From: Desulfatitalea tepidiphila
GTDB taxonomy: Bacteria; Desulfobacterota; Desulfobacteria; Desulfobacterales; Desulfosarcinaceae
Assembly: GCF_001293685.1 (NCBI RefSeq)
Contig: NZ_BCAG01000001.1
Span: 806,001 to 870,000 of the forward strand
DNA length: 64,000 bases
Reading direction: 5' to 3'
Shown: one piece after another, positions 1-64,000 of the stretch
Layout: each line of letters begins with the position of its first letter
Numbering within the stretch: position 1 is the stretch's first letter
Position numbers and translations under genes: made by a program
Notes under the pieces: generated by a model
The model's input: only the letters and a program-made list of their open reading frames with translations
Told to the model about the DNA's origin: nothing
Databases searched by the model: none

Positions 1-25
1 ATCTCCCGGGCAACCATTGTTCTTA

Positions 26-2239
26 TTAGCCGACCAGAGGTTCCATGGAAAGAGCGGGATGCCCCTTTTCCTTCAGGAAGGGCATGATCTCCTCTTCGCT
101 GGTGCCCACGGTTTCGTCGGCGATCATGTCGTACAGGTTCTTTACGCCCATCTCCTCGCCACGTTTGTTGATGCGGTCCTTGAGCTCATCCTTGAGCATC
201 TTGGGCATCCACACCATGCGCAGCAGGCCGCCGTCACCGAGGATGAATTTCTTCTGGATGATGTTGTATTTGGAATGACCCACGAAGCCCGGCGACTGGG
301 CGCCGCCGCCCATGACACCGGCCAGGGTGGTGAACTTCATGCCGCACGGCGTCTCTCCCGCGAATTCACGGTTGACGGTCATCACCCCGTTGCAGGCGGG
401 CAGCATGGCGGCGATGCATTCGCAGCAGCCGCAGGTGGTCATGGGGTCGATCACCATGGAGTAGAAGTTGTAACCTTCGATGGCGCCGCGGGAGGCCTTT
501 TTAACGAACTCGTCCACCCCTTTGAAGCGGCCCAGCTTGGGATCGAGCACTTCGCCCTTCTCGATGGGTTGGTTGGGGCCGGTGGGGTTGATTTCGAAGG
601 AGGCCTTGCAGTCCATCCAGTTATAGGCACCGCACAGACCGGTACGCTCCGGGCTCACGGCGCAAACGTGGGTCGGGGCAAACGACTGGCACAGGGTGCA
701 GGAGTAAAAGATCTCCACATCCTCGTCGGTCATTTTTTCGACGCGTTCGTCTCTGTGCTTGTAAGCGGCGCGGGCTTCGGCGGTGATCTTGTCCACGTCT
801 TCCTTCTTGGTGTAGAGGGTGACCTGGACCTTGTCCAGAATCTTGCCGAAATCCTGGTGGAACTTGGCATGCAGCACCACGCCGATGTCTTTCAGCGTGA
901 AACCCTTTTCAACAGCGGCTTTGCTGATGCGCACCCAGGCGATGTCGCGCTGGCCCATGTGCATGATGCCCTGGATATAGTTGACCAGGTGGTGGGTCTG
1001 ACGCTCGAGGATCGGCTCGAAATCCTCCTGGAACTCGCGGCCGGCCACCTGCATCAGGATGGCCAGCGGGAAGGCGCTGCCCTCTTTCATTTCCGGGATG
1101 TCCGGACCGACCACGACCACTTTGCCGTCTTCGATTTCGTTCATCTGGGCCATCTTCAGATATTCGGTGCATTGGGTCTTGCCGCCGCCGGCTTGGCAGT
1201 GCAGGTCGGCACCGCGCACGCGTTCGCCCTCAAAGGCCGGGCCGAAGGCGCAGGGGATGTCGATCTTGCTGACCGTGGTCTTCAGGCCGCGCACCTCAAC
1301 CGACTTTTGAACCATCTCGTCGTGTTTGACATTGGCCACCACGTGTTCGTAGGTGCAGATACCGGTGGGCAGAATTTCCGGAATGTCGGTATCGGCGATG
1401 GTGGGGAAGCCCCAGTTCACACATCCGGCCGCCGCTGCGGCCCATTCGGCGTTGACATCGCCCAGGGCGTTGACGAAGGCGAAAATACGGTCTTTGTTGT
1501 ATTTGAGGATCTTCTTGTAGTCGCCCGGCTGCACACCGCCGAAGGACATGGCGGCACGGTTGGCGAAGCCCAGGGCAAAGATGGCCGAACTGATGTCCGG
1601 ACCGAACGGGACGATACGGGTGTTCCAGCCGACCTGCACTTTCGCTTCGCGCAACTGGTCGATCACCGTGGTGCCGTTCTGGTTGGCCGCGCAGAAAATA
1701 TACAGGTTGCGGCGCTGGTACTCTTCCACGATCATTTTGGCGATATCGGGCGTCGGTGCGGATCCGACGATGGCGGCGAATCCGGGAGCCGAACCGTCCA
1801 CGAACTCCACGCCGCGTTTGCGCAGGATGGTGTCGTCGGCGGCACCCAGCCAGATCTTGCCGGCCTCTTCGTCCACCTCTTCGGTGGGCAGGTAGAAGTC
1901 GGGATCTTCCAGGTAACGCAGGGCTTCTTCGAGCTCAAAGGCGAACAGCGCGGCCATGCCGGCGTCCAGAAGGGGTCCCAGGTAGGGGAGGTGGTTCTGA
2001 CCCTTCACATGCGGCGGCAGCAGTTTGCGGGCGAATGCCAACGGTTTCTGCATGTCTTCCAAGGTTTCGACCTTGATACCCAACAGGGAGTAGATCACCG
2101 GCAGAAAGTAGGCGGTATTGGGGAAGCCCACCTTGGTGTCGGCACTGTAAGTCTGCAAGGCTCTTTTATATTTTCCCTCGACTTTGGATACGATATTGTA
2201 TCCGCCTTGAATGGCGGCAAATGCTACGAGTTTAGACAT
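26..2239 (-). CDS. acsB: Acetyl-CoA synthase (CODH/ACS complex beta subunit)
   Basis: Acetyl-CoA synthase, which joins a methyl group, CO and CoA at the nickel A-cluster in the Wood-Ljungdahl pathway. In a sulfate reducer it probably runs in reverse, splitting acetyl-CoA for complete oxidation (inference). The 737-residue length fits the bacterial AcsB family (about 730). The A-cluster ligand regions are visible: SCTLCQSF followed by THVCAV and GLCGAY around residues 510-536, and CGCCEC near residue 602. The ATG follows a strong GGAGG. It is the last gene visible of a minus-strand operon, 35 bp after cooS; further acs genes may lie beyond the window edge. Confidence 0.96.
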   Translation of the reverse strand: MSKLVAFAAIQGGYNIVSKVEGKYKRALQTYSADTKVGFPNTAYFLPVIYSLLGIKVETLEDMQKPLAFARKLLPPHVKGQNHLPYLGPLLDAGMAALFAFELEEALRYLEDPDFYLPTEEVDEEAGKIWLGAADDTILRKRGVEFVDGSAPGFAAIVGSAPTPDIAKMIVEEYQRRNLYIFCAANQNGTTVIDQLREAKVQVGWNTRIVPFGPDISSAIFALGFANRAAMSFGGVQPGDYKKILKYNKDRIFAFVNALGDVNAEWAAAAAGCVNWGFPTIADTDIPEILPTGICTYEHVVANVKHDEMVQKSVEVRGLKTTVSKIDIPCAFGPAFEGERVRGADLHCQAGGGKTQCTEYLKMAQMNEIEDGKVVVVGPDIPEMKEGSAFPLAILMQVAGREFQEDFEPILERQTHHLVNYIQGIMHMGQRDIAWVRISKAAVEKGFTLKDIGVVLHAKFHQDFGKILDKVQVTLYTKKEDVDKITAEARAAYKHRDERVEKMTDEDVEIFYSCTLCQSFAPTHVCAVSPERTGLCGAYNWMDCKASFEINPTGPNQPIEKGEVLDPKLGRFKGVDEFVKKASRGAIEGYNFYSMVIDPMTTCGCCECIAAMLPACNGVMTVNREFAGETPCGMKFTTLAGVMGGGAQSPGFVGHSKYNIIQKKFILGDGGLLRMVWMPKMLKDELKDRINKRGEEMGVKNLYDMIADETVGTSEEEIMPFLKEKGHPALSMEPLVG

Positions 2240-2274
2240 GAATTCCTCCTTCGTTGAGGATATGGGTTAATGAA

Positions 2275-4293
2275 TTAAGCCTCAAGCTTCTGGCGGTCCG
2301 CCATATCCATCAGGACGCGGTCCCTGGCCTTGTCGATGCCCAGCTCTTTGCGTTTTCTGTCGATGTGGGCGATCATCAATTGGGCATGCTTGATGGGATC
2401 GGGTTCGATGTCCCACATGCCGCCGAACTGCTTTTCAAGCTCTTTGCTGATGTAATCATGGAACACCGGCGCGCCGGAGGTCGGCAGGGTGACGCCGAAC
2501 ACCGTGTAGAAGCCCGAGCAGACGAAGTAATGGCCGATGCTGATGGCCTTTTCACTCATCCATTCGGGTGCGCTGCCCGCTGCCGGCAGATCGCTGATGT
2601 CCTTGCCCAGGCCGCCGGCCTTGACCACTTCTGTGGCGGCCAGCAGGATGCGGCTGTTGTCCACGCAGGAACCCAAATGCAGGACCGGCGGAATACCCAC
2701 GGTCTCGCACACTTCCTTGAGGCCCGGGCCGCAATAGACGCCGGCGCTTTCCGGGGTGAGCAGGCCCGCCATGGCGCAGGCGATGGCGTTGCAGCCGGTG
2801 GTCAGAACGATCACGTCGTTTTTGATCAGCTCCTTCACCACGGTGATGTGGGCTTCGTTGTGACGGGTACGGGCGTTGTTGCAGCCGACCACGCCGGCGA
2901 TGCCGCGGATACGGCCGTTGATGATGTTGTCATTCAAAGTGTAGTAGGTGCCGCGGAAGGTGCCGCCCAGGTGGTACTGGATCGACTCGACGCCGAAGCC
3001 GGCAATCTGGGTGGCTTTCTGGCGCGGAATCATCACTTCCGTTCTGCGGTTCTGGAAGTTGTCGATGGCAATTTTGACGATTTTTTCGGCGTCCTCGACG
3101 GCATGGTGCTCGTCGAATTCGATGTGGAGCACGTTGTCCTGCTCCATCTTGGCGATGGGGTGGGTGGTGATCAGCTTGGTGTGGAAACACTTGGCCACGT
3201 TGGCCAGGTTCTGCATGATACATTGGATGTCCACCACCATGGCATCACAGGCGCCGGTGATGATGGCCAGTTCCTGCTGCAGGAAGGTGGCGGCCGAGGG
3301 CACGCCGTGACGCTGCAGGATTTCGTTGGCCGTGCAGCAGATGCCGCTGAGTTGAATGCCTTTGGCGCCCTTGGACTTGGCATACTCGATGATTTCCGGG
3401 CGTTGGGCCACGGCCACGATGATTTCCGACAGGACCGGTTCATGCCCGTGGATGATCAGGTTGACGTGGTCTTCCTTCATGACGCCCAGGTTGGCCTCGG
3501 ACTGCAGGGGATAGGGAGTGCCGAACAGGATGTCCTGCAGATCGGTGGCCAGCATGGAGCCGCCCCAGCCGTCGGCGATGGCCGCCCGGCTGCCCTGTTT
3601 GATCAGGTTCTTGTAGTCCTGGTCCACGCCCATGTGGGTGCGGTGCATGATCTCGACGATTTCACGGTCGATGTTGCGCGGCTTGACGCCGGCCTTGGTC
3701 CATTTGTCATAAAGGGCCTGGGGAGCGCGTTTCAGGTAGAGCAGTTCGCCTTCGGGCTTGCCCCACTCGTTCATGGCTTTCTTGGCCACTTCGAGGGCGA
3801 TTTCATCGATGTCGCGGTCCTTGGTCTCGCCGTCCACCTCGACCGTGGTGTCCACTTGCAGGGCCTCGGCCACGGCCAGGAGTTTATTGGTGTCTTTGAT
3901 CCTATAGGCGTCGGTCTCCTTGCGGGCGGCCGTCATGAACACCTCGGCCACGCTGCGGCCGTGATCCGAGTGAGCGGACGCGCCGCCGGCGATCATGCGA
4001 ATGAAGTTACGCGCAGCAATGGTGTTGGCCGTGGCGCCGCAAAGGCCCTTGCGGGTGTCTTCGCCTACGATGCCGCCCTTGGGCAACGGCAGGCGGCAGG
4101 GACCCATCGAGCAGTTTTTGCAGCAGATCCCCTGAACGCCAATGGCACAGGGTTTCATTTGTTCGGCACGGTCGAAGACCGTGTCGATGTTCAATTCTTG
4201 CGCCCGCCGGATCATTTCCTGGCTGGCGGGGTCGATGGTCGCGGCAATGGGGTCCGCCAATTTGGGTGCTTTGGCTTTCGCTTCTTCTGCCAT
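2275..4293 (-). CDS. cooS: Anaerobic Ni-Fe carbon monoxide dehydrogenase catalytic subunit
   Basis: Nickel-iron CO dehydrogenase (CooS/AcsA family) interconverting CO2 and CO. Next to acsB it is presumably the CODH component that exchanges CO with the A-cluster. The 672-residue length is typical. The N-terminal cysteines that bind the B and D clusters in this family are visible (C49, then CCKNCSMGPC at residues 57-66, and KGLCGA near 84). A family-typical cysteine (SGICCTANE) lies in the middle. The ATG is preceded by AGGAGG. It sits 68 bp after acsD and 35 bp before acsB, so the three are probably co-transcribed. Confidence 0.96.
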   Translation of the reverse strand: MAEEAKAKAPKLADPIAATIDPASQEMIRRAQELNIDTVFDRAEQMKPCAIGVQGICCKNCSMGPCRLPLPKGGIVGEDTRKGLCGATANTIAARNFIRMIAGGASAHSDHGRSVAEVFMTAARKETDAYRIKDTNKLLAVAEALQVDTTVEVDGETKDRDIDEIALEVAKKAMNEWGKPEGELLYLKRAPQALYDKWTKAGVKPRNIDREIVEIMHRTHMGVDQDYKNLIKQGSRAAIADGWGGSMLATDLQDILFGTPYPLQSEANLGVMKEDHVNLIIHGHEPVLSEIIVAVAQRPEIIEYAKSKGAKGIQLSGICCTANEILQRHGVPSAATFLQQELAIITGACDAMVVDIQCIMQNLANVAKCFHTKLITTHPIAKMEQDNVLHIEFDEHHAVEDAEKIVKIAIDNFQNRRTEVMIPRQKATQIAGFGVESIQYHLGGTFRGTYYTLNDNIINGRIRGIAGVVGCNNARTRHNEAHITVVKELIKNDVIVLTTGCNAIACAMAGLLTPESAGVYCGPGLKEVCETVGIPPVLHLGSCVDNSRILLAATEVVKAGGLGKDISDLPAAGSAPEWMSEKAISIGHYFVCSGFYTVFGVTLPTSGAPVFHDYISKELEKQFGGMWDIEPDPIKHAQLMIAHIDRKRKELGIDKARDRVLMDMADRQKLEA

Positions 4294-4361
4294 TAGAGGT
4301 TCCTCCTCGATTGTTTATAAGAATATATGGTTCCGAATGCATCGGACCGCGTCGGCCTGGG

Positions 4362-5939
4362 TTAGGCGCCGCGGCGATGGATGCGGTCCAGCAGCGCCGT
4401 CATTTTTTCCAGCGCGTCGGCTTGAATGGCCGCGGCTGTCTTGGAAACGGCTTCCTCTGTCTCTTCGGCCATGCGTTTTTTCATCTGGGCTTCGCGTTCG
4501 GCGGCCCGCTTCTGACGCAGGGCGTCTTCCTCGGCCTCACGCTTGGCCACTTCGGCTTTGGCTTTGGCTTCGGCTTCGGCCTTGGCTTTGGCTTCGGCGT
4601 CGGCCTTGGCCTTTGCCGCTGCTTCGGCTTTGGCCTTGGCATCCGCCTCGGCCTTGGCTTTTGCCGCTGCTTCGGCTTCGGCCTTGGCTTTGGCACCCGC
4701 CTCGGCCTTGGCCTTGGTGTCGGCTTCGGCCTTGGGGGCATCTACCGCCGGAGCGGCAGCGGCGGCCGGTTTGGGCGCCTCGGCTTTGGGTGCCTCTGCC
4801 TTCGGAGCGGCCGGTTTGGCTGCAGCCGGTGCTGCCTTGGGCGCTTCAGCCTTGGGTGCCGCCTTCTTGGCAGCGGCCGGAGCGGCCTTCTTTTCTTCTT
4901 CGATTTTCAGGTCAGGCTCGGGAGCGATGGCGGCCAGGTCGACCGGTTTGGCCTCAAGCATCTTGGTGATGGCGGCCACATCCTTGGCGCTGCCGCCGTC
5001 GATCAACAGATCGATGTAGCTTTTGGCCAGGCGGATCGATTCCGGATGGCGCATGATCACCACGTCGCTGCCCGCGAGCAGATAGGTGACAGCACCGACC
5101 GCTTCCATCAGAATGCCGCGCTTTTCGGGGTCGCCCAGTGTGGGGGCCTCATCGACCGGCTGCTTGGCTTCCTTGCATTTCCATACTTCGTTTCCCAGGT
5201 TGTTGATGACCGGCAACTGCAGCTTGTCGTCGCCCTGGGCCAATGCGGCCATGCGCAGACGCTCCATGACCGAATAGCTGTATTCCATGCCGTAACCCAG
5301 GCCGCCGGTGGTCGGATCGATAATGACCCTCTTCAAGGGCATGCCCAGGTTTTCCAGCAGAATGTTGACCTGCTTGGCCAGGTTGACATCGATGGGGCTG
5401 GAAGAGATCAGCGTATGGCCGTACGCCATGGCCGCGGCCCCGATGCCTTTGTGATTCTTGTCTTCCACCGGTCCCAGGATGAGATTCGCGCCCTGGTGAT
5501 CCTCGGCGATTTTTTTCAAGGTCGCTTCGTCCTTGGCCGGGTTGGCGCATCCCCAGATGATCAGCGGTACATTGATGGCGCCCAGCACCTTTCCGACCGT
5601 CGCAGAGGCCGACTCCGGGGACGCGTTGTCGCCGTTGGGATCGATGCTTTTCAATTGCAGCACGATCAGTTCGGCGCCGTAGGTGTCGACACATTTTTTG
5701 GCCCAGGCGGCCGGGTCGTTGACCACGTCCTTGTACGGCGCCAGGGCGGCTTCGGCCCAGTCCGTCGGCGTTGTGTCCCAAATTTCCATTGCAATCTTAG
5801 GCTTGTTGGGCATCTCGCCTTCGAAATGATAGAACGGATAGCCAGTTTCTCCGCCAACAGTCACGGCCTTGTCCCCTTTGCCCAGGGTGACCGCTTGGAC
5901 GCTGCCGGCATAACTTTCTTTGTAGAATTCGAAAGCCAA
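4362..5939 (-). CDS. acsD: CODH/ACS delta subunit (corrinoid Fe-S protein small subunit) with a long Ala/Lys/Glu tail
   Basis: Residues 1-340 match the delta subunit (CdhD/AcsD) of the corrinoid iron-sulfur protein, the TIM-barrel partner that passes the methyl group to acetyl-CoA synthase. Recognisable blocks include ELIVLQLKSIDP and GGLGYGMEYSYSVMERLRMA. Residues about 341-525 form a low-complexity tail of Ala, Lys, Glu and Pro with AKAEAEAKAKA-type repeats, predicted as a long helix, ending in a more ordinary helix (ALEKMTALLDRIHRRGA). Standard family members stop near the end of the barrel. The start is TTG at 5939, supported by AGGAGG five bases upstream. It is the first gene of the acsD-cooS-acsB operon. 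Confidence 0.9.
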   Translation of the reverse strand: MAFEFYKESYAGSVQAVTLGKGDKAVTVGGETGYPFYHFEGEMPNKPKIAMEIWDTTPTDWAEAALAPYKDVVNDPAAWAKKCVDTYGAELIVLQLKSIDPNGDNASPESASATVGKVLGAINVPLIIWGCANPAKDEATLKKIAEDHQGANLILGPVEDKNHKGIGAAAMAYGHTLISSSPIDVNLAKQVNILLENLGMPLKRVIIDPTTGGLGYGMEYSYSVMERLRMAALAQGDDKLQLPVINNLGNEVWKCKEAKQPVDEAPTLGDPEKRGILMEAVGAVTYLLAGSDVVIMRHPESIRLAKSYIDLLIDGGSAKDVAAITKMLEAKPVDLAAIAPEPDLKIEEEKKAAPAAAKKAAPKAEAPKAAPAAAKPAAPKAEAPKAEAPKPAAAAAPAVDAPKAEADTKAKAEAGAKAKAEAEAAAKAKAEADAKAKAEAAAKAKADAEAKAKAEAEAKAKAEVAKREAEEDALRQKRAAEREAQMKKRMAEETEEAVSKTAAAIQADALEKMTALLDRIHRRGA

Positions 5940-6472
5940 AGTTACCTCCTTATGCGATACCGGTTAAAAGTTGCATTCTGTGAGAAATCCCGCCTTGCGT
6001 GGCCGTATGGCCTGCATAGGACCGGCCCTGAGTCCCGAACGAAGCTTGCCCGTTCGATGGTCTCATCGATGCACGGGGGCTGATTATCCGGGGCGTGGTT
6101 TTCGATGATGGGCGGCTGATGCAGGTCTTCGATCGGCTCAGGTAGAGTGCAAGGCGATCGCTTTCATGTTCTCTTGCAGAAATTTCCTCCTTTCCTTTTT
6201 TAAATTTTAATTGGTTCGGTTGGTTTCTTATCCGGTTTAAAATTAAAATAAACGTGTTTGAAAGCAGGTGTGGGGCGGGCGTCGAGGCACAGCCGGATGA
6301 GAAGCTGGATCGGCTGATCGTCACATCGTATCGGTTCAACGACATACTCATGTCGGCTGTGTTTGCCTCGGTCCGTTGGTTAAGATGGTGCACTGTTTTA
6401 ACGGCGTTGCAATTATAAATAATATCAATATGTTAAAAAGATTATCGCGGCCGATGTAAAACCAAGGGTTCA

Positions 6473-6501
6473 CATTAATATAGAGGCCTTTTTATTGTCA
6501 A
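6473..6501 (-). promoter_or_regulatory. Candidate sigma-70 promoter for the acs operon
   Basis: On the minus strand there is a consensus TTGACA (6501-6496). It is followed 17 bp later by TTAATG (6478-6473), or at 15 bp by TATTAA. The region is AT-rich and upstream of acsD. The distance to the acsD start is about 530 bases, so either the leader is long or another promoter lies closer. Confidence 0.4.
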
Positions 6502-6668
6502 TAGATATAGGTGCACTATGGCCTGAAAAAAGGAACGCGTGTCTATTTTCATCGGAAAGGCGCGTGACGTTTACCTCAGGTGCCGATAAGGGCCCTTGCC
6601 GGTTCCCATAGGATACGGATCTCCAACGGTCAAGCTTTTCGCTTGTCCTGAAAGAACACTTGTGGTAG

Positions 6669-6698
6669 TTGAACTTTAAATTATTGATTTTTTATAAT
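6669..6698 (+). promoter_or_regulatory. Candidate sigma-70 promoter for the TRAP operon
   Basis: TTGAAC (6669-6674) and a perfect TATAAT (6693-6698) are separated by 18 bp. They lie upstream of dctQ and of a strong Shine-Dalgarno sequence at 6715. Confidence 0.55.
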
Positions 6699-6722
6699 CA
6701 AATGAATGCTATTCAGGAGGAG

Positions 6723-6779
6723 ATGGATGCCAGGTGCCCCTTGAATTGGGTGAGGATGCAGGGCTATCGTTCACTTTAA
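6723..6779 (+). CDS. Possible 18-residue leader peptide before dctQ
   Basis: A perfect AGGAGG (6715-6720) lies just before ATG codons at 6723 and 6727. The first opens an 18-codon frame ending in TAA at 6779. The second, with better spacing, opens a 5-codon frame (MPGAP). dctQ itself, at 6819, has a much weaker ribosome site. The strong site may therefore drive a leader peptide or serve coupling. There is no homology support, so this is tentative. Confidence 0.25.
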   Translation: MDARCPLNWVRMQGYRSL

Positions 6780-6818
6780 GAGTTTCCGGAACCGGCATAC
6801 AAGGAAAGCACAATCGGT

Positions 6819-7358
6819 ATGGAGTGGATCAAGCGTTTTTGTCTCTGGATCGATGCGATCAATTCCTGGGTGGGGCGTTTTGTGGCCTGGACCACGGCTC
6901 TGGTCGTGGCTGTGGTGTTTGTCGATGTGGTCATGCGCTACCTTTTCAATACGAGTTTTGTTTTTACCCAGGAACTGGAGTGGCATCTTTTCGCTTTTAT
7001 CTTCCTCATCGGCGCCGGCTACACCCTGCTCAAAGACGGCCATGTGCGGGTGGACATCATTTACCAGAAGTTGACTCCCAAGGCCCAGGCCTGGGTCAAT
7101 CTGGTTGGAGTTTTGTTTTTTCTCATTCCCGGTTGTCTGATGATCATTGTGACCTCCTTGAATTTTGTCCAAAACAGTTTTGCCATCATGGAGGGATCTC
7201 CTGACCCGGGGGGCATCCCCTACCGCTGGGTGATCAAAGCATGCATCCCGGCCGGTTTTTCCCTGGTGCTGCTCCAGGGCATTTCCATGGGGTTCAAGAG
7301 CCTTCTCACCATCTGCAATACACCCATTCCCAATGAGATAGAAGGAAACAAGAAGTAA
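6819..7358 (+). CDS. dctQ: TRAP transporter small membrane subunit (DctQ family)
   Basis: Small permease subunit of a tripartite ATP-independent periplasmic transporter. The 179 residues contain four hydrophobic segments (roughly 20-45, 55-80, 95-115, 140-165) and the family-typical region ELEWHLFAFIFLIGAGY with KDGHVRVD. Its stop overlaps the start of dctM (TAATG), so the two are translationally coupled and probably form the membrane complex together. A fusion or other permease type is unlikely given the standard Q-M-P order. Confidence 0.9.
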   Translation: MEWIKRFCLWIDAINSWVGRFVAWTTALVVAVVFVDVVMRYLFNTSFVFTQELEWHLFAFIFLIGAGYTLLKDGHVRVDIIYQKLTPKAQAWVNLVGVLFFLIPGCLMIIVTSLNFVQNSFAIMEGSPDPGGIPYRWVIKACIPAGFSLVLLQGISMGFKSLLTICNTPIPNEIEGNKK

Positions 7359-8683
7359 TGAACTACCTGCCGGCCTGGATGTTTCTGGCGCTGACGGTTC
7401 TGCTGATGGGTGGTTTTCCGGTGACATTCACCCTCATGGGCACGGCCCTGACCTTTGGACTGATCGGTTTCGGCTGGTCTTTTTTCGACCTGCTGCCCCT
7501 GCGTATCTGGGGCGTGATGACCAACGTCACCTTGCTGGCCGTGCCGTTGTTCGTCTTCATGGGGGTGATGCTGGAGCGTTCCGGCCTGGCCGAGGAGTTG
7601 CTCGACACCATGGGGTTGCTGTTCGGCCGAATCCGCGGCGGTCTGGCCGTGTCGGTGGTGGCCGTCGGAGCATTGTTGGGCGCATCCACAGGCATCGTCG
7701 GCGCCACGGTGGTCACCATGGGCCTGCTGGCCGTGCCGACCATGCTCAAACGCGGCTATCAGAAGGAGCTGATCACCGGAACGGTTTCGGCTTCGGGAAC
7801 CCTCGGACAGATCATACCGCCCAGTATCGTGCTGGTCCTCATCGGCGATATCGTCGGGGTCCCGGTCGGTGACCTCTTCATGGGGGCGGTCTTGCCGGGC
7901 ATGCTGCTGGTGGGGCTCTACGCCGTGTATATCATCATCATTTCCTTTATTCGTCCCAAGCTGGCGCCTCCCATACCCCGCGCCGAACTGGCCGCTCTAA
8001 CCCCGCGCATCATGGCCGGCAAGGTGATGCGCGCCCTTTTCCCTCCGCTCTTTTTGATGATCGCCGTGTTGGGGTCGATCTTTGCCGGGGTGGCCTCGCC
8101 CACCGAGGCGGCAGCCGTAGGTGCCGTTGGCGCCACAGTGCTCACGATCCTGAATCGCAGGTTCAACATGACCACCCTTCGTGAGGTCATGCACGCGACC
8201 ACCCAGCTGACCTGCATGGTGTTTATCATTCTGGTCGGCGCCGCCTCTTTCGGGTTGGTATTCCGAGGCATGGGCGGCGATGAGCTGGTGCGTCATTTCC
8301 TCGGTGGACTGGCCGATCAGCACGGTCAGTGGTTCGTGCTGGCCGTGGTCATGGGGTTGATCTTCGTCATCGGGTTCTTCCTCGATTTCATCGAGATTAC
8401 TTTCATCCACGTGCCGGTATTGGCCCCCATCATGCTCGAGTTCGGGTTTGACCCGGCCTGGTTTTGCATCCTGATTGCCGTGAATCTGCAAACCTCCTTC
8501 ATGACGCCGCCGTTCGGATTTTCCCTGTTCTACCTCAAAGCGGTGACGCCGCCGGAAATCAGAACGGAACATATTTACCGCGGTATCATTCCGTATGTGT
8601 TCATACAATTGCTCGGCCTGGTGATCGTGGTGCTCTATCCAAAACTGGTCACCTGGCTGCCGAAAGTGGTCTTTTCCAATTAG
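7358..8683 (+). CDS. dctM: TRAP transporter large permease subunit (DctM family)
   Basis: Large permease of the TRAP system, which imports an organic acid using a sodium or proton gradient. The 441-residue length, about 12 hydrophobic segments, and motifs such as VPLFVFMGVMLERSGLAE, LGQIIPPSIVLVLIGD and ASPTEAAAVGAVGA are typical of DctM. It overlaps dctQ by one base. A 138-bp gap separates it from dctP. The substrate cannot be read from this subunit. Confidence 0.95.
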   Translation: MNYLPAWMFLALTVLLMGGFPVTFTLMGTALTFGLIGFGWSFFDLLPLRIWGVMTNVTLLAVPLFVFMGVMLERSGLAEELLDTMGLLFGRIRGGLAVSVVAVGALLGASTGIVGATVVTMGLLAVPTMLKRGYQKELITGTVSASGTLGQIIPPSIVLVLIGDIVGVPVGDLFMGAVLPGMLLVGLYAVYIIIISFIRPKLAPPIPRAELAALTPRIMAGKVMRALFPPLFLMIAVLGSIFAGVASPTEAAAVGAVGATVLTILNRRFNMTTLREVMHATTQLTCMVFIILVGAASFGLVFRGMGGDELVRHFLGGLADQHGQWFVLAVVMGLIFVIGFFLDFIEITFIHVPVLAPIMLEFGFDPAWFCILIAVNLQTSFMTPPFGFSLFYLKAVTPPEIRTEHIYRGIIPYVFIQLLGLVIVVLYPKLVTWLPKVVFSN

Positions 8684-8821
8684 GGATTCGTTGGATGAGA
8701 ATAACGGGTCGTAAGTCTTTAGAGTGCGTGGGCAGGAAATCTGTTATGGGCATTTCGCGCCGACGATTCGGGGGATAAGCGGATCGACGAACAAATCAAA
8801 CAACGAAAGGGGAATGTCACG

Positions 8822-9976
8822 ATGGAGAGACGGGATTTTCTGAAGAAATCGGGTTTGGTGGCGGCCGGCGCAGTGACGGCGGCGGCAGGGCTCGCAGCGT
8901 GCGGGCAGAAAAAGGAGGAGACCCCGAAAACCGAAGAGACCAAAGCCCCGGCGGTCATTGCCGAGAAGAAGTACGAGTGGCGCATGGTCACCACCTGGCC
9001 GCCCAACCTTCCGGTTCTTCAGACCGGTGCCGAACGCTTCGCCAAGCGGGTGGCCGAGGCCACCAACGGTCGCATCACGATCAAGGTGTTTGCGGCCGGA
9101 GAACTGGTTCCGGCGCTCAACACATTTGACGCCGTATCGGCGGGTACGGTCGAATGCGGCAGCGGCGCATCCTACTACTGGGCCGGCAAGGTGCCCTCGG
9201 CCCAATGGTTCTCCTCGGTGCCATTTGGTTTAAATCCCCAGGGGATCAATGCATGGTTCTACGGTGGGGGCGGGCTCGAGTTGTGGGAAGAGGTGTATGC
9301 CCCCTTCAACGTGGTGCCGCGGCCCCAGGGTAACACCGGGGTTCAGATGGGCGGTTGGTTTCGTAAGGAGATGAATACGCTGGCGGATTACAAAGGGCTG
9401 AAGATGCGTATTCCCGGATTGGGCGGCAAGGTGATCGCCAAAGCGGGCGGAACGGTGGTGCTGTTACCGGCGGGTGAAATATTCACCTCATTGGAACGCG
9501 GCGTCATCGACGCCACCGAATGGGTCGGGCCGCTGCATGACCTGCGTATGGGGTTCTACAAGGCCGCTCAATATTACTACTATCCGGGCTGGCACGAACC
9601 GGGCACGACCCTCGAGGTCATCTTCAACAAGAAGGTCTACGACGATCTGCCCGGCGAGCTGCGCATGATTCTCGATGCCGTCGCCGCCGAGACCAACCTG
9701 TGGAGCCTCTGCCAGTTCGAGGCGGGCAACGGCGCGGCCTTGCAGGAGTTGATCACCCAACATAAGGTCAATCTGGTCCAATTCCCGGCGCCCTTGATGG
9801 ACGACTTGCGCAAGCTGGCCATGGAGACCCTGGAGGAGGAAGCCGACAAGGATGCCCCCTCGCGCAAGGTGCACGAGGCCTTCAAGAAGTTCAAGGAGCA
9901 GGTCGGCATATGGGGTACGGTGGCCGACGACGCTTACTTTAACGTGATCGCCGACAAGTACAAACTCAAATCATAG
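8822..9976 (+). CDS. dctP: TRAP transporter solute-binding lipoprotein (DctP family, 2-oxoacid/lactate-like)
   Basis: Extracytoplasmic binding protein of the TRAP system, 384 residues. The N-terminus combines a twin-arginine motif (ERRDFLKK) with a lipobox ending at Cys (LAAC), so it is probably a Tat-exported lipoprotein. Blocks such as ATEWVGPLHDLRMGFYKAA and YYYPGWHEPG resemble the TakP/lactate-binding branch that binds 2-oxoacids or lactate. That assignment is from memory of the family and is an inference. GGGG precedes the ATG. A strong terminator follows at 10028. Confidence 0.9.
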   Translation: MERRDFLKKSGLVAAGAVTAAAGLAACGQKKEETPKTEETKAPAVIAEKKYEWRMVTTWPPNLPVLQTGAERFAKRVAEATNGRITIKVFAAGELVPALNTFDAVSAGTVECGSGASYYWAGKVPSAQWFSSVPFGLNPQGINAWFYGGGGLELWEEVYAPFNVVPRPQGNTGVQMGGWFRKEMNTLADYKGLKMRIPGLGGKVIAKAGGTVVLLPAGEIFTSLERGVIDATEWVGPLHDLRMGFYKAAQYYYYPGWHEPGTTLEVIFNKKVYDDLPGELRMILDAVAAETNLWSLCQFEAGNGAALQELITQHKVNLVQFPAPLMDDLRKLAMETLEEEADKDAPSRKVHEAFKKFKEQVGIWGTVADDAYFNVIADKYKLKS

Positions 9977-10027
9977 TCGATACCGATGCCGCTACCCTGG
10001 CGGCCATCGTCTTCCATTCAAAAAGGT

Positions 10028-10068
10028 ACGCCTGCGGACCACTTTGATGTGGCCGCGGGCGTTTTTTT
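10028..10068 (+). terminator. Rho-independent terminator of the TRAP operon
   Basis: ACGCCTGCGG (10028-10037) pairs with CCGCGGGCGT (10053-10062) through a stem with one mismatch, with additional pairing (CCAC/GTGG) inside. Seven T residues follow directly. It lies about 50 bp after the dctP stop. Confidence 0.85.
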
Positions 10069-10115
10069 GCCGGCATTGATTTCCAAACCCTGAACAGGTA
10101 GGTTGCCTTGACGCG

Positions 10116-11756
10116 ATGGATGGGAATTGGACATTGACCGCATTTTTCAACGATCATTTTTCTATTTTGTTGGCGGCCGCATTGGGTCTTCTGGGCGGTG
10201 GTCTGATGGCTGGATGGCTGGTGCGCAGCCGATTGAAAAACCGCTTCGAGCGGCTGCTGGCCGACGCGACTACCGAACAGCGCCTTCTGCAGGAAAGGCA
10301 ACTGACGCTCCAGGAGATGACCGATCAGTTACGCATCCAGGTCATTGAATGCGAGGCCGAATCCCGGCGTCGGCAGCAGGAAAAAGAGACGCTGCAGACC
10401 GCCAATGCGGCTCTCGAGGCGCATCTGCAGCAGATCCCGGCGTTGGAGAAAACGCTGGACGAAGTGCGGAACCAGTCGGATCGATTCCAGGCGGAGTTGC
10501 GCCGGGAGTCGGCGGCACTGGCCAAAGCACAGGAGAAGGGCGACCGGCTGGTCCGGGTCGAGGAAGATCTGGCCCGAAAAGAGACCCAAATGGCGGCGCT
10601 TCAGCAGCAACTCTCCAATTCCAAGGCGCACATTTCCGAGCTCACTGCCATTCTCGATGAGGAACGCAAACAGGCGGCCGAAAAGATCGCCCTGATCCAC
10701 CAGGCCCGCGACCAGCTCAAAAACGAATTCGAAAACCTGGCCCAGCAGATATTCGAAGAGAAAAGCCATAAATTTGTCGATCAGAACCGCACCGCCGTGG
10801 ATCAGCTCATCGGTCCCCTGCGCGATCAGATCGGCGAATTCAAACGGCGGGTCGAAGATGTCTACGACAAAGAGACCCGCGACCGCACGGCCCTCCAGGC
10901 GGAAATTCATCACCTCAAGGAGTTGAATCAGAGGATCAGCAAGGAGGCCGTCAACCTGACCCGGGCGCTCAAGGGGGACAGCAAGGCGCGCGGCAACTGG
11001 GGCGAGGTGGTCCTGGAACGGGTGCTGGAGGCATCGGGACTGCAAAAGGGTCGCGAGTACGAGGTGCAGGCGGGACTTCACGACCAGACCGGTCGCCGGT
11101 ATCAGCCCGACGCCATCGTCAGGCTGCCCGAGGGCAAGGATGTGATCGTGGACGCCAAGGTATCCCTCAAGGCGTATGAGGCCTATTTCAATGCCGAGGC
11201 GCCGCAGGAGCGGGAGCAGTTCCTTGGCGCTCACATCGATGCGCTGCGCCATCACATCCGTTCCCTGGCCGGCAAACGTTACGATTCACTGGAAGGGGTG
11301 CGCAGCCCCGATTTCACGCTCATGTTCGTCCCCGTCGAGGCGGCGTTCCTGGCCGCTGTGGAACGCCAGGGGGAGCTTTTTATCGAGGCATTCGAGCAGA
11401 ATATCGTCCTGGTGAGCCCGTCGACCTTGCTGGTCACCTTACGAACCATTCAGAACATCTGGCGCCATGAATATCAAAATCGTCATGCGCTGGAGATTGC
11501 CACCAAGGCCGGTGGCCTCTATGACAAATTCGTGGGGTTCGTGGCGGCGTTGGAGGAGGTCGGGCTTCAACTGGAACGTGCCCGCGGTGCCTACCAGTCC
11601 GCATATGACCGTCTGGTGAGCGGTCGGGGCAATCTCATCCGCCGGGCCGAGCAGCTCAAAATTTTAGGTGCCAAAGCCGCCAAGGCGTTGCCGGCCGGGA
11701 TGGCGGCACCAGACGACACTGACATGGCTGATCTCGAAGACGACCAGCAGGGGTGA
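10116..11756 (+). CDS. rmuC: RmuC-family DNA recombination protein
   Basis: RmuC family, a membrane-anchored coiled-coil protein with a PD-(D/E)XK nuclease-like domain. In E. coli it limits inversions at short inverted repeats. The 546 residues include an N-terminal membrane segment (about 12-30), a long Gln/Glu/Arg-rich coiled coil (about 40-215), and the conserved C-terminal domain with SKARGNWGEVVLERVLEASG and PDAIVRLPEGKDVIVDAKVSL. It is longer than the E. coli protein (475), mainly through the coiled coil. It converges with the next minus-strand gene, 12 bp apart. Confidence 0.93.
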   Translation: MDGNWTLTAFFNDHFSILLAAALGLLGGGLMAGWLVRSRLKNRFERLLADATTEQRLLQERQLTLQEMTDQLRIQVIECEAESRRRQQEKETLQTANAALEAHLQQIPALEKTLDEVRNQSDRFQAELRRESAALAKAQEKGDRLVRVEEDLARKETQMAALQQQLSNSKAHISELTAILDEERKQAAEKIALIHQARDQLKNEFENLAQQIFEEKSHKFVDQNRTAVDQLIGPLRDQIGEFKRRVEDVYDKETRDRTALQAEIHHLKELNQRISKEAVNLTRALKGDSKARGNWGEVVLERVLEASGLQKGREYEVQAGLHDQTGRRYQPDAIVRLPEGKDVIVDAKVSLKAYEAYFNAEAPQEREQFLGAHIDALRHHIRSLAGKRYDSLEGVRSPDFTLMFVPVEAAFLAAVERQGELFIEAFEQNIVLVSPSTLLVTLRTIQNIWRHEYQNRHALEIATKAGGLYDKFVGFVAALEEVGLQLERARGAYQSAYDRLVSGRGNLIRRAEQLKILGAKAAKALPAGMAAPDDTDMADLEDDQQG

Positions 11757-11768
11757 CGCGTCTCGGTT

Positions 11769-12743
11769 TCAGTTGGTTGAACGGTTTGCGATCTCCTCGG
11801 CGGCGGCTTCCCTGACACTCTCGGCGTAATCGGCAGACACGATCTTCTGCAGGCAGGCAACGGCTTCGTCATCTCCGATTTGCCCGATGACCTGGACCAC
11901 ATCCCCCTGGATCGGCTCGCTCAGCCGGTCGAATCGACGCCATAACGGCGCGACCAGGTCGGCGGCCAGGTCGGGCGCCTCGTCGACCAGATACTCGACA
12001 GTGACCATGGCGCCCAGGCGGACGGACCAGCGTTCGCTGGTGAGCAGATCGAGCATGGCCGGGAAACAGCTGCCATGCGTCGCCATCATGCCGGCCAGCC
12101 TTGCCGCTTCACCCGATTCGATGATCTGGCGCAGCGACGAGGCTGAAAGCTGGGACGGATCGCGCTGGATACATTGACGAAGGACCTCGGCCGCCTGGAT
12201 CTGGCCGGTCCAGCGAATGCGTTCGTCCAGGATCAGGGTCGGCACCGACCGAATGTCATGGGCTCCCGCCGGTTCGGTGAACAGCAGGGCATCGATGACC
12301 GTGAGCCGGAGGCGGGGGGAGGCATCGGCCATCTCGATCAATTGAGCGGCCACCACCGGGCAATGGGGACATTGCATGGAGATGAACAAGACGAGGTCGG
12401 CCGGCAATTCGATGCTGCCGGCTTGTGTTCTGAGTTCGGTCGAAATCCCCAATTCCGTTTCGCCGGCAACCCCCAAGGCCTTGAGGAAGGGGTCGATTTC
12501 AGGGCCTTCGGGCACGGCCTGATAGGCGATGTTGGCATGACGCCCCAGGATCAGGGCAGGAGAGCGGAAAGGCTCTTCGGGGGCGGGGCGCTTTTCGACG
12601 ATCGGTGCAATGGACCGCAGCCGGTCGAAAAAGTCGGCCAATCGCCGGCCGGCTTGGTCCGATCCACCGGTCAGCGCAATTTGGACGGGCGATTTCAGTG
12701 CTTTCATCCGCTCGACGATGCGCTGTTCGTCATGGGGTGTCAT
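11769..12743 (-). CDS. Thioredoxin-fold protein with CPHC motif and C-terminal HEAT-like repeats
   Basis: The first half looks like the double thioredoxin/glutaredoxin fold of protein disulfide oxidoreductases. The N-terminal fold (residues about 1-95) has no cysteines. The second carries the redox motif CPHC near residue 125 and the cis-proline region SVPTLIL. The last 120 residues look like HEAT repeats (RWSVRLGAMVTVEYLVDEAP, QVIGQIGDDEAVACLQKI). No signal peptide is seen, so it is probably cytoplasmic. The ATG at 12743 is preferred over an upstream GTG at 12752 because AGGAG lies 8 bp before it. The partner protein is unknown. Confidence 0.75.
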   Translation of the reverse strand: MTPHDEQRIVERMKALKSPVQIALTGGSDQAGRRLADFFDRLRSIAPIVEKRPAPEEPFRSPALILGRHANIAYQAVPEGPEIDPFLKALGVAGETELGISTELRTQAGSIELPADLVLFISMQCPHCPVVAAQLIEMADASPRLRLTVIDALLFTEPAGAHDIRSVPTLILDERIRWTGQIQAAEVLRQCIQRDPSQLSASSLRQIIESGEAARLAGMMATHGSCFPAMLDLLTSERWSVRLGAMVTVEYLVDEAPDLAADLVAPLWRRFDRLSEPIQGDVVQVIGQIGDDEAVACLQKIVSADYAESVREAAAEEIANRSTN

Positions 12744-12880
12744 GGGATGCACTCCTGTTTTGACATCTGTTCCAACAATTCATATGCTGCATTATCTCTA
12801 TTGACGCCGTATCAGCCATTACCACATTACGCTTCGATGCTTCAATGAAAAGAGCTTCGTTCAACCCCCGGAGGCCCGCC

Positions 12881-14032
12881 GTGAAAAAAAGCGTGTTGTC
12901 GTCCATCGTGATCCTGGCCCTGTTCATCTCATGGACTGCCGTGCCCCCAATGGTGTCGGCCGGCTTGAAAGAGCGTACCCTGATGACGGCCGTCCAGCTG
13001 CCGGCCGGCTTCGACATCCATCTTTACACCGACCAGGTGCCCAATGCCCGGTCCATGGCCCTGAGTCCGTCCGGCACCCTGTTTGTCGGCACGCGGATCG
13101 AAGGCAAGGTCTACGCGGTGGTCGACAGCAATGGCGATCTGCAGGCAGACCGGGTCTTCACCATCGCAGACGGCCTCACCATGCCCAACGGCGTGGCGTT
13201 GTGGAACGGCGATTTGTATGTGTCCGAGGTCCATCGCATCTTGAGGTTCCGGCAGATCGAGGCGCATCTGGAAAAGCCGCTGACGCCGGAGATCGTATTC
13301 GATGACTATCCAACGGACGATCATCATGGCTGGAAGTTCATCCGCTTTGGACCGGATGGAAAACTCTATGTGCCGGTGGGCGCCCCCTGCAATGTATGCC
13401 TGCGCGACGAACCCATTTATGCCAGTATCACCCGTATCAACCGCGATGGCAGCGGCTTGGAAATCTATGCCCGGGGCGTACGCAACACCGTCGGATTTGA
13501 TTGGCATCCGGTCAGCGGAGATTTGTGGTTCACCGATAATGGCCGCGACTGGATGGGTGACGACCAGCCCCCGGACGAACTGAACCGGGCGACCATGCCG
13601 GGCCTTCATTTTGGATTTCCCCACTGCCATGGCGGCACCCTGGCCGACCCGCAATTCGGCAGCAGTCAATCCTGCGAGCAGTTCACGCCACCGGCGGCCG
13701 CATTGGGACCGCACGTGGCGGCTTTGGGGATGCGTTTTTACGTTGGTCGGATGTTTCCGGATAGCTACCGCGGTCAGATTTTCATCGCTGAGCATGGTTC
13801 GTGGAATCGCAGAGAAAAAATCGGCTACCGGGTGATGGTGGCTCGCTTGCGCGGCGATCGTGTGGTCTCCTACGAACCGTTTGCCACCGGGTGGTTGGTT
13901 GGCGGAGCGGCATGGGGCCGGCCGGTGGACGTTGAGATCATGCGCGATGGAAGCCTGTTGGTATCCGATGATAAAAACGGGGTGATCTATCGCATCTCGT
14001 ACCGTCAGACCCAAAATCAGACCCAAAAATAG
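12881..14032 (+). CDS. Exported PQQ-type sugar/sorbosone dehydrogenase-like beta-propeller
   Basis: Six-bladed propeller of the glucose/sorbosone dehydrogenase family, which in some members oxidises aldoses with PQQ. Typical blocks include GLTMPNGVALWNGDLYVSE, RFGPDGKLYVPVGAPCNVC, GVRNTVGFDWHP and FTDNGRDWMGDDQPPDELN. A signal peptide is clear if translation starts at GTG 12881 (KKSVLSSIVILALFISW), where GGAGG lies 7 bp upstream. The longer ATG start at 12845 has no such site. No PQQ biosynthesis gene is in the window, so cofactor and substrate are open. Its stop nearly touches that of trmO. Confidence 0.8.
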   Translation: MKKSVLSSIVILALFISWTAVPPMVSAGLKERTLMTAVQLPAGFDIHLYTDQVPNARSMALSPSGTLFVGTRIEGKVYAVVDSNGDLQADRVFTIADGLTMPNGVALWNGDLYVSEVHRILRFRQIEAHLEKPLTPEIVFDDYPTDDHHGWKFIRFGPDGKLYVPVGAPCNVCLRDEPIYASITRINRDGSGLEIYARGVRNTVGFDWHPVSGDLWFTDNGRDWMGDDQPPDELNRATMPGLHFGFPHCHGGTLADPQFGSSQSCEQFTPPAAALGPHVAALGMRFYVGRMFPDSYRGQIFIAEHGSWNRREKIGYRVMVARLRGDRVVSYEPFATGWLVGGAAWGRPVDVEIMRDGSLLVSDDKNGVIYRISYRQTQNQTQK

Positions 14033-14033
14033 A

Positions 14034-14750
14034 TCATTTTCCGCAAATCGTTTCAATGTCGGTCACGACCATGCCATTTGCCTGCATTTCGAATTTGATA
14101 TTCAGGTCCCAAAGACGCATGCCGAAAGCGGCTTGATCCCCGGTGCCCTTGTAGGCCGGTCGCGGATCCTGGGAAAGCAGGCCGGTGATGAGCGCCTTCA
14201 GGTTGGGATACCTTGCCGCATCGAGGATCGCGATCCGTCGTTCGGCATCTGGTGAAAATGTGATGGGTCGGTCGTGCGCGGGTGCGTCTGATGCATACCC
14301 GGCACGTGCATCGGGAATGCAATCGGCATAAGGTAAATAGGGCTTGAGGTCCAGCACCGGGGTGCCGTCGAGCAGGTCGACACCGCCGAGATGCAGCCGG
14401 AGCCGTCCTTTTTCTCGTTCGATCCGTCGCAAGGTCACCACCGATTGGCCGATGGCATTGGGACGGAATCCTGAACGGCTGGCAAAGACGCCCACCCGCC
14501 GGTTACCGCCCAGACGCGGCGGCCGGACGGTGGCCTTCCATGGCCGCCCATAACAGCGATGAAAAACGAACACGATCCAGACGTGGGAAAATTCATCCAA
14601 CTCCCGAAAGGCTTCCACCATCTGAAACGCCGGTAAAATGTCGAGCGTCGCACACGCTTCGGGAACCAGATTGGGTTGCCGGGGAATGCCGAATTTTTCG
14701 GTGAAGCAGGAGTGAATCCGGCCGATGGGTTCGAAGTGATAGGCGGTCAT
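14034..14750 (-). CDS. trmO: tRNA (N6-threonylcarbamoyladenosine-37) N6-methyltransferase
   Basis: TrmO/TsaA (YaeB) family, which uses S-adenosylmethionine to methylate t6A37 in threonine tRNAs. The length of about 239 residues matches the E. coli enzyme (235). Conserved features include PIGRIHSCFTEKFGIPRQP at the N-terminus, LDEFSHVWIVFVFH, GVFASRSGFRPNAIG, and DLKPYLPYAD with a C-terminal AYKG segment. The ATG at 14750 has GGGAG at 6 bp spacing. A second in-frame ATG at 14756 abuts that site and is less likely. Confidence 0.92.
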   Translation of the reverse strand: MTAYHFEPIGRIHSCFTEKFGIPRQPNLVPEACATLDILPAFQMVEAFRELDEFSHVWIVFVFHRCYGRPWKATVRPPRLGGNRRVGVFASRSGFRPNAIGQSVVTLRRIEREKGRLRLHLGGVDLLDGTPVLDLKPYLPYADCIPDARAGYASDAPAHDRPITFSPDAERRIAILDAARYPNLKALITGLLSQDPRPAYKGTGDQAAFGMRLWDLNIKFEMQANGMVVTDIETICGK

Positions 14751-15013
14751 CGACATCTCCCTTGACTTGCAGCGGTGTTCATTTAAAATCCCTGGTGTCG
14801 ATCGAGCGGCAGAAAAGCGTCGGCCGAAGACACTGCCACTGCGATATGGCAGATGGCGGTAATTGTAAACCGTGAATGTGAAAAGCCGTCACCCCCGATG
14901 GCAGGCGTGTTGGTCAAGGGCATGCCGACTCGGGTTTGCCGGTGAACCCGCTGGGCGGGGAGGCCGGCGAACGGCACACCTCCGGCGGTTTAACGCCGGC
15001 ACAAGGAGCTGTC
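14751..15013 (+). promoter_or_regulatory. GC-rich, hairpin-prone leader before the HAD gene
   Basis: The divergent region between trmO and the HAD gene holds several short inverted repeats in its second half. GCCGGTGAACCCGC with GCGGGGAGGCCGGC, and GCCGGCGGTT-type arms, lie between about 14930 and 15002, ending in AAGGAG just before the ATG. This suggests a structured 5' leader. It did not fit any riboswitch consensus I could recall. Confidence 0.3.
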
Positions 15014-15484
15014 ATGATCGATGTGGACATTCCAGGATTTGGAGAGTTGCACCTGGCCCATCTGGTGCTCGATTATAACGGTACCCTGGCGGTCGATGGA
15101 GAGCTGTTGCCGGGCGTGTTCGATCGGCTTTCGGCCCTGAGCCGGCAGCTTGGCATCCACGTCGTCACGGCCGACACCTTTGGACGCGTCCGCTCCGCCA
15201 TGTCCAGTTTGCAGGCGACGGTGACCGTCTTGCCGGTGGCGCGGCAGGATGAGGCCAAATTGAACTATGTGCGCCAATTGGGCGCCGACCGGACCGTGGC
15301 CGTGGGAAACGGTCGCAACGACCGTTTGATGCTCGAAGCGGCCGCCCTGGGTATCGGCGTTATTCTTGGCGAAGGCGCATCGAGCCTGACCCTGGCGGCC
15401 GCGGACGTGGTATGCACCTCGATCGGAGATGCCTTGGACCTGTTGACCCACCCTTTGCGATTGACCGCCACCTTGCGCGCCTGA
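15014..15484 (+). CDS. Small HAD-superfamily protein (soluble P-type-ATPase-like)
   Basis: A 156-residue haloacid dehalogenase-fold protein resembling the free-standing phosphorylation domain of P-type ATPases. Motif I is DYNGT (residues 21-25), where the usual second acidic residue is Asn. The conserved Lys is probably within QDEAKLNYV. Motif III/IV reads VGNGRNDRLML, matching the GDGxND signature with Asn for Asp. Translation from the ATG at 15014 is supported by AAGGAG. An upstream TTG frame has no site. Activity, if any, is uncertain because two acidic residues are replaced. Confidence 0.75.
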   Translation: MIDVDIPGFGELHLAHLVLDYNGTLAVDGELLPGVFDRLSALSRQLGIHVVTADTFGRVRSAMSSLQATVTVLPVARQDEAKLNYVRQLGADRTVAVGNGRNDRLMLEAAALGIGVILGEGASSLTLAAADVVCTSIGDALDLLTHPLRLTATLRA

Positions 15485-15599
15485 CCCAAACGATGTTGAC
15501 CCGTTTCACCATGCAAGCCGGAAAAGGCGGCGCTGATGGGATACCTTGTTCTCATCGGCGCTCGGGTTATGGATCATATCCAGAGGTAGAAAGAATGAG

Positions 15600-16421
15600 A
15601 TGAAAGAGAGCCCCCGTTACTTGATGGAGAACGAAGAAGAGATCGATCGCCTCGAAAAGAAGACCGACGTCCGTATTGTTCACGAACAGGCCCTGTGGGC
15701 CGGCATTCAGCCCGGTATGCGGGTAGCCGACATCGGTTGCGGTTCGGGGATCACCACCCGGGCGTTGTATGATCTCGTGCAGCCCGGGGGGGAGGCCGTG
15801 GGCGTCGATATGTCAGAGGAGCGACTGGCGTTCGCCCAGTCCAAATACGGCCGGCCGGGGGTGACGTTCGAATGCCGGAATGCATTGGCGCCGTTGAACG
15901 GCATGGGGCTTTTTGACTTTATCTGGGTGAGGTTCTTCCTGGAGTATCACCGCAGCCGGGCTTTCGAGATCGTTCAGAATCTGGCCCGCATCACCAAACC
16001 AGGCGGCATCGTCTGCCTGGTGGACCTGGACTACAACTGCCTGAGCCACTTCAGTATGCCCGATCGATTGGCCGCGGCCCTGCAAGGGGTGATGCGGAAA
16101 TTGGAACAGGAAGCCGATTTCGATCCCCACGCGGGCATCAAGCTCTATTCGTTTCTCTACGATTTGGGGTTTGAGGAGATCGACGCCATGCTCGCCTCCC
16201 ACCACCTGATTTTCGGTCAACTGAAAGATGTCGATGCGTTTAACTGGACCAAGAAGATCGAGGTGGCCGGTCAGGGATCAGGTTACGCATTCAGCGAATA
16301 TTCTGGTGGTTATGCCGAGTTTGCCGAAGAGTTTCATGCGTTTTTTTCCGATCCCCGCCGCTTTACCTATACTCCGCTGATCGCCTGCCGGGGACGCAAG
16401 CCTCTTAAGGAGGAACTCTAA
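15600..16421 (+). CDS. Class I SAM-dependent methyltransferase
   Basis: A 273-residue S-adenosylmethionine methyltransferase. Motif I (VADIGCGSGITTRAL, residues about 42-56) and the acidic loop (AVGVDMSEERLAFAQ) are clear, as is the motif IV region (FDFIWVRFFLEYH). The second half (SFLYDLGFEEIDAMLASHHL) resembles ubiquinone/menaquinone-type or small-molecule methyltransferases, but the substrate cannot be assigned. The ATG at 15600 is chosen because the family region begins there and AGAGG lies shortly before. It converges on the MoaD-like gene. Confidence 0.85.
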   Translation: MKESPRYLMENEEEIDRLEKKTDVRIVHEQALWAGIQPGMRVADIGCGSGITTRALYDLVQPGGEAVGVDMSEERLAFAQSKYGRPGVTFECRNALAPLNGMGLFDFIWVRFFLEYHRSRAFEIVQNLARITKPGGIVCLVDLDYNCLSHFSMPDRLAAALQGVMRKLEQEADFDPHAGIKLYSFLYDLGFEEIDAMLASHHLIFGQLKDVDAFNWTKKIEVAGQGSGYAFSEYSGGYAEFAEEFHAFFSDPRRFTYTPLIACRGRKPLKEEL

Positions 16422-16446
16422 AGTTTTAAGTGTAAAGTTTTAAGTG
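16419..16446. repeat. Perfect tandem duplication of a 14-bp AT-rich unit
   Basis: TAAAGTTTTAAGTG occurs twice in direct tandem (16419-16432 and 16433-16446), beginning at the stop codon of the methyltransferase gene. A related AT-rich stretch (CTTTAAACTTTAAACTTCG) lies at about 27272, after the HD hydrolase gene. Confidence 0.7.
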
Positions 16447-16494
16447 AAGGTAGGGTGTCGATTGGATGTCGCGACGCCGCAATCCGGCTTTGGA

Positions 16495-16764
16495 TCAGCC
16501 GCCGTAGGCCATCTGGAAGATGCGGACCTGGGCACCGTCATAGAGCCTATCGCCAGGAGTGGCCACCCGGCCGTCCAGGGCGACCACGCCGCTGTCCTGA
16601 GCCGTCAGGCTCAGGCGGGATCTCAGGTCCGCGACCCGTGCGCCCCTGGCGAATTCAAGCAGTATCCCCTTTTCAGGATCATACTCTTGAAAACGCCAGG
16701 GCAGGGCGCCGTACAATTTGACCACGACCTGGATCGTTGGCGGGGAATCGGATCGGCTGGACAT
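16495..16764 (-). CDS. MoaD/ThiS-like sulfur carrier protein linked to AOR
   Basis: An 89-residue ubiquitin-fold protein ending in the diglycine tail (MAYGG) needed for thiocarboxylation in MoaD/ThiS proteins. It starts 2 bp after the AOR stop codon and has no strong ribosome site of its own, so it is probably translated by coupling. MoaD-like proteins beside aldehyde:ferredoxin oxidoreductases are thought to serve tungstopterin assembly. That role is inferred from position. Confidence 0.85.
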   Translation of the reverse strand: MSSRSDSPPTIQVVVKLYGALPWRFQEYDPEKGILLEFARGARVADLRSRLSLTAQDSGVVALDGRVATPGDRLYDGAQVRIFQMAYGG

Positions 16765-16766
16765 GG

Positions 16767-18485
16767 TCAGAAATTGTAAAGTTGATCCAACGCCTCGTCG
16801 CTGACCACGAACACCTGGTTGTGGGGCGGCAAGGGCTCCTCACAGAAGAATCGTGGCAGGCGATCGTCCTTGTTGGTAAGCCCGGCCTTCTGATTGAAAT
16901 CTCGTTCGAGTTTCAGGGTGCGCATGCCCATCTGGGCATACTCCTTGGGACCGATGGCCTGACCCAGCTTGGCGGAGAGCATGGCGAACATGGCGCCCGA
17001 TGCCTCTTTGGTGGCCATGCCCACGCCGGCCAGGATGCACATGCCCGTGCAATCCATGGCCGCCATACCGATCTGGACCTTTCGCGAGGCATCCACCTGC
17101 CCTTCGGCCGCCAGTGGTTTCAGCGCTCCGCTGAGATAGTGGCCGAGCATGTTGCCGGCGGTGTGGTCCGCCCCCATGGTGGAGGTGGCGTAGGTGACGC
17201 CATTGCCCTGCATGCCCCTGGGATCATAGGCCGCAATGCTCTGACCCTTGACGGTCGGCACGCGATGGTGGTTGAAGTGTTTGCCCACCGCATCCGGCCC
17301 ATTGCCGATCAGTCGGCCCATCTCCGTTCCGCGGGCCACCTCCTCGACCATATCGACGGCGGCCCGTCCATCGCCGAACGATTTGTATCCGGCGTCCATG
17401 GCCACGGCCATGGCCACGCCGGTGTTGATCGTGTCCAGGCCGATGTCGTCGCATAAAAAGTCGAGCCGGGCGATGGTGTCCAGATCATCGATGCCGAGCA
17501 TGCCGCCCATGGACCAGATGGTTTCGTATTCCAGCGACGAGGTGACATATTTTCCCTGCTCGTCCACAAATTCGTTGGAGCAGTGCACGATGCACTGGGC
17601 GCAACCCATGTGCTGGGTTTTGCCGCCGCGTGTTTTGATCAGTTTCGCCAGGGCCTCGCCGCTGATCTTTTCCCATCCGTCGAAAACGCCCCTGGTGGCG
17701 TTGTAGCAGGGAAACGCCCCCAGCGAGTTGACGGCGCTGACGGTGGATGCGGTCCCGAAGTTGGGCAACACCTTGCCAGTGAACGGATTCTTGCGCAATT
17801 CCTGGGCGAATGTCTTGGCCGACTCTTTGAAGGACTCCGGGTCGGAGATGACATCCGGGTTGCTGCCCTCGGTGCTTACCACGATCGCCTTCAGACCCTT
17901 GGAGCCCATGACGGCACCCAGGCCGCCCCGGCCGGCGGCACGGCATGGCCGATCATCGACATCCGTGGTCTGGATGCTGGCCGATTTGAGTTGATATTCG
18001 CCGGCCGGACCGATGCAGGCGATGGTGTTTTTAGAACCGTAAGACTCCAATAACCTGGCCGTCAGGGCATAGGTGCGCATGCCCTTGTATGGGTCAGCGG
18101 CTTCGAGCCGGGCATCCCCGTTGGCATCGACGCTGAGCAGATAGATATGGCCTGCCGGCGCCCGGCCTTCTATGACAATGGCCGTGATACCCAATTTTCC
18201 CAGGCTGGCTGCGATCTTGCCGCCGGAATTGCTCTCTTTGATGGTGCCGGTCAACGGGCTCTTGGCGCCGATGGAGATGCGGCTGGTATTGACGAGGGGG
18301 GTGCCGCTGAGCAGCCCCGGGGCGATGACCAATTTGTTTTCAGGCCCCAACGCATCGCACGTGGGCGGCACCTCCGCATGGATTACCGCCGCGCTGAGGC
18401 CGCGCCCGCCAAGACCGGTATAGGCCTCGGGCACAGTTTCAACCTGGATGCTTTGATTGGCCATATTGACTCTGATCCATTTCAT
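16767..18485 (-). CDS. Tungsten-containing aldehyde:ferredoxin oxidoreductase family enzyme
   Basis: AOR-family enzyme, expected to interconvert aldehydes and carboxylates with ferredoxin through a bis-tungstopterin and one [4Fe-4S] cluster. The 572 residues are slightly shorter than the archaeal AOR (about 605). The cluster ligands are visible as C295, C298 and C302 (GCAQCIVHC), with C483 (or C479) in DCTGMC. The N-terminal domain shows YTGLGGRGLSA and the pterin-binding stretch GLLSGTPLVNTSRISIGAKS. The ATG has AGGAGA 8 bp upstream. It is followed by the MoaD-like gene. The specific aldehyde is unknown. Confidence 0.93.
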   Translation of the reverse strand: MKWIRVNMANQSIQVETVPEAYTGLGGRGLSAAVIHAEVPPTCDALGPENKLVIAPGLLSGTPLVNTSRISIGAKSPLTGTIKESNSGGKIAASLGKLGITAIVIEGRAPAGHIYLLSVDANGDARLEAADPYKGMRTYALTARLLESYGSKNTIACIGPAGEYQLKSASIQTTDVDDRPCRAAGRGGLGAVMGSKGLKAIVVSTEGSNPDVISDPESFKESAKTFAQELRKNPFTGKVLPNFGTASTVSAVNSLGAFPCYNATRGVFDGWEKISGEALAKLIKTRGGKTQHMGCAQCIVHCSNEFVDEQGKYVTSSLEYETIWSMGGMLGIDDLDTIARLDFLCDDIGLDTINTGVAMAVAMDAGYKSFGDGRAAVDMVEEVARGTEMGRLIGNGPDAVGKHFNHHRVPTVKGQSIAAYDPRGMQGNGVTYATSTMGADHTAGNMLGHYLSGALKPLAAEGQVDASRKVQIGMAAMDCTGMCILAGVGMATKEASGAMFAMLSAKLGQAIGPKEYAQMGMRTLKLERDFNQKAGLTNKDDRLPRFFCEEPLPPHNQVFVVSDEALDQLYNF

Positions 18486-18592
18486 CGTGACGTCTCCTGG
18501 CCCGGCTTCGCCGGAAGTGGAATAAAGTTAACATAAACGTGTTTTGTTTTCAGATAACACAAAACTCGATATTCACCAAGGTGAAGACGTGC

Positions 18593-19306
18593 CTATTTGT
18601 CGGGGAAGGTTATTTTTCGATAATAGGAGCCGGACAGATAGACCGCGGCCAGGGGGTTGTGGCCGGTAACGCGGTCCTTGACCGCCAGCACGGTGGTCGG
18701 TGCCTGGGCATATTTGAAAAAGAGGGAATCATGTCCCACGCACAAACCCAGCAAAACGTTGAGATCGGTCTTTTCTTGGTTGAAAAGCTCGGCCTGGAAA
18801 ATGGGATTGCACATGGCCTCCTCGCGTCCCCGGATGACCTGCTCTTCGTCGGGGATGCCGATAATGGCCTTGGATGTGCGTCCGGCCTTGCACGACACCG
18901 AAACGACTTCGAAGCCGCGAGTGCTCAGGACTTTTTCGACCATCATGGCTTCGTTGCTCAAGCCGACGCAAAAGGCCAGGCCCAACCGGTGATAGTTCAT
19001 CTTGTCGGCAAACTCACATATCTCAACGATACGCGTCTTGGTGGGTTGCAGGACATACGGTTTCTGGTCGCGATTGGCATAGCACTCGGCTTCCTGGCGG
19101 GAAGCCTGCCGTGCGAATTCATAGATGTAGGGATCCTCGAAGGCGCGATTGGCATTTGCCAGCACGGCCTGGCGATTCAGGGTGGGACACGTTTTGGGTC
19201 CTGTGCCCTTCGGATTCATGCAGATGCGTTTGGCAAGGGGCAGCTTGCAGGCCGCACAGGCTGGATGATCATACCCAGGGGTATCGTCTTGAAGACGGTC
19301 ATTCAT
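18593..19306 (-). CDS. Cysteine-rich DUF1847-like metal-binding protein
   Basis: A 237-residue protein resembling the DUF1847 family, which has no established function. Nine or more cysteines are seen. They include an N-terminal CAACKLPLAKRIC...KTCPT cluster suggestive of metal or Fe-S binding, plus isolated cysteines in VSCKAGRT, AMCNPI and LGLCVGHD. No signal peptide or membrane segment is seen. AAGGAG precedes the ATG. It lies 107 bp upstream of AOR on the same strand, so a shared transcript and a redox role are possible but only inferred. Confidence 0.75.
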   Translation of the reverse strand: MNDRLQDDTPGYDHPACAACKLPLAKRICMNPKGTGPKTCPTLNRQAVLANANRAFEDPYIYEFARQASRQEAECYANRDQKPYVLQPTKTRIVEICEFADKMNYHRLGLAFCVGLSNEAMMVEKVLSTRGFEVVSVSCKAGRTSKAIIGIPDEEQVIRGREEAMCNPIFQAELFNQEKTDLNVLLGLCVGHDSLFFKYAQAPTTVLAVKDRVTGHNPLAAVYLSGSYYRKITFPDK

Positions 19307-19355
19307 GATGTCGACTCCTTTTGTCCGATGGTGGAACCCATTCCACCGAGCCAGG

Positions 19356-20666
19356 CTATAGCCGCACCAGCTTTCTGACTTTGCTCGGAGCGGCCAGCCA
19401 TATGAGCACGCAACTGACTACCAGGGAGCTCAAAAAGACCAGAAACGGCACCGCATAGGTCTGGGAGAGGTCGTAGAGCAGTCCGGCCATGAACGAGCCC
19501 GCAGCGCCGCCGGCACCGCCGCCGATGGCGATCATGGCGAAGATCAATCCGAACGAACTGCCTTGGAAAATATCGGCGCTCAAAGCGGGCAGCAGCGGCG
19601 CGGCCGCGCCATATCCCAGTCCGAACAGGATGGCAAAGAGCAATGGCAACAGGGATGGCGCATATCCGACACGCATCAGAGAAAAAATGCCGAGGGCGGC
19701 CACTGCAACGCCAAGGTTATTGATGCGTTCGCGTCCATATAGATCGGAAAGATACCCGAACAGAATCTTTCCGGCCGATCCTGCAATTCCCAATATGCCG
19801 AAAAAATAAGCGGCGGTATCTCTTTTCAGGCCCTGGTCCACCATGGCCGAAACGGCATGCAACAGGACGCCCTGGTAGGCAAATGAGAGGCAAAAAAAGG
19901 CGAATGCCAGCAGCCAGAAACGCGCGGTGCGCATAGCCTTGCCCAGTGTCCAGTGCTGGGCCGTCCACCGGGTGTCGATCAGCTTGACTCGAAACGCACG
20001 CCGTTTGGGCGACACGTGGTCAACGCTGTCGTCACCGTCCGGGAACAGGCCGATATCTTGAGGACTGCGACGGCTGAAGATCAGGTTCAGCGGGACCACC
20101 AGCACCAGAATCAGACCGGCGAGGATCAGATAGGTGGTGCGCCACCCAAAGTGGCGGATGGCGGTTTCCACCATTGGAATCAACAGGAGCATCCCGAATC
20201 CGATGCCCGACATGGTGACACCCACGGCCAATCCCCGTTGACGTTCAAACCACTTGGGAATGAAGGCGGCATGGGAGGCGAATCCGATGAGGCTCACTCC
20301 TATGCCGGCAAAGACCCCGTAGGCAATGGAAAATTGCCACAAGTTCCGGCACACGCTGGTCATGGCCAGGGCCATTGCCAGCACCAACGCCCCGGCTGGA
20401 ACGACGATCCGGGGACCGCAGCGGTCCTGCAGGTAACCGGTCGCCAGGTTCATCAGGGCCTGTGTAATGATGAAGATGGAGAAAATGCTCGACGCCGCCG
20501 CGCGACTCCAGCCGAACTCCTGGATCACGGCGATGATAAAAACCGAGTAGGAGTACCACACCCCGAAGGCGGCCCCCAAGGTGATGAATCCGATCAGGAC
20601 GATGATCCAACCGTAAAAAAACAGGGGTTTTCGAGGCGTTTGCGGTATCGCCGGAGTGGATGTCAC
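19356..20666 (-). CDS. Major facilitator superfamily transporter (OFA/monocarboxylate-like)
   Basis: A 436-residue MFS carrier with 12 predicted membrane helices. The signature FYGWIIVLIGFITLGAAFGVWYS at the N-terminus, GYLQDRCGPR between helices 2 and 3, and FGYLSDLYGRER between helices 8 and 9 fit the oxalate/formate antiporter and monocarboxylate branch. The start is GTG at 20666, with AAGGAG six bases upstream. It is divergent from the amidohydrolase gene, and the two may handle a related carboxylate (inference). Confidence 0.88.
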   Translation of the reverse strand: MTSTPAIPQTPRKPLFFYGWIIVLIGFITLGAAFGVWYSYSVFIIAVIQEFGWSRAAASSIFSIFIITQALMNLATGYLQDRCGPRIVVPAGALVLAMALAMTSVCRNLWQFSIAYGVFAGIGVSLIGFASHAAFIPKWFERQRGLAVGVTMSGIGFGMLLLIPMVETAIRHFGWRTTYLILAGLILVLVVPLNLIFSRRSPQDIGLFPDGDDSVDHVSPKRRAFRVKLIDTRWTAQHWTLGKAMRTARFWLLAFAFFCLSFAYQGVLLHAVSAMVDQGLKRDTAAYFFGILGIAGSAGKILFGYLSDLYGRERINNLGVAVAALGIFSLMRVGYAPSLLPLLFAILFGLGYGAAAPLLPALSADIFQGSSFGLIFAMIAIGGGAGGAAGSFMAGLLYDLSQTYAVPFLVFLSSLVVSCVLIWLAAPSKVRKLVRL

Positions 20667-20980
20667 ACAGGACTCCTTTTAAATTCAGCGCAGATCATGT
20701 CGGTTGCGGTCATGGGAATCGACAGTTCTTCGAGTACTAGCATATTGATTCGGACCAAGGCAACAGAAAAGCCGTATGATTCAGTAATGCAAAATAATGT
20801 ATGATATTGTCGTACGACCGAGGATGAGGGTTTTGTTTGATCCGTATTACGGATTCTGATAAGCAATTCAAACCGCTCATGATTCGATCGGAATTCAAAT
20901 TCGGCTGGGATAGACAAGGCCAACCTTGACTTCCGACCTCATCGACGATTGAACCCGCTGGGACAGGAGGAGATTCGGCC
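20667..20980. other. Divergent intergenic region between the MFS and amidohydrolase genes
   Basis: No convincing gene lies in these 314 bp. The middle is AT-rich and contains a perfect 10-bp palindrome GTCGTACGAC (20809-20818), which could be an operator for one or both divergent genes. The amidohydrolase has AGGAGG just before its ATG. Confidence 0.4.
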
Positions 20981-21982
20981 ATGGACCATGATACCTGGCT
21001 GGCACAGGTCATCGAAGACCCCATCGAACCGGAAATGCCCATCATCGATCCCCATCACCACCTGTGGGACTATCCCAAGAGCCGCTACATGGTGGACGAT
21101 CTGCTGGCCGATACCGGCAGCGGCCACCGCATCGTTCAGACCGTGTTCGTGGAATGCCTTTCCCAATATCGCCTGGACGGGCCGACCGAGATGCGGCCGG
21201 TCGGCGAAACCGAGTTCGTTCGCCATATCACCGAGCCTCAGATTAAAAAAGGGAGCGGGGCGACCCGGGTGGCGGCCGGCATCGTGGGATTTGCCGATCT
21301 GACTTTAGGGACCGTGGTACGACCGGTGCTGGAAGCCCACATCGATGCCGGCGACGGTCGGTTCCGCGGCATCCGCCATGCGGTCAGTTGGGTCGATAGC
21401 GAGCAGATCAACAACGCCCATACTCACCCACCCCGCGGTCTGCTCCTGGACAGCCGCTTCAGGGAAGGATTCGCCTGTCTCAAAACCTACGATCTGAGTT
21501 TCGATGCCTGGTTGTACCATCCCCAGATTCCGGAGTTGACAGATCTGGCGCGCGCCTTTCCCGATACCCGGATCATCCTGGACCATGTCGGCGGCGTGTT
21601 GGGCATCGGGCCGTTCGCCGGCCAACGCGAGCAAGTCTTCGCCCAATGGCAGAAAGATATGGCGCAATTGGCGCAGTGTGAAAACGTGACGGTCAAGTTG
21701 GGCGGTCTGGGAATGAAGTTGTGCGGTTTCGATTGGCATCGGCAGCCAACCCCCCCCACATCCGAAGACCTGGCCCGAGCTTTCGGGCCCTATATCACAT
21801 CCTGCATCGACACTTTTGGCGTGGGGCGTTGCATGTTTGAAAGCAATTTCCCGGTGGATAAACCGTCGTGCGCCTATACCGTGCTCTGGAACGCCTTCAA
21901 GCGCATCACTTCGGACCTGAGCATCGACGAGCGCACCGCTTTGTTTCATGACAATGCCGCACGGATCTATCGTCTGGATTGA
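20981..21982 (+). CDS. Amidohydrolase 2-family (TIM-barrel) hydrolase
   Basis: A 333-residue metal-dependent hydrolase of the amidohydrolase-related family (lactonase and decarboxylase relatives). The first metal site is PIIDPHHHLWDYP (residues about 20-32), a catalytic His lies in the strand ending LDHVGG (about residue 206), and the C-terminal acid region reads CMFESNFPVDK. These enzymes open lactones or decarboxylate aromatic acids; the substrate here is unknown. The ATG follows AGGAGG by 11 bases. A divergent MFS carrier may supply the substrate. Confidence 0.85.
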   Translation: MDHDTWLAQVIEDPIEPEMPIIDPHHHLWDYPKSRYMVDDLLADTGSGHRIVQTVFVECLSQYRLDGPTEMRPVGETEFVRHITEPQIKKGSGATRVAAGIVGFADLTLGTVVRPVLEAHIDAGDGRFRGIRHAVSWVDSEQINNAHTHPPRGLLLDSRFREGFACLKTYDLSFDAWLYHPQIPELTDLARAFPDTRIILDHVGGVLGIGPFAGQREQVFAQWQKDMAQLAQCENVTVKLGGLGMKLCGFDWHRQPTPPTSEDLARAFGPYITSCIDTFGVGRCMFESNFPVDKPSCAYTVLWNAFKRITSDLSIDERTALFHDNAARIYRLD

Positions 21983-22084
21983 ATCGGCTGGCTCGCGTGA
22001 GTCCGGGGCACGGGTCAGGTCGATGGTGGCATTCGGCGTCGGAGCCGTATCAACATTTGATGACTATGTAAGAAGCCGCTGTCG

Positions 22085-22209
22085 GACGGCGCCGTAAAAA
22101 GTTCAAGATCAAGGCGTGCGAAATTCCGTGTCCTGAGGCGTACTTGTCTTACGCCGCAAGGACGACGGGATGAGCACAACACGGATATTGGGCTTTTTAC
22201 GGTGGCGTC
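22085..22209. repeat. 125-bp palindrome-ended intergenic element
   Basis: The ends are inverted copies: GACGGCGCCGTAAAAAG (22085-22101) and CTTTTTACGGTGGCGTC (22193-22209), 15 of 17 matching. Inside, GTCCT (22130-22134) and GGCGTA (22137-22142) pair with TACGCC (22150-22155) and AGGAC (22159-22163). I recall similar elements in Desulfobacterales genomes, but only one copy occurs here. It encodes no protein and may be a miniature inverted-repeat element. Confidence 0.65.
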
Positions 22210-22231
22210 AACATTTAACCGAGGGACATCG

Positions 22232-23452
22232 ATGACAATGAATATTCGACCGGCCACAACCGATGAAATGGATGATTTCAGGCGAGTGGCCCGCAATGCG
22301 CTGATGGCGCCGGCAGGATTGTACCCTCCCGAAGCGATTCACGCCATTCGTCCGGAAATGACGCTGTGCGCCTTCGAAAAGGGACGCATCGCCACGACCT
22401 ATGCCGTCTGGCCGTTAAAGATGCGTTTCAACGGGACCGGCATGCCGGTGGCCGGCGTTACTTTTGTTGGTACCCGGCCGGAGTGCCGCCGCAAGGGCTA
22501 CCTGCGGCAGGTGGTCACCCACCATTTCAAAACGCTGTATGAGGCCGGCGGTCCGAGCATGGCCGTCCTTTACGCCTCCCAGGCCGCCATATACCAGCGT
22601 TTTGGATATGGCATCGTCTCGACGCACCACCGATACAGCGTGGCGCCCCGCGATCTGGTTTTCGCCCATGCCGATCTTGGAAACCGCCCGAGTGGCACCC
22701 TGAGGCAGCTGGCGGACGATGAGATGGACCTTCTCCAAACCCTTTACCGCGCTTTCAGCGGGCCGCGTACCGGATACCTCCATCGAGGCGCCGCCACCTG
22801 GAAGAGCGGGGTGTTGTGGCAACCCTCTGTCGACGTGTCGTTGTACCGAATCGTCTACGAGGAAAACGGCACGCCGTTGGGCTATGTGATCTACGCCCTG
22901 ACAGGTCGCAAGGTCCCCCATGGCCAGCCCTGGCAGCACATTGAAATCAATGATCTGGCATGGATGACACCCCGGGCCTACCGGGCCATCTGGCACCATC
23001 TCTCGGGTGCCGGTCTGGCCTTCGAAGTCGCTTGGCAGCGTGTCCCCCAGGATGATCCGCTGCCGCACCTGCTGCTCGAGCCGAGACGGCTGAATATCGG
23101 CGCCGGCGATGGCCTGCTGGCACGAGTGGTGGATGTCGCGGGGGCCATGTCACAGCGGCGTTACGATGAAAAGGGCCGGTTTGTTTTCGACCTGACCGAT
23201 TCGCTTTGTCCGTGGAACGAGGGACGCTGGCAATTGGAAACATCACCGGATGGGGCCCGGGTGACGCGCAGCGCCTGTCCGGCCGATCTGGTCATGCCGG
23301 TCGATACCCTCTCCATGTTGCTTTTCGGCCAGATCCGCCCCAGCGAAGCGGTCCGCATGGGACGTGCAGCGGCGGTCGGAACAGGCGACCTCGCCCACTG
23401 GGACCGTGTCATGCAAACCCGCCACAAGGCTTTCTGCCCTGATTTCTTCTAA
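22232..23452 (+). CDS. Eis-like GNAT N-acetyltransferase
   Basis: A 406-residue protein with the three-part layout of the Eis family: an N-terminal GNAT domain, a second GNAT-like domain and a C-terminal sterol-carrier-like domain. The acetyl-CoA loop is visible as GTRPECRRKGYLRQVV (residues about 83-98), followed by AAIYQRFGYG. Family members acetylate amines, including aminoglycosides, but the substrate here is unknown. The ATG at 22232 has GAGGGA just upstream; an earlier in-frame start lies inside the preceding repeat and is unlikely. The gene is followed by the large palindromic element. Confidence 0.87.
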   Translation: MTMNIRPATTDEMDDFRRVARNALMAPAGLYPPEAIHAIRPEMTLCAFEKGRIATTYAVWPLKMRFNGTGMPVAGVTFVGTRPECRRKGYLRQVVTHHFKTLYEAGGPSMAVLYASQAAIYQRFGYGIVSTHHRYSVAPRDLVFAHADLGNRPSGTLRQLADDEMDLLQTLYRAFSGPRTGYLHRGAATWKSGVLWQPSVDVSLYRIVYEENGTPLGYVIYALTGRKVPHGQPWQHIEINDLAWMTPRAYRAIWHHLSGAGLAFEVAWQRVPQDDPLPHLLLEPRRLNIGAGDGLLARVVDVAGAMSQRRYDEKGRFVFDLTDSLCPWNEGRWQLETSPDGARVTRSACPADLVMPVDTLSMLLFGQIRPSEAVRMGRAAAVGTGDLAHWDRVMQTRHKAFCPDFF

Positions 23453-23487
23453 CGCGTGTCCATCCTTCGCCTATTTGGGGACCCAGC

Positions 23488-23784
23488 GATTCTAACTGAA
23501 TGTGATTCACCCTGAAGGGCCTGCCTTCCAAATGGTTTTTGATAAAAAATCGCATCGCAACGGAGATGGCAGGCGTGTGTGGAGCAGGTGGCCAGGGCCA
23601 CGTGAGCTTACGGTCAATAGTGCCGATTGAATGCAAACGGCGGACAAGCGGCCCAGACTGTTTGAGCGCAGCGAGTTTCTGGGCCGCCCGCCGTGCATTT
23701 TACCGGCACTTGACCGCTTGGCGTGTGGCATCGGCCACCTGTTCCACACACGCCGGGTTTAATGAATAGCGTTCAGTTAGAATC
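23488..23784 (+). repeat. Copy A of a ~290-bp nested palindromic element
   Basis: The ends are 15-bp inverted repeats, GATTCTAACTGAATG (23488-23502) and CGTTCAGTTAGAATC (23770-23784), with one mismatch. Moving inward, GGCGTGTGTGGAGCAGGTGG pairs with its counterpart CCACCTGTTCCACACACGCC. CGGTCA plus AGTGCCG pair with CGGCACT plus TGACCG. A long core hairpin is formed by GCAAACGGCGG, CAAGCGGCCCAGA and TCTGGGCCGC, CCGCCGTGC. It resembles the element at 46302 along its whole length, shows no coding capacity, and lies between the GNAT and exchanger genes. Confidence 0.85.
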
Positions 23785-24001
23785 CTCGTTGGGGCCCGAC
23801 ACACATTGCCTTTTTCGACCGAGAACGATAGAAGATGCAACACTTTCATCGGCGGGCAGGGTGCGCCAGTGCCGCACTTAAGTGAACGCGCTGCCATGCC
23901 GATAAGATATCGGCCTGTATGGTGTGGCCCAAGGTCCCCTCGACACCGGGCGTCGTGTTCGCCGATGGGACGGCGGAGGGTATACAGAAGATCGGCTGTA
24001 A
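23785..24001. other. Intergenic segment after palindromic copy A
   Basis: No gene is seen. It contains one perfect small hairpin, GCCGAT-AAGAT-ATCGGC, around 23895-23912. The exchanger gene that follows lacks a strong ribosome site next to its ATG. Confidence 0.4.
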
Positions 24002-24931
24002 ATGATGCTATTGAATCTGCTTTTGCTGTTTGTCGCCATTGCGTTTCTGTGGATCGGTTCGGACAAGCTGGTGGCGTCCGCGAGCCGCATTGCCGAAACC
24101 ATCGGCGTTTCCGAACTGGTCATCGGCCTGACCATCGTCGCCTTCGGTACCTCGGCCCCGGAATTCGCCGTGACACTCACGGCGGCGCTCAAGGGCTATG
24201 CCAGTATTTCGGTGGGTAACATCGTCGGGTCCAACATCTTCAATCTCGGCTTTATCCTCGGCACCGTGGCCATCGTGCGCAGCGTTCATGTGTCGCGCAA
24301 ACTGGTTCAGCGCGACGGCACCTCGATGATCGTATCCACCTTGATCCTGTTGCTTTTTTTCAGGGATCTCGTCTTGACCTTCGCCGAAGGACTCGCTCTG
24401 GTCCTGCTGTTGGCCCTCTATCTGTGCTATTTGCTTGTCAAAAAAGAACCGCCCGAAATAGACGAGGATGCTGGGACCGCCCAGCGGGCGACCTGGAAGG
24501 ATTGGCTCCTGCTGCCGGCGAGCATCGCCGTGGTGGTCCTGGGCGGCCAGCTCCTGGTCGAGTCGGCCAGTGACATCGCCCGAGGGATCGGCATATCCGA
24601 GTGGGTCATCGGCGTGACCATTGTGGCCGCAGGCACATCGGCCCCCGAAATGGCCACTTCCCTGGCCGCGGTGATCAAGGGAAAACATGGCATTTCGGCC
24701 GGAAACCTGGTCGGCAGCAACCTGTTCAACATCATGGGCGTGCTCGGCCTGGCCGGCATGCTCAGGCCGCTGACGATTTTACAGAGTTCTTATTATTCTC
24801 TCCTCCTGCTGACCCTCATGGTGATGCTGGCCGTCGTCTTCATGCGCACCGGCTGGCGGGTCTCCCGCGCGGAAGGGGTCCTGCTCGTGCTTTCAGGGCT
24901 CTTCCTCTGGACCTTCGATTTTCTGAAATAG
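24002..24931 (+). CDS. Calcium/sodium antiporter (CaCA family, YrbG-like)
   Basis: A 309-residue inner-membrane cation exchanger of the CaCA superfamily with about ten hydrophobic segments. The two inverted alpha-repeats that form the ion sites are obvious: GTSAPEFAVTLTAAL with GNIVGSNIFNLG in the first half, and GTSAPEMATSLAAVI with GNLVGSNLFNIMG in the second. The acidic linker (KKEPPEIDEDAG) is between them. It probably extrudes calcium in exchange for sodium or protons. It converges with purH, 6 bp apart. Confidence 0.93.
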   Translation: MMLLNLLLLFVAIAFLWIGSDKLVASASRIAETIGVSELVIGLTIVAFGTSAPEFAVTLTAALKGYASISVGNIVGSNIFNLGFILGTVAIVRSVHVSRKLVQRDGTSMIVSTLILLLFFRDLVLTFAEGLALVLLLALYLCYLLVKKEPPEIDEDAGTAQRATWKDWLLLPASIAVVVLGGQLLVESASDIARGIGISEWVIGVTIVAAGTSAPEMATSLAAVIKGKHGISAGNLVGSNLFNIMGVLGLAGMLRPLTILQSSYYSLLLLTLMVMLAVVFMRTGWRVSRAEGVLLVLSGLFLWTFDFLK

Positions 24932-24937
24932 TGCGTT

Positions 24938-26188
24938 TTAATGCTTGAAGCTGCGTTGTCCCGTGTAGACCATGGTGGCGCCCACTTCGTTGCACGCCTC
25001 GATGGACTGGTAATCGTTGTTGGAGCCGCCTGGCTGGATGACAGCCGTCACCCCTTCGCGCAGGCCGACATCGATGCCGTCGCGGAACGGGAAGAAGGCG
25101 TCGCTCACCATGGCGGCGCCTGGCAGACCGCCTTTCTCTGCAGCCACGCGGGCATCTATGGATGTCCGAATGTCTCGGTCTTTGAGGTCGTTGTAAGCGA
25201 TGCCGTGATCCTCGAAGCAATAGCGGTCGGCCAGTTTGCGATAAGCTTTATCGCGAGCGATCTGGGCCACCCCCACCCGGTCCTGCTCACCGGTGCCGAT
25301 GCCCACGGTGGTTTCGTCTTTGACATAGATCACCGAATTGGAGGTGACCCCCGATTCCACCAACCAGCCGAAGAGCAGGTCGCGGTATTCCGCTTCCGTG
25401 GGCTGCCGCTTCACTTTGTAGGTTTTGTCTTTGTAAACGCATTCGGCCAGTTTCAGGTCCTTCTGGGTGCGCGACGCAGGCACGAAGGACCACTGGGTGA
25501 TGATCCCGCCGTCGATGAGACTTTTGAACTCCACGCAGCGCTCGCCCACGAAATTGTGCAGTTTTTCCATGTCTTGAATACGGATGACGCGCAAGTTGGG
25601 TTTGGCACCGAAGATCTTCATGACGCCGTCCTCAAAATCGGGCGCCACGACCACCTCCGCATAGTGGGCGGCAATGGCTTCTGCGGTGGCCGTGTCCACC
25701 GGACGGTTCAGGGCGATGCAACCGCCGAAGGCCGCAACCCGGTCGGCCAGGTCGGCCTTGACATAGGCCTGTTCGAGTGAATCCGCGCGTGCCACGCCGC
25801 AAGGGTTGTTGTGCTTGACGATGATGGCGGTGGGCCGGTCGGAAAAATAGCGCAGGATATTCAAAGCGTTGTCGGCATCGGTCAAATTGGTTTTGCCGGG
25901 ATGCTTGCCGGATTGGAGCAGTTCGATGTCCGACACCAGATAGCGTCCCGGTTGCAGGGTCTGGGTCTCTCCAAGAACGAGATTTCCGTTGATCAACTTG
26001 TAGAGAGCCGCTTCCTGACCCGGATTCTCACCATATCGCAATCCCTTTTGGACCTGGTCGATGGTCCACAGCACCTTTTCATAAAAAAGGGTTTGCCGCC
26101 GGTTGCCATCGACAAAACTGATTTCCATGTTTGATGGAAAGTGATCCTCGACGATGGTGCGATACATTTTTTTGAGATCTTCGGCCAT
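24938..26188 (-). CDS. purH: AICAR transformylase (C-terminal half of PurH as a separate protein)
   Basis: A 416-residue protein matching the AICAR formyltransferase half of bifunctional PurH, which formylates AICAR in purine synthesis. Conserved blocks include LRYGENPGQEAALY, VKHNNPCGVARA, SDAFFPFRDGID and the C-terminal VIQPGGSNND. The cyclohydrolase half is encoded just upstream (26202-26882) as its own gene, with 13 bp between. The ATG at 26188 follows AAGGAG. An in-frame extension to 26314 runs into the upstream gene and is not used. Confidence 0.9.
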   Translation of the reverse strand: MAEDLKKMYRTIVEDHFPSNMEISFVDGNRRQTLFYEKVLWTIDQVQKGLRYGENPGQEAALYKLINGNLVLGETQTLQPGRYLVSDIELLQSGKHPGKTNLTDADNALNILRYFSDRPTAIIVKHNNPCGVARADSLEQAYVKADLADRVAAFGGCIALNRPVDTATAEAIAAHYAEVVVAPDFEDGVMKIFGAKPNLRVIRIQDMEKLHNFVGERCVEFKSLIDGGIITQWSFVPASRTQKDLKLAECVYKDKTYKVKRQPTEAEYRDLLFGWLVESGVTSNSVIYVKDETTVGIGTGEQDRVGVAQIARDKAYRKLADRYCFEDHGIAYNDLKDRDIRTSIDARVAAEKGGLPGAAMVSDAFFPFRDGIDVGLREGVTAVIQPGGSNNDYQSIEACNEVGATMVYTGQRSFKH

Positions 26189-26201
26189 GGCGCACTCCTT
26201 C

Positions 26202-26882
26202 CTATTTTTGGGTATAGCACGTTGTAACAGATTGAATGGATTGGGTGGCCATAAATTCGGCGATGGTGCGATCGTATTCCGCCGTATGGCCGAATGCCTT
26301 GCCGGCCAGTTCATATCGCAGGTTCAAGGAGGTGCAACCCTCCCGAACCGCCAGTTCGTTGATGATGCGTTCATAGTCGCCGGGATCCACGACGCTGGCC
26401 ACGCGGATGAAATTCTTGGCCGCCGCCCGTATCATGCAGGGGCCGCCGATATCGATGTTGCCGCGGGCCTGCTCGACGGTCACCCCCGCCTGGGCGATGG
26501 TGGCTCGGAATGGATAGAGGTTGACGACCACCATGTCGATGGGTACGCTGCCGGTGCGCTGCAGATCGGCCTGATGGGCGTCGTTATAGGTTTCGGTGAG
26601 CAATCCCAGGTAAATTTTAAAATCCAGGGTTTTGACCAGGCCGCCTTGGGTCTCCGGCTGACCGGTGTAATCGGAGACTTGGGTCAAACACCTGTCGGCA
26701 TCGGCGTCGAGCAACTCTTTGAGGCGTGCATAGGTGCCCCCGGTGGAGAAGAAACGAACCTCCGGATTGATTTTCCGCAATTCGGGCACGAACATGCCCA
26801 GGCCAGTCTTGTCCGAGACGCTGATCAATACGTGGCGCACCTTGACCCTGTCATCGATGGTATCCACAACATTTATGCTCAT
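26202..26882 (-). CDS. IMP cyclohydrolase (N-terminal half of PurH as a separate protein)
   Basis: A 226-residue protein matching the MGS-like IMP cyclohydrolase domain of PurH, which closes the purine ring in the last step to IMP. HVLISVSDKTGLGMFVPEL, FFSTGGTYARLKELLDA, VVVNLYPFRATIAQ and NIDIGGPCMIRAAAKNF are diagnostic. It precedes the transformylase gene by 13 bp on the same strand, so together they supply both steps. No sign of frameshift damage is seen: both have their own start, stop and ribosome site. Confidence 0.9.
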   Translation of the reverse strand: MSINVVDTIDDRVKVRHVLISVSDKTGLGMFVPELRKINPEVRFFSTGGTYARLKELLDADADRCLTQVSDYTGQPETQGGLVKTLDFKIYLGLLTETYNDAHQADLQRTGSVPIDMVVVNLYPFRATIAQAGVTVEQARGNIDIGGPCMIRAAAKNFIRVASVVDPGDYERIINELAVREGCTSLNLRYELAGKAFGHTAEYDRTIAEFMATQSIQSVTTCYTQK

Positions 26883-27350
26883 ATGTTCACCTCAACCCTT
26901 TCCGTGTCCATCCATAAATGGCCCATTGGCCCGACATCGGCGTTCTGCTCAAAATTTTATCCTCGGCATATTCGACATATGCCTGCGGTAAAATTTTTCG
27001 CATGCATTGATCTCGACCCAATTTGCCTATTTCTGGACGTACACGATGAAAATAATGGCCCCCCTGCGTTCGCCGGGGGTGACGGTAAACCCGAATTACT
27101 CACTTGCCACGACGCCATCAAGATTGATGGCTGCGTTAAAATTCTTTTTCACCGCAGAGGTACGGAGTGCGCAGAGAAGAGATTGTTATTCAAATAAATA
27201 CCTCTGCGATCTCTGTGGTGATTTGCAACATCTGGCGACGCCATCAGAAATGAATCGACAGAATTCCTTCGCTTTAAACTTTAAACTTCGAACTCCAACC
27301 CGCCGCTCCCCACCACCAGCCTGACCCGATCGACGTGGATCTCGTCAAGC
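26883..27350. other. 468-bp intergenic region with a fold-back repeat
   Basis: No gene is seen between the HD hydrolase and purH. The region contains a fold-back repeat (27150-27220) and an AT-rich CTTTAAACTTTAAACTTCG stretch near 27272. Composition is mixed and lower in GC than the flanking genes. Confidence 0.5.
27150..27220. repeat. Fold-back CACCGCAGAG-type dispersed repeat
   Basis: CACCGCAGAGG...GCGCAGAG on the left is mirrored by CCTCTGCGATCTCTGTGGTG on the right (27201-27220), with an AT-rich loop. Similar 'caccgcagagacgcagag' fold-backs are, as I recall, scattered through many bacterial genomes. It has no coding role. Confidence 0.6.
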
Positions 27351-28061
27351 CTATCGAATCCCCTCGTATTCTTCCAGAAAACGTTGGAAAAACAGGGTCA
27401 TGAAAACATGCCGCTCTTCGGCCAGCCGCCGGCCTTCGACCGTGAGAACCCGGTCTTTGATTTTGCAAAGTTTTACCACGAACTCCCGGTAACCGGTATC
27501 GTCACGGGAATAGGGGTGCGTCATTTCCGGGGGAACATCGGGGTTGTGCAGGCAGGCCCCCAATTCACCGGCAAACAGATAGGCCCGGGCCACACCCACG
27601 GCACCGATGGCGTCGAGTTTATCCGCGTCGAACAGTACCCGGGCCTCTATCGTTCCGGGTGGATAGTCGCTCCTGAAACGGTGGGCCCGCACACAATGGA
27701 CGATGTTGGCCTTGCCGGCCTCGGTGATGGACAGGGGGGCCAAAATCTCTCGGGCCATCTCGGCCCCCTTGATGGCATGGCAGACGCCGCCGTTGGCCGC
27801 ATCCTGGGTTGCCCGGCCGATATCATGCAGATAGGCGGCGCATTCGAGCACCTCCATGTCGGCGCCTTCTTTGGGCCCGATGTGCAGACAGAGACGATGC
27901 ACCCTCAGGGTGTGTTCCCAGTCGTGACTTCCGCGGGCATCGGCGAACAGATGCTGGGCGGCCTGACGCACCGCCAGGCGTGGATCGATGGGCGTGGTGG
28001 GATTCGGATCGATCCCTGCGCGCCGCGCATCGCTCTTTATGTTTGACTGGAACGTTTTCAA
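27351..28061 (-). CDS. HD-domain phosphohydrolase
   Basis: A 236-residue HD-superfamily metal-dependent phosphohydrolase. The metal ligands are visible: H50 in HDWEHTLRV, H79-D80 in AAYLHDIGR, a further His in VRAHRFRSDYPP, and an Asp in LFDADKLDAIG. The family acts on nucleotides or related phosphate esters; the substrate is not known. No membrane segment is seen. It stands alone, divergent from the mraZ cluster. Confidence 0.85.
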   Translation of the reverse strand: MKTFQSNIKSDARRAGIDPNPTTPIDPRLAVRQAAQHLFADARGSHDWEHTLRVHRLCLHIGPKEGADMEVLECAAYLHDIGRATQDAANGGVCHAIKGAEMAREILAPLSITEAGKANIVHCVRAHRFRSDYPPGTIEARVLFDADKLDAIGAVGVARAYLFAGELGACLHNPDVPPEMTHPYSRDDTGYREFVVKLCKIKDRVLTVEGRRLAEERHVFMTLFFQRFLEEYEGIR

Positions 28062-28307
28062 GACTTTGTTATTTTAGCCTATTTTTATTTTCAGCATTGT
28101 CGGCCGCCCATCGCCGGGCCGTTCCTTGAAATAGTGCAGGCCGGGGCTCGTTGTCAAATTTAAAACAGGCAAAACACAGCGCTGCGGAATTTTATTGTTC
28201 CACTTTGCACCACAATGTAAATGTGGGTTTAAATCGAATGAATTATTATATAAATTTAAAATCCAACATCACTTTTCGCTTGACTTGATCTTCATGATGT
28301 ATTTAAG

Positions 28308-28331
28308 GTGGATCAAAGTGGATAATTATGG
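28308..28331 (+). promoter_or_regulatory. Candidate MraZ operator: three TGG boxes at 10-bp spacing
   Basis: TGG occurs at 28309, 28319 and 28329 (GTGGATCAAA, GTGGATAATT, ATGGTGAATA), exactly 10 bp apart and ending just before the mraZ ATG. MraZ proteins are known to bind short direct repeats spaced by one helical turn ahead of their own operon. A TTGACT at 28280 could be the -35 element. Confidence 0.55.
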
Positions 28332-28337
28332 TGAATA

Positions 28338-28784
28338 ATGTTCCGAGGTAGCTCCTCACATACCCTTGACAACAAGGGACGCTTCAGCATTCCGGCCCGA
28401 TTCAAGGAGGATATTCGGGCCAGCGGAAGCGATGCGCTGATGATCAGCTCACTGGATGGCTGTTTGGTGGCCTATCCGCTCGAAGAGTGGTTCAAAATAG
28501 AGGAACACATTCTCTCGTTGTCCGAAAAGAGCGAGAGCATGCGACGATTTCGTAGATTGTTCGTGGGCGGTGCACACGAATGCCCGTGCGACAAGCAGGG
28601 CAGGGTGCTGATCCCACCGGATTTGCGCTCCAAGGCGGCCCTGGAAAAGGAAATCATGCTGGTCGGCGTGCTGAACCATTTTGAGATCTGGTCTCAGGGC
28701 AAGTATGCCGAGGAAGTCGAGAAAATGGAAATCGACCTGCAACAGGCGGAGGTGCGTAACGAGATCGCCAAGTTAAGGCTGTAA
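28338..28784 (+). CDS. mraZ: Transcriptional regulator MraZ
   Basis: First gene of the division and cell wall cluster. MraZ is an AbrB-like, ring-forming DNA-binding protein that represses the dcw promoter in other bacteria. The 148 residues show the two typical repeats: FRGSSSHTLDNKGRFSIPA at the N-terminus and AHECPCDKQGRVLIPPDLR in the middle. It ends two bases before rsmH. The repeated TGG boxes directly upstream suggest autoregulation. Confidence 0.95.
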   Translation: MFRGSSSHTLDNKGRFSIPARFKEDIRASGSDALMISSLDGCLVAYPLEEWFKIEEHILSLSEKSESMRRFRRLFVGGAHECPCDKQGRVLIPPDLRSKAALEKEIMLVGVLNHFEIWSQGKYAEEVEKMEIDLQQAEVRNEIAKLRL

Positions 28785-28786
28785 CA

Positions 28787-29728
28787 ATGGCTTTTCAGCA
28801 TGTGAGCGCCATGATGCACGAGGTGATGGAATGTCTGGCCTGCCGGGCTGGCGGGACCTACGTCGATTGCACCTTGGGTGGATCCGGGCATGCGAAAGCG
28901 ATTTGTGAAAAGATCGGCTCCGAAGGGAGGCTGATCGGTATCGATCAGGACCGTGATGCGATTGCCAACGCCGAAAAAATTTTAGCTCCTTTTGTCGCCA
29001 ACATCAATCTTTTCCACGGCAATTTTACCGGGTTGCCAGAATACCTGGCCCAATTGGGCATAGCGGCCGTGGATGGCATTCTTCTAGATCTGGGTCTTTC
29101 CCAACATCAACTCGAGGCGAGCGGCCGCGGGTTTACGTTCCAAAAAGACGAGCCGCTCGATATGCGCATGGACGAGCGGGGGGACAAACGTGCCGAGGAT
29201 CTGGTCAATCGGCTTTCAGAGGCCGAATTGACGCATATATTCCAACGCTTCGGAGAGGAACGCTGGTCCAAGCGCATTGCACGGGCCATCGTTGCCACGC
29301 GTGATCGCGATCCGATTCGCACCACCGGCCAACTGGTCGAGCTGGTACGCCAGGCGGTTCCCGCCCGCGCAGCCGCAGGGCAGAAGATCCACCCGGCCAC
29401 CCGCATCTTCATGGCCTTGCGCATTGCCGTGAACGAAGAGTTGGCATGTCTCGATCGATTTCTCGATACATCGGTCGATTTGTTGCGACCCAACGGACGG
29501 ATGTGCATCCTTTCGTTTCACAGCCTGGAGGATCGCATGGTCAAGCAGCGCTTCCGGCAATGGGCCGATCCGTGCACCTGTCCTCCGGATCTGCCGCGGT
29601 GTGTTTGCGGGGCCCGGCCCCAGGTGCGATTGATCACCAAAAAGGTGGTGCGTCCGTCCCAGGAGGAAATATCGCGGAACCCCATGGCCCGCAGCACGCG
29701 ATTGCGTTGCGCGGAGCGGATCGATTGA
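28787..29728 (+). CDS. rsmH: 16S rRNA (cytosine-1402-N4) methyltransferase
   Basis: RsmH (MraW) methylates C1402 of 16S rRNA using S-adenosylmethionine. The 313-residue length and the motifs TYVDCTLGGSGHAKAI, GILLDLGLSQHQLE, GRGFTFQKDEPLDMRMD and CILSFHSLEDRMVKQRF are diagnostic. The C-terminal CTCPPDLPRCVCG stretch is also typical. It lies directly after mraZ in the standard order. Confidence 0.96.
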   Translation: MAFQHVSAMMHEVMECLACRAGGTYVDCTLGGSGHAKAICEKIGSEGRLIGIDQDRDAIANAEKILAPFVANINLFHGNFTGLPEYLAQLGIAAVDGILLDLGLSQHQLEASGRGFTFQKDEPLDMRMDERGDKRAEDLVNRLSEAELTHIFQRFGEERWSKRIARAIVATRDRDPIRTTGQLVELVRQAVPARAAAGQKIHPATRIFMALRIAVNEELACLDRFLDTSVDLLRPNGRMCILSFHSLEDRMVKQRFRQWADPCTCPPDLPRCVCGARPQVRLITKKVVRPSQEEISRNPMARSTRLRCAERID

Positions 29729-29745
29729 GGGTGAAAAGGTAACAT

Positions 29746-30060
29746 ATGCCGGCAAGAGCCCCCCAAACCGAAAGACGGATGAAGAGCCGTACCGGCGTGA
29801 TCGGGGTGGCGATGCTGACGATTTTTCTGGGAGAGCTGCTGCTTTACACATGGTGTCGCGTGGAGTGCGTACAGACCGGGTATGTCATCACCGCTGAGCG
29901 TCGTAAACAAAAGGAGCTTCAGCTGCTGCAAAACAGTTTGAAGATTGAACTGGCCCATTTAAAAGCACCGGAACACGTTTCGCGTGTTGCGCGTGAACGG
30001 CTGGCCCTGGCCGTTCCGGAGCCCGGACAGATCGTCGTGGTGCCTTTACATGAAGATTAA
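29746..30060 (+). CDS. ftsL: Cell division protein FtsL
   Basis: A 104-residue bitopic membrane protein: a short basic cytoplasmic start, one membrane segment (residues about 22-41), then a heptad-rich periplasmic segment (LQLLQNSLKIELAHL) as expected for FtsL, which pairs with FtsB and helps recruit FtsI/FtsW. Sequence conservation is low in this family, so the call rests mainly on size, topology and position between rsmH and ftsI. It overlaps ftsI by 11 bp. Confidence 0.85.
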   Translation: MPARAPQTERRMKSRTGVIGVAMLTIFLGELLLYTWCRVECVQTGYVITAERRKQKELQLLQNSLKIELAHLKAPEHVSRVARERLALAVPEPGQIVVVPLHED

Positions 30061-31780
30061 GAAGCCCAAAAATTTCAGAGCGGCCCTGGTTTGCACGCTT
30101 TTCATGTTCTGGTTGACCGTTGTAGGCGCCAGGTCGGCCTATTTGCAGATTCACAAAGGGAGTTGGCTTTCGGACAAGGCGGCCGGGCAGTACGAGCGTG
30201 AGTTGACCCTCAGGGGAAAACGGGGTGCCATTTACGATCGCCGTCACGAAGCCATGGCGGTGAGCATCGAGACCACGTCGGTGGCGGTGAATCCCACCTT
30301 GCTGGCCAACAGAGAACAGGCGGCGGTCAAGCTGGCCAAGGCGCTGCATCTGAAATCCAGCGCGGTGCGTAAACAACTGGCCGGCAAACGCTCCTTCGCC
30401 TGGATCAAGCGTCAGGCCACCCCCAAGGAGGTCGCGGCGGTCAAGAAACTGGGATTGCCGGGCATCGCCTTGTTGCCGGAGCATAGCCGTTTTTATCCCA
30501 ACACCACCCTGGCGGCCCAGGTTCTTGGTTTCACGGGCATCGACGGTCAAGGGCTGGAAGGCCTCGAATTCTACTACAATGAAGAACTCAAGGGTGAGGC
30601 CAACACCGTTAAAATCTTGAAGGATGCCCTGGGGCGAGGATTCGACGCCGATCAATGGGCCGCAGGGCAGCAGGCCGGTCAAAATTTGATTTTGACCATC
30701 GATCGCCAGGTGCAATTTATTGCCGAAAGCGCGCTTGCCGAAGCCGTGACCCAATCCAAGGCCCGGTCGGGCATCGCTTTGGTGATGGAGACCCAGACCG
30801 GGGCCATGCTGGCCATTGCCCATTATCCGTTTTTCAATCCCAATGCCTTTGGTCGTTCCGATCGCAAGACATGGCGGAACCGGGCGATCACCGATCCCTT
30901 CGAGCCGGGTTCGACCATGAAGATTTTCAGCGCTGCGGCGGCCCTTGAAAGCGGCCAGAGCGGCCCTGCTTCCATTTTTTTCTGCGAAAACGGCGCTTAT
31001 GTGATTGGGGGGCACACGCTGCATGACACCAAGCCTCATGGATGGCTTTCTTTGCAGCAAATCGTAAAATATTCCAGCAACATCGGGACGGTCAAGGTGG
31101 CCGAGCAGCTCGGTGCCCGCCGGCTGCACGAATCGTTGCACGGATTTGGTTTCGGACAGCGCACCGGGATCGATTTCCCGGGGGAATCCTCGGGCAGTCT
31201 GTCCAATTACAAACGATGGACCACGGTGGATACCGGCGCCATCTCCTTTGGCCAGGGCATCTCGGTCACAGCCATGCAGCTCATCGCCTCGGCAGGCGCT
31301 CTGGCCAACGATGGTTTAATGATGCAGCCCCATGTGGTCCAGGCCGTTACCGATGCCAACGGCCGACCGGTGCGGACCGTGACACCCAAGGCCGTGCGGC
31401 AGGTGGTTTCGGCTCAGACCGCGGTGACCGTGCGACGCATCATGCGCAGCGTGATTACCGAGGGCGGTACGGGGGTCAAGGCCGCGGTGGCCGGCTACGA
31501 AGTGTGCGGGAAAACCGGTACCGCGCAGAAGATCGATGCCCAGGGGAAATACTCCCGAGAGCTCTACACGGCGTCGTTCATCGGGTTCGCCCCTACTCAG
31601 CGACCGTTGATCGCGGTTCTCGTGGTCGTGGACGAACCCAAGGAAGATGTCCACGGCGGATCGGTCGCCGCTCCGGCATTTGCGCGGATCGTCAAGGAGA
31701 CCATGGGCTATCTGAACGTGGTGCCATCGCCCGATTGGGAGAAGTTGAGGGTTTCCAGGGACGTCAAGGTAAGCGGATGA
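30050..31780 (+). CDS. ftsI: Peptidoglycan D,D-transpeptidase FtsI (PBP3)
   Basis: Class B penicillin-binding protein that crosslinks septal peptidoglycan. The 576 residues contain an N-terminal membrane anchor (about 10-30), a dimerisation region starting RGAIYDRRHEAMAVS, and the transpeptidase motifs S288-T-M-K (STMK), S342-S-N and K488-T-G. No PASTA domain is seen. The ATG at 30050 lies inside the end of ftsL and is preferred over an earlier in-frame codon at 29984. Its stop overlaps the murE start. Confidence 0.95.
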   Translation: MKIKKPKNFRAALVCTLFMFWLTVVGARSAYLQIHKGSWLSDKAAGQYERELTLRGKRGAIYDRRHEAMAVSIETTSVAVNPTLLANREQAAVKLAKALHLKSSAVRKQLAGKRSFAWIKRQATPKEVAAVKKLGLPGIALLPEHSRFYPNTTLAAQVLGFTGIDGQGLEGLEFYYNEELKGEANTVKILKDALGRGFDADQWAAGQQAGQNLILTIDRQVQFIAESALAEAVTQSKARSGIALVMETQTGAMLAIAHYPFFNPNAFGRSDRKTWRNRAITDPFEPGSTMKIFSAAAALESGQSGPASIFFCENGAYVIGGHTLHDTKPHGWLSLQQIVKYSSNIGTVKVAEQLGARRLHESLHGFGFGQRTGIDFPGESSGSLSNYKRWTTVDTGAISFGQGISVTAMQLIASAGALANDGLMMQPHVVQAVTDANGRPVRTVTPKAVRQVVSAQTAVTVRRIMRSVITEGGTGVKAAVAGYEVCGKTGTAQKIDAQGKYSRELYTASFIGFAPTQRPLIAVLVVVDEPKEDVHGGSVAAPAFARIVKETMGYLNVVPSPDWEKLRVSRDVKVSG

Positions 31781-33351
31781 AATTGGCGCGTCTTATACAT
31801 GCGGTGGAGGTCGACGGCGGCGGTATAGACTTGACCGCCGGCGAGGCGGCAGTGCTGTCCGTCCACGGCGAGCGGCCGGTGAGCGGTCTTTTTTATCGCG
31901 CGCAAGAGGTACAACCGGGTGGGGTGTTTGTCGCCATTAAAGGTTTTTCGGCCGATGGCCATCGCTATATCGACGAGGCCGTTGAGCGCGGTGCCGTGGC
32001 CGTGTTTTGCGAGCGTGTCATGCCGGGGCGGGAAAGCGAGAGCATACCGGTCCTCGACGGCCGTAAGGCCATGGCGGCCATGGCCGCGGAATTCTACGGC
32101 CACCCGTCGCGACGGATGACGGTGATCGGCATCACCGGCACCAGCGGCAAGACCACCACCAGCTACCTGATAGAGAGCATCCTCAAGACGGCCGGCATGG
32201 CCGTAGGGGTCATCGGTACGATCAACTACCGGTTCGGCGGCCACAGCTTCGACAACCCGATCACCACGCCTGAATCCTTGGACCTGCAACGCATTCTGGC
32301 GCAGATGGCCGATGCGGGCACCTCTCATGTGGTCATGGAGGTGTCCTCCCACGCCTTGGATCTCCAGCGGATTCACGCCTGCGATGTGGATGTGGCCGTT
32401 TTCACCAATCTGTCCCAGGACCATCTCGACTTTCACCATACCATGGCGGCCTACTGGGACAGCAAACGCAAGCTGTTTACCCAATTTCTGCCGGCTTCCC
32501 GGGGCAAATGCGATGTGCGGGCCGTCATCAACATCGATGACCCAAAAGGCGCGGAACTGGCGGCCGGCTTGGAGATGGCGCACTTGACCACCGCCCAGGG
32601 CGGCAAGGCCGACATCCGGGTCGAATCGTCCCGGGCCGATTTGACCGGACTGTCAGCCGTGGTTGACACCCCCAAGGGGACGCTTTCCATCCGATCGGCC
32701 TTGGTGGGTCGCCATAACCTGGAAAACATTCTCAATGCCGCAGGCACCGCCCTGGCGCTGGGAGTCGAACTGGATACGATCCAGCTCGGAGTGGCATCTC
32801 TGGGACATGTGCCGGGCCGACTGGAGCGGGTGGTCGATCCGGCCGGACACCGTTTCGTCTATATCGATTATGCGCACAAACCCGACGCCCTGGAAAAAGC
32901 ACTCCAATCGCTGCGGGCGGTTTGTCACGGACGGATGATCTGTGTGTTTGGATGCGGCGGGGATCGGGACCGCGCCAAGCGTTCGCTTATGGGCGCCATA
33001 GCGGCCAGGCTGAGCGATTTGACGGTGGTGACGTCGGACAACCCGCGCAGCGAACCGCCCCTGCAGATCATCGATCAGATCGTGGCGGGTGTGCGCCAGA
33101 CGTGCGATCACGCCTATTCGTCCGTTGAATTGGCGGATGGGTTTGACCGCAGGGGGTACGTGATCGAACCGGATCGACGCAGGGCCATCGGGCTCGGTAT
33201 CGCGGCCGCCCGAACCGGAGATACGGTCTTGATCGCCGGAAAAGGGCATGAACCTTATCAGATCGTGGGCGCGCGGCGATTGTCCTTCGATGATCGCGTA
33301 GAGGCCCGAAAAGCCTTGGAAGCTTTATCCGCCGAATCGCCGGCAGAATGA
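31777..33351 (+). CDS. murE: UDP-N-acetylmuramoyl-tripeptide synthetase
   Basis: Mur ligase adding the third stem amino acid to UDP-MurNAc-L-Ala-D-Glu. The 524 residues have the ATP loop GITGTSGKTTT near residue 120, the MEVSSHALDLQR motif, and DNPR at residues 421-424, the signature of enzymes adding meso-diaminopimelate. The ATG overlaps the ftsI stop (ATGA), indicating coupling. A longer frame starting at 31042 lies inside ftsI and is not real. Confidence 0.95.
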   Translation: MKLARLIHAVEVDGGGIDLTAGEAAVLSVHGERPVSGLFYRAQEVQPGGVFVAIKGFSADGHRYIDEAVERGAVAVFCERVMPGRESESIPVLDGRKAMAAMAAEFYGHPSRRMTVIGITGTSGKTTTSYLIESILKTAGMAVGVIGTINYRFGGHSFDNPITTPESLDLQRILAQMADAGTSHVVMEVSSHALDLQRIHACDVDVAVFTNLSQDHLDFHHTMAAYWDSKRKLFTQFLPASRGKCDVRAVINIDDPKGAELAAGLEMAHLTTAQGGKADIRVESSRADLTGLSAVVDTPKGTLSIRSALVGRHNLENILNAAGTALALGVELDTIQLGVASLGHVPGRLERVVDPAGHRFVYIDYAHKPDALEKALQSLRAVCHGRMICVFGCGGDRDRAKRSLMGAIAARLSDLTVVTSDNPRSEPPLQIIDQIVAGVRQTCDHAYSSVELADGFDRRGYVIEPDRRRAIGLGIAAARTGDTVLIAGKGHEPYQIVGARRLSFDDRVEARKALEALSAESPAE

Positions 33352-33360
33352 AGGAGCGCC

Positions 33361-34776
33361 ATGCAGTGGACCGTTGAGCACATCATGAAAGCCACCGGGG
33401 GACAGCTGCGTTATGGCGTTGCGGGGGCCGGCTTCGATGGCGTGACCATCGATTCGCGGTCTGCCCATGCCGGTCAGCTTTTCGTTGCCATTCGCGGCGA
33501 GCGCCATGACGGACACACCTTCATCGACCAGGTCATCGACAAGGGCGCTCGGGGGGTGGTCGTGCAGGCGGGGACGTCGGTGGCACTGGCCCACGATCGG
33601 TGGCAAGCCCAGGGGGTCACCTGTATCGAAGTGCCGGATACGATCGGCGCCCTGGGCGCCCTGGCTGCCTATCAGCGCGGCCGGGCCGCCATTCCGGTGG
33701 TGGCCATCACCGGCTCCAACGGCAAGACCTCGACGCGCCAAATGACCGCCCTGGTCGTCGGTCAACGGTACCGTACGCTGACCACCCAGGGCAATTTCAA
33801 CAATGAAATCGGTCTGCCCCTGACCCTGTTCCAGTTGTCGCCGAACCACGAGGCGGCGGTCCTGGAACTGGGGATGAACCATGCGGGCGAAATGTCCCGG
33901 TTGGGCGCCATCTGCCGGCCGACCATCGCGGTGATTACCAATGTGGGGCCGGCCCATCTGGAATTTCTGGGTTCCCTGGAGGGTGTGGCGCGGGCCAAGG
34001 GGGAATTGATCGCCCATGTTGACGTTCGGGGAACGGTCGTTTTGAATCGGGACGATGCCCATGTGGCCGCATTGGCCGCCGGGGCCAATCGGAAGGTGGT
34101 CTTTTTCGGCTTTGGCCCGGAGGCCCAGGTCCGGGCCCGGGACATCCGGCTGGCCGACCGGGGCATCACCTTCGAACTGGTGTTGCCCGATGAGACCATC
34201 ATGATCCATCTGGGCACGCCGGGACGTTTCATGGTCGCCAATGCTTTGGCCGCCGCAGCCGTCGGCCATGTCCTGGCGCTGACGGCGGCCGAGATCAAGA
34301 ATGGCTTGGAGGCCTTCGTACCGACCCGGGGGCGACTCCAGGTGCTGGAGACGGCGCTGGGCTTTCACGTCATCGACGACACCTACAATGCCAACCCGGA
34401 ATCCATGGCGGCGGCCTTCGATACGTTGCGCGCACTGCGTCAAGGAGACACCGGAATCATCGTGGTGGGCGACATGCTCGAATTGGGTGATCATGCCGAG
34501 CGCCTGCACCGCGAGATGGGCGCGCGGGCGGCCCAATCGGGCATATCCAGGTTGTACATCTATGGCCATTTTGCCGAGGCCGTGCGCCAAGGCGCCCAAT
34601 CCGAAGGCATGGCGCCCGATGCCGTCTTCATCGGGGAAAAGAGCGCGATCGTCGCCGATTTGCGCGATCGTCTGACGACTGGCGATTGGGTCCTGGTAAA
34701 AGGCTCCCGCGGCATGGCCATGGAAAGCGTGGTCGAGGCGCTTCGGTCACGGGGCGACGATCCGAAGCCGGTTTGA
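33361..34776 (+). CDS. murF: UDP-N-acetylmuramoyl-tripeptide--D-alanyl-D-alanine ligase
   Basis: Mur ligase that adds the D-Ala-D-Ala dipeptide, giving the complete pentapeptide precursor. The 471 residues include DSRSAHAGQLFVAIRGER at the N-terminus, the ATP loop AITGSNGKTSTRQM, LELGMNHAGEMSRL, and the C-terminal DDTYNANPESM typical of MurF. GGAG precedes the ATG by 7 bases. The ligase ddl that supplies its dipeptide is not in this cluster. Confidence 0.95.
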   Translation: MQWTVEHIMKATGGQLRYGVAGAGFDGVTIDSRSAHAGQLFVAIRGERHDGHTFIDQVIDKGARGVVVQAGTSVALAHDRWQAQGVTCIEVPDTIGALGALAAYQRGRAAIPVVAITGSNGKTSTRQMTALVVGQRYRTLTTQGNFNNEIGLPLTLFQLSPNHEAAVLELGMNHAGEMSRLGAICRPTIAVITNVGPAHLEFLGSLEGVARAKGELIAHVDVRGTVVLNRDDAHVAALAAGANRKVVFFGFGPEAQVRARDIRLADRGITFELVLPDETIMIHLGTPGRFMVANALAAAAVGHVLALTAAEIKNGLEAFVPTRGRLQVLETALGFHVIDDTYNANPESMAAAFDTLRALRQGDTGIIVVGDMLELGDHAERLHREMGARAAQSGISRLYIYGHFAEAVRQGAQSEGMAPDAVFIGEKSAIVADLRDRLTTGDWVLVKGSRGMAMESVVEALRSRGDDPKPV

Positions 34777-34864
34777 ATCACAATTAAAGGGTACGGATGG
34801 GGGAATCCGGTACCGAACAGGACGCAGCACGTCGCTTGCGGATAAACCCCGAAAAGAGGCCTGA

Positions 34865-35944
34865 ATGCTCTATCACCTGCTCTATCCACTGCACACGACC
34901 ATCTCGGCCTTCAATGTGTTCCGCTATATCACCTTCCGGAGCATCTACGCCATCCTGACGGCCTTTTTGATCTGTTTTCTGTTGGGCCCCTGGGTGATTC
35001 GCAGGCTGAGCTATCTGCAGGTGGGGCAATATATTCGCGAAGACGGCCCCCAGAGCCATCTTCAGAAGGCGGGAACGCCCACCATGGGAGGGGTGTTGAT
35101 CATCATCGCCGTGGCCGGCGCCACCCTGCTCTGGGCCGACCTGACCAATTTTTTCATCTGGATCGTCTTGCTGGTGCTGATCGGCTTCGGGTTGATCGGT
35201 TTCGTCGATGACTACCTCATGCAGGTGAAAAAGCGCAGCAAGGGATTGAGCGGCCGCGGCAAACTGATCCTGCAGACCGTTCTGGCGCTGGTCATCGGGA
35301 TCCTGCTGGTCTTGCACGCCGGATTCGATACCCATGTGACCATGCCCTTTTTCAAGAACGTCTCTCCTGACCTGGGGTGGTGGTATGTCGTTTTCGCCGC
35401 CTTCGTCATCGTGGGCGCGTCCAACGCCGTCAATTTGACCGATGGTCTGGACGGTCTTGCCATCGGGCCGGTGACGGTCGCGGCCGTGGCGTACATGATT
35501 TTCGCTTATGTGGCCGGTCACATCAAAATCGCCGAGTACTTGCAGATCCATTTCGTTTCCGGTTGCGGCGAAGTGACCATATTCTGTGGCGCGCTCATCG
35601 GGGCCGGTCTTGGGTTTCTCTGGTTCAATGCCTATCCGGCCCAGGTATTCATGGGAGATGTGGGGTCCCTGTCGTTGGGCGGGAGTCTGGGGGTGGTGGC
35701 ATTGATCACCAAACAGGAGATTGTCCTGGCCCTGGTCGGGGGATTGTTCGTCATGGAGGCCCTGTCCGTGATTTTTCAGGTCGGCTATTTCAAACTGACC
35801 AAGGGGCGGCGCATTTTCCGCATGGCGCCTCTGCATCACCATTTTGAATTGAAGGGGTGGCCCGAGCCCAAGGTCATCGTCCGGTTTTGGATCATCGCCA
35901 TTGCGCTGGCGTTGTTGAGCATGAGTACCCTTAAATTGCGGTAG
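34865..35944 (+). CDS. mraY: Phospho-N-acetylmuramoyl-pentapeptide transferase
   Basis: Integral membrane enzyme that transfers phospho-MurNAc-pentapeptide to undecaprenyl phosphate, forming lipid I. The 359 residues have about ten membrane helices and the family motifs [55 protein letters not shown] and [14 protein letters not shown]. An 88-bp gap separates it from murF, and GAGG lies just before the ATG. Confidence 0.96.
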
Positions 35945-35949
35945 GTCGT

Positions 35950-37317
35950 ATGCATCTGATGGGTAAAAAGACGGTCGTGGTAGGGCTGGCGCGTTCGGGA
36001 TTGGCTGTCGCGCGTTTCCTGGCGGCCCGCGGCGCCCGGGTCACCGTGACGGACCGGGCCGGCGAGCAGCAGCTGGGCGCCTTTGCCGAGGAGGCCCGCC
36101 GGTTGCCGGCGGACCTGGAACTGGGCGGCCATCGCACGACCACCTTCGAGGCGGCCGAGTTGATCGTGATCAGTCCCGGAGTGCCCCACACCATCGAGCC
36201 CCTGAACAGGGCCAGGCAGAAGGGCATTCCGGTCATCGGGGAGATCGAGCTGGCGGCGCGCTTCATCCGTAAACCGATCCTGGCGGTGAGCGGCACCAAC
36301 GGCAAGACCACCACCACCGAGCTGTTGGGTGGCATGCTGGCCGCAGGCGGCAGGCGGGTGTACGTGGGCGGCAATATCGGCCGTCCGTTGATCGACATCG
36401 CCGGCCGCGACGACGAACTCGACGCGGTGGTGGCCGAAATCAGCAGCTTCCAGCTCGACACCATTGTGACCTTCAGGCCGCACGTCGCGGTCCTGCTCAA
36501 TATCACACCGGACCATCTGGACCGCTACGACTCCATGGAGGCCTATGCCGCCTCCAAGGGGCGGCTCTTCATGAACCAGGAGAGCGGAGACTTCGCCGTC
36601 TGCAACGGCGGAGACGATCTGGTTCAGGGCCAATGCGGATCGGTGAAAAGCCGCCTGCTCAACTTTTACAGCCGGCCGTGCCTTTGCGGCGGGCCGGGCC
36701 AGGGGGCGATCATCACCCCCCGTCAGATCGCCGTGGTGATCCCGGAGTTGGTCGATGGTCGCATCGAGTTGGTGCGCACCACCTTGATAGGACCGCACAA
36801 CCGGGAGAATATCGCGGCCGCATGCCTGGCCGCATTGGCGGTGGGGGTCGATCTGCAGGCGGTCCAGAAGGCCTTGGACGAGTTTCAGGCCCTGCCGCAT
36901 CGTCTGGAGCCGGTGGGGGAGGTCAACGGCGTGACATTCATCAACGACTCCAAGGCGACCAATGTGGATGCGGTGATCCGCGCCTTGGAGTGTTTCAAGA
37001 ATCCGGTGATCCTGATCCTGGGTGGACGCAACAAGGGATATGACTTTTCAGCGCTGTATGCGCATGTCCAGGCCAGGGTGAAACGCCTGATCGCCATCGG
37101 CGAATCCCGCGATGAGGTATTGGAGGCGCTACAGACGGCGCCGTCGCAGGGCTGCGAGACGGCCGCCGACATGGCCGATGCGGTGCGCCGCGCCTATGCC
37201 GCGGCCGACCCCGGCGATACGGTTCTACTGTCGCCGGCTTGTGCCAGTTTCGACATGTTTGCCAATTATGCCGAGCGGGGCGATGTGTTTCGGCGGTCTG
37301 TGGGAGAGTTGGCATGA
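35950..37317 (+). CDS. murD: UDP-N-acetylmuramoyl-L-alanine--D-glutamate ligase
   Basis: Mur ligase adding D-glutamate to UDP-MurNAc-L-Ala. The 455 residues include the N-terminal VVVGLARSGLAVARFL, the ATP loop AVSGTNGKTTTTELL, AEISSFQLDTI, and INDSKATNVDAV. It starts 6 bp after mraY and its TGA overlaps the ftsW start. An ATG at 35959 is an alternative start. Confidence 0.95.
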   Translation: MHLMGKKTVVVGLARSGLAVARFLAARGARVTVTDRAGEQQLGAFAEEARRLPADLELGGHRTTTFEAAELIVISPGVPHTIEPLNRARQKGIPVIGEIELAARFIRKPILAVSGTNGKTTTTELLGGMLAAGGRRVYVGGNIGRPLIDIAGRDDELDAVVAEISSFQLDTIVTFRPHVAVLLNITPDHLDRYDSMEAYAASKGRLFMNQESGDFAVCNGGDDLVQGQCGSVKSRLLNFYSRPCLCGGPGQGAIITPRQIAVVIPELVDGRIELVRTTLIGPHNRENIAAACLAALAVGVDLQAVQKALDEFQALPHRLEPVGEVNGVTFINDSKATNVDAVIRALECFKNPVILILGGRNKGYDFSALYAHVQARVKRLIAIGESRDEVLEALQTAPSQGCETAADMADAVRRAYAAADPGDTVLLSPACASFDMFANYAERGDVFRRSVGELA

Positions 37318-38438
37318 CCCGAACCCAAACCGACGCCGTGTCTCAAACGACCTACGACGTACGCCTTTTGTTCGCCGTCCTTTTCCTGGTGGGCATCGGC
37401 ATCGTCATGGTCTACAGCGCCAGTTCGGCCGTGGCTTTGGAGAAGTTCGGCAGCGGGACCTATTTTTTAAAACGGCAGGCGGCCTACTCCCTGATCGGCA
37501 TCGTCGCGCTGGTCGTGTTCAGCCATGTCCCGTTCAGGATTTACCGTTCCCTGGCCTATCCGCTGTTGGCCATGGCCTTGCTGTCGTTGAGCCTGGTGCA
37601 GGTTCCCGGGTTGGGGTTGGCGGCAGGCGGGGCGTTGCGTTGGATGCGGATCGGTCCGGTCACGTTTCAGCCGGTGGAGGCGGCGCGCCTGGCCTTGATC
37701 GTCTACCTGGCTTACTCCCTGAGCAAAAAGCAGCCGTTGCTCAAGGATGTTTGGGTGGGATTCGTGCCGCATCTGCTGATCCTGCTCTTGCTGAGCATTC
37801 CATTGGTGATTCAGCCCGATTTCGGTTCGGTGGTCATTTTCGGCCTCATCGCGTGGCTGATGATGTTCGTGGGCGGGGTGCCGCTGCGGCATCTGCTCTC
37901 CGCCTCTTTGTTGTTGCTGCCGATGGCCTACCTCCTGATGACCAATGCCGCATACCGCATCAAACGATTGGTCAGCTTCCTCGATCCCTGGCAATATCCC
38001 GCCGACGAAGGTTATCAGATCATCCATTCGCTGATGGCCTTTGGTACAGGCGGATTTTGGGGGGCCGGCATCGGCAAGGGCTATCAAAAACTCTTTTATC
38101 TGCCTGAACCGCATACCGACTTTATTTTTGCCGTCATCGGAGAGGAGTTGGGATTTCTGGGCGTGCTTTTCATACTTGGGCTGTACGGTCTGGTCCTGTG
38201 GCGCAGCGTTCACATCGCGTGTCGCTGCGAAGATGATTTCGGCATGCTCATGGCCACGGGCATCGCGTTCGCCCTGGCCGTGCAGGTATCGATTAACATG
38301 GGCGTTTGCCTGGGGCTTTTGCCGACCAAAGGGCTGACGCTTCCGTTTTTGAGTTATGGCGGAAGCTCGTTGCTGCTCAACATGGTCGGGATCGGCATCT
38401 TGATGAACATCGGATCGCATCATGCCAAGCGTGTTTGA
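37314..38438 (+). CDS. ftsW: Septal peptidoglycan glycosyltransferase FtsW
   Basis: SEDS-family polytopic protein that polymerises lipid II at the septum with FtsI. The 374 residues contain about ten membrane segments and the family motifs GIVMVYSASSAVA, FQPVEAARLALI, QPDFGSVVIFGL, FGTGGFWGAGIG, HTDFIFAVIGEELGFLG and LPFLSYGGSSLL. The ATG at 37314 overlaps the murD stop by 4 bp. An upstream in-frame start would lie inside murD. Confidence 0.95.
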   Translation: MTRTQTDAVSQTTYDVRLLFAVLFLVGIGIVMVYSASSAVALEKFGSGTYFLKRQAAYSLIGIVALVVFSHVPFRIYRSLAYPLLAMALLSLSLVQVPGLGLAAGGALRWMRIGPVTFQPVEAARLALIVYLAYSLSKKQPLLKDVWVGFVPHLLILLLLSIPLVIQPDFGSVVIFGLIAWLMMFVGGVPLRHLLSASLLLLPMAYLLMTNAAYRIKRLVSFLDPWQYPADEGYQIIHSLMAFGTGGFWGAGIGKGYQKLFYLPEPHTDFIFAVIGEELGFLGVLFILGLYGLVLWRSVHIACRCEDDFGMLMATGIAFALAVQVSINMGVCLGLLPTKGLTLPFLSYGGSSLLLNMVGIGILMNIGSHHAKRV

Positions 38439-39540
38439 ACCATACGGATCGGCGCAAAGTTTCCGCATGATCGTCGCCGGCGGGGGCACGGGCGGGCATC
38501 TGTTTCCCGGCATCGCCGTTGCCCAGGCATTTCTTGCCCGTCACAGCAAGAATCAGGTGTTGTTCGTCAATGCCGGTCGTCCGCTGGAAGTGGAGGTCCT
38601 CTCACGCTTGGGTTGGCCGCACGAGGTGATCCGGGTGGAAGGTCTGAAGGGCCGTGGGCTTTGGAACCAGTTCCGGTCTCTGATCAAGATGCCCAAAGCG
38701 GTCCTGCAATCGCGGCGTCTGATCAAATCCTTCGATCCTCACGTCGTGCTGGGTGTGGGGGGCTATTCGGCGGGTCCGGTGGTGCTGGCGGCATGGCTCA
38801 GCGGCGTGGCTACCGTGCTCCACGAGCAGAACCAGTTGCCGGGTATGACCAATCGTCTGCTGCGGCGAATCGTGAAGCGTATCTATCTGACCTTTCCCGA
38901 CGAGGCAGGGCGGTTCGATGCGACCAAGACCCTTGTCACCGGCAATCCGGTCAGAGATGAGATCCTGGTGCTGGGCGAGATGCCCAGACCGCAGCACGAA
39001 GAGCGTTTCACGGTGTTGGTGCTGGGTGGCAGTCAGGGCGCCCGGGCCATTAACCAGGCCATGGTGGCGGCGTTGCCCTACCTGGCAGACCGGCGGGAGC
39101 TGATGGTGGTTCACCAGACCGGTCGCGAAGAGGAAACCGTCGTGGCAGAGGCCTATAACCGCGCGGGAATGCGGGCCAGGGTGCAGGCTTTTTTCAACAA
39201 TGTGGCCGAGCAGTATCAGCAGTCGGACCTGATCATCTGCCGCGCCGGGGCCACCACCGTCGCCGAGATCACGGCCGTGGGCCGCGCCGCCATATTCGTA
39301 CCGTATCCGTTTGCGGCCGACGATCACCAGACGTGCAATGCGCGCGCCCTGGTCGACGCCGGTGCCGCGGAGATGGTGCCGGAATCCCAACTCGAGGGAA
39401 AGGGGCTGGCGGAAAAAATTCTCGATTTGATGGATCATCGTTCGCGATTGTCGGAGATGGCAGCCAAGGCGCTTTCGTTGGGGCGCCCCGACGCCACCCT
39501 GATGATCATCGGTGACATCTACAAGCTCATCGGTGGATAG
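38422..39540 (+). CDS. murG: UDP-GlcNAc--lipid I N-acetylglucosaminyltransferase
   Basis: GT-B glycosyltransferase making lipid II at the inner face of the membrane. The 372 residues include the glycine-rich loop AGGGTGGHLFPGIAVA, GVGGYSAGPVVLAAWL, VLHEQNQLPGMTNRLL, VLGGSQGARAIN, and the UDP-GlcNAc site RAGATTVAEITAVG with PYPFAADDHQ. The ATG at 38422 overlaps ftsW by 17 bp. ATG 38467 immediately before the conserved loop is also possible. Neither has a strong ribosome site. Confidence 0.95.
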   Translation: MPSVFEPYGSAQSFRMIVAGGGTGGHLFPGIAVAQAFLARHSKNQVLFVNAGRPLEVEVLSRLGWPHEVIRVEGLKGRGLWNQFRSLIKMPKAVLQSRRLIKSFDPHVVLGVGGYSAGPVVLAAWLSGVATVLHEQNQLPGMTNRLLRRIVKRIYLTFPDEAGRFDATKTLVTGNPVRDEILVLGEMPRPQHEERFTVLVLGGSQGARAINQAMVAALPYLADRRELMVVHQTGREEETVVAEAYNRAGMRARVQAFFNNVAEQYQQSDLIICRAGATTVAEITAVGRAAIFVPYPFAADDHQTCNARALVDAGAAEMVPESQLEGKGLAEKILDLMDHRSRLSEMAAKALSLGRPDATLMIIGDIYKLIGG

Positions 39541-39581
39541 GCGGTTCCATACCGCAAGGGGATTAGGCATAGGCGGAAAAT

Positions 39582-40994
39582 ATGTATCGAAAAAAATATC
39601 ACATTCACTTCGTAGGCATCGGCGGCATCGGCATGAGCGGCATTGCCGAACTGCTGTTGAATCTGCATTACGAGGTTTCCGGATCAGACCTGAAATCATC
39701 GGATATCACTGAACGCCTGTCCCACCTGGGCGCCAGAATATACGAAGGTCACGAGGCCGACCAAATTGCCGGCGCCGATGTGGTGGTGGTCTCGTCGGCC
39801 ATCGATCCATCCAATCCGGAGGTGAGCGCCGCCATCCAGCATTCAGTGCCGGTGATTCCGCGGGCCGAAATGCTGGCCGAGTTGATGCGCCTCAAATACA
39901 GCATCGCGGTGGCCGGCGCCCATGGCAAAACATCCACCACATCGTTGGTAGCCTCCATATTGGCCGCCGGCGGGCTCGATCCCACCGTGGTGATCGGCGG
40001 TAAGCTCAAGGGGATCGGCTCCAACGCCGTCCTGGGCAAGGGCGATTACATCGTCGCCGAGGCCGATGAGAGCGACGGCTCTTTCTTGAAATATTCGCCG
40101 GCCATCGCCGTGGTGACCAATATCGATCGGGAGCACCTCGACTTCTACAAGGACCTGGAGGACATCAAGCGGGTGTTTCTCAATTTTATCGACCGAATCC
40201 CCTTTTATGGCCTGGCGGTGTTGTGTCTGGACAACGATGCGGTTCAGGATCTCATTCCCCATATCCGTAAACGCTATGTCACCTACGGCACCAATGCTCA
40301 GGCCGATTTGCAGGCGCGCGACGTGGTGTGCCGGGGTCTGGCCAGCCAGTTTGAGGTCGTTTTTCAAGGCACCCCGCTGGGCCGGATCGCCCTGAGTCTG
40401 GCCGGTATGCACAACGTGCATAATGCCCTGGCTGCCATTGCCGTCGGGTTGGAGCTGGGTATCGAATTCGGGCGGATCAAGAAGGCCCTGGGAAATGTGG
40501 AGGGCGTCCAGCGTCGAATGGAGATCAAGGGGGAGATCGGGGGCATCACGGTGGTGGATGATTACGGTCATCATCCCACCGAAATTAAAACCACCCTCGA
40601 AGCCATGGAGCTGGGATGGCCGGGACGGCGCAAAGTGGTCGTTTTCCAGCCGCACAGGTTCAGCCGGACCCGGGCGTTGTACGATGATTTTGCCCGCAGC
40701 TTTTACCGCTCGGAGGTGCTCATGGTGCTTCCCATTTACGCGGCCAGCGAGCGGCCCATCGAGGGAATCGACAGTCGCGGCCTGTGCGAGAGCATCCGGG
40801 CTCACGGCCACAAGGACGTACGCTTTGCCGAGGGCCTGGAAGAAGCGGTATCTGACTTGGCCCAATGGGTCACGACCGGGGACGTGGTGCTCACCCTGGG
40901 GGCTGGCAATGTGTATCAGGTCGGCGAGAGGTTGCTCGATCGGTTGAAGACGACCGGCGTGCCGAAAAAAGAGACCGGGAAGTTAGAAGATTAA
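39582..40994 (+). CDS. murC: UDP-N-acetylmuramate--L-alanine ligase
   Basis: First Mur ligase, which adds L-alanine to UDP-MurNAc. The 470 residues show the N-terminal HFVGIGGIGMSGIAELL, the ATP loop VAGAHGKTSTTSLVASIL, EADESDGSFLKY, and the C-terminal VVDDYGHHPTEIK with FQPHRFSRT. It is followed by ftsQ after 64 bp. In many relatives murB and ddl sit in this place but are not found here. Confidence 0.96.
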   Translation: MYRKKYHIHFVGIGGIGMSGIAELLLNLHYEVSGSDLKSSDITERLSHLGARIYEGHEADQIAGADVVVVSSAIDPSNPEVSAAIQHSVPVIPRAEMLAELMRLKYSIAVAGAHGKTSTTSLVASILAAGGLDPTVVIGGKLKGIGSNAVLGKGDYIVAEADESDGSFLKYSPAIAVVTNIDREHLDFYKDLEDIKRVFLNFIDRIPFYGLAVLCLDNDAVQDLIPHIRKRYVTYGTNAQADLQARDVVCRGLASQFEVVFQGTPLGRIALSLAGMHNVHNALAAIAVGLELGIEFGRIKKALGNVEGVQRRMEIKGEIGGITVVDDYGHHPTEIKTTLEAMELGWPGRRKVVVFQPHRFSRTRALYDDFARSFYRSEVLMVLPIYAASERPIEGIDSRGLCESIRAHGHKDVRFAEGLEEAVSDLAQWVTTGDVVLTLGAGNVYQVGERLLDRLKTTGVPKKETGKLED

Positions 40995-41058
40995 AGCGGT
41001 CGATGGACAGGCGCTTTCGATCGCCGGAAGGCAGGGGAGCGAAGGATTTTTTGACGAC

Positions 41059-41928
41059 ATGATTCAAGGGACGGTCACGGTGCTGGGCAATTCCAAAAAC
41101 CGCAAGACGAGAAAGAACCGACGCAAGAAAGACTTGGGCCAACTGCGGCGACGCTGGATGGCGAGGACGCTTACCGGCGTGAAGCTCTGCGGTATCATCG
41201 CTGGTCTGTTGATGGCGTCCGCCGGGTTCATGTATGTCTATGCGGCTGTCACTTGCTCCGATTACTTCCGGACCGAGAAGATCCGCATCGGCGGCAACCA
41301 GAGGCTTTCCGAAGAACAGGTCCTCGCCCAGGCCGGTATCGATATCGGAAACAATCTGCTGGCCCTCAACCTGAGCCTGGTCCGCAAGCGGTTGATCGCC
41401 CATCCATGGGTCGCCGATGCCCGGGTGGCAAGAGAAATTCCGGAAACGATCACCATCCGGCTTGTCGAACACGAGGCGTTGGCGCAGATCGATCTTGGCC
41501 GCCGGTTCTTGATCAATACGGATGGAAAGATTTTCAAGGAGGTTCAGGACGCTGAAGCCTCGGGGCTGCCCCTGATACAGGGCATCGAATACGGGGACAT
41601 CAGCCTCGGCGAAGACGCACTCAACCCTCCGATGGCGGCGGTGGTCGATGTGCTGCAATCGTGCCGCAAACCGGTGAGCGTTATCCCTTACACCGAAATT
41701 CAGGAATTGCGGTTGGATAAGGAGATGGGCATCACGATCGTGCTCAAGGACCAAGAGCGGATGATCCAGTTGGGTTTTGGCGACCTGGACACCAAACTGG
41801 AGCGATTCAAGCGGTTACGGCCGGTTCTGCAAGGGAACGGCAAGTGGCGCAGCTTTCAAATGGTGGACCTGAACAACCCGGATCGGGTCGTGGTGCGGCT
41901 CAACGCATCCGACGCGCAGGGAGCTTAA
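41059..41928 (+). CDS. ftsQ: Cell division protein FtsQ (POTRA domain)
   Basis: A 289-residue bitopic division protein: a basic cytoplasmic segment (KNRKTRKNRRKKD), a membrane helix (about residues 45-68), a POTRA domain (YFRTEKIRIGGNQRLSEEQV) and the beta domain with HPWVADARVAREIPETITI. FtsQ links early and late divisome proteins. Its stop lies 8 bases before the ftsA ATG. GAAGGA lies about 15 bases ahead of its start. Confidence 0.92.
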   Translation: MIQGTVTVLGNSKNRKTRKNRRKKDLGQLRRRWMARTLTGVKLCGIIAGLLMASAGFMYVYAAVTCSDYFRTEKIRIGGNQRLSEEQVLAQAGIDIGNNLLALNLSLVRKRLIAHPWVADARVAREIPETITIRLVEHEALAQIDLGRRFLINTDGKIFKEVQDAEASGLPLIQGIEYGDISLGEDALNPPMAAVVDVLQSCRKPVSVIPYTEIQELRLDKEMGITIVLKDQERMIQLGFGDLDTKLERFKRLRPVLQGNGKWRSFQMVDLNNPDRVVVRLNASDAQGA

Positions 41929-41936
41929 GGAGAGTT

Positions 41937-43166
41937 ATGGCGCAGGGCAACGAGAACATCGTCGTGGGACTGGATATCGGGACGACCAAAATTTGCTGCG
42001 TCGTCGGTGAAGTCCGGGGACCGGAAGTCAATGTCATCGGAATCGGCACCCATCCTTCGGTAGGGCTGCGCAAGGGCGTTGTGGTCAACATCGAATCGAC
42101 GGTGGAGTCGATCAAAAAGGCCGTCGAGGAGGCCGAACTCATGGCCGGCTGCGAAATCTCCTCGGTCTATGCCGGCATCGCCGGAGGCCACATCACCGGT
42201 TTCAACAGCCGCGGCATCGTGGCCATCAAGGGGCCCGAGATTACGCCCCTGGATGTGGACCGGGTGATCGACGCCGCGCGCGCCGTGGCCATTCCCATGG
42301 ATCGGGAAGTGATCCACGTCCTGCCTCAGGAGTATATCGTGGACGACCAGACCGGCATCCAGAATCCAGTGGGCATGGCCGGTGTGCGCCTCGAAGCCAA
42401 AATCCATATCGTGACCGGCGCGGTGACCTCGGCCCACAACATCGTCAAGTGCGCCAACCGGGCGGGGCTGGATGTGTGCGACATCGTCCTGGAATCGCTG
42501 GCTTCGGGAGAGGCCGTATTGACGGGGGAAGAAAAGCAACTGGGGACAGCCCTGATCGATCTGGGCGGCGGCACCTCGGATTTGGCGATTTTCTCCGGTC
42601 AGAACATCAAGCACACCTTTGTGCTGGCCCTGGGCGGAGACAACCTGACCAACGATATCGCCATCGGCCTGCGGGCGCCATTGGCCGAGGCGGAGAAGAT
42701 AAAGAAGAAGTACGGCAGTTGCCTGTCGGAGAACATCAACACGGAAGATACTATCGAAGTGCCGGGTATGGGTGGGCGAAAAGCCCGCAAGTTGCCGCGC
42801 CAGATCCTCGGAGAGATTTTGGAACCTCGCATGGAAGAGATCTTTACCTTGCTCAAACGGGAAATCTATCGTGCGGAGATGGAGCACTACGTGACGTCGG
42901 GCGTGGTGGTCACCGGCGGAACGGCACTGCTCGATGGGGTAACGGACATCGCCGAATCCGTATTGGGGCTTCCGGCCCGACTCGGAAAGCCCCAAGGGAT
43001 CACGGGTCTGACCGATGTGGTGAACAATCCCATGTATGCCACGGGCGTGGGGCTTGTGATGTATGGGGCACGCAAACAGCCGGTCAAGAAGTTCCGCATT
43101 CGCGATAAGAATATTTTCAACAGCATCGTGCAGCGGATGAAGAAATGGTTCAAGGAAGTAATATGA
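41937..43166 (+). CDS. ftsA: Cell division protein FtsA
   Basis: Actin-like protein that anchors FtsZ to the membrane. The 409 residues begin VVGLDIGTTKICCVVGEV (phosphate 1 motif). They continue through the 1C domain with SSVYAGIAGGHI, then ALIDLGGGTSDLAIF, VVVTGGTALLDGV, and end with an amphipathic helix (IVQRMKKWFKEVI) as a membrane-targeting sequence. The ATG at 41937 follows AAGGAG. An in-frame frame open from 41844 overlaps ftsQ and is not used. Confidence 0.96.
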   Translation: MAQGNENIVVGLDIGTTKICCVVGEVRGPEVNVIGIGTHPSVGLRKGVVVNIESTVESIKKAVEEAELMAGCEISSVYAGIAGGHITGFNSRGIVAIKGPEITPLDVDRVIDAARAVAIPMDREVIHVLPQEYIVDDQTGIQNPVGMAGVRLEAKIHIVTGAVTSAHNIVKCANRAGLDVCDIVLESLASGEAVLTGEEKQLGTALIDLGGGTSDLAIFSGQNIKHTFVLALGGDNLTNDIAIGLRAPLAEAEKIKKKYGSCLSENINTEDTIEVPGMGGRKARKLPRQILGEILEPRMEEIFTLLKREIYRAEMEHYVTSGVVVTGGTALLDGVTDIAESVLGLPARLGKPQGITGLTDVVNNPMYATGVGLVMYGARKQPVKKFRIRDKNIFNSIVQRMKKWFKEVI

Positions 43167-43247
43167 AGAATCGTTCGGGTATTCACCTGTCTGCTTAAAA
43201 GAGAAGGATATAGGGGGAAACCTTTAACATACAAAAAGGGGGAGACT

Positions 43248-44453
43248 ATGTTTAGTTACATCGAGCAGGAAAATTCGGCAAAAATCAAGGTGATCGGCGT
43301 TGGCGGGGCGGGCGGCAATGCCATCAACAACATGATCACCAGCAATCTGCATGGCGTAAAATTCATTGCCGCCAACACCGATGTCCAGGCCCTGGAGGTT
43401 TCCAAGGCGGAAATCAAAATCCAGCTGGGAGAGAAGCTGACCGAAGGACTGGGCGCAGGGGCCAATCCGCAGATCGGCAGGGATGCCGCCCTGGAAAGCG
43501 GCGAGGCGGTGAAGGCGTCGCTGACTGACAGCCACATGGTGTTTATTACCGCCGGTTTCGGAGGCGGCACCGGAACGGGCGCCGCTCCGGTCATCGCAGG
43601 GTTGTGCAAGGAGCTGGGGATCCTCACCGTGGCCGTGGTCACGCGTCCTTTTTCTTTTGAGGGTAAAAAACGCGCGCGCGCCGCGGACGAAGGCCTGGAA
43701 GAGCTCAAGCGGGTGGCCGACACGGTCATCACCATTCCCAATGACCGGCTGCGCGGTCTGGCTTCCAAAAATGCCCGCATGATCGACATGTTCCGCAAGG
43801 CCGATGAAATACTGCTCCATTCGGTGAAAGGCATTACCGATCTGATCATCCGGCCGGGGTTGGTCAACCTCGATTTCGCCGATGTCAAGACCACCATGTC
43901 CAAGGCCGGCATGGCCATCATGGGTATCGGTGTGGCCAGTGGAGAGAACCGGGCCGTGGAAGCCGCGGAACGCGCCATTTCCCATCCGTTGCTCGAGGAC
44001 ATCAATATTTCCGGCGCAAAGGGTGTGCTCATGAACATCACCAGCAGCAGCGATATCACCATGGAAGAGATGACCGAGGCATCCGACCGTATATACAACG
44101 AAGTCGGCGATGATGCCGATATTATCTGGGGCGCGGTCATCGATGACGATATGGGCGATGAGATGCGGGTCACGGTCATTGCCACCGGCATCGGTGTCGA
44201 GAAGGATAAAAAGGAGCCGGCCCCGGCCCAGGCCCCGGTCTCCGATCCGACCTATGGCGGGAAGGTGCGCGATATCACGCCGGCGGATCTGGCAGCCGGC
44301 GATGATCTGGACGAGCCCACCTTCCGGCGGGTCCGCCGGCAGCAGCTGGCGGCCAACGAATCCTCCGGGTCGCTCTATAAAGGCTACAAGGGCATGGTCA
44401 TCGACAGCAATGACCTGGATGTGCCGACATTCCTGAGACGCAAGGCGGATTAG
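43248..44453 (+). CDS. ftsZ: Cell division GTPase FtsZ
   Basis: Tubulin-like GTPase forming the division ring. The 401 residues show IGVGGAGGNAINNM, the tubulin signature GGGTGTGAAPVIAG near residue 105, VDFADVKT-type T7 loop (NLDFADVKTTM), a variable linker (about 320-380) and the conserved C-terminal peptide DVPTFLRRKAD that binds FtsA. It lies 81 bp after ftsA, with AAGGGGGAG before the ATG. A candidate terminator follows at 44544. Confidence 0.97.
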   Translation: MFSYIEQENSAKIKVIGVGGAGGNAINNMITSNLHGVKFIAANTDVQALEVSKAEIKIQLGEKLTEGLGAGANPQIGRDAALESGEAVKASLTDSHMVFITAGFGGGTGTGAAPVIAGLCKELGILTVAVVTRPFSFEGKKRARAADEGLEELKRVADTVITIPNDRLRGLASKNARMIDMFRKADEILLHSVKGITDLIIRPGLVNLDFADVKTTMSKAGMAIMGIGVASGENRAVEAAERAISHPLLEDINISGAKGVLMNITSSSDITMEEMTEASDRIYNEVGDDADIIWGAVIDDDMGDEMRVTVIATGIGVEKDKKEPAPAQAPVSDPTYGGKVRDITPADLAAGDDLDEPTFRRVRRQQLAANESSGSLYKGYKGMVIDSNDLDVPTFLRRKAD

Positions 44454-44543
44454 GGATTTGGTGTCAAGCGGTCCTGCTGGGAAAGACAGGCAAGGTTGAA
44501 TGCGTTTTTGTGGATCAATGGGTGCCATCCAAACGGTCAGGGC

Positions 44544-44570
44544 GATCCGGTTTCAGGATCAATTTTTTTT
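44544..44570 (+). terminator. Candidate terminator after ftsZ
   Basis: GATCC (44544-44548) pairs with GGATC (44556-44560) around a 7-base loop and is followed by AATTTTTTTT. The stem is only 5 bp, and the next gene starts 14 bp later, so read-through is likely. Confidence 0.5.
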
Positions 44571-44584
44571 AAACGGAGTGTTTG

Positions 44585-46309
44585 ATGGCACCCGGAACAG
44601 ACAAACAGCGTAAAGAAAGGCTCGATGCAGAGGTCGGTACAACCCATAAATCGTGGCATGATCGCGTGCGTGTGGCGCTCATCTATCCCAATCACTATGC
44701 CGTGGGCATGGCCAGTCTGGGATTCCAAACGGTTTACCGGTTACTCAATGCAATGGATCATGTGGTTTGCGAGCGTGCGTTTCTCCCTGAAACGAATCAC
44801 GCCGACCGGCCGTTGGTTTCCCTCGAATCGGGGCGCAGGTTGCGTGAGTTCGATGGTTTGGCTTTTTCGCTCTCATTCGAAAATGATTTTGCCAATGTAC
44901 TGACCATCCTGCAAAAAGCGGAGCTCCCCCTGTCATCCGCCCATCGTGGCGCCTCCCTCCCCCTAATTTTGGCAGGGGGAGTCTCCGCTTCTCTCAATCC
45001 AGAACCCCTCGCGCCGTTCATAGACTGCTTTCTGATCGGCGAAGCCGAAGCCCTGCTATCAGATTTTTTCGAGTGTTTTCATCCGGGAATGGATCGTCGC
45101 GAGTTTTTGTTGAAGGCTGCCCGGGATCTGCCCGGCGTTTACGTGCCTTCCTTCTACGAGGACAGCCACCATCCGGATGGGACCCTGGCCGGTTTTACGC
45201 CACTGGCCGAGGTCCCTGAAAGAATAACGCGGGTCTATGCCGCCGATATCGGCCAGTTCGATACGACCAGCACGGTGGTGACGCCGCACACGACATTTGA
45301 AGACGCTTTCCTCATCGAAGTGAGCCGGGGATGCCCTCATGGCTGCCGTTTTTGCGCCGCCGGCTATGTGTACCGTCCCCCGCGATATCGTCCCTTGCCC
45401 CGGCTGCTTCATGCCCTGCAACAGGGGGCCGACCAGACTGGAAAGGTCGGCCTCCTGGGTGCGGCGGTATCCGACCTTCCCGATCTGAAAGCACTGTGTG
45501 ATTTCGGAAGCCGACATGCATTGCAGCTCGCTTTCAGTTCGCTGCGGGCCGATGCCCTGGACGACGGGCTGATCGCGGCCATGAAGAGCGGTCGCCTTAA
45601 AACCGCCACCATCGCACCCGAGACAGGCTCGGAGCGCATGCGTCGGGTGATCAACAAAGGGATGAGCGAAGCGGTCATCCTCGATGCGGCCGAACGGCTG
45701 GTGGCCAACGGTATTCCCAACCTGAAGCTCTATTTCATGGTCGGTCTTCCCACAGAGACGGACGAGGATGTCGCGGCCATCGTCACTCTCGTCAAAAAGA
45801 TAAAACATCGTTTCCTGGGATCGAGTCGCGCGCGCGGCCACATGGGCACCATCACCGTCAGTCTCAACTCCTTCATACCCAAACCGTTTACACCGTTTCA
45901 ATGGACGGCCATGGATGATGTCGTCCACCTCAAACAGAAAATCAAACAGATCAAGATGGACCTAAAAAAGGTGGCCAACGTGCGTGTCCATGCCGACGTG
46001 CCGCGCTGGGCTTACATTCAGGCCCTGTTGTCACGCGGTGATCGGCGCGTGGCTCAATTGTTGCTGTCGGCTCATGAGAACGAGGGCAACTGGCCCCGGA
46101 CCTTCAAATCTTCCTCCCTCAACCCGGATTTTTATGTTTACCGCGAACGTCCTCGGGATGAACGTCTGCCTTGGGACTTCATCGATCAAGGCTTGAACAA
46201 GCGCTTTCTCTGGAATGAGTATCAGCGCGCTTTGCAGGCCAAGGAAACCCCGCCCTGTCCCGCCGACCCTGAGAACTGTCAGATCTGTGGTGTCTGCAAG
46301 AAATTCTAG
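44585..46309 (+). CDS. B12-binding-domain radical SAM protein
   Basis: A 574-residue radical SAM enzyme with the [4Fe-4S] motif CPHGCRFC (near residue 251) in the stretch EVSRGCPHGCRFCAAGYVYR. It is preceded by a cobalamin-binding-like N-terminal domain (ALIYPNHYAVGMASLGFQTV) and ends in a small cysteine motif (CPADPENCQICGVC). It resembles uncharacterised B12-binding radical SAM proteins, without the fused DUF2344 domain found in some. The reaction is unknown. GGAG precedes the ATG at 44585. Its last codons run into copy B of the palindromic element. Confidence 0.85.
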   Translation: MAPGTDKQRKERLDAEVGTTHKSWHDRVRVALIYPNHYAVGMASLGFQTVYRLLNAMDHVVCERAFLPETNHADRPLVSLESGRRLREFDGLAFSLSFENDFANVLTILQKAELPLSSAHRGASLPLILAGGVSASLNPEPLAPFIDCFLIGEAEALLSDFFECFHPGMDRREFLLKAARDLPGVYVPSFYEDSHHPDGTLAGFTPLAEVPERITRVYAADIGQFDTTSTVVTPHTTFEDAFLIEVSRGCPHGCRFCAAGYVYRPPRYRPLPRLLHALQQGADQTGKVGLLGAAVSDLPDLKALCDFGSRHALQLAFSSLRADALDDGLIAAMKSGRLKTATIAPETGSERMRRVINKGMSEAVILDAAERLVANGIPNLKLYFMVGLPTETDEDVAAIVTLVKKIKHRFLGSSRARGHMGTITVSLNSFIPKPFTPFQWTAMDDVVHLKQKIKQIKMDLKKVANVRVHADVPRWAYIQALLSRGDRRVAQLLLSAHENEGNWPRTFKSSSLNPDFYVYRERPRDERLPWDFIDQGLNKRFLWNEYQRALQAKETPPCPADPENCQICGVCKKF

Positions 46310-46585
46310 TCGAATGTGTTCCACCCTGAAGGACAGGCTTGACAAAAGCTGTTTGATAAAAAAATCGCATGGCAACTTAGAAGGCAGGCGTGGGCAGGGC
46401 CACATGAGCCATGCGGCTTAGTGTCGCTTGAATGCAAACGGCGGACAAGCGGCCCAGACTGTCTGAGCGCAGCGAGTTTCTGGGCCGCCCGCCGTGCATT
46501 TTAGCGACACTTGACCGCTAGGCGTGTGGCATCGGCCACCTGCCCTGCCCACGCCGGGTTTAATGAATAGTCTTCAGTTAGAGTT
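46302..46585 (+). repeat. Copy B of the ~290-bp nested palindromic element
   Basis: Second copy, same orientation as the one at 23488. The core hairpin and its loop are nearly identical, but the outer stems differ in sequence while remaining paired. GGCGTGGGCAGGG pairs with CCCTGCCCACGCC, and AGTGTCGC pairs with GCGACACT, where copy A has different bases. The right end TCAGTTAGAGTT and left end ATTCTAGTCGAATGTG still match copy A. The left end contains the stop codon (TAG, 46307-46309) of the radical SAM gene. Confidence 0.85.
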
Positions 46586-46818
46586 GCTGGGCCTCTGCGA
46601 AGTGGCCTGGCGATCACCGTACGTTCGAATCGATGACAATTCGTAAAAATCTTTGACAGTTCTCTCCCACCAAGTGTTGGGCCATCCTCCGGTCAGGTAT
46701 ATAATTTCAACAGTTTTAGATAGATGCCTGTCATGTGACAGATCCTGTCCCGGCATGTCTTTTGCGTCTTTAAAAACAAGTCAGATTTCGACAACCCATT
46801 CAGAAAGGAGGCAGAACC
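46586..46818 (+). promoter_or_regulatory. Upstream region of hsp20 with a perfect palindrome
   Basis: No gene is seen. It contains TTGACA near 46653, TATAAT near 46700 (too far apart to be one promoter) and a perfect 14-bp palindrome CTGTCATGTGACAG at 46728-46741, a possible operator. No CIRCE element was found. AAAGGAGG stands before the hsp20 ATG. Confidence 0.4.
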
Positions 46819-47259
46819 ATGCAATTGACCAAATGGGACCCTTTCAAGGAGATGGAGGATGTGTTCGATCGCTATACCCGGGCGCTGGATTGGCCGCGCA
46901 GGTCCAGCCAGCAGATGATGGCCACCGGTGATTGGGCGCCTCGGGTGGATATTTCGGAAACGGAAAAGGAGTTCATGATCAAGGCGGAAATTCCGGAAGT
47001 GAAGAAAGAGGATGTCTCCGTGACAGTGGACAATGGCGTCTTGACCATTCGAGGGGAGAGAAAACAAGAAAAGGAAGAGAAAAACAAGAAGTTCCATCGC
47101 GTCGAAAGATATTTCGGTACCTTCATGCGCAGCTTCACCCTGCCGGACAATGTGGATGAGACCAAGATCGAGGCCACGTTCAAGGACGGTATGCTCAACC
47201 TGCATGTTCCCAAATCTGCGGAAGCCAAACCCAAAGCCATCGATGTGAAGATCAAATAG
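46819..47259 (+). CDS. Small heat-shock protein of the Hsp20/alpha-crystallin family
   Basis: A 146-residue ATP-independent chaperone that binds unfolding proteins. The alpha-crystallin domain runs from about residue 40 (APRVDISETEKEFMIKAEIP) to 135, with VSVTVDNGVLTIRGERK and the GMLNLHVPKSAEAKPKAI end. The N-terminus WDPFKEMEDVFDRY is typical. The ATG follows AAAGGAGG. A strong hairpin terminator follows the stop. Confidence 0.95.
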   Translation: MQLTKWDPFKEMEDVFDRYTRALDWPRRSSQQMMATGDWAPRVDISETEKEFMIKAEIPEVKKEDVSVTVDNGVLTIRGERKQEKEEKNKKFHRVERYFGTFMRSFTLPDNVDETKIEATFKDGMLNLHVPKSAEAKPKAIDVKIK

Positions 47260-47291
47260 CCTTCCATCCACCCGCTGACGGACGGCTCAAT

Positions 47292-47322
47292 GCAAAAGGC
47301 GGCCCAGGGGGCTGCCTTTTGC
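47292..47322 (+). terminator. Hairpin terminator after hsp20
   Basis: GCAAAAGGCGGCCC (47292-47305) pairs with GGGCTGCCTTTTGC over 14 positions (one G-U) around a tiny loop. It is not followed by a T tract. It starts about 30 bp after the stop codon. Confidence 0.55.
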
Positions 47323-47373
47323 GTGAAGCCGTCATCCGATCCGTTTCCCTCCAAGATTCAATCACGATATCGG

Positions 47374-47402
47374 TTGACAGGCTCGTCGGGTTGAGATAGT
47401 TC
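47374..47402 (+). promoter_or_regulatory. Candidate marR promoter
   Basis: A consensus TTGACA (47374-47379) is followed after 17 bp by TAGTTC (47397-47402). The weak -10 element lies inside the putative MarR operator half-site at 47396-47411, so repressor binding would block it. Confidence 0.5.
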
Positions 47403-47411
47403 GCATCCGAA
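47396..47411 (+). promoter_or_regulatory. Putative MarR operator O1 (partial)
   Basis: ATAGTTCGCATCCGAA here matches 15 of 16 bases of the reverse complement of the near-palindrome at 47866-47885. It overlaps the -10 region of the candidate marR promoter. Confidence 0.5.
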
Positions 47412-47422
47412 GGAGTTGTGTG

Positions 47423-47845
47423 ATGAAGTGGGACCGTGACAATTTGCCCGATTGCATTGTTTTTTTTCTGGCCAAGGCTTACCAGAAGGCCCATGGCCGT
47501 TTCAAGGAGCGCCTGAAGCCTCACGGGTTGACCAACATGCAACATCTTGTGATGGAAGCGCTCTGGTACCAGGAGGGGTTCACCGCTGCGGAGCTGGGCA
47601 AAAACCTCATTCTGGACAAGGCGACCATGTCGGGAGTGATCGATCGTCTGAACGAGGCGGGCTGGCTGGAAAGGCGGCCTGATCCTGAAGACGGCCGTGT
47701 CCAAAGGCTCTATCCATCGCTCAAGGCCAACGAGATGAAGGAAGAGTTGATCAGGTTGAGGCAGGCGGTCAACGACGATCTGCTGGCCGGCTTTTCCGCC
47801 GAGGAACGGGTGCTGTTCAAGCGTTTTTTAATGGATTTTGTTTGA
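47423..47845 (+). CDS. MarR-family transcriptional regulator
   Basis: A 140-residue winged-helix regulator. The recognition region reads FTAAELGKNLILDKATMSGVIDRL (about residues 53-76), followed by the beta-wing EAGWLERRPDPEDGRVQR with the conserved D-x-R. MarR dimers usually repress neighbouring genes and are released by a small ligand, often an aromatic or CoA compound. GAAGGAG precedes the ATG. It is followed by an acyl-CoA dehydrogenase gene. Matching sites before both genes suggest self-regulation and control of the island. Confidence 0.9.
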   Translation: MKWDRDNLPDCIVFFLAKAYQKAHGRFKERLKPHGLTNMQHLVMEALWYQEGFTAAELGKNLILDKATMSGVIDRLNEAGWLERRPDPEDGRVQRLYPSLKANEMKEELIRLRQAVNDDLLAGFSAEERVLFKRFLMDFV

Positions 47846-47865
47846 GGCGTGTTTTTTTTGTGCTG

Positions 47866-47885
47866 ATGGTTCGTATGCGAACTAT
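47866..47885 (+). promoter_or_regulatory. Putative MarR operator O2 (20-bp near-palindrome)
   Basis: ATGGTTCGTATGCGAACTAT is symmetric at 16 of 20 positions (the mismatched pairs are transitions). It lies between marR and the acyl-CoA dehydrogenase gene, about 85 bp before the latter's ATG. Its reverse complement shares ATAGTTCGCAT-CGAA with the marR promoter. Confidence 0.6.
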
Positions 47886-47969
47886 GCTGGGGGCCTGCAC
47901 AGCTTACGTTCGCGTCAGGGCATTTGGCAAAGTGGTTGCAGAAAACCCAAAACGGAAAGGCGTAGCGAC

Positions 47970-49670
47970 ATGTTACTCAATCCCAAGACCGAAAAGTATG
48001 AACATCTGGACGAACGTTCCAGGGAGATCATGTTAAAGACCATCGCGTTTTTCGAAGCCAAGGGCAAGGAGAGGTGCAAGGAGGACTTGCGCGGGCGTGT
48101 CTGGCATCAGGACTTTTTCGACTTTATCAAAGAGAATCGCATTTTCGCCGATCTGCTGACCCCGTCCCGGTACGCCGGAGCTCATAAGGACGCCCGCTGG
48201 GACACCACCCGGATTTGCGACTTCAACGAGATCCTTGGTTTCTATGGCTTGTCCTACTGGTATGCCTGGCAGGTGAGCATCCTGGGATTGGGTCCGATTT
48301 GGATGAGTGCCAACGAAAAGGTAAAACAAAAGACCGCTGATTTGCTCGCCCAAGGGGGCATTTTCGCCTTCGGCTTGTCCGAAAGGACGCACGGCGCTGA
48401 TCTCTATTCGTCGGAAATGATGGTCACTCCGCTGGCCCAGGGGCGCTACGTGGCCGATGGCGGCAAATATTACATCGGTAATGCCAACAAAGCGGCCTAT
48501 GTTTCTACATTCGCGAAAAATTCCGAAACCGGGGAATACGTATTTTTCGTGGCCGATCCCAAAGCACCGAACTACGATCTGGTCAAGAACACCGTCGATT
48601 GGAGCGGCTACGTGGCCGAATATGCCCTCAATGGCTATCCGCTGACGGACGATGAGATCCTGTCCACCGGCCAGGATGCCTGGGACGCGGCCCTGAACAC
48701 GGTCAACGTCGGCAAGTTCAATCTGGGGTGGGCATCGTTAGGCATCGGTGAACACTGCTTTTACGAAGCCATCAACCATGCGGCCCATCGCAACTTGTAC
48801 GGGCGCTTTGTCACCGACTTCCCCCACATCCGTCGACTGTTCACCGACGCCTTCTCCAAGCTGGTGGCCATGAAGCTTTTCGCAAGGCGGGCGGCGGACT
48901 ACATGCGTTCGGCTTCGGCAGATGACCGCCGTTACCTGCTTTACAATCCCCTGGTCAAAATGAAGGTCACCTGCGAGGGCGAGGAGGTTATCAACCTGCT
49001 TTGGGACGTGATCGCGGCGCGTGGTTTTGAAAAGGACATGTATTTCGAAAACGCCACCCGCGACATCCGCACACTGCCCAAACTGGAGGGCACCGTGCAT
49101 GTGAACATGGCCCTCGTCGTCAAGTTCATGGCCAATTATTTCTTCAGTCCGGGCGAATTTCCGAACATTCCCAGACGCACCGATCCGGTCGACGACACGT
49201 TTCTCTTCGACCAGGGACCGACGCGAGGTCTGGGCAAGATCAAATTCCACGACTACAAGATCGCTTACGACTCGGTCGATCTCCCCAACACGGCCATCTT
49301 CAAGGAGCAGGTCAACCTGCTGCGCGACTTGCTCATGTCCGCCCCGCCGAGCAAGGATCAGTCCAAGGACATCGACTTTCTTCTCTCCCTGGGAGAGCTT
49401 TTCACCTTAGTGGCATATGGCCAGTTGATTATCGAAGAGGCCAACCTGGAGGAAGTGGACAAAGACGTTCTCGATCAGATATTCGACTTCATGATTCGGG
49501 ACTTCTCGAAGTTTGCCCTGCAGCTGTCCCAGAAACCTGGGGTTACGGACGTGCAGGCGGCCCATTGCTTGAAGATGATCAGAAATCCAGCCGGGGACCA
49601 GGCGCGCTACCGGCGGGTCTGGGATAACCACATCACCCCGCTGGTGGATGCATTCGAACAACATCCATAA
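47970..49670 (+). CDS. Acyl-CoA dehydrogenase-family flavoprotein
   Basis: A 566-residue member of the acyl-CoA dehydrogenase superfamily, longer than the usual 380-400 residues by a C-terminal helical extension (about 410-566). The FAD region FAFGLSERTHGADLYSSEM and the substrate-side YYIGNANKAAYVSTFAK are recognisable, as is the later FAD-domain stretch WDVIAARGFEKDMYFENATRDIR. It presumably introduces a double bond into an acyl-CoA; the substrate is not known. The ATG at 47970 is the first good start. A MarR gene and operator-like sequence lie directly upstream. Confidence 0.88.
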   Translation: MLLNPKTEKYEHLDERSREIMLKTIAFFEAKGKERCKEDLRGRVWHQDFFDFIKENRIFADLLTPSRYAGAHKDARWDTTRICDFNEILGFYGLSYWYAWQVSILGLGPIWMSANEKVKQKTADLLAQGGIFAFGLSERTHGADLYSSEMMVTPLAQGRYVADGGKYYIGNANKAAYVSTFAKNSETGEYVFFVADPKAPNYDLVKNTVDWSGYVAEYALNGYPLTDDEILSTGQDAWDAALNTVNVGKFNLGWASLGIGEHCFYEAINHAAHRNLYGRFVTDFPHIRRLFTDAFSKLVAMKLFARRAADYMRSASADDRRYLLYNPLVKMKVTCEGEEVINLLWDVIAARGFEKDMYFENATRDIRTLPKLEGTVHVNMALVVKFMANYFFSPGEFPNIPRRTDPVDDTFLFDQGPTRGLGKIKFHDYKIAYDSVDLPNTAIFKEQVNLLRDLLMSAPPSKDQSKDIDFLLSLGELFTLVAYGQLIIEEANLEEVDKDVLDQIFDFMIRDFSKFALQLSQKPGVTDVQAAHCLKMIRNPAGDQARYRRVWDNHITPLVDAFEQHP

Positions 49671-49798
49671 GGCCGGCTTGGTCAAACGGGTTCTATTTTT
49701 CAGGTCACACATCAGATCCTTGGTCAGCTCCGACTAGGATCGAAAATGGGTATTCTTATGTCGCCCGGGCCTGCCAGAACGTCCCCCCTCGGACTTGC

Positions 49799-50365
49799 TC
49801 AGGGCGACGTGGGTTTGGGTTTGAAAACGACGGCGGGCCTGACCCGTTTGGCATAGGTGAACCCTGCTGCGGTTCGGGCCCGACCGTATTGTTTTTCGAG
49901 GCTGTCCAATGGCCCGGCGTCGATTGCCCGGACCGGGCAGGCATCCACACAGATGGGTTTTTTCCCTGCTTGGATGCGGTCCAGACAAAGGTTGCACTTC
50001 CCCATCTTGGCGCCCGGCTCAGGGCCAAATTGAGGCGCATGATAGGGGCAGGCCTTACGGCATTTTTCGTCGCAGGCCGAATTGCCCAAACAGCGGTCGC
50101 GATCGACGACGACGATGCCGTCTTCTTCTCTTTTGTGAATGGCATCGACCGGGCAGGCGGCTGCGCACATAGGATTGTCGCAGTGCCAGCAGGGTGAGGC
50201 CAGATAGCTGACGAAGACGTCGGGACACTTTCCCTTCTCGGTATAAGTAATGCGCATCCAGTTTTCCGGTCCGGCCGGAATGTCGTTCCAATCCTTGCAG
50301 GCTACGCGACACGCGCTGCAACCCGTGCAGCGTGTCTGGTCGAAATAGAATCCGAATTGATTCAT
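49799..50365 (-). CDS. Four-cluster ferredoxin-like electron-transfer subunit (DmsB type)
   Basis: A 188-residue iron-sulfur protein with four cysteine groups for [4Fe-4S] clusters: CTGCSACRVAC (from residue 13), CWHCDNPMCAAACPVDAI, CLGNSACDEKCRKACPY and CNLCLDRIQ...CVDACPVRAI. The third group has an unusual spacing (extra residues between the cysteines). It overlaps the molybdoenzyme gene by 4 bp (ATGA) and is presumably its electron-transfer partner. No membrane anchor gene (dmsC/nrfD type) follows. Confidence 0.92.
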   Translation of the reverse strand: MNQFGFYFDQTRCTGCSACRVACKDWNDIPAGPENWMRITYTEKGKCPDVFVSYLASPCWHCDNPMCAAACPVDAIHKREEDGIVVVDRDRCLGNSACDEKCRKACPYHAPQFGPEPGAKMGKCNLCLDRIQAGKKPICVDACPVRAIDAGPLDSLEKQYGRARTAAGFTYAKRVRPAVVFKPKPTSP

Positions 50366-52584
50366 GACCGTTTCCCCTTCATGACTTCGACGAGCGACGT
50401 ATTGAGCACGGCAGCACCGCCACCCGAGTAGGCGTCGCGGGTCAGTGTGTTGGCGCATCCGCCGCGGTCGATGCCGTTTGCGTCCGGCGCGTACCAGGCC
50501 CCTTCGGTGACCGAGACGACACCGGGGATGATACGCTCGGTGACCCAGGCAATGATGGCAATGGTGCCCCGATCGTTGAAAACATGTACTTCGTCGCCAT
50601 CTTCAATGCCTCTCGGCGTTGCATCCACCGGATTGATCCATACCCGATGGGGTTCGGTCTCGCGCAGCCACTCGACTTTGTACATCTCCGAGTGAACCCG
50701 GTTGCGGGGGTGGGGGGTGATCAGCTGCAGGGGATATTTTCGGGAGAGCGGGTCGTTACGATCTTCAGATGTTGGCAGATATTTGGGGATTGGCGGACAC
50801 AAGCCGTCGACAATGTCTGCCACGCGCTGGGAGTAGATCTCGATTTTTCCGGAAGGCGTATCGAACGGATGGTTTTCGGGGTCCTCGATCTGTTTGCGAA
50901 AAGCCACCACCGGGGTTTCCAGCTCGATGCGATGGATGCCTTCCTGCCTGAATCGATCAAAGTCTCGAATGTGATGCTTCAGGTCAGTGCTCCGTTCATA
51001 AAGGCGCCGCAGCCACGCCTCTTCGGAATGTGTTTCGAAATCCTTAATGTCGAGTTTTGCAGCCAATTCAGTGGCAATTTCAAGATCGTCCTTACATTCG
51101 CCCAGGGGTTCGAGCGCCCGGTTGCTGAACATGAAATAAGGCCCAGACGGCCAGGGGCGCATCAGGTCACTGCGTTCGGCCGTGCTGGTGACCGGCAGAA
51201 GAATATCGGCATAGCGTGCCTGGGGTGTCATGAAGAGCTCCTGGGTCGCGAAAAACTCAAGGCTCTGGAGTGCTTTGGCCGCTTTGTTGCTGTTGCCGGT
51301 CTGGTTGAGGTAGTTGTTGCACATGGACCAGGCCATTCGGATGTCCGACGGATAGCCGCCCTTTTTGCCCTTCAAAATGGCATCGAAAAGGGTGTTGATG
51401 TGGATCCGCTTGATCACACGTTCGCGGATGTCCAGGGTCCCTTTGACTTTGGGGCCCTCCAGCTCGAAAGGATTTTTCCCTGCCGGGATGCCTGGGCTGC
51501 GGAACATGTGGGCGACGGGAATGCCCATCAAGCCCCCGCCGGCGCTGCCGCCCGGACGGCCCACGTTGCCGGTCATGGCGCACAAGGTGGCTGCGCAGCG
51601 GTTGTACTGCTCGCCCATGGCGCTACGGGCCGGTCCCTGGCAATCCATGAGGGCCGCCGGCCGGGTCGTGGCGTACTCCCTTGCGAGACTGGCGATGATG
51701 TCGGCCGGCACACCGGAGATGCCGGCCGCCCACTCCGGCGTTTTCTCAACGCCGTCTTCCTCGCCGAGCAGATAGGATTTGAATCGATCGAAACCCACGG
51801 TATAGCGATCCAGGAAGGCCTGGTCCTGGAGCTTTTCGCGAATCATCACGTTGGCCATGGCCGCCATCACGGCGGTATCGGTGCCCGGCCGGATGGGAAC
51901 CCACTGGTCGGCCACGGTGGCGGCCGTATCGTGATAACGGGGGTCGATGGCAATGACGCGTGCGCCGTTCTCCTTGGCGTGGATGAGATGGTACATGGTG
52001 TTGGTTCCCGATATCATGCGTGCCGGGTCCCAGCCCCACAGCAGTATCAGCCTCGAGTTGAGCATGTCTTCGCGGCTATGCCCCACCATGACCGAGCCGT
52101 ATTGGGTCAGGGAGGCCCATACGGCCCCCTCGGATGAGATATTGCCGTAATGGGTCACATAGCCGCCGAACATGTTGAGAAGTCTCTGGGCCGCCGCACC
52201 GCCGCGATGCAGGCTGGCCAGGTAACCGCCACCGGTCATCAGAAGAATAGCACCGTTGCCGTAGATTTTTTTGACCCGTTTGAGCTGATTGGCCAGGGTG
52301 TCCAGGGCTTCATCCCAGGAGATGCGCTCGAATTGACCGTCACCGCGCCGGCCGACCCGCTTCTGTGGATACATGAGCCGTTCGGGATGGTGAATATACT
52401 GGCGATAGGCCCGGCAGCGTAGGCAGGTCCTCAGTTGATCGGGCTCTTCTGCATCGTCTCCTTCGATCCGCACGATGACATTGTCTTTGACGTGCAGCCT
52501 GAGCGGGCAGCGACCGCCGCAGTCAAACGCCGAGGTCGCCCTGACGATGCGGACGTTTTTATCGGAAGCGCTTGATTGTGGCAT
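50362..52584 (-). CDS. Molybdopterin oxidoreductase, DmsA-like catalytic subunit
   Basis: A 740-residue member of the DMSO reductase family with bis-MGD cofactor. The N-terminus has the Fe-S region CGGRC (C22, C26) and LRTCLRCR (C54, C57), close to that of DmsA. The segment HYGNISSEG aligns with the DmsA region holding the serine that ligates molybdenum. No twin-arginine signal is present, unlike DmsA, so the enzyme is probably cytoplasmic. Substrates in this family range from S- and N-oxides to hydration and hydroxylation reactions; none can be fixed here. It is the third gene of a minus-strand set. Confidence 0.9.
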   Translation of the reverse strand: MPQSSASDKNVRIVRATSAFDCGGRCPLRLHVKDNVIVRIEGDDAEEPDQLRTCLRCRAYRQYIHHPERLMYPQKRVGRRGDGQFERISWDEALDTLANQLKRVKKIYGNGAILLMTGGGYLASLHRGGAAAQRLLNMFGGYVTHYGNISSEGAVWASLTQYGSVMVGHSREDMLNSRLILLWGWDPARMISGTNTMYHLIHAKENGARVIAIDPRYHDTAATVADQWVPIRPGTDTAVMAAMANVMIREKLQDQAFLDRYTVGFDRFKSYLLGEEDGVEKTPEWAAGISGVPADIIASLAREYATTRPAALMDCQGPARSAMGEQYNRCAATLCAMTGNVGRPGGSAGGGLMGIPVAHMFRSPGIPAGKNPFELEGPKVKGTLDIRERVIKRIHINTLFDAILKGKKGGYPSDIRMAWSMCNNYLNQTGNSNKAAKALQSLEFFATQELFMTPQARYADILLPVTSTAERSDLMRPWPSGPYFMFSNRALEPLGECKDDLEIATELAAKLDIKDFETHSEEAWLRRLYERSTDLKHHIRDFDRFRQEGIHRIELETPVVAFRKQIEDPENHPFDTPSGKIEIYSQRVADIVDGLCPPIPKYLPTSEDRNDPLSRKYPLQLITPHPRNRVHSEMYKVEWLRETEPHRVWINPVDATPRGIEDGDEVHVFNDRGTIAIIAWVTERIIPGVVSVTEGAWYAPDANGIDRGGCANTLTRDAYSGGGAAVLNTSLVEVMKGKRS

Positions 52585-52645
52585 GGGACCTCCATTTTTT
52601 CCGTTGTTTGGCTGTGGGCCTTACTGTCTTCCCGGGGCGTGTCTT

Positions 52646-54190
52646 CTACAACCGGGCCTCGATCAGGTGAGGACCCGGCGACTGCAATGCACGGGCGAAC
52701 ATTTTAATGAAAGAATCGGTATCTTCGGCGCGTGTGGCGCTGACGCCCATTCCCTGGGCCAATTTGACCCAATCCAGATCCGGCCGGCTCAAGTCCATCG
52801 TGCTCAGGGTGGCCTTACCAGGGGCCTTGAATCCCAGACGGCTCAGCTCTGCCTGGAGAATTTGATATTTGCGGTTGGAGAAGATCACGGTGGTGATGTC
52901 CAACCCTTCCCGGGCCTGGGTCCAGAGGGCCTGCAGGGTGTACATGGCCCCGCCGTCGCCCTGGAGACAGATGACCTTGCGGTCCGGACAGGCCAATGCC
53001 GCGCCGGTAGCCAGGGGCACCCCCTGACCGATCGAGCCGCCGGTGAGGCATAGCCAGTCATGACGCGGTGCGCCGGCACTAAACAGGTAGGCATGGCCGC
53101 CGGAAGTACCCGCTTCATCTGAGACGATGGCGTTTTCCGGCAGAAGGGCGGCTATTGCGGCGCCGGCCGATTCGATGGTCAGGGGGCCGCTCGGCAAATC
53201 CGGGCGCTCTACCTGCTGCAAAGCCGGTTCTATCCTGCCGGCACCGATGGACCTGGCCAGGGCTTCCAGGGCGGCAGTGGCGTCCTGGAACGGTTCGGCC
53301 AGCTTGTGCACGTCACACTCATCGGGCAAGACCCGCGTGGATTGATCCGGATAACCAAAAAATGCAGTAGGGGCTTTGGTCCCCGCAAGGATGACCTGGG
53401 GATAACCGGAGAGCCGCTTTCTGGCCCGTTCCGGAAAGTAGGGCAACCGTTTGACCACCGGCAATCCTGCGCCTCGCTCAAAACGGGCATCGAAGGTTTG
53501 GGACATGACCACGGCCCCGGTTTTTTGGGCGATGCGCGCCGCGGCTTTCAATCCGGGTTCCAGCAGGGCCTTGCCGCCGATGATCAGCGCGGTGGGTTTG
53601 CCGTTGAGCAGCAGCTGAAGCGCTTTATCTACGGCATGCTCGGAGACTTTGGCAGCTTCGGGAAGAACGATTCTCTCCTCGTACGGCGACGATTCCCCCC
53701 AGGCGCAGTCGGCGGGGATGACCAGCGTGGCCACTTGTCCGGGCGGGGACATGGCGGCTTGGAGGGCGGCGATGCCTTGCGAGGGCAGACGCCTGGCATC
53801 CGTGGCTTCGCGTACCCATCCGGACACGGGCTTGGCCATGGTCGCGATGTCCGAGGCCAGCGGTGGGTCGTTTTTGCGGTGCGGCCAGGGATGGTCGCCC
53901 ACGAGATTGACGATCGGTGATTGCGCTCGGCGCGCATTGTGGAAGTTGGCCATGGCGTTGGATAGTCCGGGGCCCAAATGAAGCAGTGTGGCGGCAGGCC
54001 GCCCGGTCATGCGGGCGAAGCCATCGGCGGCGCCCGAACCGACTCCTTCGAAAAGAGCGAGCACCGTCCGGATGCGCGGTTCCTGTTCCAAGGCCGCCAC
54101 CAGATGAATTTCGGTCGTTCCCGGATTGGTGAAACAAAGCGTCATGCCGGCATCGGCCAGTGCGCGCATCAAACATTCAGCCCCGTTCAT
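52646..54190 (-). CDS. ThDP-dependent enzyme of the acetolactate synthase/benzoylformate decarboxylase family
   Basis: A 514-residue thiamine diphosphate enzyme. The cofactor-activating glutamate lies in LFEGVGSGAADGFARMTG (near residue 50), and the ThDP motif begins at CLQGDGGAMYTL and ends near IFSNRKYQIL. It resembles short 'acetolactate synthase large subunit'-like proteins and benzoylformate decarboxylases. No acetolactate synthase small subunit is adjacent. Lyase, decarboxylase or C-C hydrolase activity are all possible. The ATG at 54190 follows AGGAG and overlaps the reductase gene by 4 bp. Confidence 0.85.
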   Translation of the reverse strand: MNGAECLMRALADAGMTLCFTNPGTTEIHLVAALEQEPRIRTVLALFEGVGSGAADGFARMTGRPAATLLHLGPGLSNAMANFHNARRAQSPIVNLVGDHPWPHRKNDPPLASDIATMAKPVSGWVREATDARRLPSQGIAALQAAMSPPGQVATLVIPADCAWGESSPYEERIVLPEAAKVSEHAVDKALQLLLNGKPTALIIGGKALLEPGLKAAARIAQKTGAVVMSQTFDARFERGAGLPVVKRLPYFPERARKRLSGYPQVILAGTKAPTAFFGYPDQSTRVLPDECDVHKLAEPFQDATAALEALARSIGAGRIEPALQQVERPDLPSGPLTIESAGAAIAALLPENAIVSDEAGTSGGHAYLFSAGAPRHDWLCLTGGSIGQGVPLATGAALACPDRKVICLQGDGGAMYTLQALWTQAREGLDITTVIFSNRKYQILQAELSRLGFKAPGKATLSTMDLSRPDLDWVKLAQGMGVSATRAEDTDSFIKMFARALQSPGPHLIEARL

Positions 54191-55323
54191 AGAGCTCCTT
54201 TCTCCTTGGATGATCTCTTGTTTTCGCTCAATTTTCTCTCTACCACGCAGTAGAGGCCCTCGCCCGCCCTGGCCGCCTGGTTGCACAGGTTATCCGAAAG
54301 GCAGGTCGATTTGCGCCTGTCTCCGGCTTGCCAGCGTTTGATCAAGTGCGGTTCGCGGATAAAGGGCCTCGCCATGGAGAAGTAATCCGCTACTCCCTCG
54401 GCCAGGAGCTTTTCGGCCAGGTACAAAGAGCGAATGCCGCCCACCAGCATAATCGGGACCGAGAGCGCTTCTTTGAAACGGCTGGCGGCCTGTCTGAAAT
54501 AGCCCTCTTTTTCTTCGGCGGTGATGTTTTGACGGATCGGGCTGAGTGCACCGGAGACAAGCGTACCGCCGCTCACTTCGATGGCATCGACGCCCCCGTC
54601 CTGGAGCATGCGGCCGACTTGGAGCGCCTCATCGATTTCCAGGCCGCCGTCGACAAAGTCGGCGCAGTTGACCTTGGCCAGCACGGGATAGTTCCGGCCC
54701 ACGGCCTGGCGCACGGCGGACAACACCGCGAGCATCAGGCGCGCCCGATGTTGAAGCGATCCGCCATATCGATCATTCCTCTGGTTGAAAGCGGGGGAGA
54801 GCGATTGGGAGAGCAGATAGCCATGGGCGGCATGGAGTTGAATGCCGTCAAATCCTGCTTGTTGCGCGCGGGTTGCGGCCCGTGCGAACTGGGCGGGGAG
54901 CTCGTCCAGGTCTGAGGCGCTGGCCTCCCGATACCATTTTGCGCCCTTTGAATCCAGGATCGACAAGGCCAGGGGGGGCTTGCCGGTCAGTTTCTGGTTC
55001 GTAAAACAGCCCGCATGGGCCAGTTGTGCCACGATCGCACCATTCCGATCATGCACGGCCGTCGTCAATCGGCGAAGGGGCTCGACCAGTTCGTCCTTGT
55101 ACAGACCCAGCTGCCAGGGCGTGGCTTGACCCTCCTGGGTGACGTAGGCGTGACTGCTGATGATAAGCCCCACCTGGCCGTCGGCCAGTTGGGCATACAA
55201 CCTGGTTAACTGGGGGGTGCAGGTGCCGTCTGCCTCGGCCATGCCTTCCCATGTGGCCGAGCGCACGAAACGGTTTTTCAGCGGAAGATGGTGAATCGTG
55301 GTCGGTTCGAAGAGTTTTGGCAT
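54187..55323 (-). CDS. Old-Yellow-Enzyme-type NADH:flavin oxidoreductase
   Basis: A 378-residue FMN TIM-barrel ene-reductase. Family features are LKNRFVRSATWEGMAEADG at the start, the substrate-binding His pair in IQLHAAHGYLLSQSLSP, the RYGGS motif, and MLVGGIRS for the phosphate. The C-terminus has cysteines (STCLSDNLCNQ and LYCVVE) but not the full spacing of the 4Fe-4S 2,4-dienoyl-CoA reductases. It probably reduces an activated C=C bond. It is first in the minus-strand set and is divergent from the crotonase. Confidence 0.88.
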   Translation of the reverse strand: MPKLFEPTTIHHLPLKNRFVRSATWEGMAEADGTCTPQLTRLYAQLADGQVGLIISSHAYVTQEGQATPWQLGLYKDELVEPLRRLTTAVHDRNGAIVAQLAHAGCFTNQKLTGKPPLALSILDSKGAKWYREASASDLDELPAQFARAATRAQQAGFDGIQLHAAHGYLLSQSLSPAFNQRNDRYGGSLQHRARLMLAVLSAVRQAVGRNYPVLAKVNCADFVDGGLEIDEALQVGRMLQDGGVDAIEVSGGTLVSGALSPIRQNITAEEKEGYFRQAASRFKEALSVPIMLVGGIRSLYLAEKLLAEGVADYFSMARPFIREPHLIKRWQAGDRRKSTCLSDNLCNQAARAGEGLYCVVERKLSENKRSSKEKGAL

Positions 55324-55423
55324 CGTGTCCCCCCTTGAGCTGTATCATGGATGTGATCCGGGTTCATGGCTTTCGATGAGGGAAAGCCGGTCACTGCCAT
55401 GCTGCCATGTCTGAGACTGACTA

Positions 55424-55452
55424 AAGATACTATGTCCCATCCATTTTCGCAA
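55424..55452 (-). promoter_or_regulatory. Candidate promoter for the reductase-ThDP-Mo operon
   Basis: On the minus strand TTGCGA (55452-55447) and TATCTT (55429-55424) are 17 bp apart, about 100 bp upstream of the reductase ATG. Confidence 0.4.
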
Positions 55453-55546
55453 TGACGAGAACACTTTTGTTCGTTGAAACCGATAGATGTATGACAATAT
55501 CGAAAAATTGACTCATTCCCAAGCGCTCTTTATCGCTACGGTTGCG

Positions 55547-55575
55547 TTGACAAATAGAGAGGTCAGGTCTAATAG
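55547..55575 (+). promoter_or_regulatory. Sigma-70 promoter for the crotonase gene
   Basis: A perfect TTGACA (55547-55552) and TAATAG (55570-55575) are separated by 17 bp. They lie about 40 bp before the crotonase ATG, which has AGAGGAGAG as a ribosome site. Confidence 0.65.
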
Positions 55576-55616
55576 AATAGCCCTGCATCGCATCGTCTAT
55601 TTCAAGAGGAGAGCTT

Positions 55617-56420
55617 ATGACCGAGTTGGTGAAAGTGAATATTGACAACCATGTGGCGGATGTACGGCTCAATCGTCCCGATAAATACAATGCGCTGAGT
55701 CCGGAGATGTTTGCAGCGATCATCGAAACGGGAAAGGCCCTGGCAAACGATCGGTCGGTCCGGGCGGTGGTGATATCAGGAGAGGGACGGGGGTTTTGCG
55801 CCGGACTCGATTTTCAGAGCTTTGCCGAAATGGGCGGCGGGCGCAAAAAAGGCAGTGATCTTTTTGAACGCACACCCGGCCAGAAGGCCAACAATGCCCA
55901 GATGCCCGGTATGGTCTGGAAGCAGGTGCCGGTGCCGGTGATTGCGGCGATCCACGGCGTGGCGTTCGGTGGCGGGCTTCAGATCGCTTTGGGGGCCGAC
56001 ATTCGATTGGCTGCGCCCGATGCGCGATTTTCCGTCATGGAGATCAAGTGGGGGTTGGTCCCGGACATGTCCCTGACGCAGACCCTCCGCGATCTGGTGC
56101 GCATCGATGTGGCCAAGGAGTTGACCTTCTCCGGACGTATCGTGGAGGCCGCCGAGGCTGAAAAGCTTGGTCTGGTCACCGGCGTATGCGATCAACCCCT
56201 GGAAGAGGCCCTTCGCATGGCGGCCGAATTGGCGGCTAAATCCCCCCATGCCGTATCAGCGGCGAAACATTTGTTGGAGCGTGCATGGCATAGCGATGAC
56301 GAGGCGGGCCTGTGGCTGGAAGAGTCCCTACAGCGTTCCCTGATAGGAACGCCCAATCAAATCGAGGCGGTGACAGCCAACTTCGAAAAGCGGCCACCCA
56401 AGTTCGCGGACAGGGATTGA
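55617..56420 (+). CDS. Crotonase-fold enzyme (enoyl-CoA hydratase/isomerase family)
   Basis: A 267-residue crotonase. The oxyanion hole is visible in GRGFCAGLDFQSF and HGVAFGGGLQIALGADIRL. The position of the first catalytic Glu of enoyl-CoA hydratase is Gln (GGGLQ), the second Glu is kept (VMEIKWG), and an Asp follows (LVPDMSL), as in dienoyl-CoA isomerases. It may therefore isomerise rather than hydrate (inference). It has its own good promoter and is divergent from the reductase set. Confidence 0.88.
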   Translation: MTELVKVNIDNHVADVRLNRPDKYNALSPEMFAAIIETGKALANDRSVRAVVISGEGRGFCAGLDFQSFAEMGGGRKKGSDLFERTPGQKANNAQMPGMVWKQVPVPVIAAIHGVAFGGGLQIALGADIRLAAPDARFSVMEIKWGLVPDMSLTQTLRDLVRIDVAKELTFSGRIVEAAEAEKLGLVTGVCDQPLEEALRMAAELAAKSPHAVSAAKHLLERAWHSDDEAGLWLEESLQRSLIGTPNQIEAVTANFEKRPPKFADRD

Positions 56421-56501
56421 CGTACGCAGCTGGGTGCAAGATATAATGAATTCAGGTCGGTGGATCCGCAATGAGTCGTTTCCCGGACGGTGCGGTGCGG
56501 A

Positions 56502-57890
56502 CTATCCCCCGACGGCTTTCATCCCATCGGGTGCCATGGCCATGTTCAACACCTGGTAGTAGGTGCGGATGCGGTCGACATACTGGACCGCTTCGGTGCC
56601 GCGGGCATATCCATGGGGAAGCGTCTGGTAGTATATTTTTTGTTGCAGCAGCGGTAAAACTTCCCTGAGGCTTCGCCAGGTGTTGTCTGGTTTGCCCATC
56701 CTGCGGGCAAGCAGTCGTGCATCCTGCAGGTGACCAAATCCGAGATTGTAGGCCGCCAGGGCTATCAAGGTGCGATCGGGTTCGGCCACGTCGGTTCCCA
56801 CCAAGCGGTGCAGGCGCGCCATATAACGCGTGCCGGCATAGATGGAATCCTCCACCGCCATTCGATTCTTGAGGCCCAGGGTTTTGGCGGTTTCAAGTGT
56901 CAGCATCATCATGCCGCGTACGCCGGTAAAACTTTTGGCGCGCGGGTTCCAGTGTGACTCCTGATACGACTGAGCGGCAATCAGTTGCCAGTCCAATCCA
57001 TAATGGTCGGCCGCCCCTTCGAAGTAGTTCTTGTATTTCGGCAGCAGATTGAAAATGCGACGCCGATAACGCGCGATATCGACGTAGTCAAAATCTTCCA
57101 GATGACTGTAATAGTGGCTGACGAGGCCCTTGATCGTCTCCTGGGTGCCCGCTTGAGCGAACCATTGGGCCACGGCGCGATGAAGATGCCGGCTCTGGGG
57201 GTGCATGGCCCAGCGCAGTTGTTGCGGCTCTCCCAGGTTCATGTGGACCACCAATTCCGGATAGTAGCGTTGGTTCAGGGTCAATACATTGGATTCCACG
57301 ATGGTTAATGGAACAGATTCATTCCAGACCATGTGAAGCATCTCTTCACTGGTTCGATCGGCAAGGGTACGCCATCGAATATCGTCGTATCGGTCCTTGA
57401 GCACCTTGAGCTGTTCCAAACCCGCGCTGTTGCGGGTCACCCAAAGCTGGAACTGATTCAGGTCCTCGGGTCGGAGGATGGCGGGACCGCCGCGTCGTCC
57501 CACGACTTGCTCGTGCACCTCGAGATATCCTGGGCCGAGGTTGACCATGCGGTTGGTGGGGGCGCCGAAGGGGAAGCCGGGCGCCGCGATGTCGGCTTCG
57601 CCACGAAGCAGACGCTCGACCATGTCTGCTTCCTCTTCGACAATGACGGTCCGTAATTTTACACCCAGGTGGTGGGCAAAAGCCCGGGCCAATTCAAATT
57701 CGAAACCGGCGTAGCCGTGGGCCGCCTCAAAGTAGCAGGCGGAATTGTTACGGGTCAGCAACACCAGTTCCCCTCGGTCCTCGACCGCTTCGAGGTCATT
57801 GAGCATCAGGGTTCGATCACAGGATGTAAAGGTGATGGACCCGACCAGTGCGGCGAGGCATACCGCGGTATGTTTTAATTTTTTAAGCAT
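56502..57890 (-). CDS. mltF: Membrane-bound lytic murein transglycosylase F-like lipoprotein
   Basis: A 462-residue MltF-type enzyme: a lipoprotein signal (MLKKLKHTAVCLAALVGS with lipobox FTSC), a periplasmic solute-binding-like domain (about 35-270), and a C-terminal Slt lysozyme-like domain with the catalytic Glu in QSYQESHWNP and GVRGMMMLTLETAK. It cleaves peptidoglycan glycan strands to anhydro-muropeptides. The ATG at 57890 gives a proper signal peptide. A longer frame reaching 58178 does not. Confidence 0.92.
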   Translation of the reverse strand: MLKKLKHTAVCLAALVGSITFTSCDRTLMLNDLEAVEDRGELVLLTRNNSACYFEAAHGYAGFEFELARAFAHHLGVKLRTVIVEEEADMVERLLRGEADIAAPGFPFGAPTNRMVNLGPGYLEVHEQVVGRRGGPAILRPEDLNQFQLWVTRNSAGLEQLKVLKDRYDDIRWRTLADRTSEEMLHMVWNESVPLTIVESNVLTLNQRYYPELVVHMNLGEPQQLRWAMHPQSRHLHRAVAQWFAQAGTQETIKGLVSHYYSHLEDFDYVDIARYRRRIFNLLPKYKNYFEGAADHYGLDWQLIAAQSYQESHWNPRAKSFTGVRGMMMLTLETAKTLGLKNRMAVEDSIYAGTRYMARLHRLVGTDVAEPDRTLIALAAYNLGFGHLQDARLLARRMGKPDNTWRSLREVLPLLQQKIYYQTLPHGYARGTEAVQYVDRIRTYYQVLNMAMAPDGMKAVGG

Positions 57891-58274
57891 CTGAAAAAAT
57901 ATATAATATGAGCTCCATGGCCACCCATTCCAAATTACCGACCGAAAAAGGGAACCTAACCTCTGGTCTATGATCTGACAAGCAAAAAGAACGCCAATGA
58001 CGGCCGCTGACCCACTGGTCGGTCTATCTGCTTGGATTTGTCCGATTAACCAGGCAAACGGCGCAGACCCTTTTTTAGAAGCGTGCAAAAAAGGGTAACT
58101 GCCCAGAGCAGGCCACAGGCAATTTTTGTCACACATGGACCATAATCGGCGGAAAAAGAAGAGGTGGAATGAGCTCAACCGGAATTCGATTTAGGCACAG
58201 GAATTGGCGAAGGTGTAAATAATTTTAAGATATCAATCAGATGTAGCGATTTTGACGGATTTTTGGCCCGGTCG
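57891..58274. other. 384-bp gap between mltF and the cyclase operon
   Basis: No gene is seen. The main structure is a perfect 10-bp inverted repeat with a 10-base loop, ACCCTTTTTT (58067-58076) and AAAAAAGGGT (58087-58096), with GCAG/CTGC just outside. It may end the upstream cyclase operon on the minus strand, although no T tract follows the hairpin. Confidence 0.45.
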
Positions 58275-59600
58275 CTAATGTAAAGGGGCCGTTGTATCCT
58301 CCTTTTGATCCAGATCACGCCATTTATCCAGAAGACGAATGGCGTTCTCGATATCCTGCTTCGCCTTGGGATGATGCGGGTTCAGCTCTAATGTCTGCTC
58401 CCATGCCCCAATGGCTTTTTCGAGTTCCTCGTTCAGGAAAAGGCGGACCCCTTTGCGATAGAGGGATTCCGAGCGGGCGTTGAGTTGGGCGCGAGCCTGG
58501 GCCAGCAGTTGGGCGGTGTCCTGATATCCCTGATCGAGGGCGTTTAATGTCGTTATGGCTTCGGCCTCTTTTCCCTCTTCGAGCAGCATTTTCCCCCAGG
58601 CATAGTGAGATGCGTTGAAAATGGCTTTTGCCTTTTTATTAAACGGATCCTGGGTGAGGATCTCTTCGCAGATGATGATCGCTTCGGCATAGGATTTTTC
58701 ATCGAGGAAATGTTGCGCCTGGGCCAGCTCCGCAACGGTCGCCTCTGCCGAAAGGTGTTTTCTGATCCTGTCGATGGCTTTCGCTCTGCCGGGATATTGA
58801 GGACTGACCTTCTTCAGTTGGGCCATGGCCGGTACATATTTCCGCTGCTCCAGCAGTGCCATGCCACGTTGAAAGAACACTGCGTCCCTGAGGTCATTGG
58901 CGGCAGGGTGGTGGGGCTGCCGTTGGTCAATTTCAGATGCGATTTTAAGGACTTCTCGGTAGCGGCGATTCTCCAGGGCCGATTTTGCGCGCTGCACCAG
59001 GGCTTCCAGGTCATTGCGGGGCGAGGTGACCTTCGGAGACAGCTCGGGCAGCATCAGATCGGTCCCGATCAGAAGCGGTTTCTGGGGATCCAAGTCGTTG
59101 AAATAGGCGATGATCGAGGCTTTGGCGGCGTCGTTATACACATCGGTTGCAATTTTGGAGTACGAATCGCCCCGAACCACATTGTAAACGGGGGTTTCGC
59201 TGTTCGGCAGCCTGGTTTTGAGATACTTCAAGGCCCCTTTGTGATTGGGCATGATGCGCAGGGCGATCAAAAAATGGCTGCGCGCACTGTTCAACCGGCC
59301 GTTGTGATAGTCATCGACACCTCTCTTATAGTGTTCATTCGCCGACTTGAGGATGCGCTCCTCAAGGATCTTGATCTGGTCTGGTATCGTTTTGTCGTCG
59401 GGATTCAATCGTGCCGCCACGCGCCACGCGAAGAGCGCCTGTTGGGGTTCCTGTTCGTTTTCATGCTGCACGGCCTTTTTTCGATACACCTCGTGAAGTG
59501 GGTCTGGGAAAAGGGTCGAAACCATTTGTTTGAAAGAACCGCAGCCGTTCAAAGCGATGACGCAGCAGGTAAACAAAAGAAGCTGTCGGATGGCGTTCAT
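58275..59600 (-). CDS. TPR-repeat lipoprotein with an internal LysM domain
   Basis: A 441-residue predicted lipoprotein (signal MNAIRQLLLFTCCVIALNGC). TPR-like helices occur at about 45-130 and 205-430. A LysM peptidoglycan-binding domain sits between them (VYNVVRGDSYSKIATDVYN, about 137-188). Its start overlaps the deacetylase-like gene by 4 bp. It may be an envelope scaffold working with the cyclase, but no specific function can be named. Confidence 0.8.
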   Translation of the reverse strand: MNAIRQLLLFTCCVIALNGCGSFKQMVSTLFPDPLHEVYRKKAVQHENEQEPQQALFAWRVAARLNPDDKTIPDQIKILEERILKSANEHYKRGVDDYHNGRLNSARSHFLIALRIMPNHKGALKYLKTRLPNSETPVYNVVRGDSYSKIATDVYNDAAKASIIAYFNDLDPQKPLLIGTDLMLPELSPKVTSPRNDLEALVQRAKSALENRRYREVLKIASEIDQRQPHHPAANDLRDAVFFQRGMALLEQRKYVPAMAQLKKVSPQYPGRAKAIDRIRKHLSAEATVAELAQAQHFLDEKSYAEAIIICEEILTQDPFNKKAKAIFNASHYAWGKMLLEEGKEAEAITTLNALDQGYQDTAQLLAQARAQLNARSESLYRKGVRLFLNEELEKAIGAWEQTLELNPHHPKAKQDIENAIRLLDKWRDLDQKEDTTAPLH

Positions 59601-60601
59601 CGCAGGTCCATCGAATTGAAGGTTGTCAGAAGCTCCCGGAATTTCAGGGGGTCTTTGTCTTTCTGGATGATGGATCTTCGAATTTTATAGTTATCGACGA
59701 AGAACGGGTTGCCGCCCTCCCTGCGTGTGAATGCGGCTTTGTATCCATGCTTTTTCAGCAGGGCAACGACCAGATCATCGGTCAGTCCGGCGGGATAGGC
59801 AAAGTAGTGGCAGGGCCGTTTCAGATGGGTGTGGATGATCCTGCGGGGCTCACCGATTTCCAATTCCAGCGCCTTGATATGCGCTTCGGGGTCGTTTTGG
59901 GATTGGAGGCGCGTTAAAATCTTTGCGGAGAGACCACTCGTGCCGATATCAAACCCGGCGGCCGCCAGTTTATCGATTTCCTGCCACGTGAGGTGGCCCG
60001 GCTGATCCATGCGGTCGGTGCGCACGAAGAGGGCGGCCTGAAAGCCATGGCGCAGCAGGATGGGATAGGCGATGTCATAGACCCAACGCTCGGTGCTGTC
60101 GAAGGAGATGATCACGGTTCGGGGAGGCAGTTGCTCTTCGAAATTAAGGAATGCGACGAACAGATCCAGCGATACCGTTCGATATCCTTGTTCACGAAGA
60201 AATTGCAGTTGGGTGTCGAAGTCGGCGGCGGATACCCTCTTTTTATCGTCAGGATCGGCGGTGAGTTTTGAATAATAAAGGATCGGTACCGTCTGGAATC
60301 CCCTCTTGTCGAGGCCGCCGTAGGCGATCGGCCTGAGGGGAATGACCAGGCGTTGTCCCGGGGTAACGCTCGAGATGCCGTTATAATCGGCAATCTGCCA
60401 GGCCTTATGGATACTGCCAAGGTACTGACCGGCCAGGCTCGCCAGGGACTCCTCGGATTTTACGGTCACGATGACGAAATCTCTGTCATTGATGACATCC
60501 GAATCCTTCGGCGCCGCAGACACCAAAATCGGCCCGGTCGCCTGGACGATGGACCAGACGATCAGCCAGATGATCATTTTGGGTCTCAGTTTTTTAAGCA
60601 T
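59597..60601 (-). CDS. LysM plus polysaccharide-deacetylase-fold protein, probably inactive
   Basis: A 334-residue exported protein. A signal or anchor helix (about 8-30) is followed by a LysM domain (about 41-90) and a NodB/polysaccharide deacetylase fold (about 104-310). The catalytic motif reads SFDST (166-170) instead of TFDDG. The usual H-x3-H metal site is TSGLSAK (221-227) with Ser222 and Ala226 in place of the histidines. FAYPAG (268-272) is kept. All three metal ligands are thus missing, pointing to a binding rather than catalytic role. It overlaps both neighbours. Confidence 0.82.
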   Translation of the reverse strand: MLKKLRPKMIIWLIVWSIVQATGPILVSAAPKDSDVINDRDFVIVTVKSEESLASLAGQYLGSIHKAWQIADYNGISSVTPGQRLVIPLRPIAYGGLDKRGFQTVPILYYSKLTADPDDKKRVSAADFDTQLQFLREQGYRTVSLDLFVAFLNFEEQLPPRTVIISFDSTERWVYDIAYPILLRHGFQAALFVRTDRMDQPGHLTWQEIDKLAAAGFDIGTSGLSAKILTRLQSQNDPEAHIKALELEIGEPRRIIHTHLKRPCHYFAYPAGLTDDLVVALLKKHGYKAAFTRREGGNPFFVDNYKIRRSIIQKDKDPLKFRELLTTFNSMDLR

Positions 60602-62321
60602 GAATTCGACTTTTGATTCGAAGGGCCCTGAAAATGTCCACGGGTTCCGATTTGCCTTTGATGGCCTTTTGCCCCAAATGTTCGGCCTCGAGGGATGCGC
60701 TCAGGCGCTCGCAAACCTGCCGGCTGACGATGACTTCACCGGCGCCGGCGAATGCGTTGAGCCGGGAAGCCAGATTGACGCTGTCGCCGATGACGGTGTA
60801 CTCCATCTTCGATTGGGAACCGACGTTGCCGGCCACCACCTCGCCCGTATGGATGCTGATGCCCACCGAGGCCAGCAGCTTGTTGCCGTGCAGGCTCTCC
60901 TTGAGCAACTCCTCCTGCAGGTATAGGGCGGCACGCACCGCGCGCTCCACATGATCCTGTCGGAAGACCGGAACGCCAAAAACCCCTAGCACCGCGTCAC
61001 CGATGAACTTGTCGATATAGCCGCCATATTTGATGATCACCCGGGTCGCCATCTCGAGATAGGCATTCAACGCCTCGACCACCTGTTCGGGGGCCTTGCT
61101 TTCGGCATAAGAGGTGAAGCCCCGCACATCGCCGAACAGAATCGTCGCCTCATTTCGGGTTCCCTTTAACCATTCGGTTTCCGGATTGGCAAGGATCATG
61201 TCCAGCACTTCGTTGCCCACGTATTTTCCAAAGGATTTCTGGGTCATGGCATTTTTCCACAGCTCCTGACCCATCTTGTTGAAAGAGGCGCCCAACGTCC
61301 CCAGTTCGTCATTGCGTTTGACCGGTACGCGGAACTGATAGTTGCCCTTGGCGATCTCCTGGGTGGCTTTGAGCAGATCCGAGATCGGTCTTGAAAAACG
61401 AAAGCCGTAGAGCAGCGCAACGAGCAGCCCGACGCCCAGAATGCCCAGGGTGATCAAGACCACCGAGATGCGCTCTTGTCGTACCAGATCTTCTATGAAA
61501 TTCAATGAGATGCCTACGTGAACCTGCCCCAGGAGTTTGTCTTTGAAGCTGATGTTGCGGTAAAGGTCGAGGAGCCGTTCTCCGTCCGGCCGATCGTAGC
61601 TGTAGTAGGTGACGTCGCTTTTTTCGGTGGTGACCGGGTTTTCGGCGAATTGCTTGAAGGGGACCCCGATCAGGTTGATATCCGTGTGGGCTTTGATCAG
61701 GTTGTTGGTACCGACGATTAGTGCATACCGCAACCCCTCGACACGCGCCGCTTCCTTGATCAGGGTGTTGAGTCTCAAAATATCATCTTCGAGCAGCGGG
61801 ATGGGGGCATTGTTGGCAAAATAGTTGAGGCTGACCATGCCCAGACGCACGGTCTGTTCGTAGAGCCGCTCTTTTTGTTGGCCCAGGACCACCATGCTGA
61901 GGGTAAAGATGGTCAACACGATGATGAACGTCGTGGCCACGGCCATCTGAAGCCACATGGGGATGCGCGGACGGGGCAGTCGTTCGAAATAGCTGCCGTA
62001 CTTATAGGCCAGCAATTCCCGGATGTCATCGGACAGGGAGGTGACTTCGATCTGGTATTCGCTGTTGATCGTTCGGATAATTGCCGATTCTTCCGCGAAA
62101 CCCAGTTCCACGATGACTTGGCCAAGCCTGACTGCGCGGCCCTTTTGGATCAGGATCTCGCGTTGGCTGTCCAGGGCGCTTTTAAGCTGGAACTCGGTAA
62201 TGATGCCGTTGCGTTTGAGGACCTCACCAATAAACAGGTCGTCGCGTGTCACATGACCCCGGCGCAGGCGTCCGCGCACCTGGCCGAGGAAGGTGGCTAT
62301 GGGCCTTAGAAACGGCAGCAT
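60594..62321 (-). CDS. Membrane class III adenylate/guanylate cyclase with MshEN-like N-terminus
   Basis: A 575-residue signalling enzyme. Two 24-residue MshEN-type motifs occur at 30-53 and 65-88. They are followed by a membrane helix (about 124-147), an extracytoplasmic sensor domain (150-285), a second helix (286-306), a HAMP domain (308-365) and the cyclase domain (390-565). Cyclase residues are present: D398 (FGDVRGFT), D442 (FIGDAV), K438, D513 (IGDSVNLASR), N516 and R520. Lys438 and Asp513 favour ATP as substrate. It is first in the operon and overlaps the deacetylase-like gene by 8 bp. Confidence 0.88.
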   Translation of the reverse strand: MLPFLRPIATFLGQVRGRLRRGHVTRDDLFIGEVLKRNGIITEFQLKSALDSQREILIQKGRAVRLGQVIVELGFAEESAIIRTINSEYQIEVTSLSDDIRELLAYKYGSYFERLPRPRIPMWLQMAVATTFIIVLTIFTLSMVVLGQQKERLYEQTVRLGMVSLNYFANNAPIPLLEDDILRLNTLIKEAARVEGLRYALIVGTNNLIKAHTDINLIGVPFKQFAENPVTTEKSDVTYYSYDRPDGERLLDLYRNISFKDKLLGQVHVGISLNFIEDLVRQERISVVLITLGILGVGLLVALLYGFRFSRPISDLLKATQEIAKGNYQFRVPVKRNDELGTLGASFNKMGQELWKNAMTQKSFGKYVGNEVLDMILANPETEWLKGTRNEATILFGDVRGFTSYAESKAPEQVVEALNAYLEMATRVIIKYGGYIDKFIGDAVLGVFGVPVFRQDHVERAVRAALYLQEELLKESLHGNKLLASVGISIHTGEVVAGNVGSQSKMEYTVIGDSVNLASRLNAFAGAGEVIVSRQVCERLSASLEAEHLGQKAIKGKSEPVDIFRALRIKSRIHA

Positions 62322-62406
62322 CTATTTGTTCCTACCTCCATCAAACAGTAACGCAACGAGCGGGATCGATCGACTTTCAATGAGTCCCCGGTCGACCTCC
62401 GGTCCT

Positions 62407-62430
62407 AATATGCTGAAGAACCAGCATATT
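62407..62430. promoter_or_regulatory. Perfect inverted repeat in the cyclase/small-protein divergent region
   Basis: AATATGCTG (62407-62415) and CAGCATATT (62422-62430) form a perfect 9-bp dyad around 6 bases. It lies 86 bp upstream of the cyclase start in a 317-bp divergent region that holds no gene. It could be an operator, or a weak terminator on the plus strand since T residues follow. Confidence 0.45.
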
Positions 62431-62638
62431 TTTGCGAAACGGGTGCCGTGGGCGGCCGTTGACCATGAGAGACACTATAGAGACATAACACCCTGTTGTC
62501 AAAGGGATTGGGTGCGGTCCTTGGACAGGTCCGCTTCGGATCGATTTCGGACGCTCAGTCGTTGCCGTACCCTTTTACAATCCCGATCCATGATTATAGT
62601 CGTGGTTAATCTTTTACATCCAGCCAAAGGAGGATGAC

Positions 62639-62908
62639 ATGAGCAACAGACCTGACATCGATAAAAATGAACTTTGTGAGAAAATCCGTGAGATATACCC
62701 CGATATCGGTACATGCGGCATCGATATCGACGTCAACTACAGCGATGAGCAGCAACGGTGGGTGGTCGACCTGAAAAAGGATGCCCATGAGCTGAAAACC
62801 TATCTTGAAGATGGCGACGCGGAGCTCTGTTTGACCGGTAAACAGTGTGTTGGCCTGGGGATAGAGATCGCACAGCTCGTCGGCAATATTGAAAGAATGC
62901 CCGGATAA
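62639..62908 (+). CDS. Small acidic protein of unknown function
   Basis: An 89-residue protein I do not recognise. It has no signal peptide or membrane segment, three cysteines (LCEKI, GTCGIDIDV, KQCVGLG plus one in ELCLTGK) and many Asp and Glu residues. A strong AAAGGAGG lies just before the ATG, so it is probably expressed. It stands alone between the cyclase operon (divergent) and fumC (same strand), with a long hairpin following it. Confidence 0.75.
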   Translation: MSNRPDIDKNELCEKIREIYPDIGTCGIDIDVNYSDEQQRWVVDLKKDAHELKTYLEDGDAELCLTGKQCVGLGIEIAQLVGNIERMPG

Positions 62909-62956
62909 ATGGCCGAACCAGGCGAAAGGTGGCCTCTTATCCCGCCCAACGCTGTT

Positions 62957-62999
62957 CGGGGAAGGTGTCGTAAACGCCCTTTGAACGATGCCTTTCCCG
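62957..62999 (+). terminator. Long wobble-paired hairpin after the small-protein gene
   Basis: CGGGGAAGGTGTCGT (62957-62971) pairs with ACGATGCCTTTCCCG (62985-62999) over all 15 positions if three G-U pairs are allowed, as in RNA. A run of seven T lies 21 bases further on (63021-63027). It may terminate the small-protein transcript or structure the fumC leader. Confidence 0.5.
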
Positions 63000-63105
63000 A
63001 GCGCTGAGCGGGTTGTGTTGTTTTTTTGCTTGAGGCTTTAATGACTGGTTCATACTTATGTTTAGTGGTATTGTAACCTATTTTAACTGCTTATGAGGGG
63101 CAACC

Positions 63106-64000
63106 ATGCCTTCGATCGTCGCCTCCCGGGAATTTCGTGAAGAACAAGACAGCATGGGCGTCGTGCGTGTTCCAGCAGAGGCGTACTATGGCTCTCAAAC
63201 CCAACGGGCGGCAGAGAATTTCGCAGGCAGCGGGATCAAACCTCCCACGGCTTTTTTACACGCCCTGGCCCTGGTAAAACGCTGCGCGGCGCAGACAAAT
63301 GCCGTATTGGGAATTTTGGAGACCCGCCTGGCCGATGCCATTGTCGCATCGGCCGACGAGGTTCTTACCGGTGCCTTCGACGATCAATTCGTGGTGGACC
63401 TGTTTCAAACCGGATCGGGCACTTCCACCAACATGAACATGAACGAGGTGCTGGCGTCACGGGCCAACGAAATATTGACCGGGCAACGGGGCGGAAGGTC
63501 GCCGGTCCACCCCAACGACCATGTCAACATGGGACAGTCGAGCAACGATGCGATACCGACGGCGTTGCATGTCGCGGCGGCCCGGCATATCGACCAGGCC
63601 CTGCGGCCGGCCCTCGACCATCTGAGGGCGTCGCTGGCCCAAAAGTCGATCGCCTTCAATCATGTGCGCAAAATCGGAAGAACCCACCTGCAGGACGCCG
63701 TTCCCATGACGCTCGGCCAGGCCTTCTCGGGTTTCGTTCGCCAAATCGATCTGGCCATCGAGCGTATGGACGCGGTCATGCCCAGGTTGTGCGAATTGGC
63801 GTTGGGAGGTACGGCCGTGGGCAGTGGTCTCAATGCCCATCCCCAGTTTGCGGGTGCGACCATCGAGCGCCTATCCAACCTGACCAAGATCCGGTTCACC
63901 GAGGCGGCTAACCATTTCGAGGCCCAGGGTGCGCGCGATGCGGTCGTTGAAACCAGCGGCGCACTCAAGACCGTGGCGGTCGGTCTGGTGAAAATCGCCA
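63106..64000 (+). CDS. fumC: Class II fumarase (5' part, cut by the window end)
   Basis: The first 298 residues of a class II fumarate hydratase, interconverting fumarate and malate. Family motifs are MGVVRVPAEAYYGSQTQRA at the start, FQTGSGTSTNMNMNEV near residue 103, NDHVNMGQSSNDAIPTA and KIGRTHLQDAVPMTLGQ. The GSSxMPxKxNP signature would lie beyond the window. GAGGGG precedes the ATG at 63106. TTGAGG at 63030 with TACTTA at 63053 may be its promoter. Confidence 0.95.
   Translation, partial: MPSIVASREFREEQDSMGVVRVPAEAYYGSQTQRAAENFAGSGIKPPTAFLHALALVKRCAAQTNAVLGILETRLADAIVASADEVLTGAFDDQFVVDLFQTGSGTSTNMNMNEVLASRANEILTGQRGGRSPVHPNDHVNMGQSSNDAIPTALHVAAARHIDQALRPALDHLRASLAQKSIAFNHVRKIGRTHLQDAVPMTLGQAFSGFVRQIDLAIERMDAVMPRLCELALGGTAVGSGLNAHPQFAGATIERLSNLTKIRFTEAANHFEAQGARDAVVETSGALKTVAVGLVKIA

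Follow-up and report, generated by a model that had tools for sequence, protein, structure and literature searches.

Several families of miniature mobile elements (MITEs) have been described in bacteria, among them Correia/NEMIS of Neisseria, Chunjie of Geobacter uraniireducens and the QMITEs of Coxiella. These elements are short, lack open reading frames (ORFs), carry terminal inverted repeats (TIRs) and are flanked by target site duplications (TSDs) of fixed length (PMC10969869). They also occur in dozens of copies between genes and have interiors that form hairpins (PMC10969869). Two repeats, copies A and B, in a stretch of 64,000 nucleotides of the Desulfatitalea tepidiphila genome (hereafter the window) share all of these features, the likeness to Chunjie being one of description and not of sequence. 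They differ from the known MITEs in that their interior has a strand-specific apical module common to MITE families with other ends and to other phyla, and in that no parent transposon was found among the transposase genes and TIR pairs covered. For the module itself there is a real chance of novelty in kind.

The two repeats lie where the first-pass annotation had placed them and align end to end, with 92% identity over the central 164 nt, and the element ends fall 4-5 bp beyond the limits first drawn (Table 1). The stems proposed there pair as described. In copy A, AGTGCCG pairs with CGGCACT (arms 23619-23635 and 23694-23710) and GGCGTGTGTGG with CCACACACGCC; in copy B, AGTGTCGC pairs with GCGACACT, the arms being complementary and different from those of A, and GGCGTGGGCAGGG with CCCTGCCCACGCC. 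As single strands both copies fold better than any of 200 dinucleotide shuffles (z = -13.8 for A and -8.2 for B). Neither has an ORF of its own, which bears out the earlier statement that no open frame or transposase is associated; of the frames listed, one alone overlaps B, a 124-aa frame on the antisense strand that continues into the adjacent gene. Upstream, a radical-SAM-like gene (44582-46309) ends in B and takes its stop codon from B's left end.

Table 1. Positions within the window of copies A and B, their flanking duplications and their parts.
Feature	Position	Strand	Basis
MITE copy A, 305 bp	23484..23788	+ (strand of folded tip)	full element with ends
Left 9-bp TSD of A, TTGGGGACC	23475..23483	.	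flank comparison
Right 9-bp TSD of A, TTGGGGCCC, 8/9 match	23789..23797	.	flank comparison
Left TIR of A	23484..23509	+	TIR consensus; 0 mismatches at 23484
Right TIR of A	23763..23788	-	2 mismatches at 23772-23788
Long stem of A, arms 23572-23601 and 23725-23754	23572..23754	+	87% complementary
Core module of A	23616..23713	+	covariance model R1, 103 bits, E 4.6e-22 (G000:C1:829616-829713)
Apical motif CTGTTTGAGC-GCA-GCGAGTT of A	23658..23677	+	0 mismatches; chance expectation 0.03
MITE copy B, 292 bp	46298..46589	+	full element with ends
Left 9-bp TSD of B, GGTGTCTGC	46289..46297	.	flank comparison
Right 9-bp TSD of B, GGCCTCTGC, 7/9 match	46590..46598	.	flank comparison
Right TIR of B	46573..46589	-	1 mismatch
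Long stem of B, arms 46387-46400 and 46542-46555	46387..46555	+	100% complementary
Core module of B	46417..46514	+	covariance model R1, 106 bits, E 7.5e-23 (G000:C1:852417-852514)
Apical motif CTGTCTGAGC-GCA-GCGAGTT of B	46459..46478	+	0 mismatches

At least 40 near full-length copies of the element are present in the 5.6-Mb genome, in which a covariance model of the core gives 117 hairpin-core matches. The ends of 30 aligned copies carry imperfect inverted repeats (CAGSRATTCTAACTGAA; consensus CAGSRATTCTAACTGAATGYGATTCA), and the 17-bp TIR occurs 198 times in the genome at up to two mismatches, against 2 occurrences of a reversed control. TSDs of 9 bp matching at seven or more positions flank 40 of 68 copies, where 0.07 would be expected, and the mean identity of the flanks over 9 bp is 0.69, against 0.26 between unrelated flanks; in the flank comparison of these 68 copies the signal is absent at lengths of 4-8 and 10-13 bp. 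Since A and B combine TIRs, 9-bp TSDs and many copies with the lack of an ORF of their own, they are copies of a small gene-less mobile DNA element, a MITE, and the view of the first-pass annotation that no named family fits was wrong. Short length (292-305 bp), TSDs of fixed length, high copy number and the lack of a transposase ORF all agree with this assignment, and the same anatomy (TIR, TSD and copy number) shows that the elements have transposed.

We further note a lone terminal repeat resembling the right end (2 mismatches) between genes at window positions 14778-14794, which is perhaps a decayed copy of the same MITE. Elsewhere in the window (4530-4789), 12-bp tandem repeats encode an Ala/Lys/Glu-rich linker in a gene that adjoins CO dehydrogenase/acetyl-CoA synthase-like genes.

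A parent transposon was sought through a single Pfam family in one genome and through a single end motif across the genus. None of the 19 DDE_Tnp_1 genes of the D. tepidiphila genome has the TIR, and these genes were rejected as the parent transposon; TIR scans of this genome and ten congeners gave no transposon-length TIR pair among the positions listed.

In the genome of a sister species (G007), the insertion of B is present at the identical target site and the hairpin is missing, the two element ends meeting at the junction TTCCACCC-ACGCCGG. This form apparently represents a deletion between short direct repeats that flank the palindrome, a direction of change that we infer. The D. tepidiphila genome contains a 68-bp form whose junction is similar, and among the positions listed further closely spaced TIR pairs hint at more hairpin-less forms.

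The central ~100 nt of the element recur without its outer parts in congeners and in another family of the same order, of which a one-contig genome (G039) has 48 sense-strand core matches; two are weak, and eight have an antisense echo as well. Within the phylum (Desulfobacterota) the core is found in 23 of 297 sampled genomes. At its apex, a stem of ~10 bp is followed by an invariant internal loop (CTGTTTGA/GAGTT), whose strands are fixed at 8 nt and 5 nt, and then by a GC-GNA-GC mini-hairpin. This module is found in Bacteroidota, Bacillota, Fusobacteriota, Pseudomonadota, Nitrospirota, Desulfobacterota and others, with stems that are wholly different yet complementary. A search pattern for the tip alone (CTGTTTGAGCN{2,6}GCGAGTTT) matched at least 117 stretches of named genomes. 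The isolates among the matches listed include Flammeovirga, Flavobacterium, Bacteroides, Leptotrichia, Propionigenium, Clostridium, Variovorax and Desulfospira; this taxonomic spread is a sample, among the matches listed, and not a census, and several carriers are MAGs. Thirty carrier genomes hold 1-72 tip copies each, against 0-1 for a reversed-pattern control. The first-pass reading depended on further copies in related genomes, and these exist in congeners, across the phylum and in many other phyla.

Within Desulfobacterota, the module lies inside three MITE families that share neither their terminal repeats nor the length of their TSDs: the A/B element (9 bp), the carrier element of G039 (TIR YTCAACTTTCGACTTTCAT, TSD 7-8 bp) and a further family with ends GTTCNNNCTGAAAAATG and a TSD of 6 bp (three copies). 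Because these carriers differ in their ends and TSD lengths, they must depend on different transposases, and yet they contain one and the same apical module. The module is thus shared between carriers and is much older and wider than the A/B MITE, although descent of the tip within a single ancient lineage of elements, instead of transfer, is conceivable. An origin from phages or plasmids was rejected: the core has no match in the phage and plasmid collections, and viral contigs contain only 10 tip loci, three of which are the same coding-like stretch. A tie to a particular gene was likewise rejected, as the 2428 reading frames that lie no more than 2 kb from the motif at 127 loci include no cross-phylum gene family beyond chance neighbours. 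In some loci a second recurrent motif, TTTTGKTWCTTTTYTTTG...CAAAGAAAAGTA, follows the hairpin, likewise in different phyla (L093, L094 and L110 in Desulfobacterota; L124, L158, L166, L195 and L216 in Bacteroidota and others), and constitutes a second shared module.

From the paired differences between A and B, the first-pass annotation had concluded that the fold is under selection. Two copies alone do not prove this, as inherited subfamilies or template-switch correction also yield such changes, and distinct wobble and A.C events within the genome number 33 and 24 (p = 0.29). The two-sided complementary changes are real, and they extend far beyond two copies. Among 18 diverse core copies, 15 of 33 pairs show two-sided change, a value that none of 500 shuffles reaches. 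At 66 gap-free cross-phylum loci, 85.7% of stem cells are paired, compared with 58.5% after shuffling and 29-44% in slid controls, and two-sided change is seen in 263 cells, compared with 87.6 after shuffling. The covariation score of these loci is 0.688 against 0.193 for shuffles (0/500 as high) and 0.12-0.29 for slid controls; the shuffle controls ignore relatedness. At 100 distinct loci picked by loop sequence alone, pairing is 70-91% at positions 1-10, with one side of position 1 set by the search pattern, and 35-43% from position 11 on. Descent is hard to invoke for this covariation because most stem positions use all four Watson-Crick types across phyla. The stems are free to vary provided they pair, and the tip is not free; that neither the tip nor the 10-bp length of the stem varies across phyla argues for selection on the fold. 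We also observe near-identical cores at L260-L278 (G008, G010 and G005) whose outer stems, lying between the marks CACG...AGGCG and CGCCGGCG, are wholly different yet complementary, having diverged fast and still paired.

A fold that matters on the tip-bearing strand predicts greater tolerance of wobble pairs than of A.C. In a symmetric count, with loci selected by Watson-Crick pairs only, wobble pairs outnumber A.C across phyla by 28:8 (p = 0.001), and by 10:2 once the boundary pair is left out. The ratio in the core within the D. tepidiphila genome is 74:37 by cells and 33:24 by distinct events, and in the TIR, taken as a control, it is 98:87. The orientation of the hairpins relative to replication shows no consistent bias, and a replication-strand bias was rejected: 30 of 43 are oriented against the direction of replication in G039 (Fisher p = 0.015), and the D. 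tepidiphila genome has no such bias (42:36).

Among the tip loops, 55 of the 66 triloops are GNA and 12 of the 16 tetraloops are GNNA. These loop letters are the sole independent test for a mini-hairpin, as the search pattern itself dictates the closing GC/GC pairs. Loops of this kind closed by two or more G-C pairs form extraordinarily stable, nuclease-resistant DNA mini-hairpins (PMC4686876), and the tip combines just such a loop with at least two closing G-C pairs. By analogy with this tip chemistry, the module more likely folds as single-stranded DNA than as RNA.

A serious alternative, though in our view an unlikely one, is that the module is a functional RNA, such as a small RNA or an RNA-stability or termination element, which was spread by MITEs, folds in transcripts and is bound by a conserved RNA-binding machine. 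Such an RNA would account for the wobble excess on one strand and for deep covariation in which the helices are interrupted and the internal loops conserved, and there is a precedent in other bacteria, where the stem-loops of MITE transcripts are cut by RNase III (PMC10969869). The tetraloops, however, are mostly not of the RNA type (8 of the 12 GNNA loops are not GNRA), and G-C-closed GNA/GNNA tips are a DNA speciality (PMC4686876). The intergenic sites adjoin gene starts as well as ends in crude gene calls, on which no conclusion is based, and there is no recurrent neighbour gene. Rfam, which the first-pass annotation had named for comparison, also speaks against an RNA: no family reached gathering score in the window and the module matches no Rfam family, the sub-threshold matches being to eukaryotic hairpin families only (MIR1437 is a generic long hairpin).

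It is less plausible, and we consider it improbable, that covariation arises with no selection on the fold, through template switching between arms (quasipalindrome correction) together with inherited subfamily haplotypes. The two-sided changes within the D. tepidiphila genome indeed belong to a few haplotypes (AGTGCCGG, AGAGCCAG and AGTGTCGC), the difference between distinct wobble and A.C events there is not significant, the outer stems in G008, G010 and G005 differ widely yet pair, and the palindrome is open to deletion between short direct repeats, an outcome expected from slippage. These processes would leave unexplained the identical 8+5-nt loop, the GNA tip and the 10-bp stem followed by loss of pairing in many phyla, as well as the cross-phylum wobble excess.

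REP-like repeats whose movement depends on a tyrosine transposase of the REP-associated (RAYT/IS200) type, active on single-stranded hairpins, would match the strand-specific hairpins, their high copy number and the head-away hairpin pairs, 320-550 bp apart, that are frequent in two Clostridium genomes, but this is hardly credible and is refuted for the genomes tested, as no transposase-length ORF lies between the hairpins at two paired loci examined, the apical motif is at 0/22 Y1_Tnp loci from nine genomes, a Y1_Tnp gene is absent from two genomes that contain 30-35 copies, and fixed-length TSDs are a mark of DDE transposition. The spacers of the head-away pairs in Clostridium (L350 and L353, in G366/G367) look structured, for example GACCTATCGGTCTGCGGCTTACCAGCC, and the pairs are possibly a larger composite element.

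We consider it rather probable that A and B belong to a MITE mobilised in trans, with a strand-specific folded module that is maintained by selection and acts as single-stranded DNA rather than RNA. A cut-and-paste (DDE-type) transposase would act in trans, recognising CAGSRATTCTAACTGAA and leaving the 9-bp target duplication. The interior of the MITE is a long palindrome topped by the folded module, which is most likely a transferable or ancient structural part. Whenever replication, cruciform extrusion or transposition leaves the + strand single-stranded, this part is probably recognised or else shielded from nucleases. A role of the tip in nuclease protection would fit, since the palindrome must survive hairpin nucleases, but protein recognition is indicated by the fixed 8-nt and 5-nt strands of the internal loop; a conserved factor may recognise or protect the folded + strand. 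Such a module would aid the persistence or movement of the element, a gain to the element rather than to the host.

An almost unchanging loop on changing, matching stems across phyla and unrelated elements suggests an undescribed conserved DNA/RNA structure. More tentatively, and with doubts outweighing our confidence, we propose that the module spans phyla, probably as folded single-stranded DNA whose invariant tip is read by a protein of wide conservation, and that it was acquired by, or co-evolved with, many unrelated MITE families whose movement or persistence it aids, making it a previously undescribed selfish DNA part. If so, many bacteria would hold dozens of copies not of one sequence but of one folding rule, in which a fixed tip crowns a 10-bp stem whose sequence is free. 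Selection across phyla would then act, as it rarely does, on the shape that DNA takes as a single strand; a large unannotated class of intergenic repeats would be accounted for, and the tip would be a concrete probe for the protein that reads it. It would also caution that covariation in bacterial repeats does not necessarily mean RNA. We found no description of the tip module in the literature covered; subscription papers, for example on Chunjie, were outside its scope, so an earlier partial description is possible.

Other known systems resemble the element or its module in part. REP/BIME repeats with their RAYT are likewise high-copy intergenic hairpins with a conserved single-strand feature. 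Unlike these, the A/B elements are ~300 bp long (292-305 bp) with TIRs and TSDs, and not hairpins of 20-40 bp with a GTAG-type foot; they show no linkage to a RAYT, nor do copies flank a Y1 (RAYT) transposase gene as REPs of that system do. Integron attC sites and the ends of IS200/IS605 are single-strand hairpins recognised by their structure. If the DNA reading is right, the module would share with them a variable stem, conserved unpaired bases and the use of one strand; it differs in having no recurrent recombinase or transposase gene nearby, in its variable flanking ends and in being dispersed and not arrayed. Identity with an integron attC site is unlikely, because copies are single, dispersed and without a recurrent neighbour gene. 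The tip itself is like the DNA mini-hairpins d(GCGNAGC) and d(GCGNNAGC), as GAGC-GNA-GCGAG contains exactly that hairpin and the GNNA variant also occurs (PMC4686876). These mini-hairpins are a chemical motif and not a family of genomic elements, and the module adds to them the conserved CTGTTTGA/GAGTT loop around the tip.
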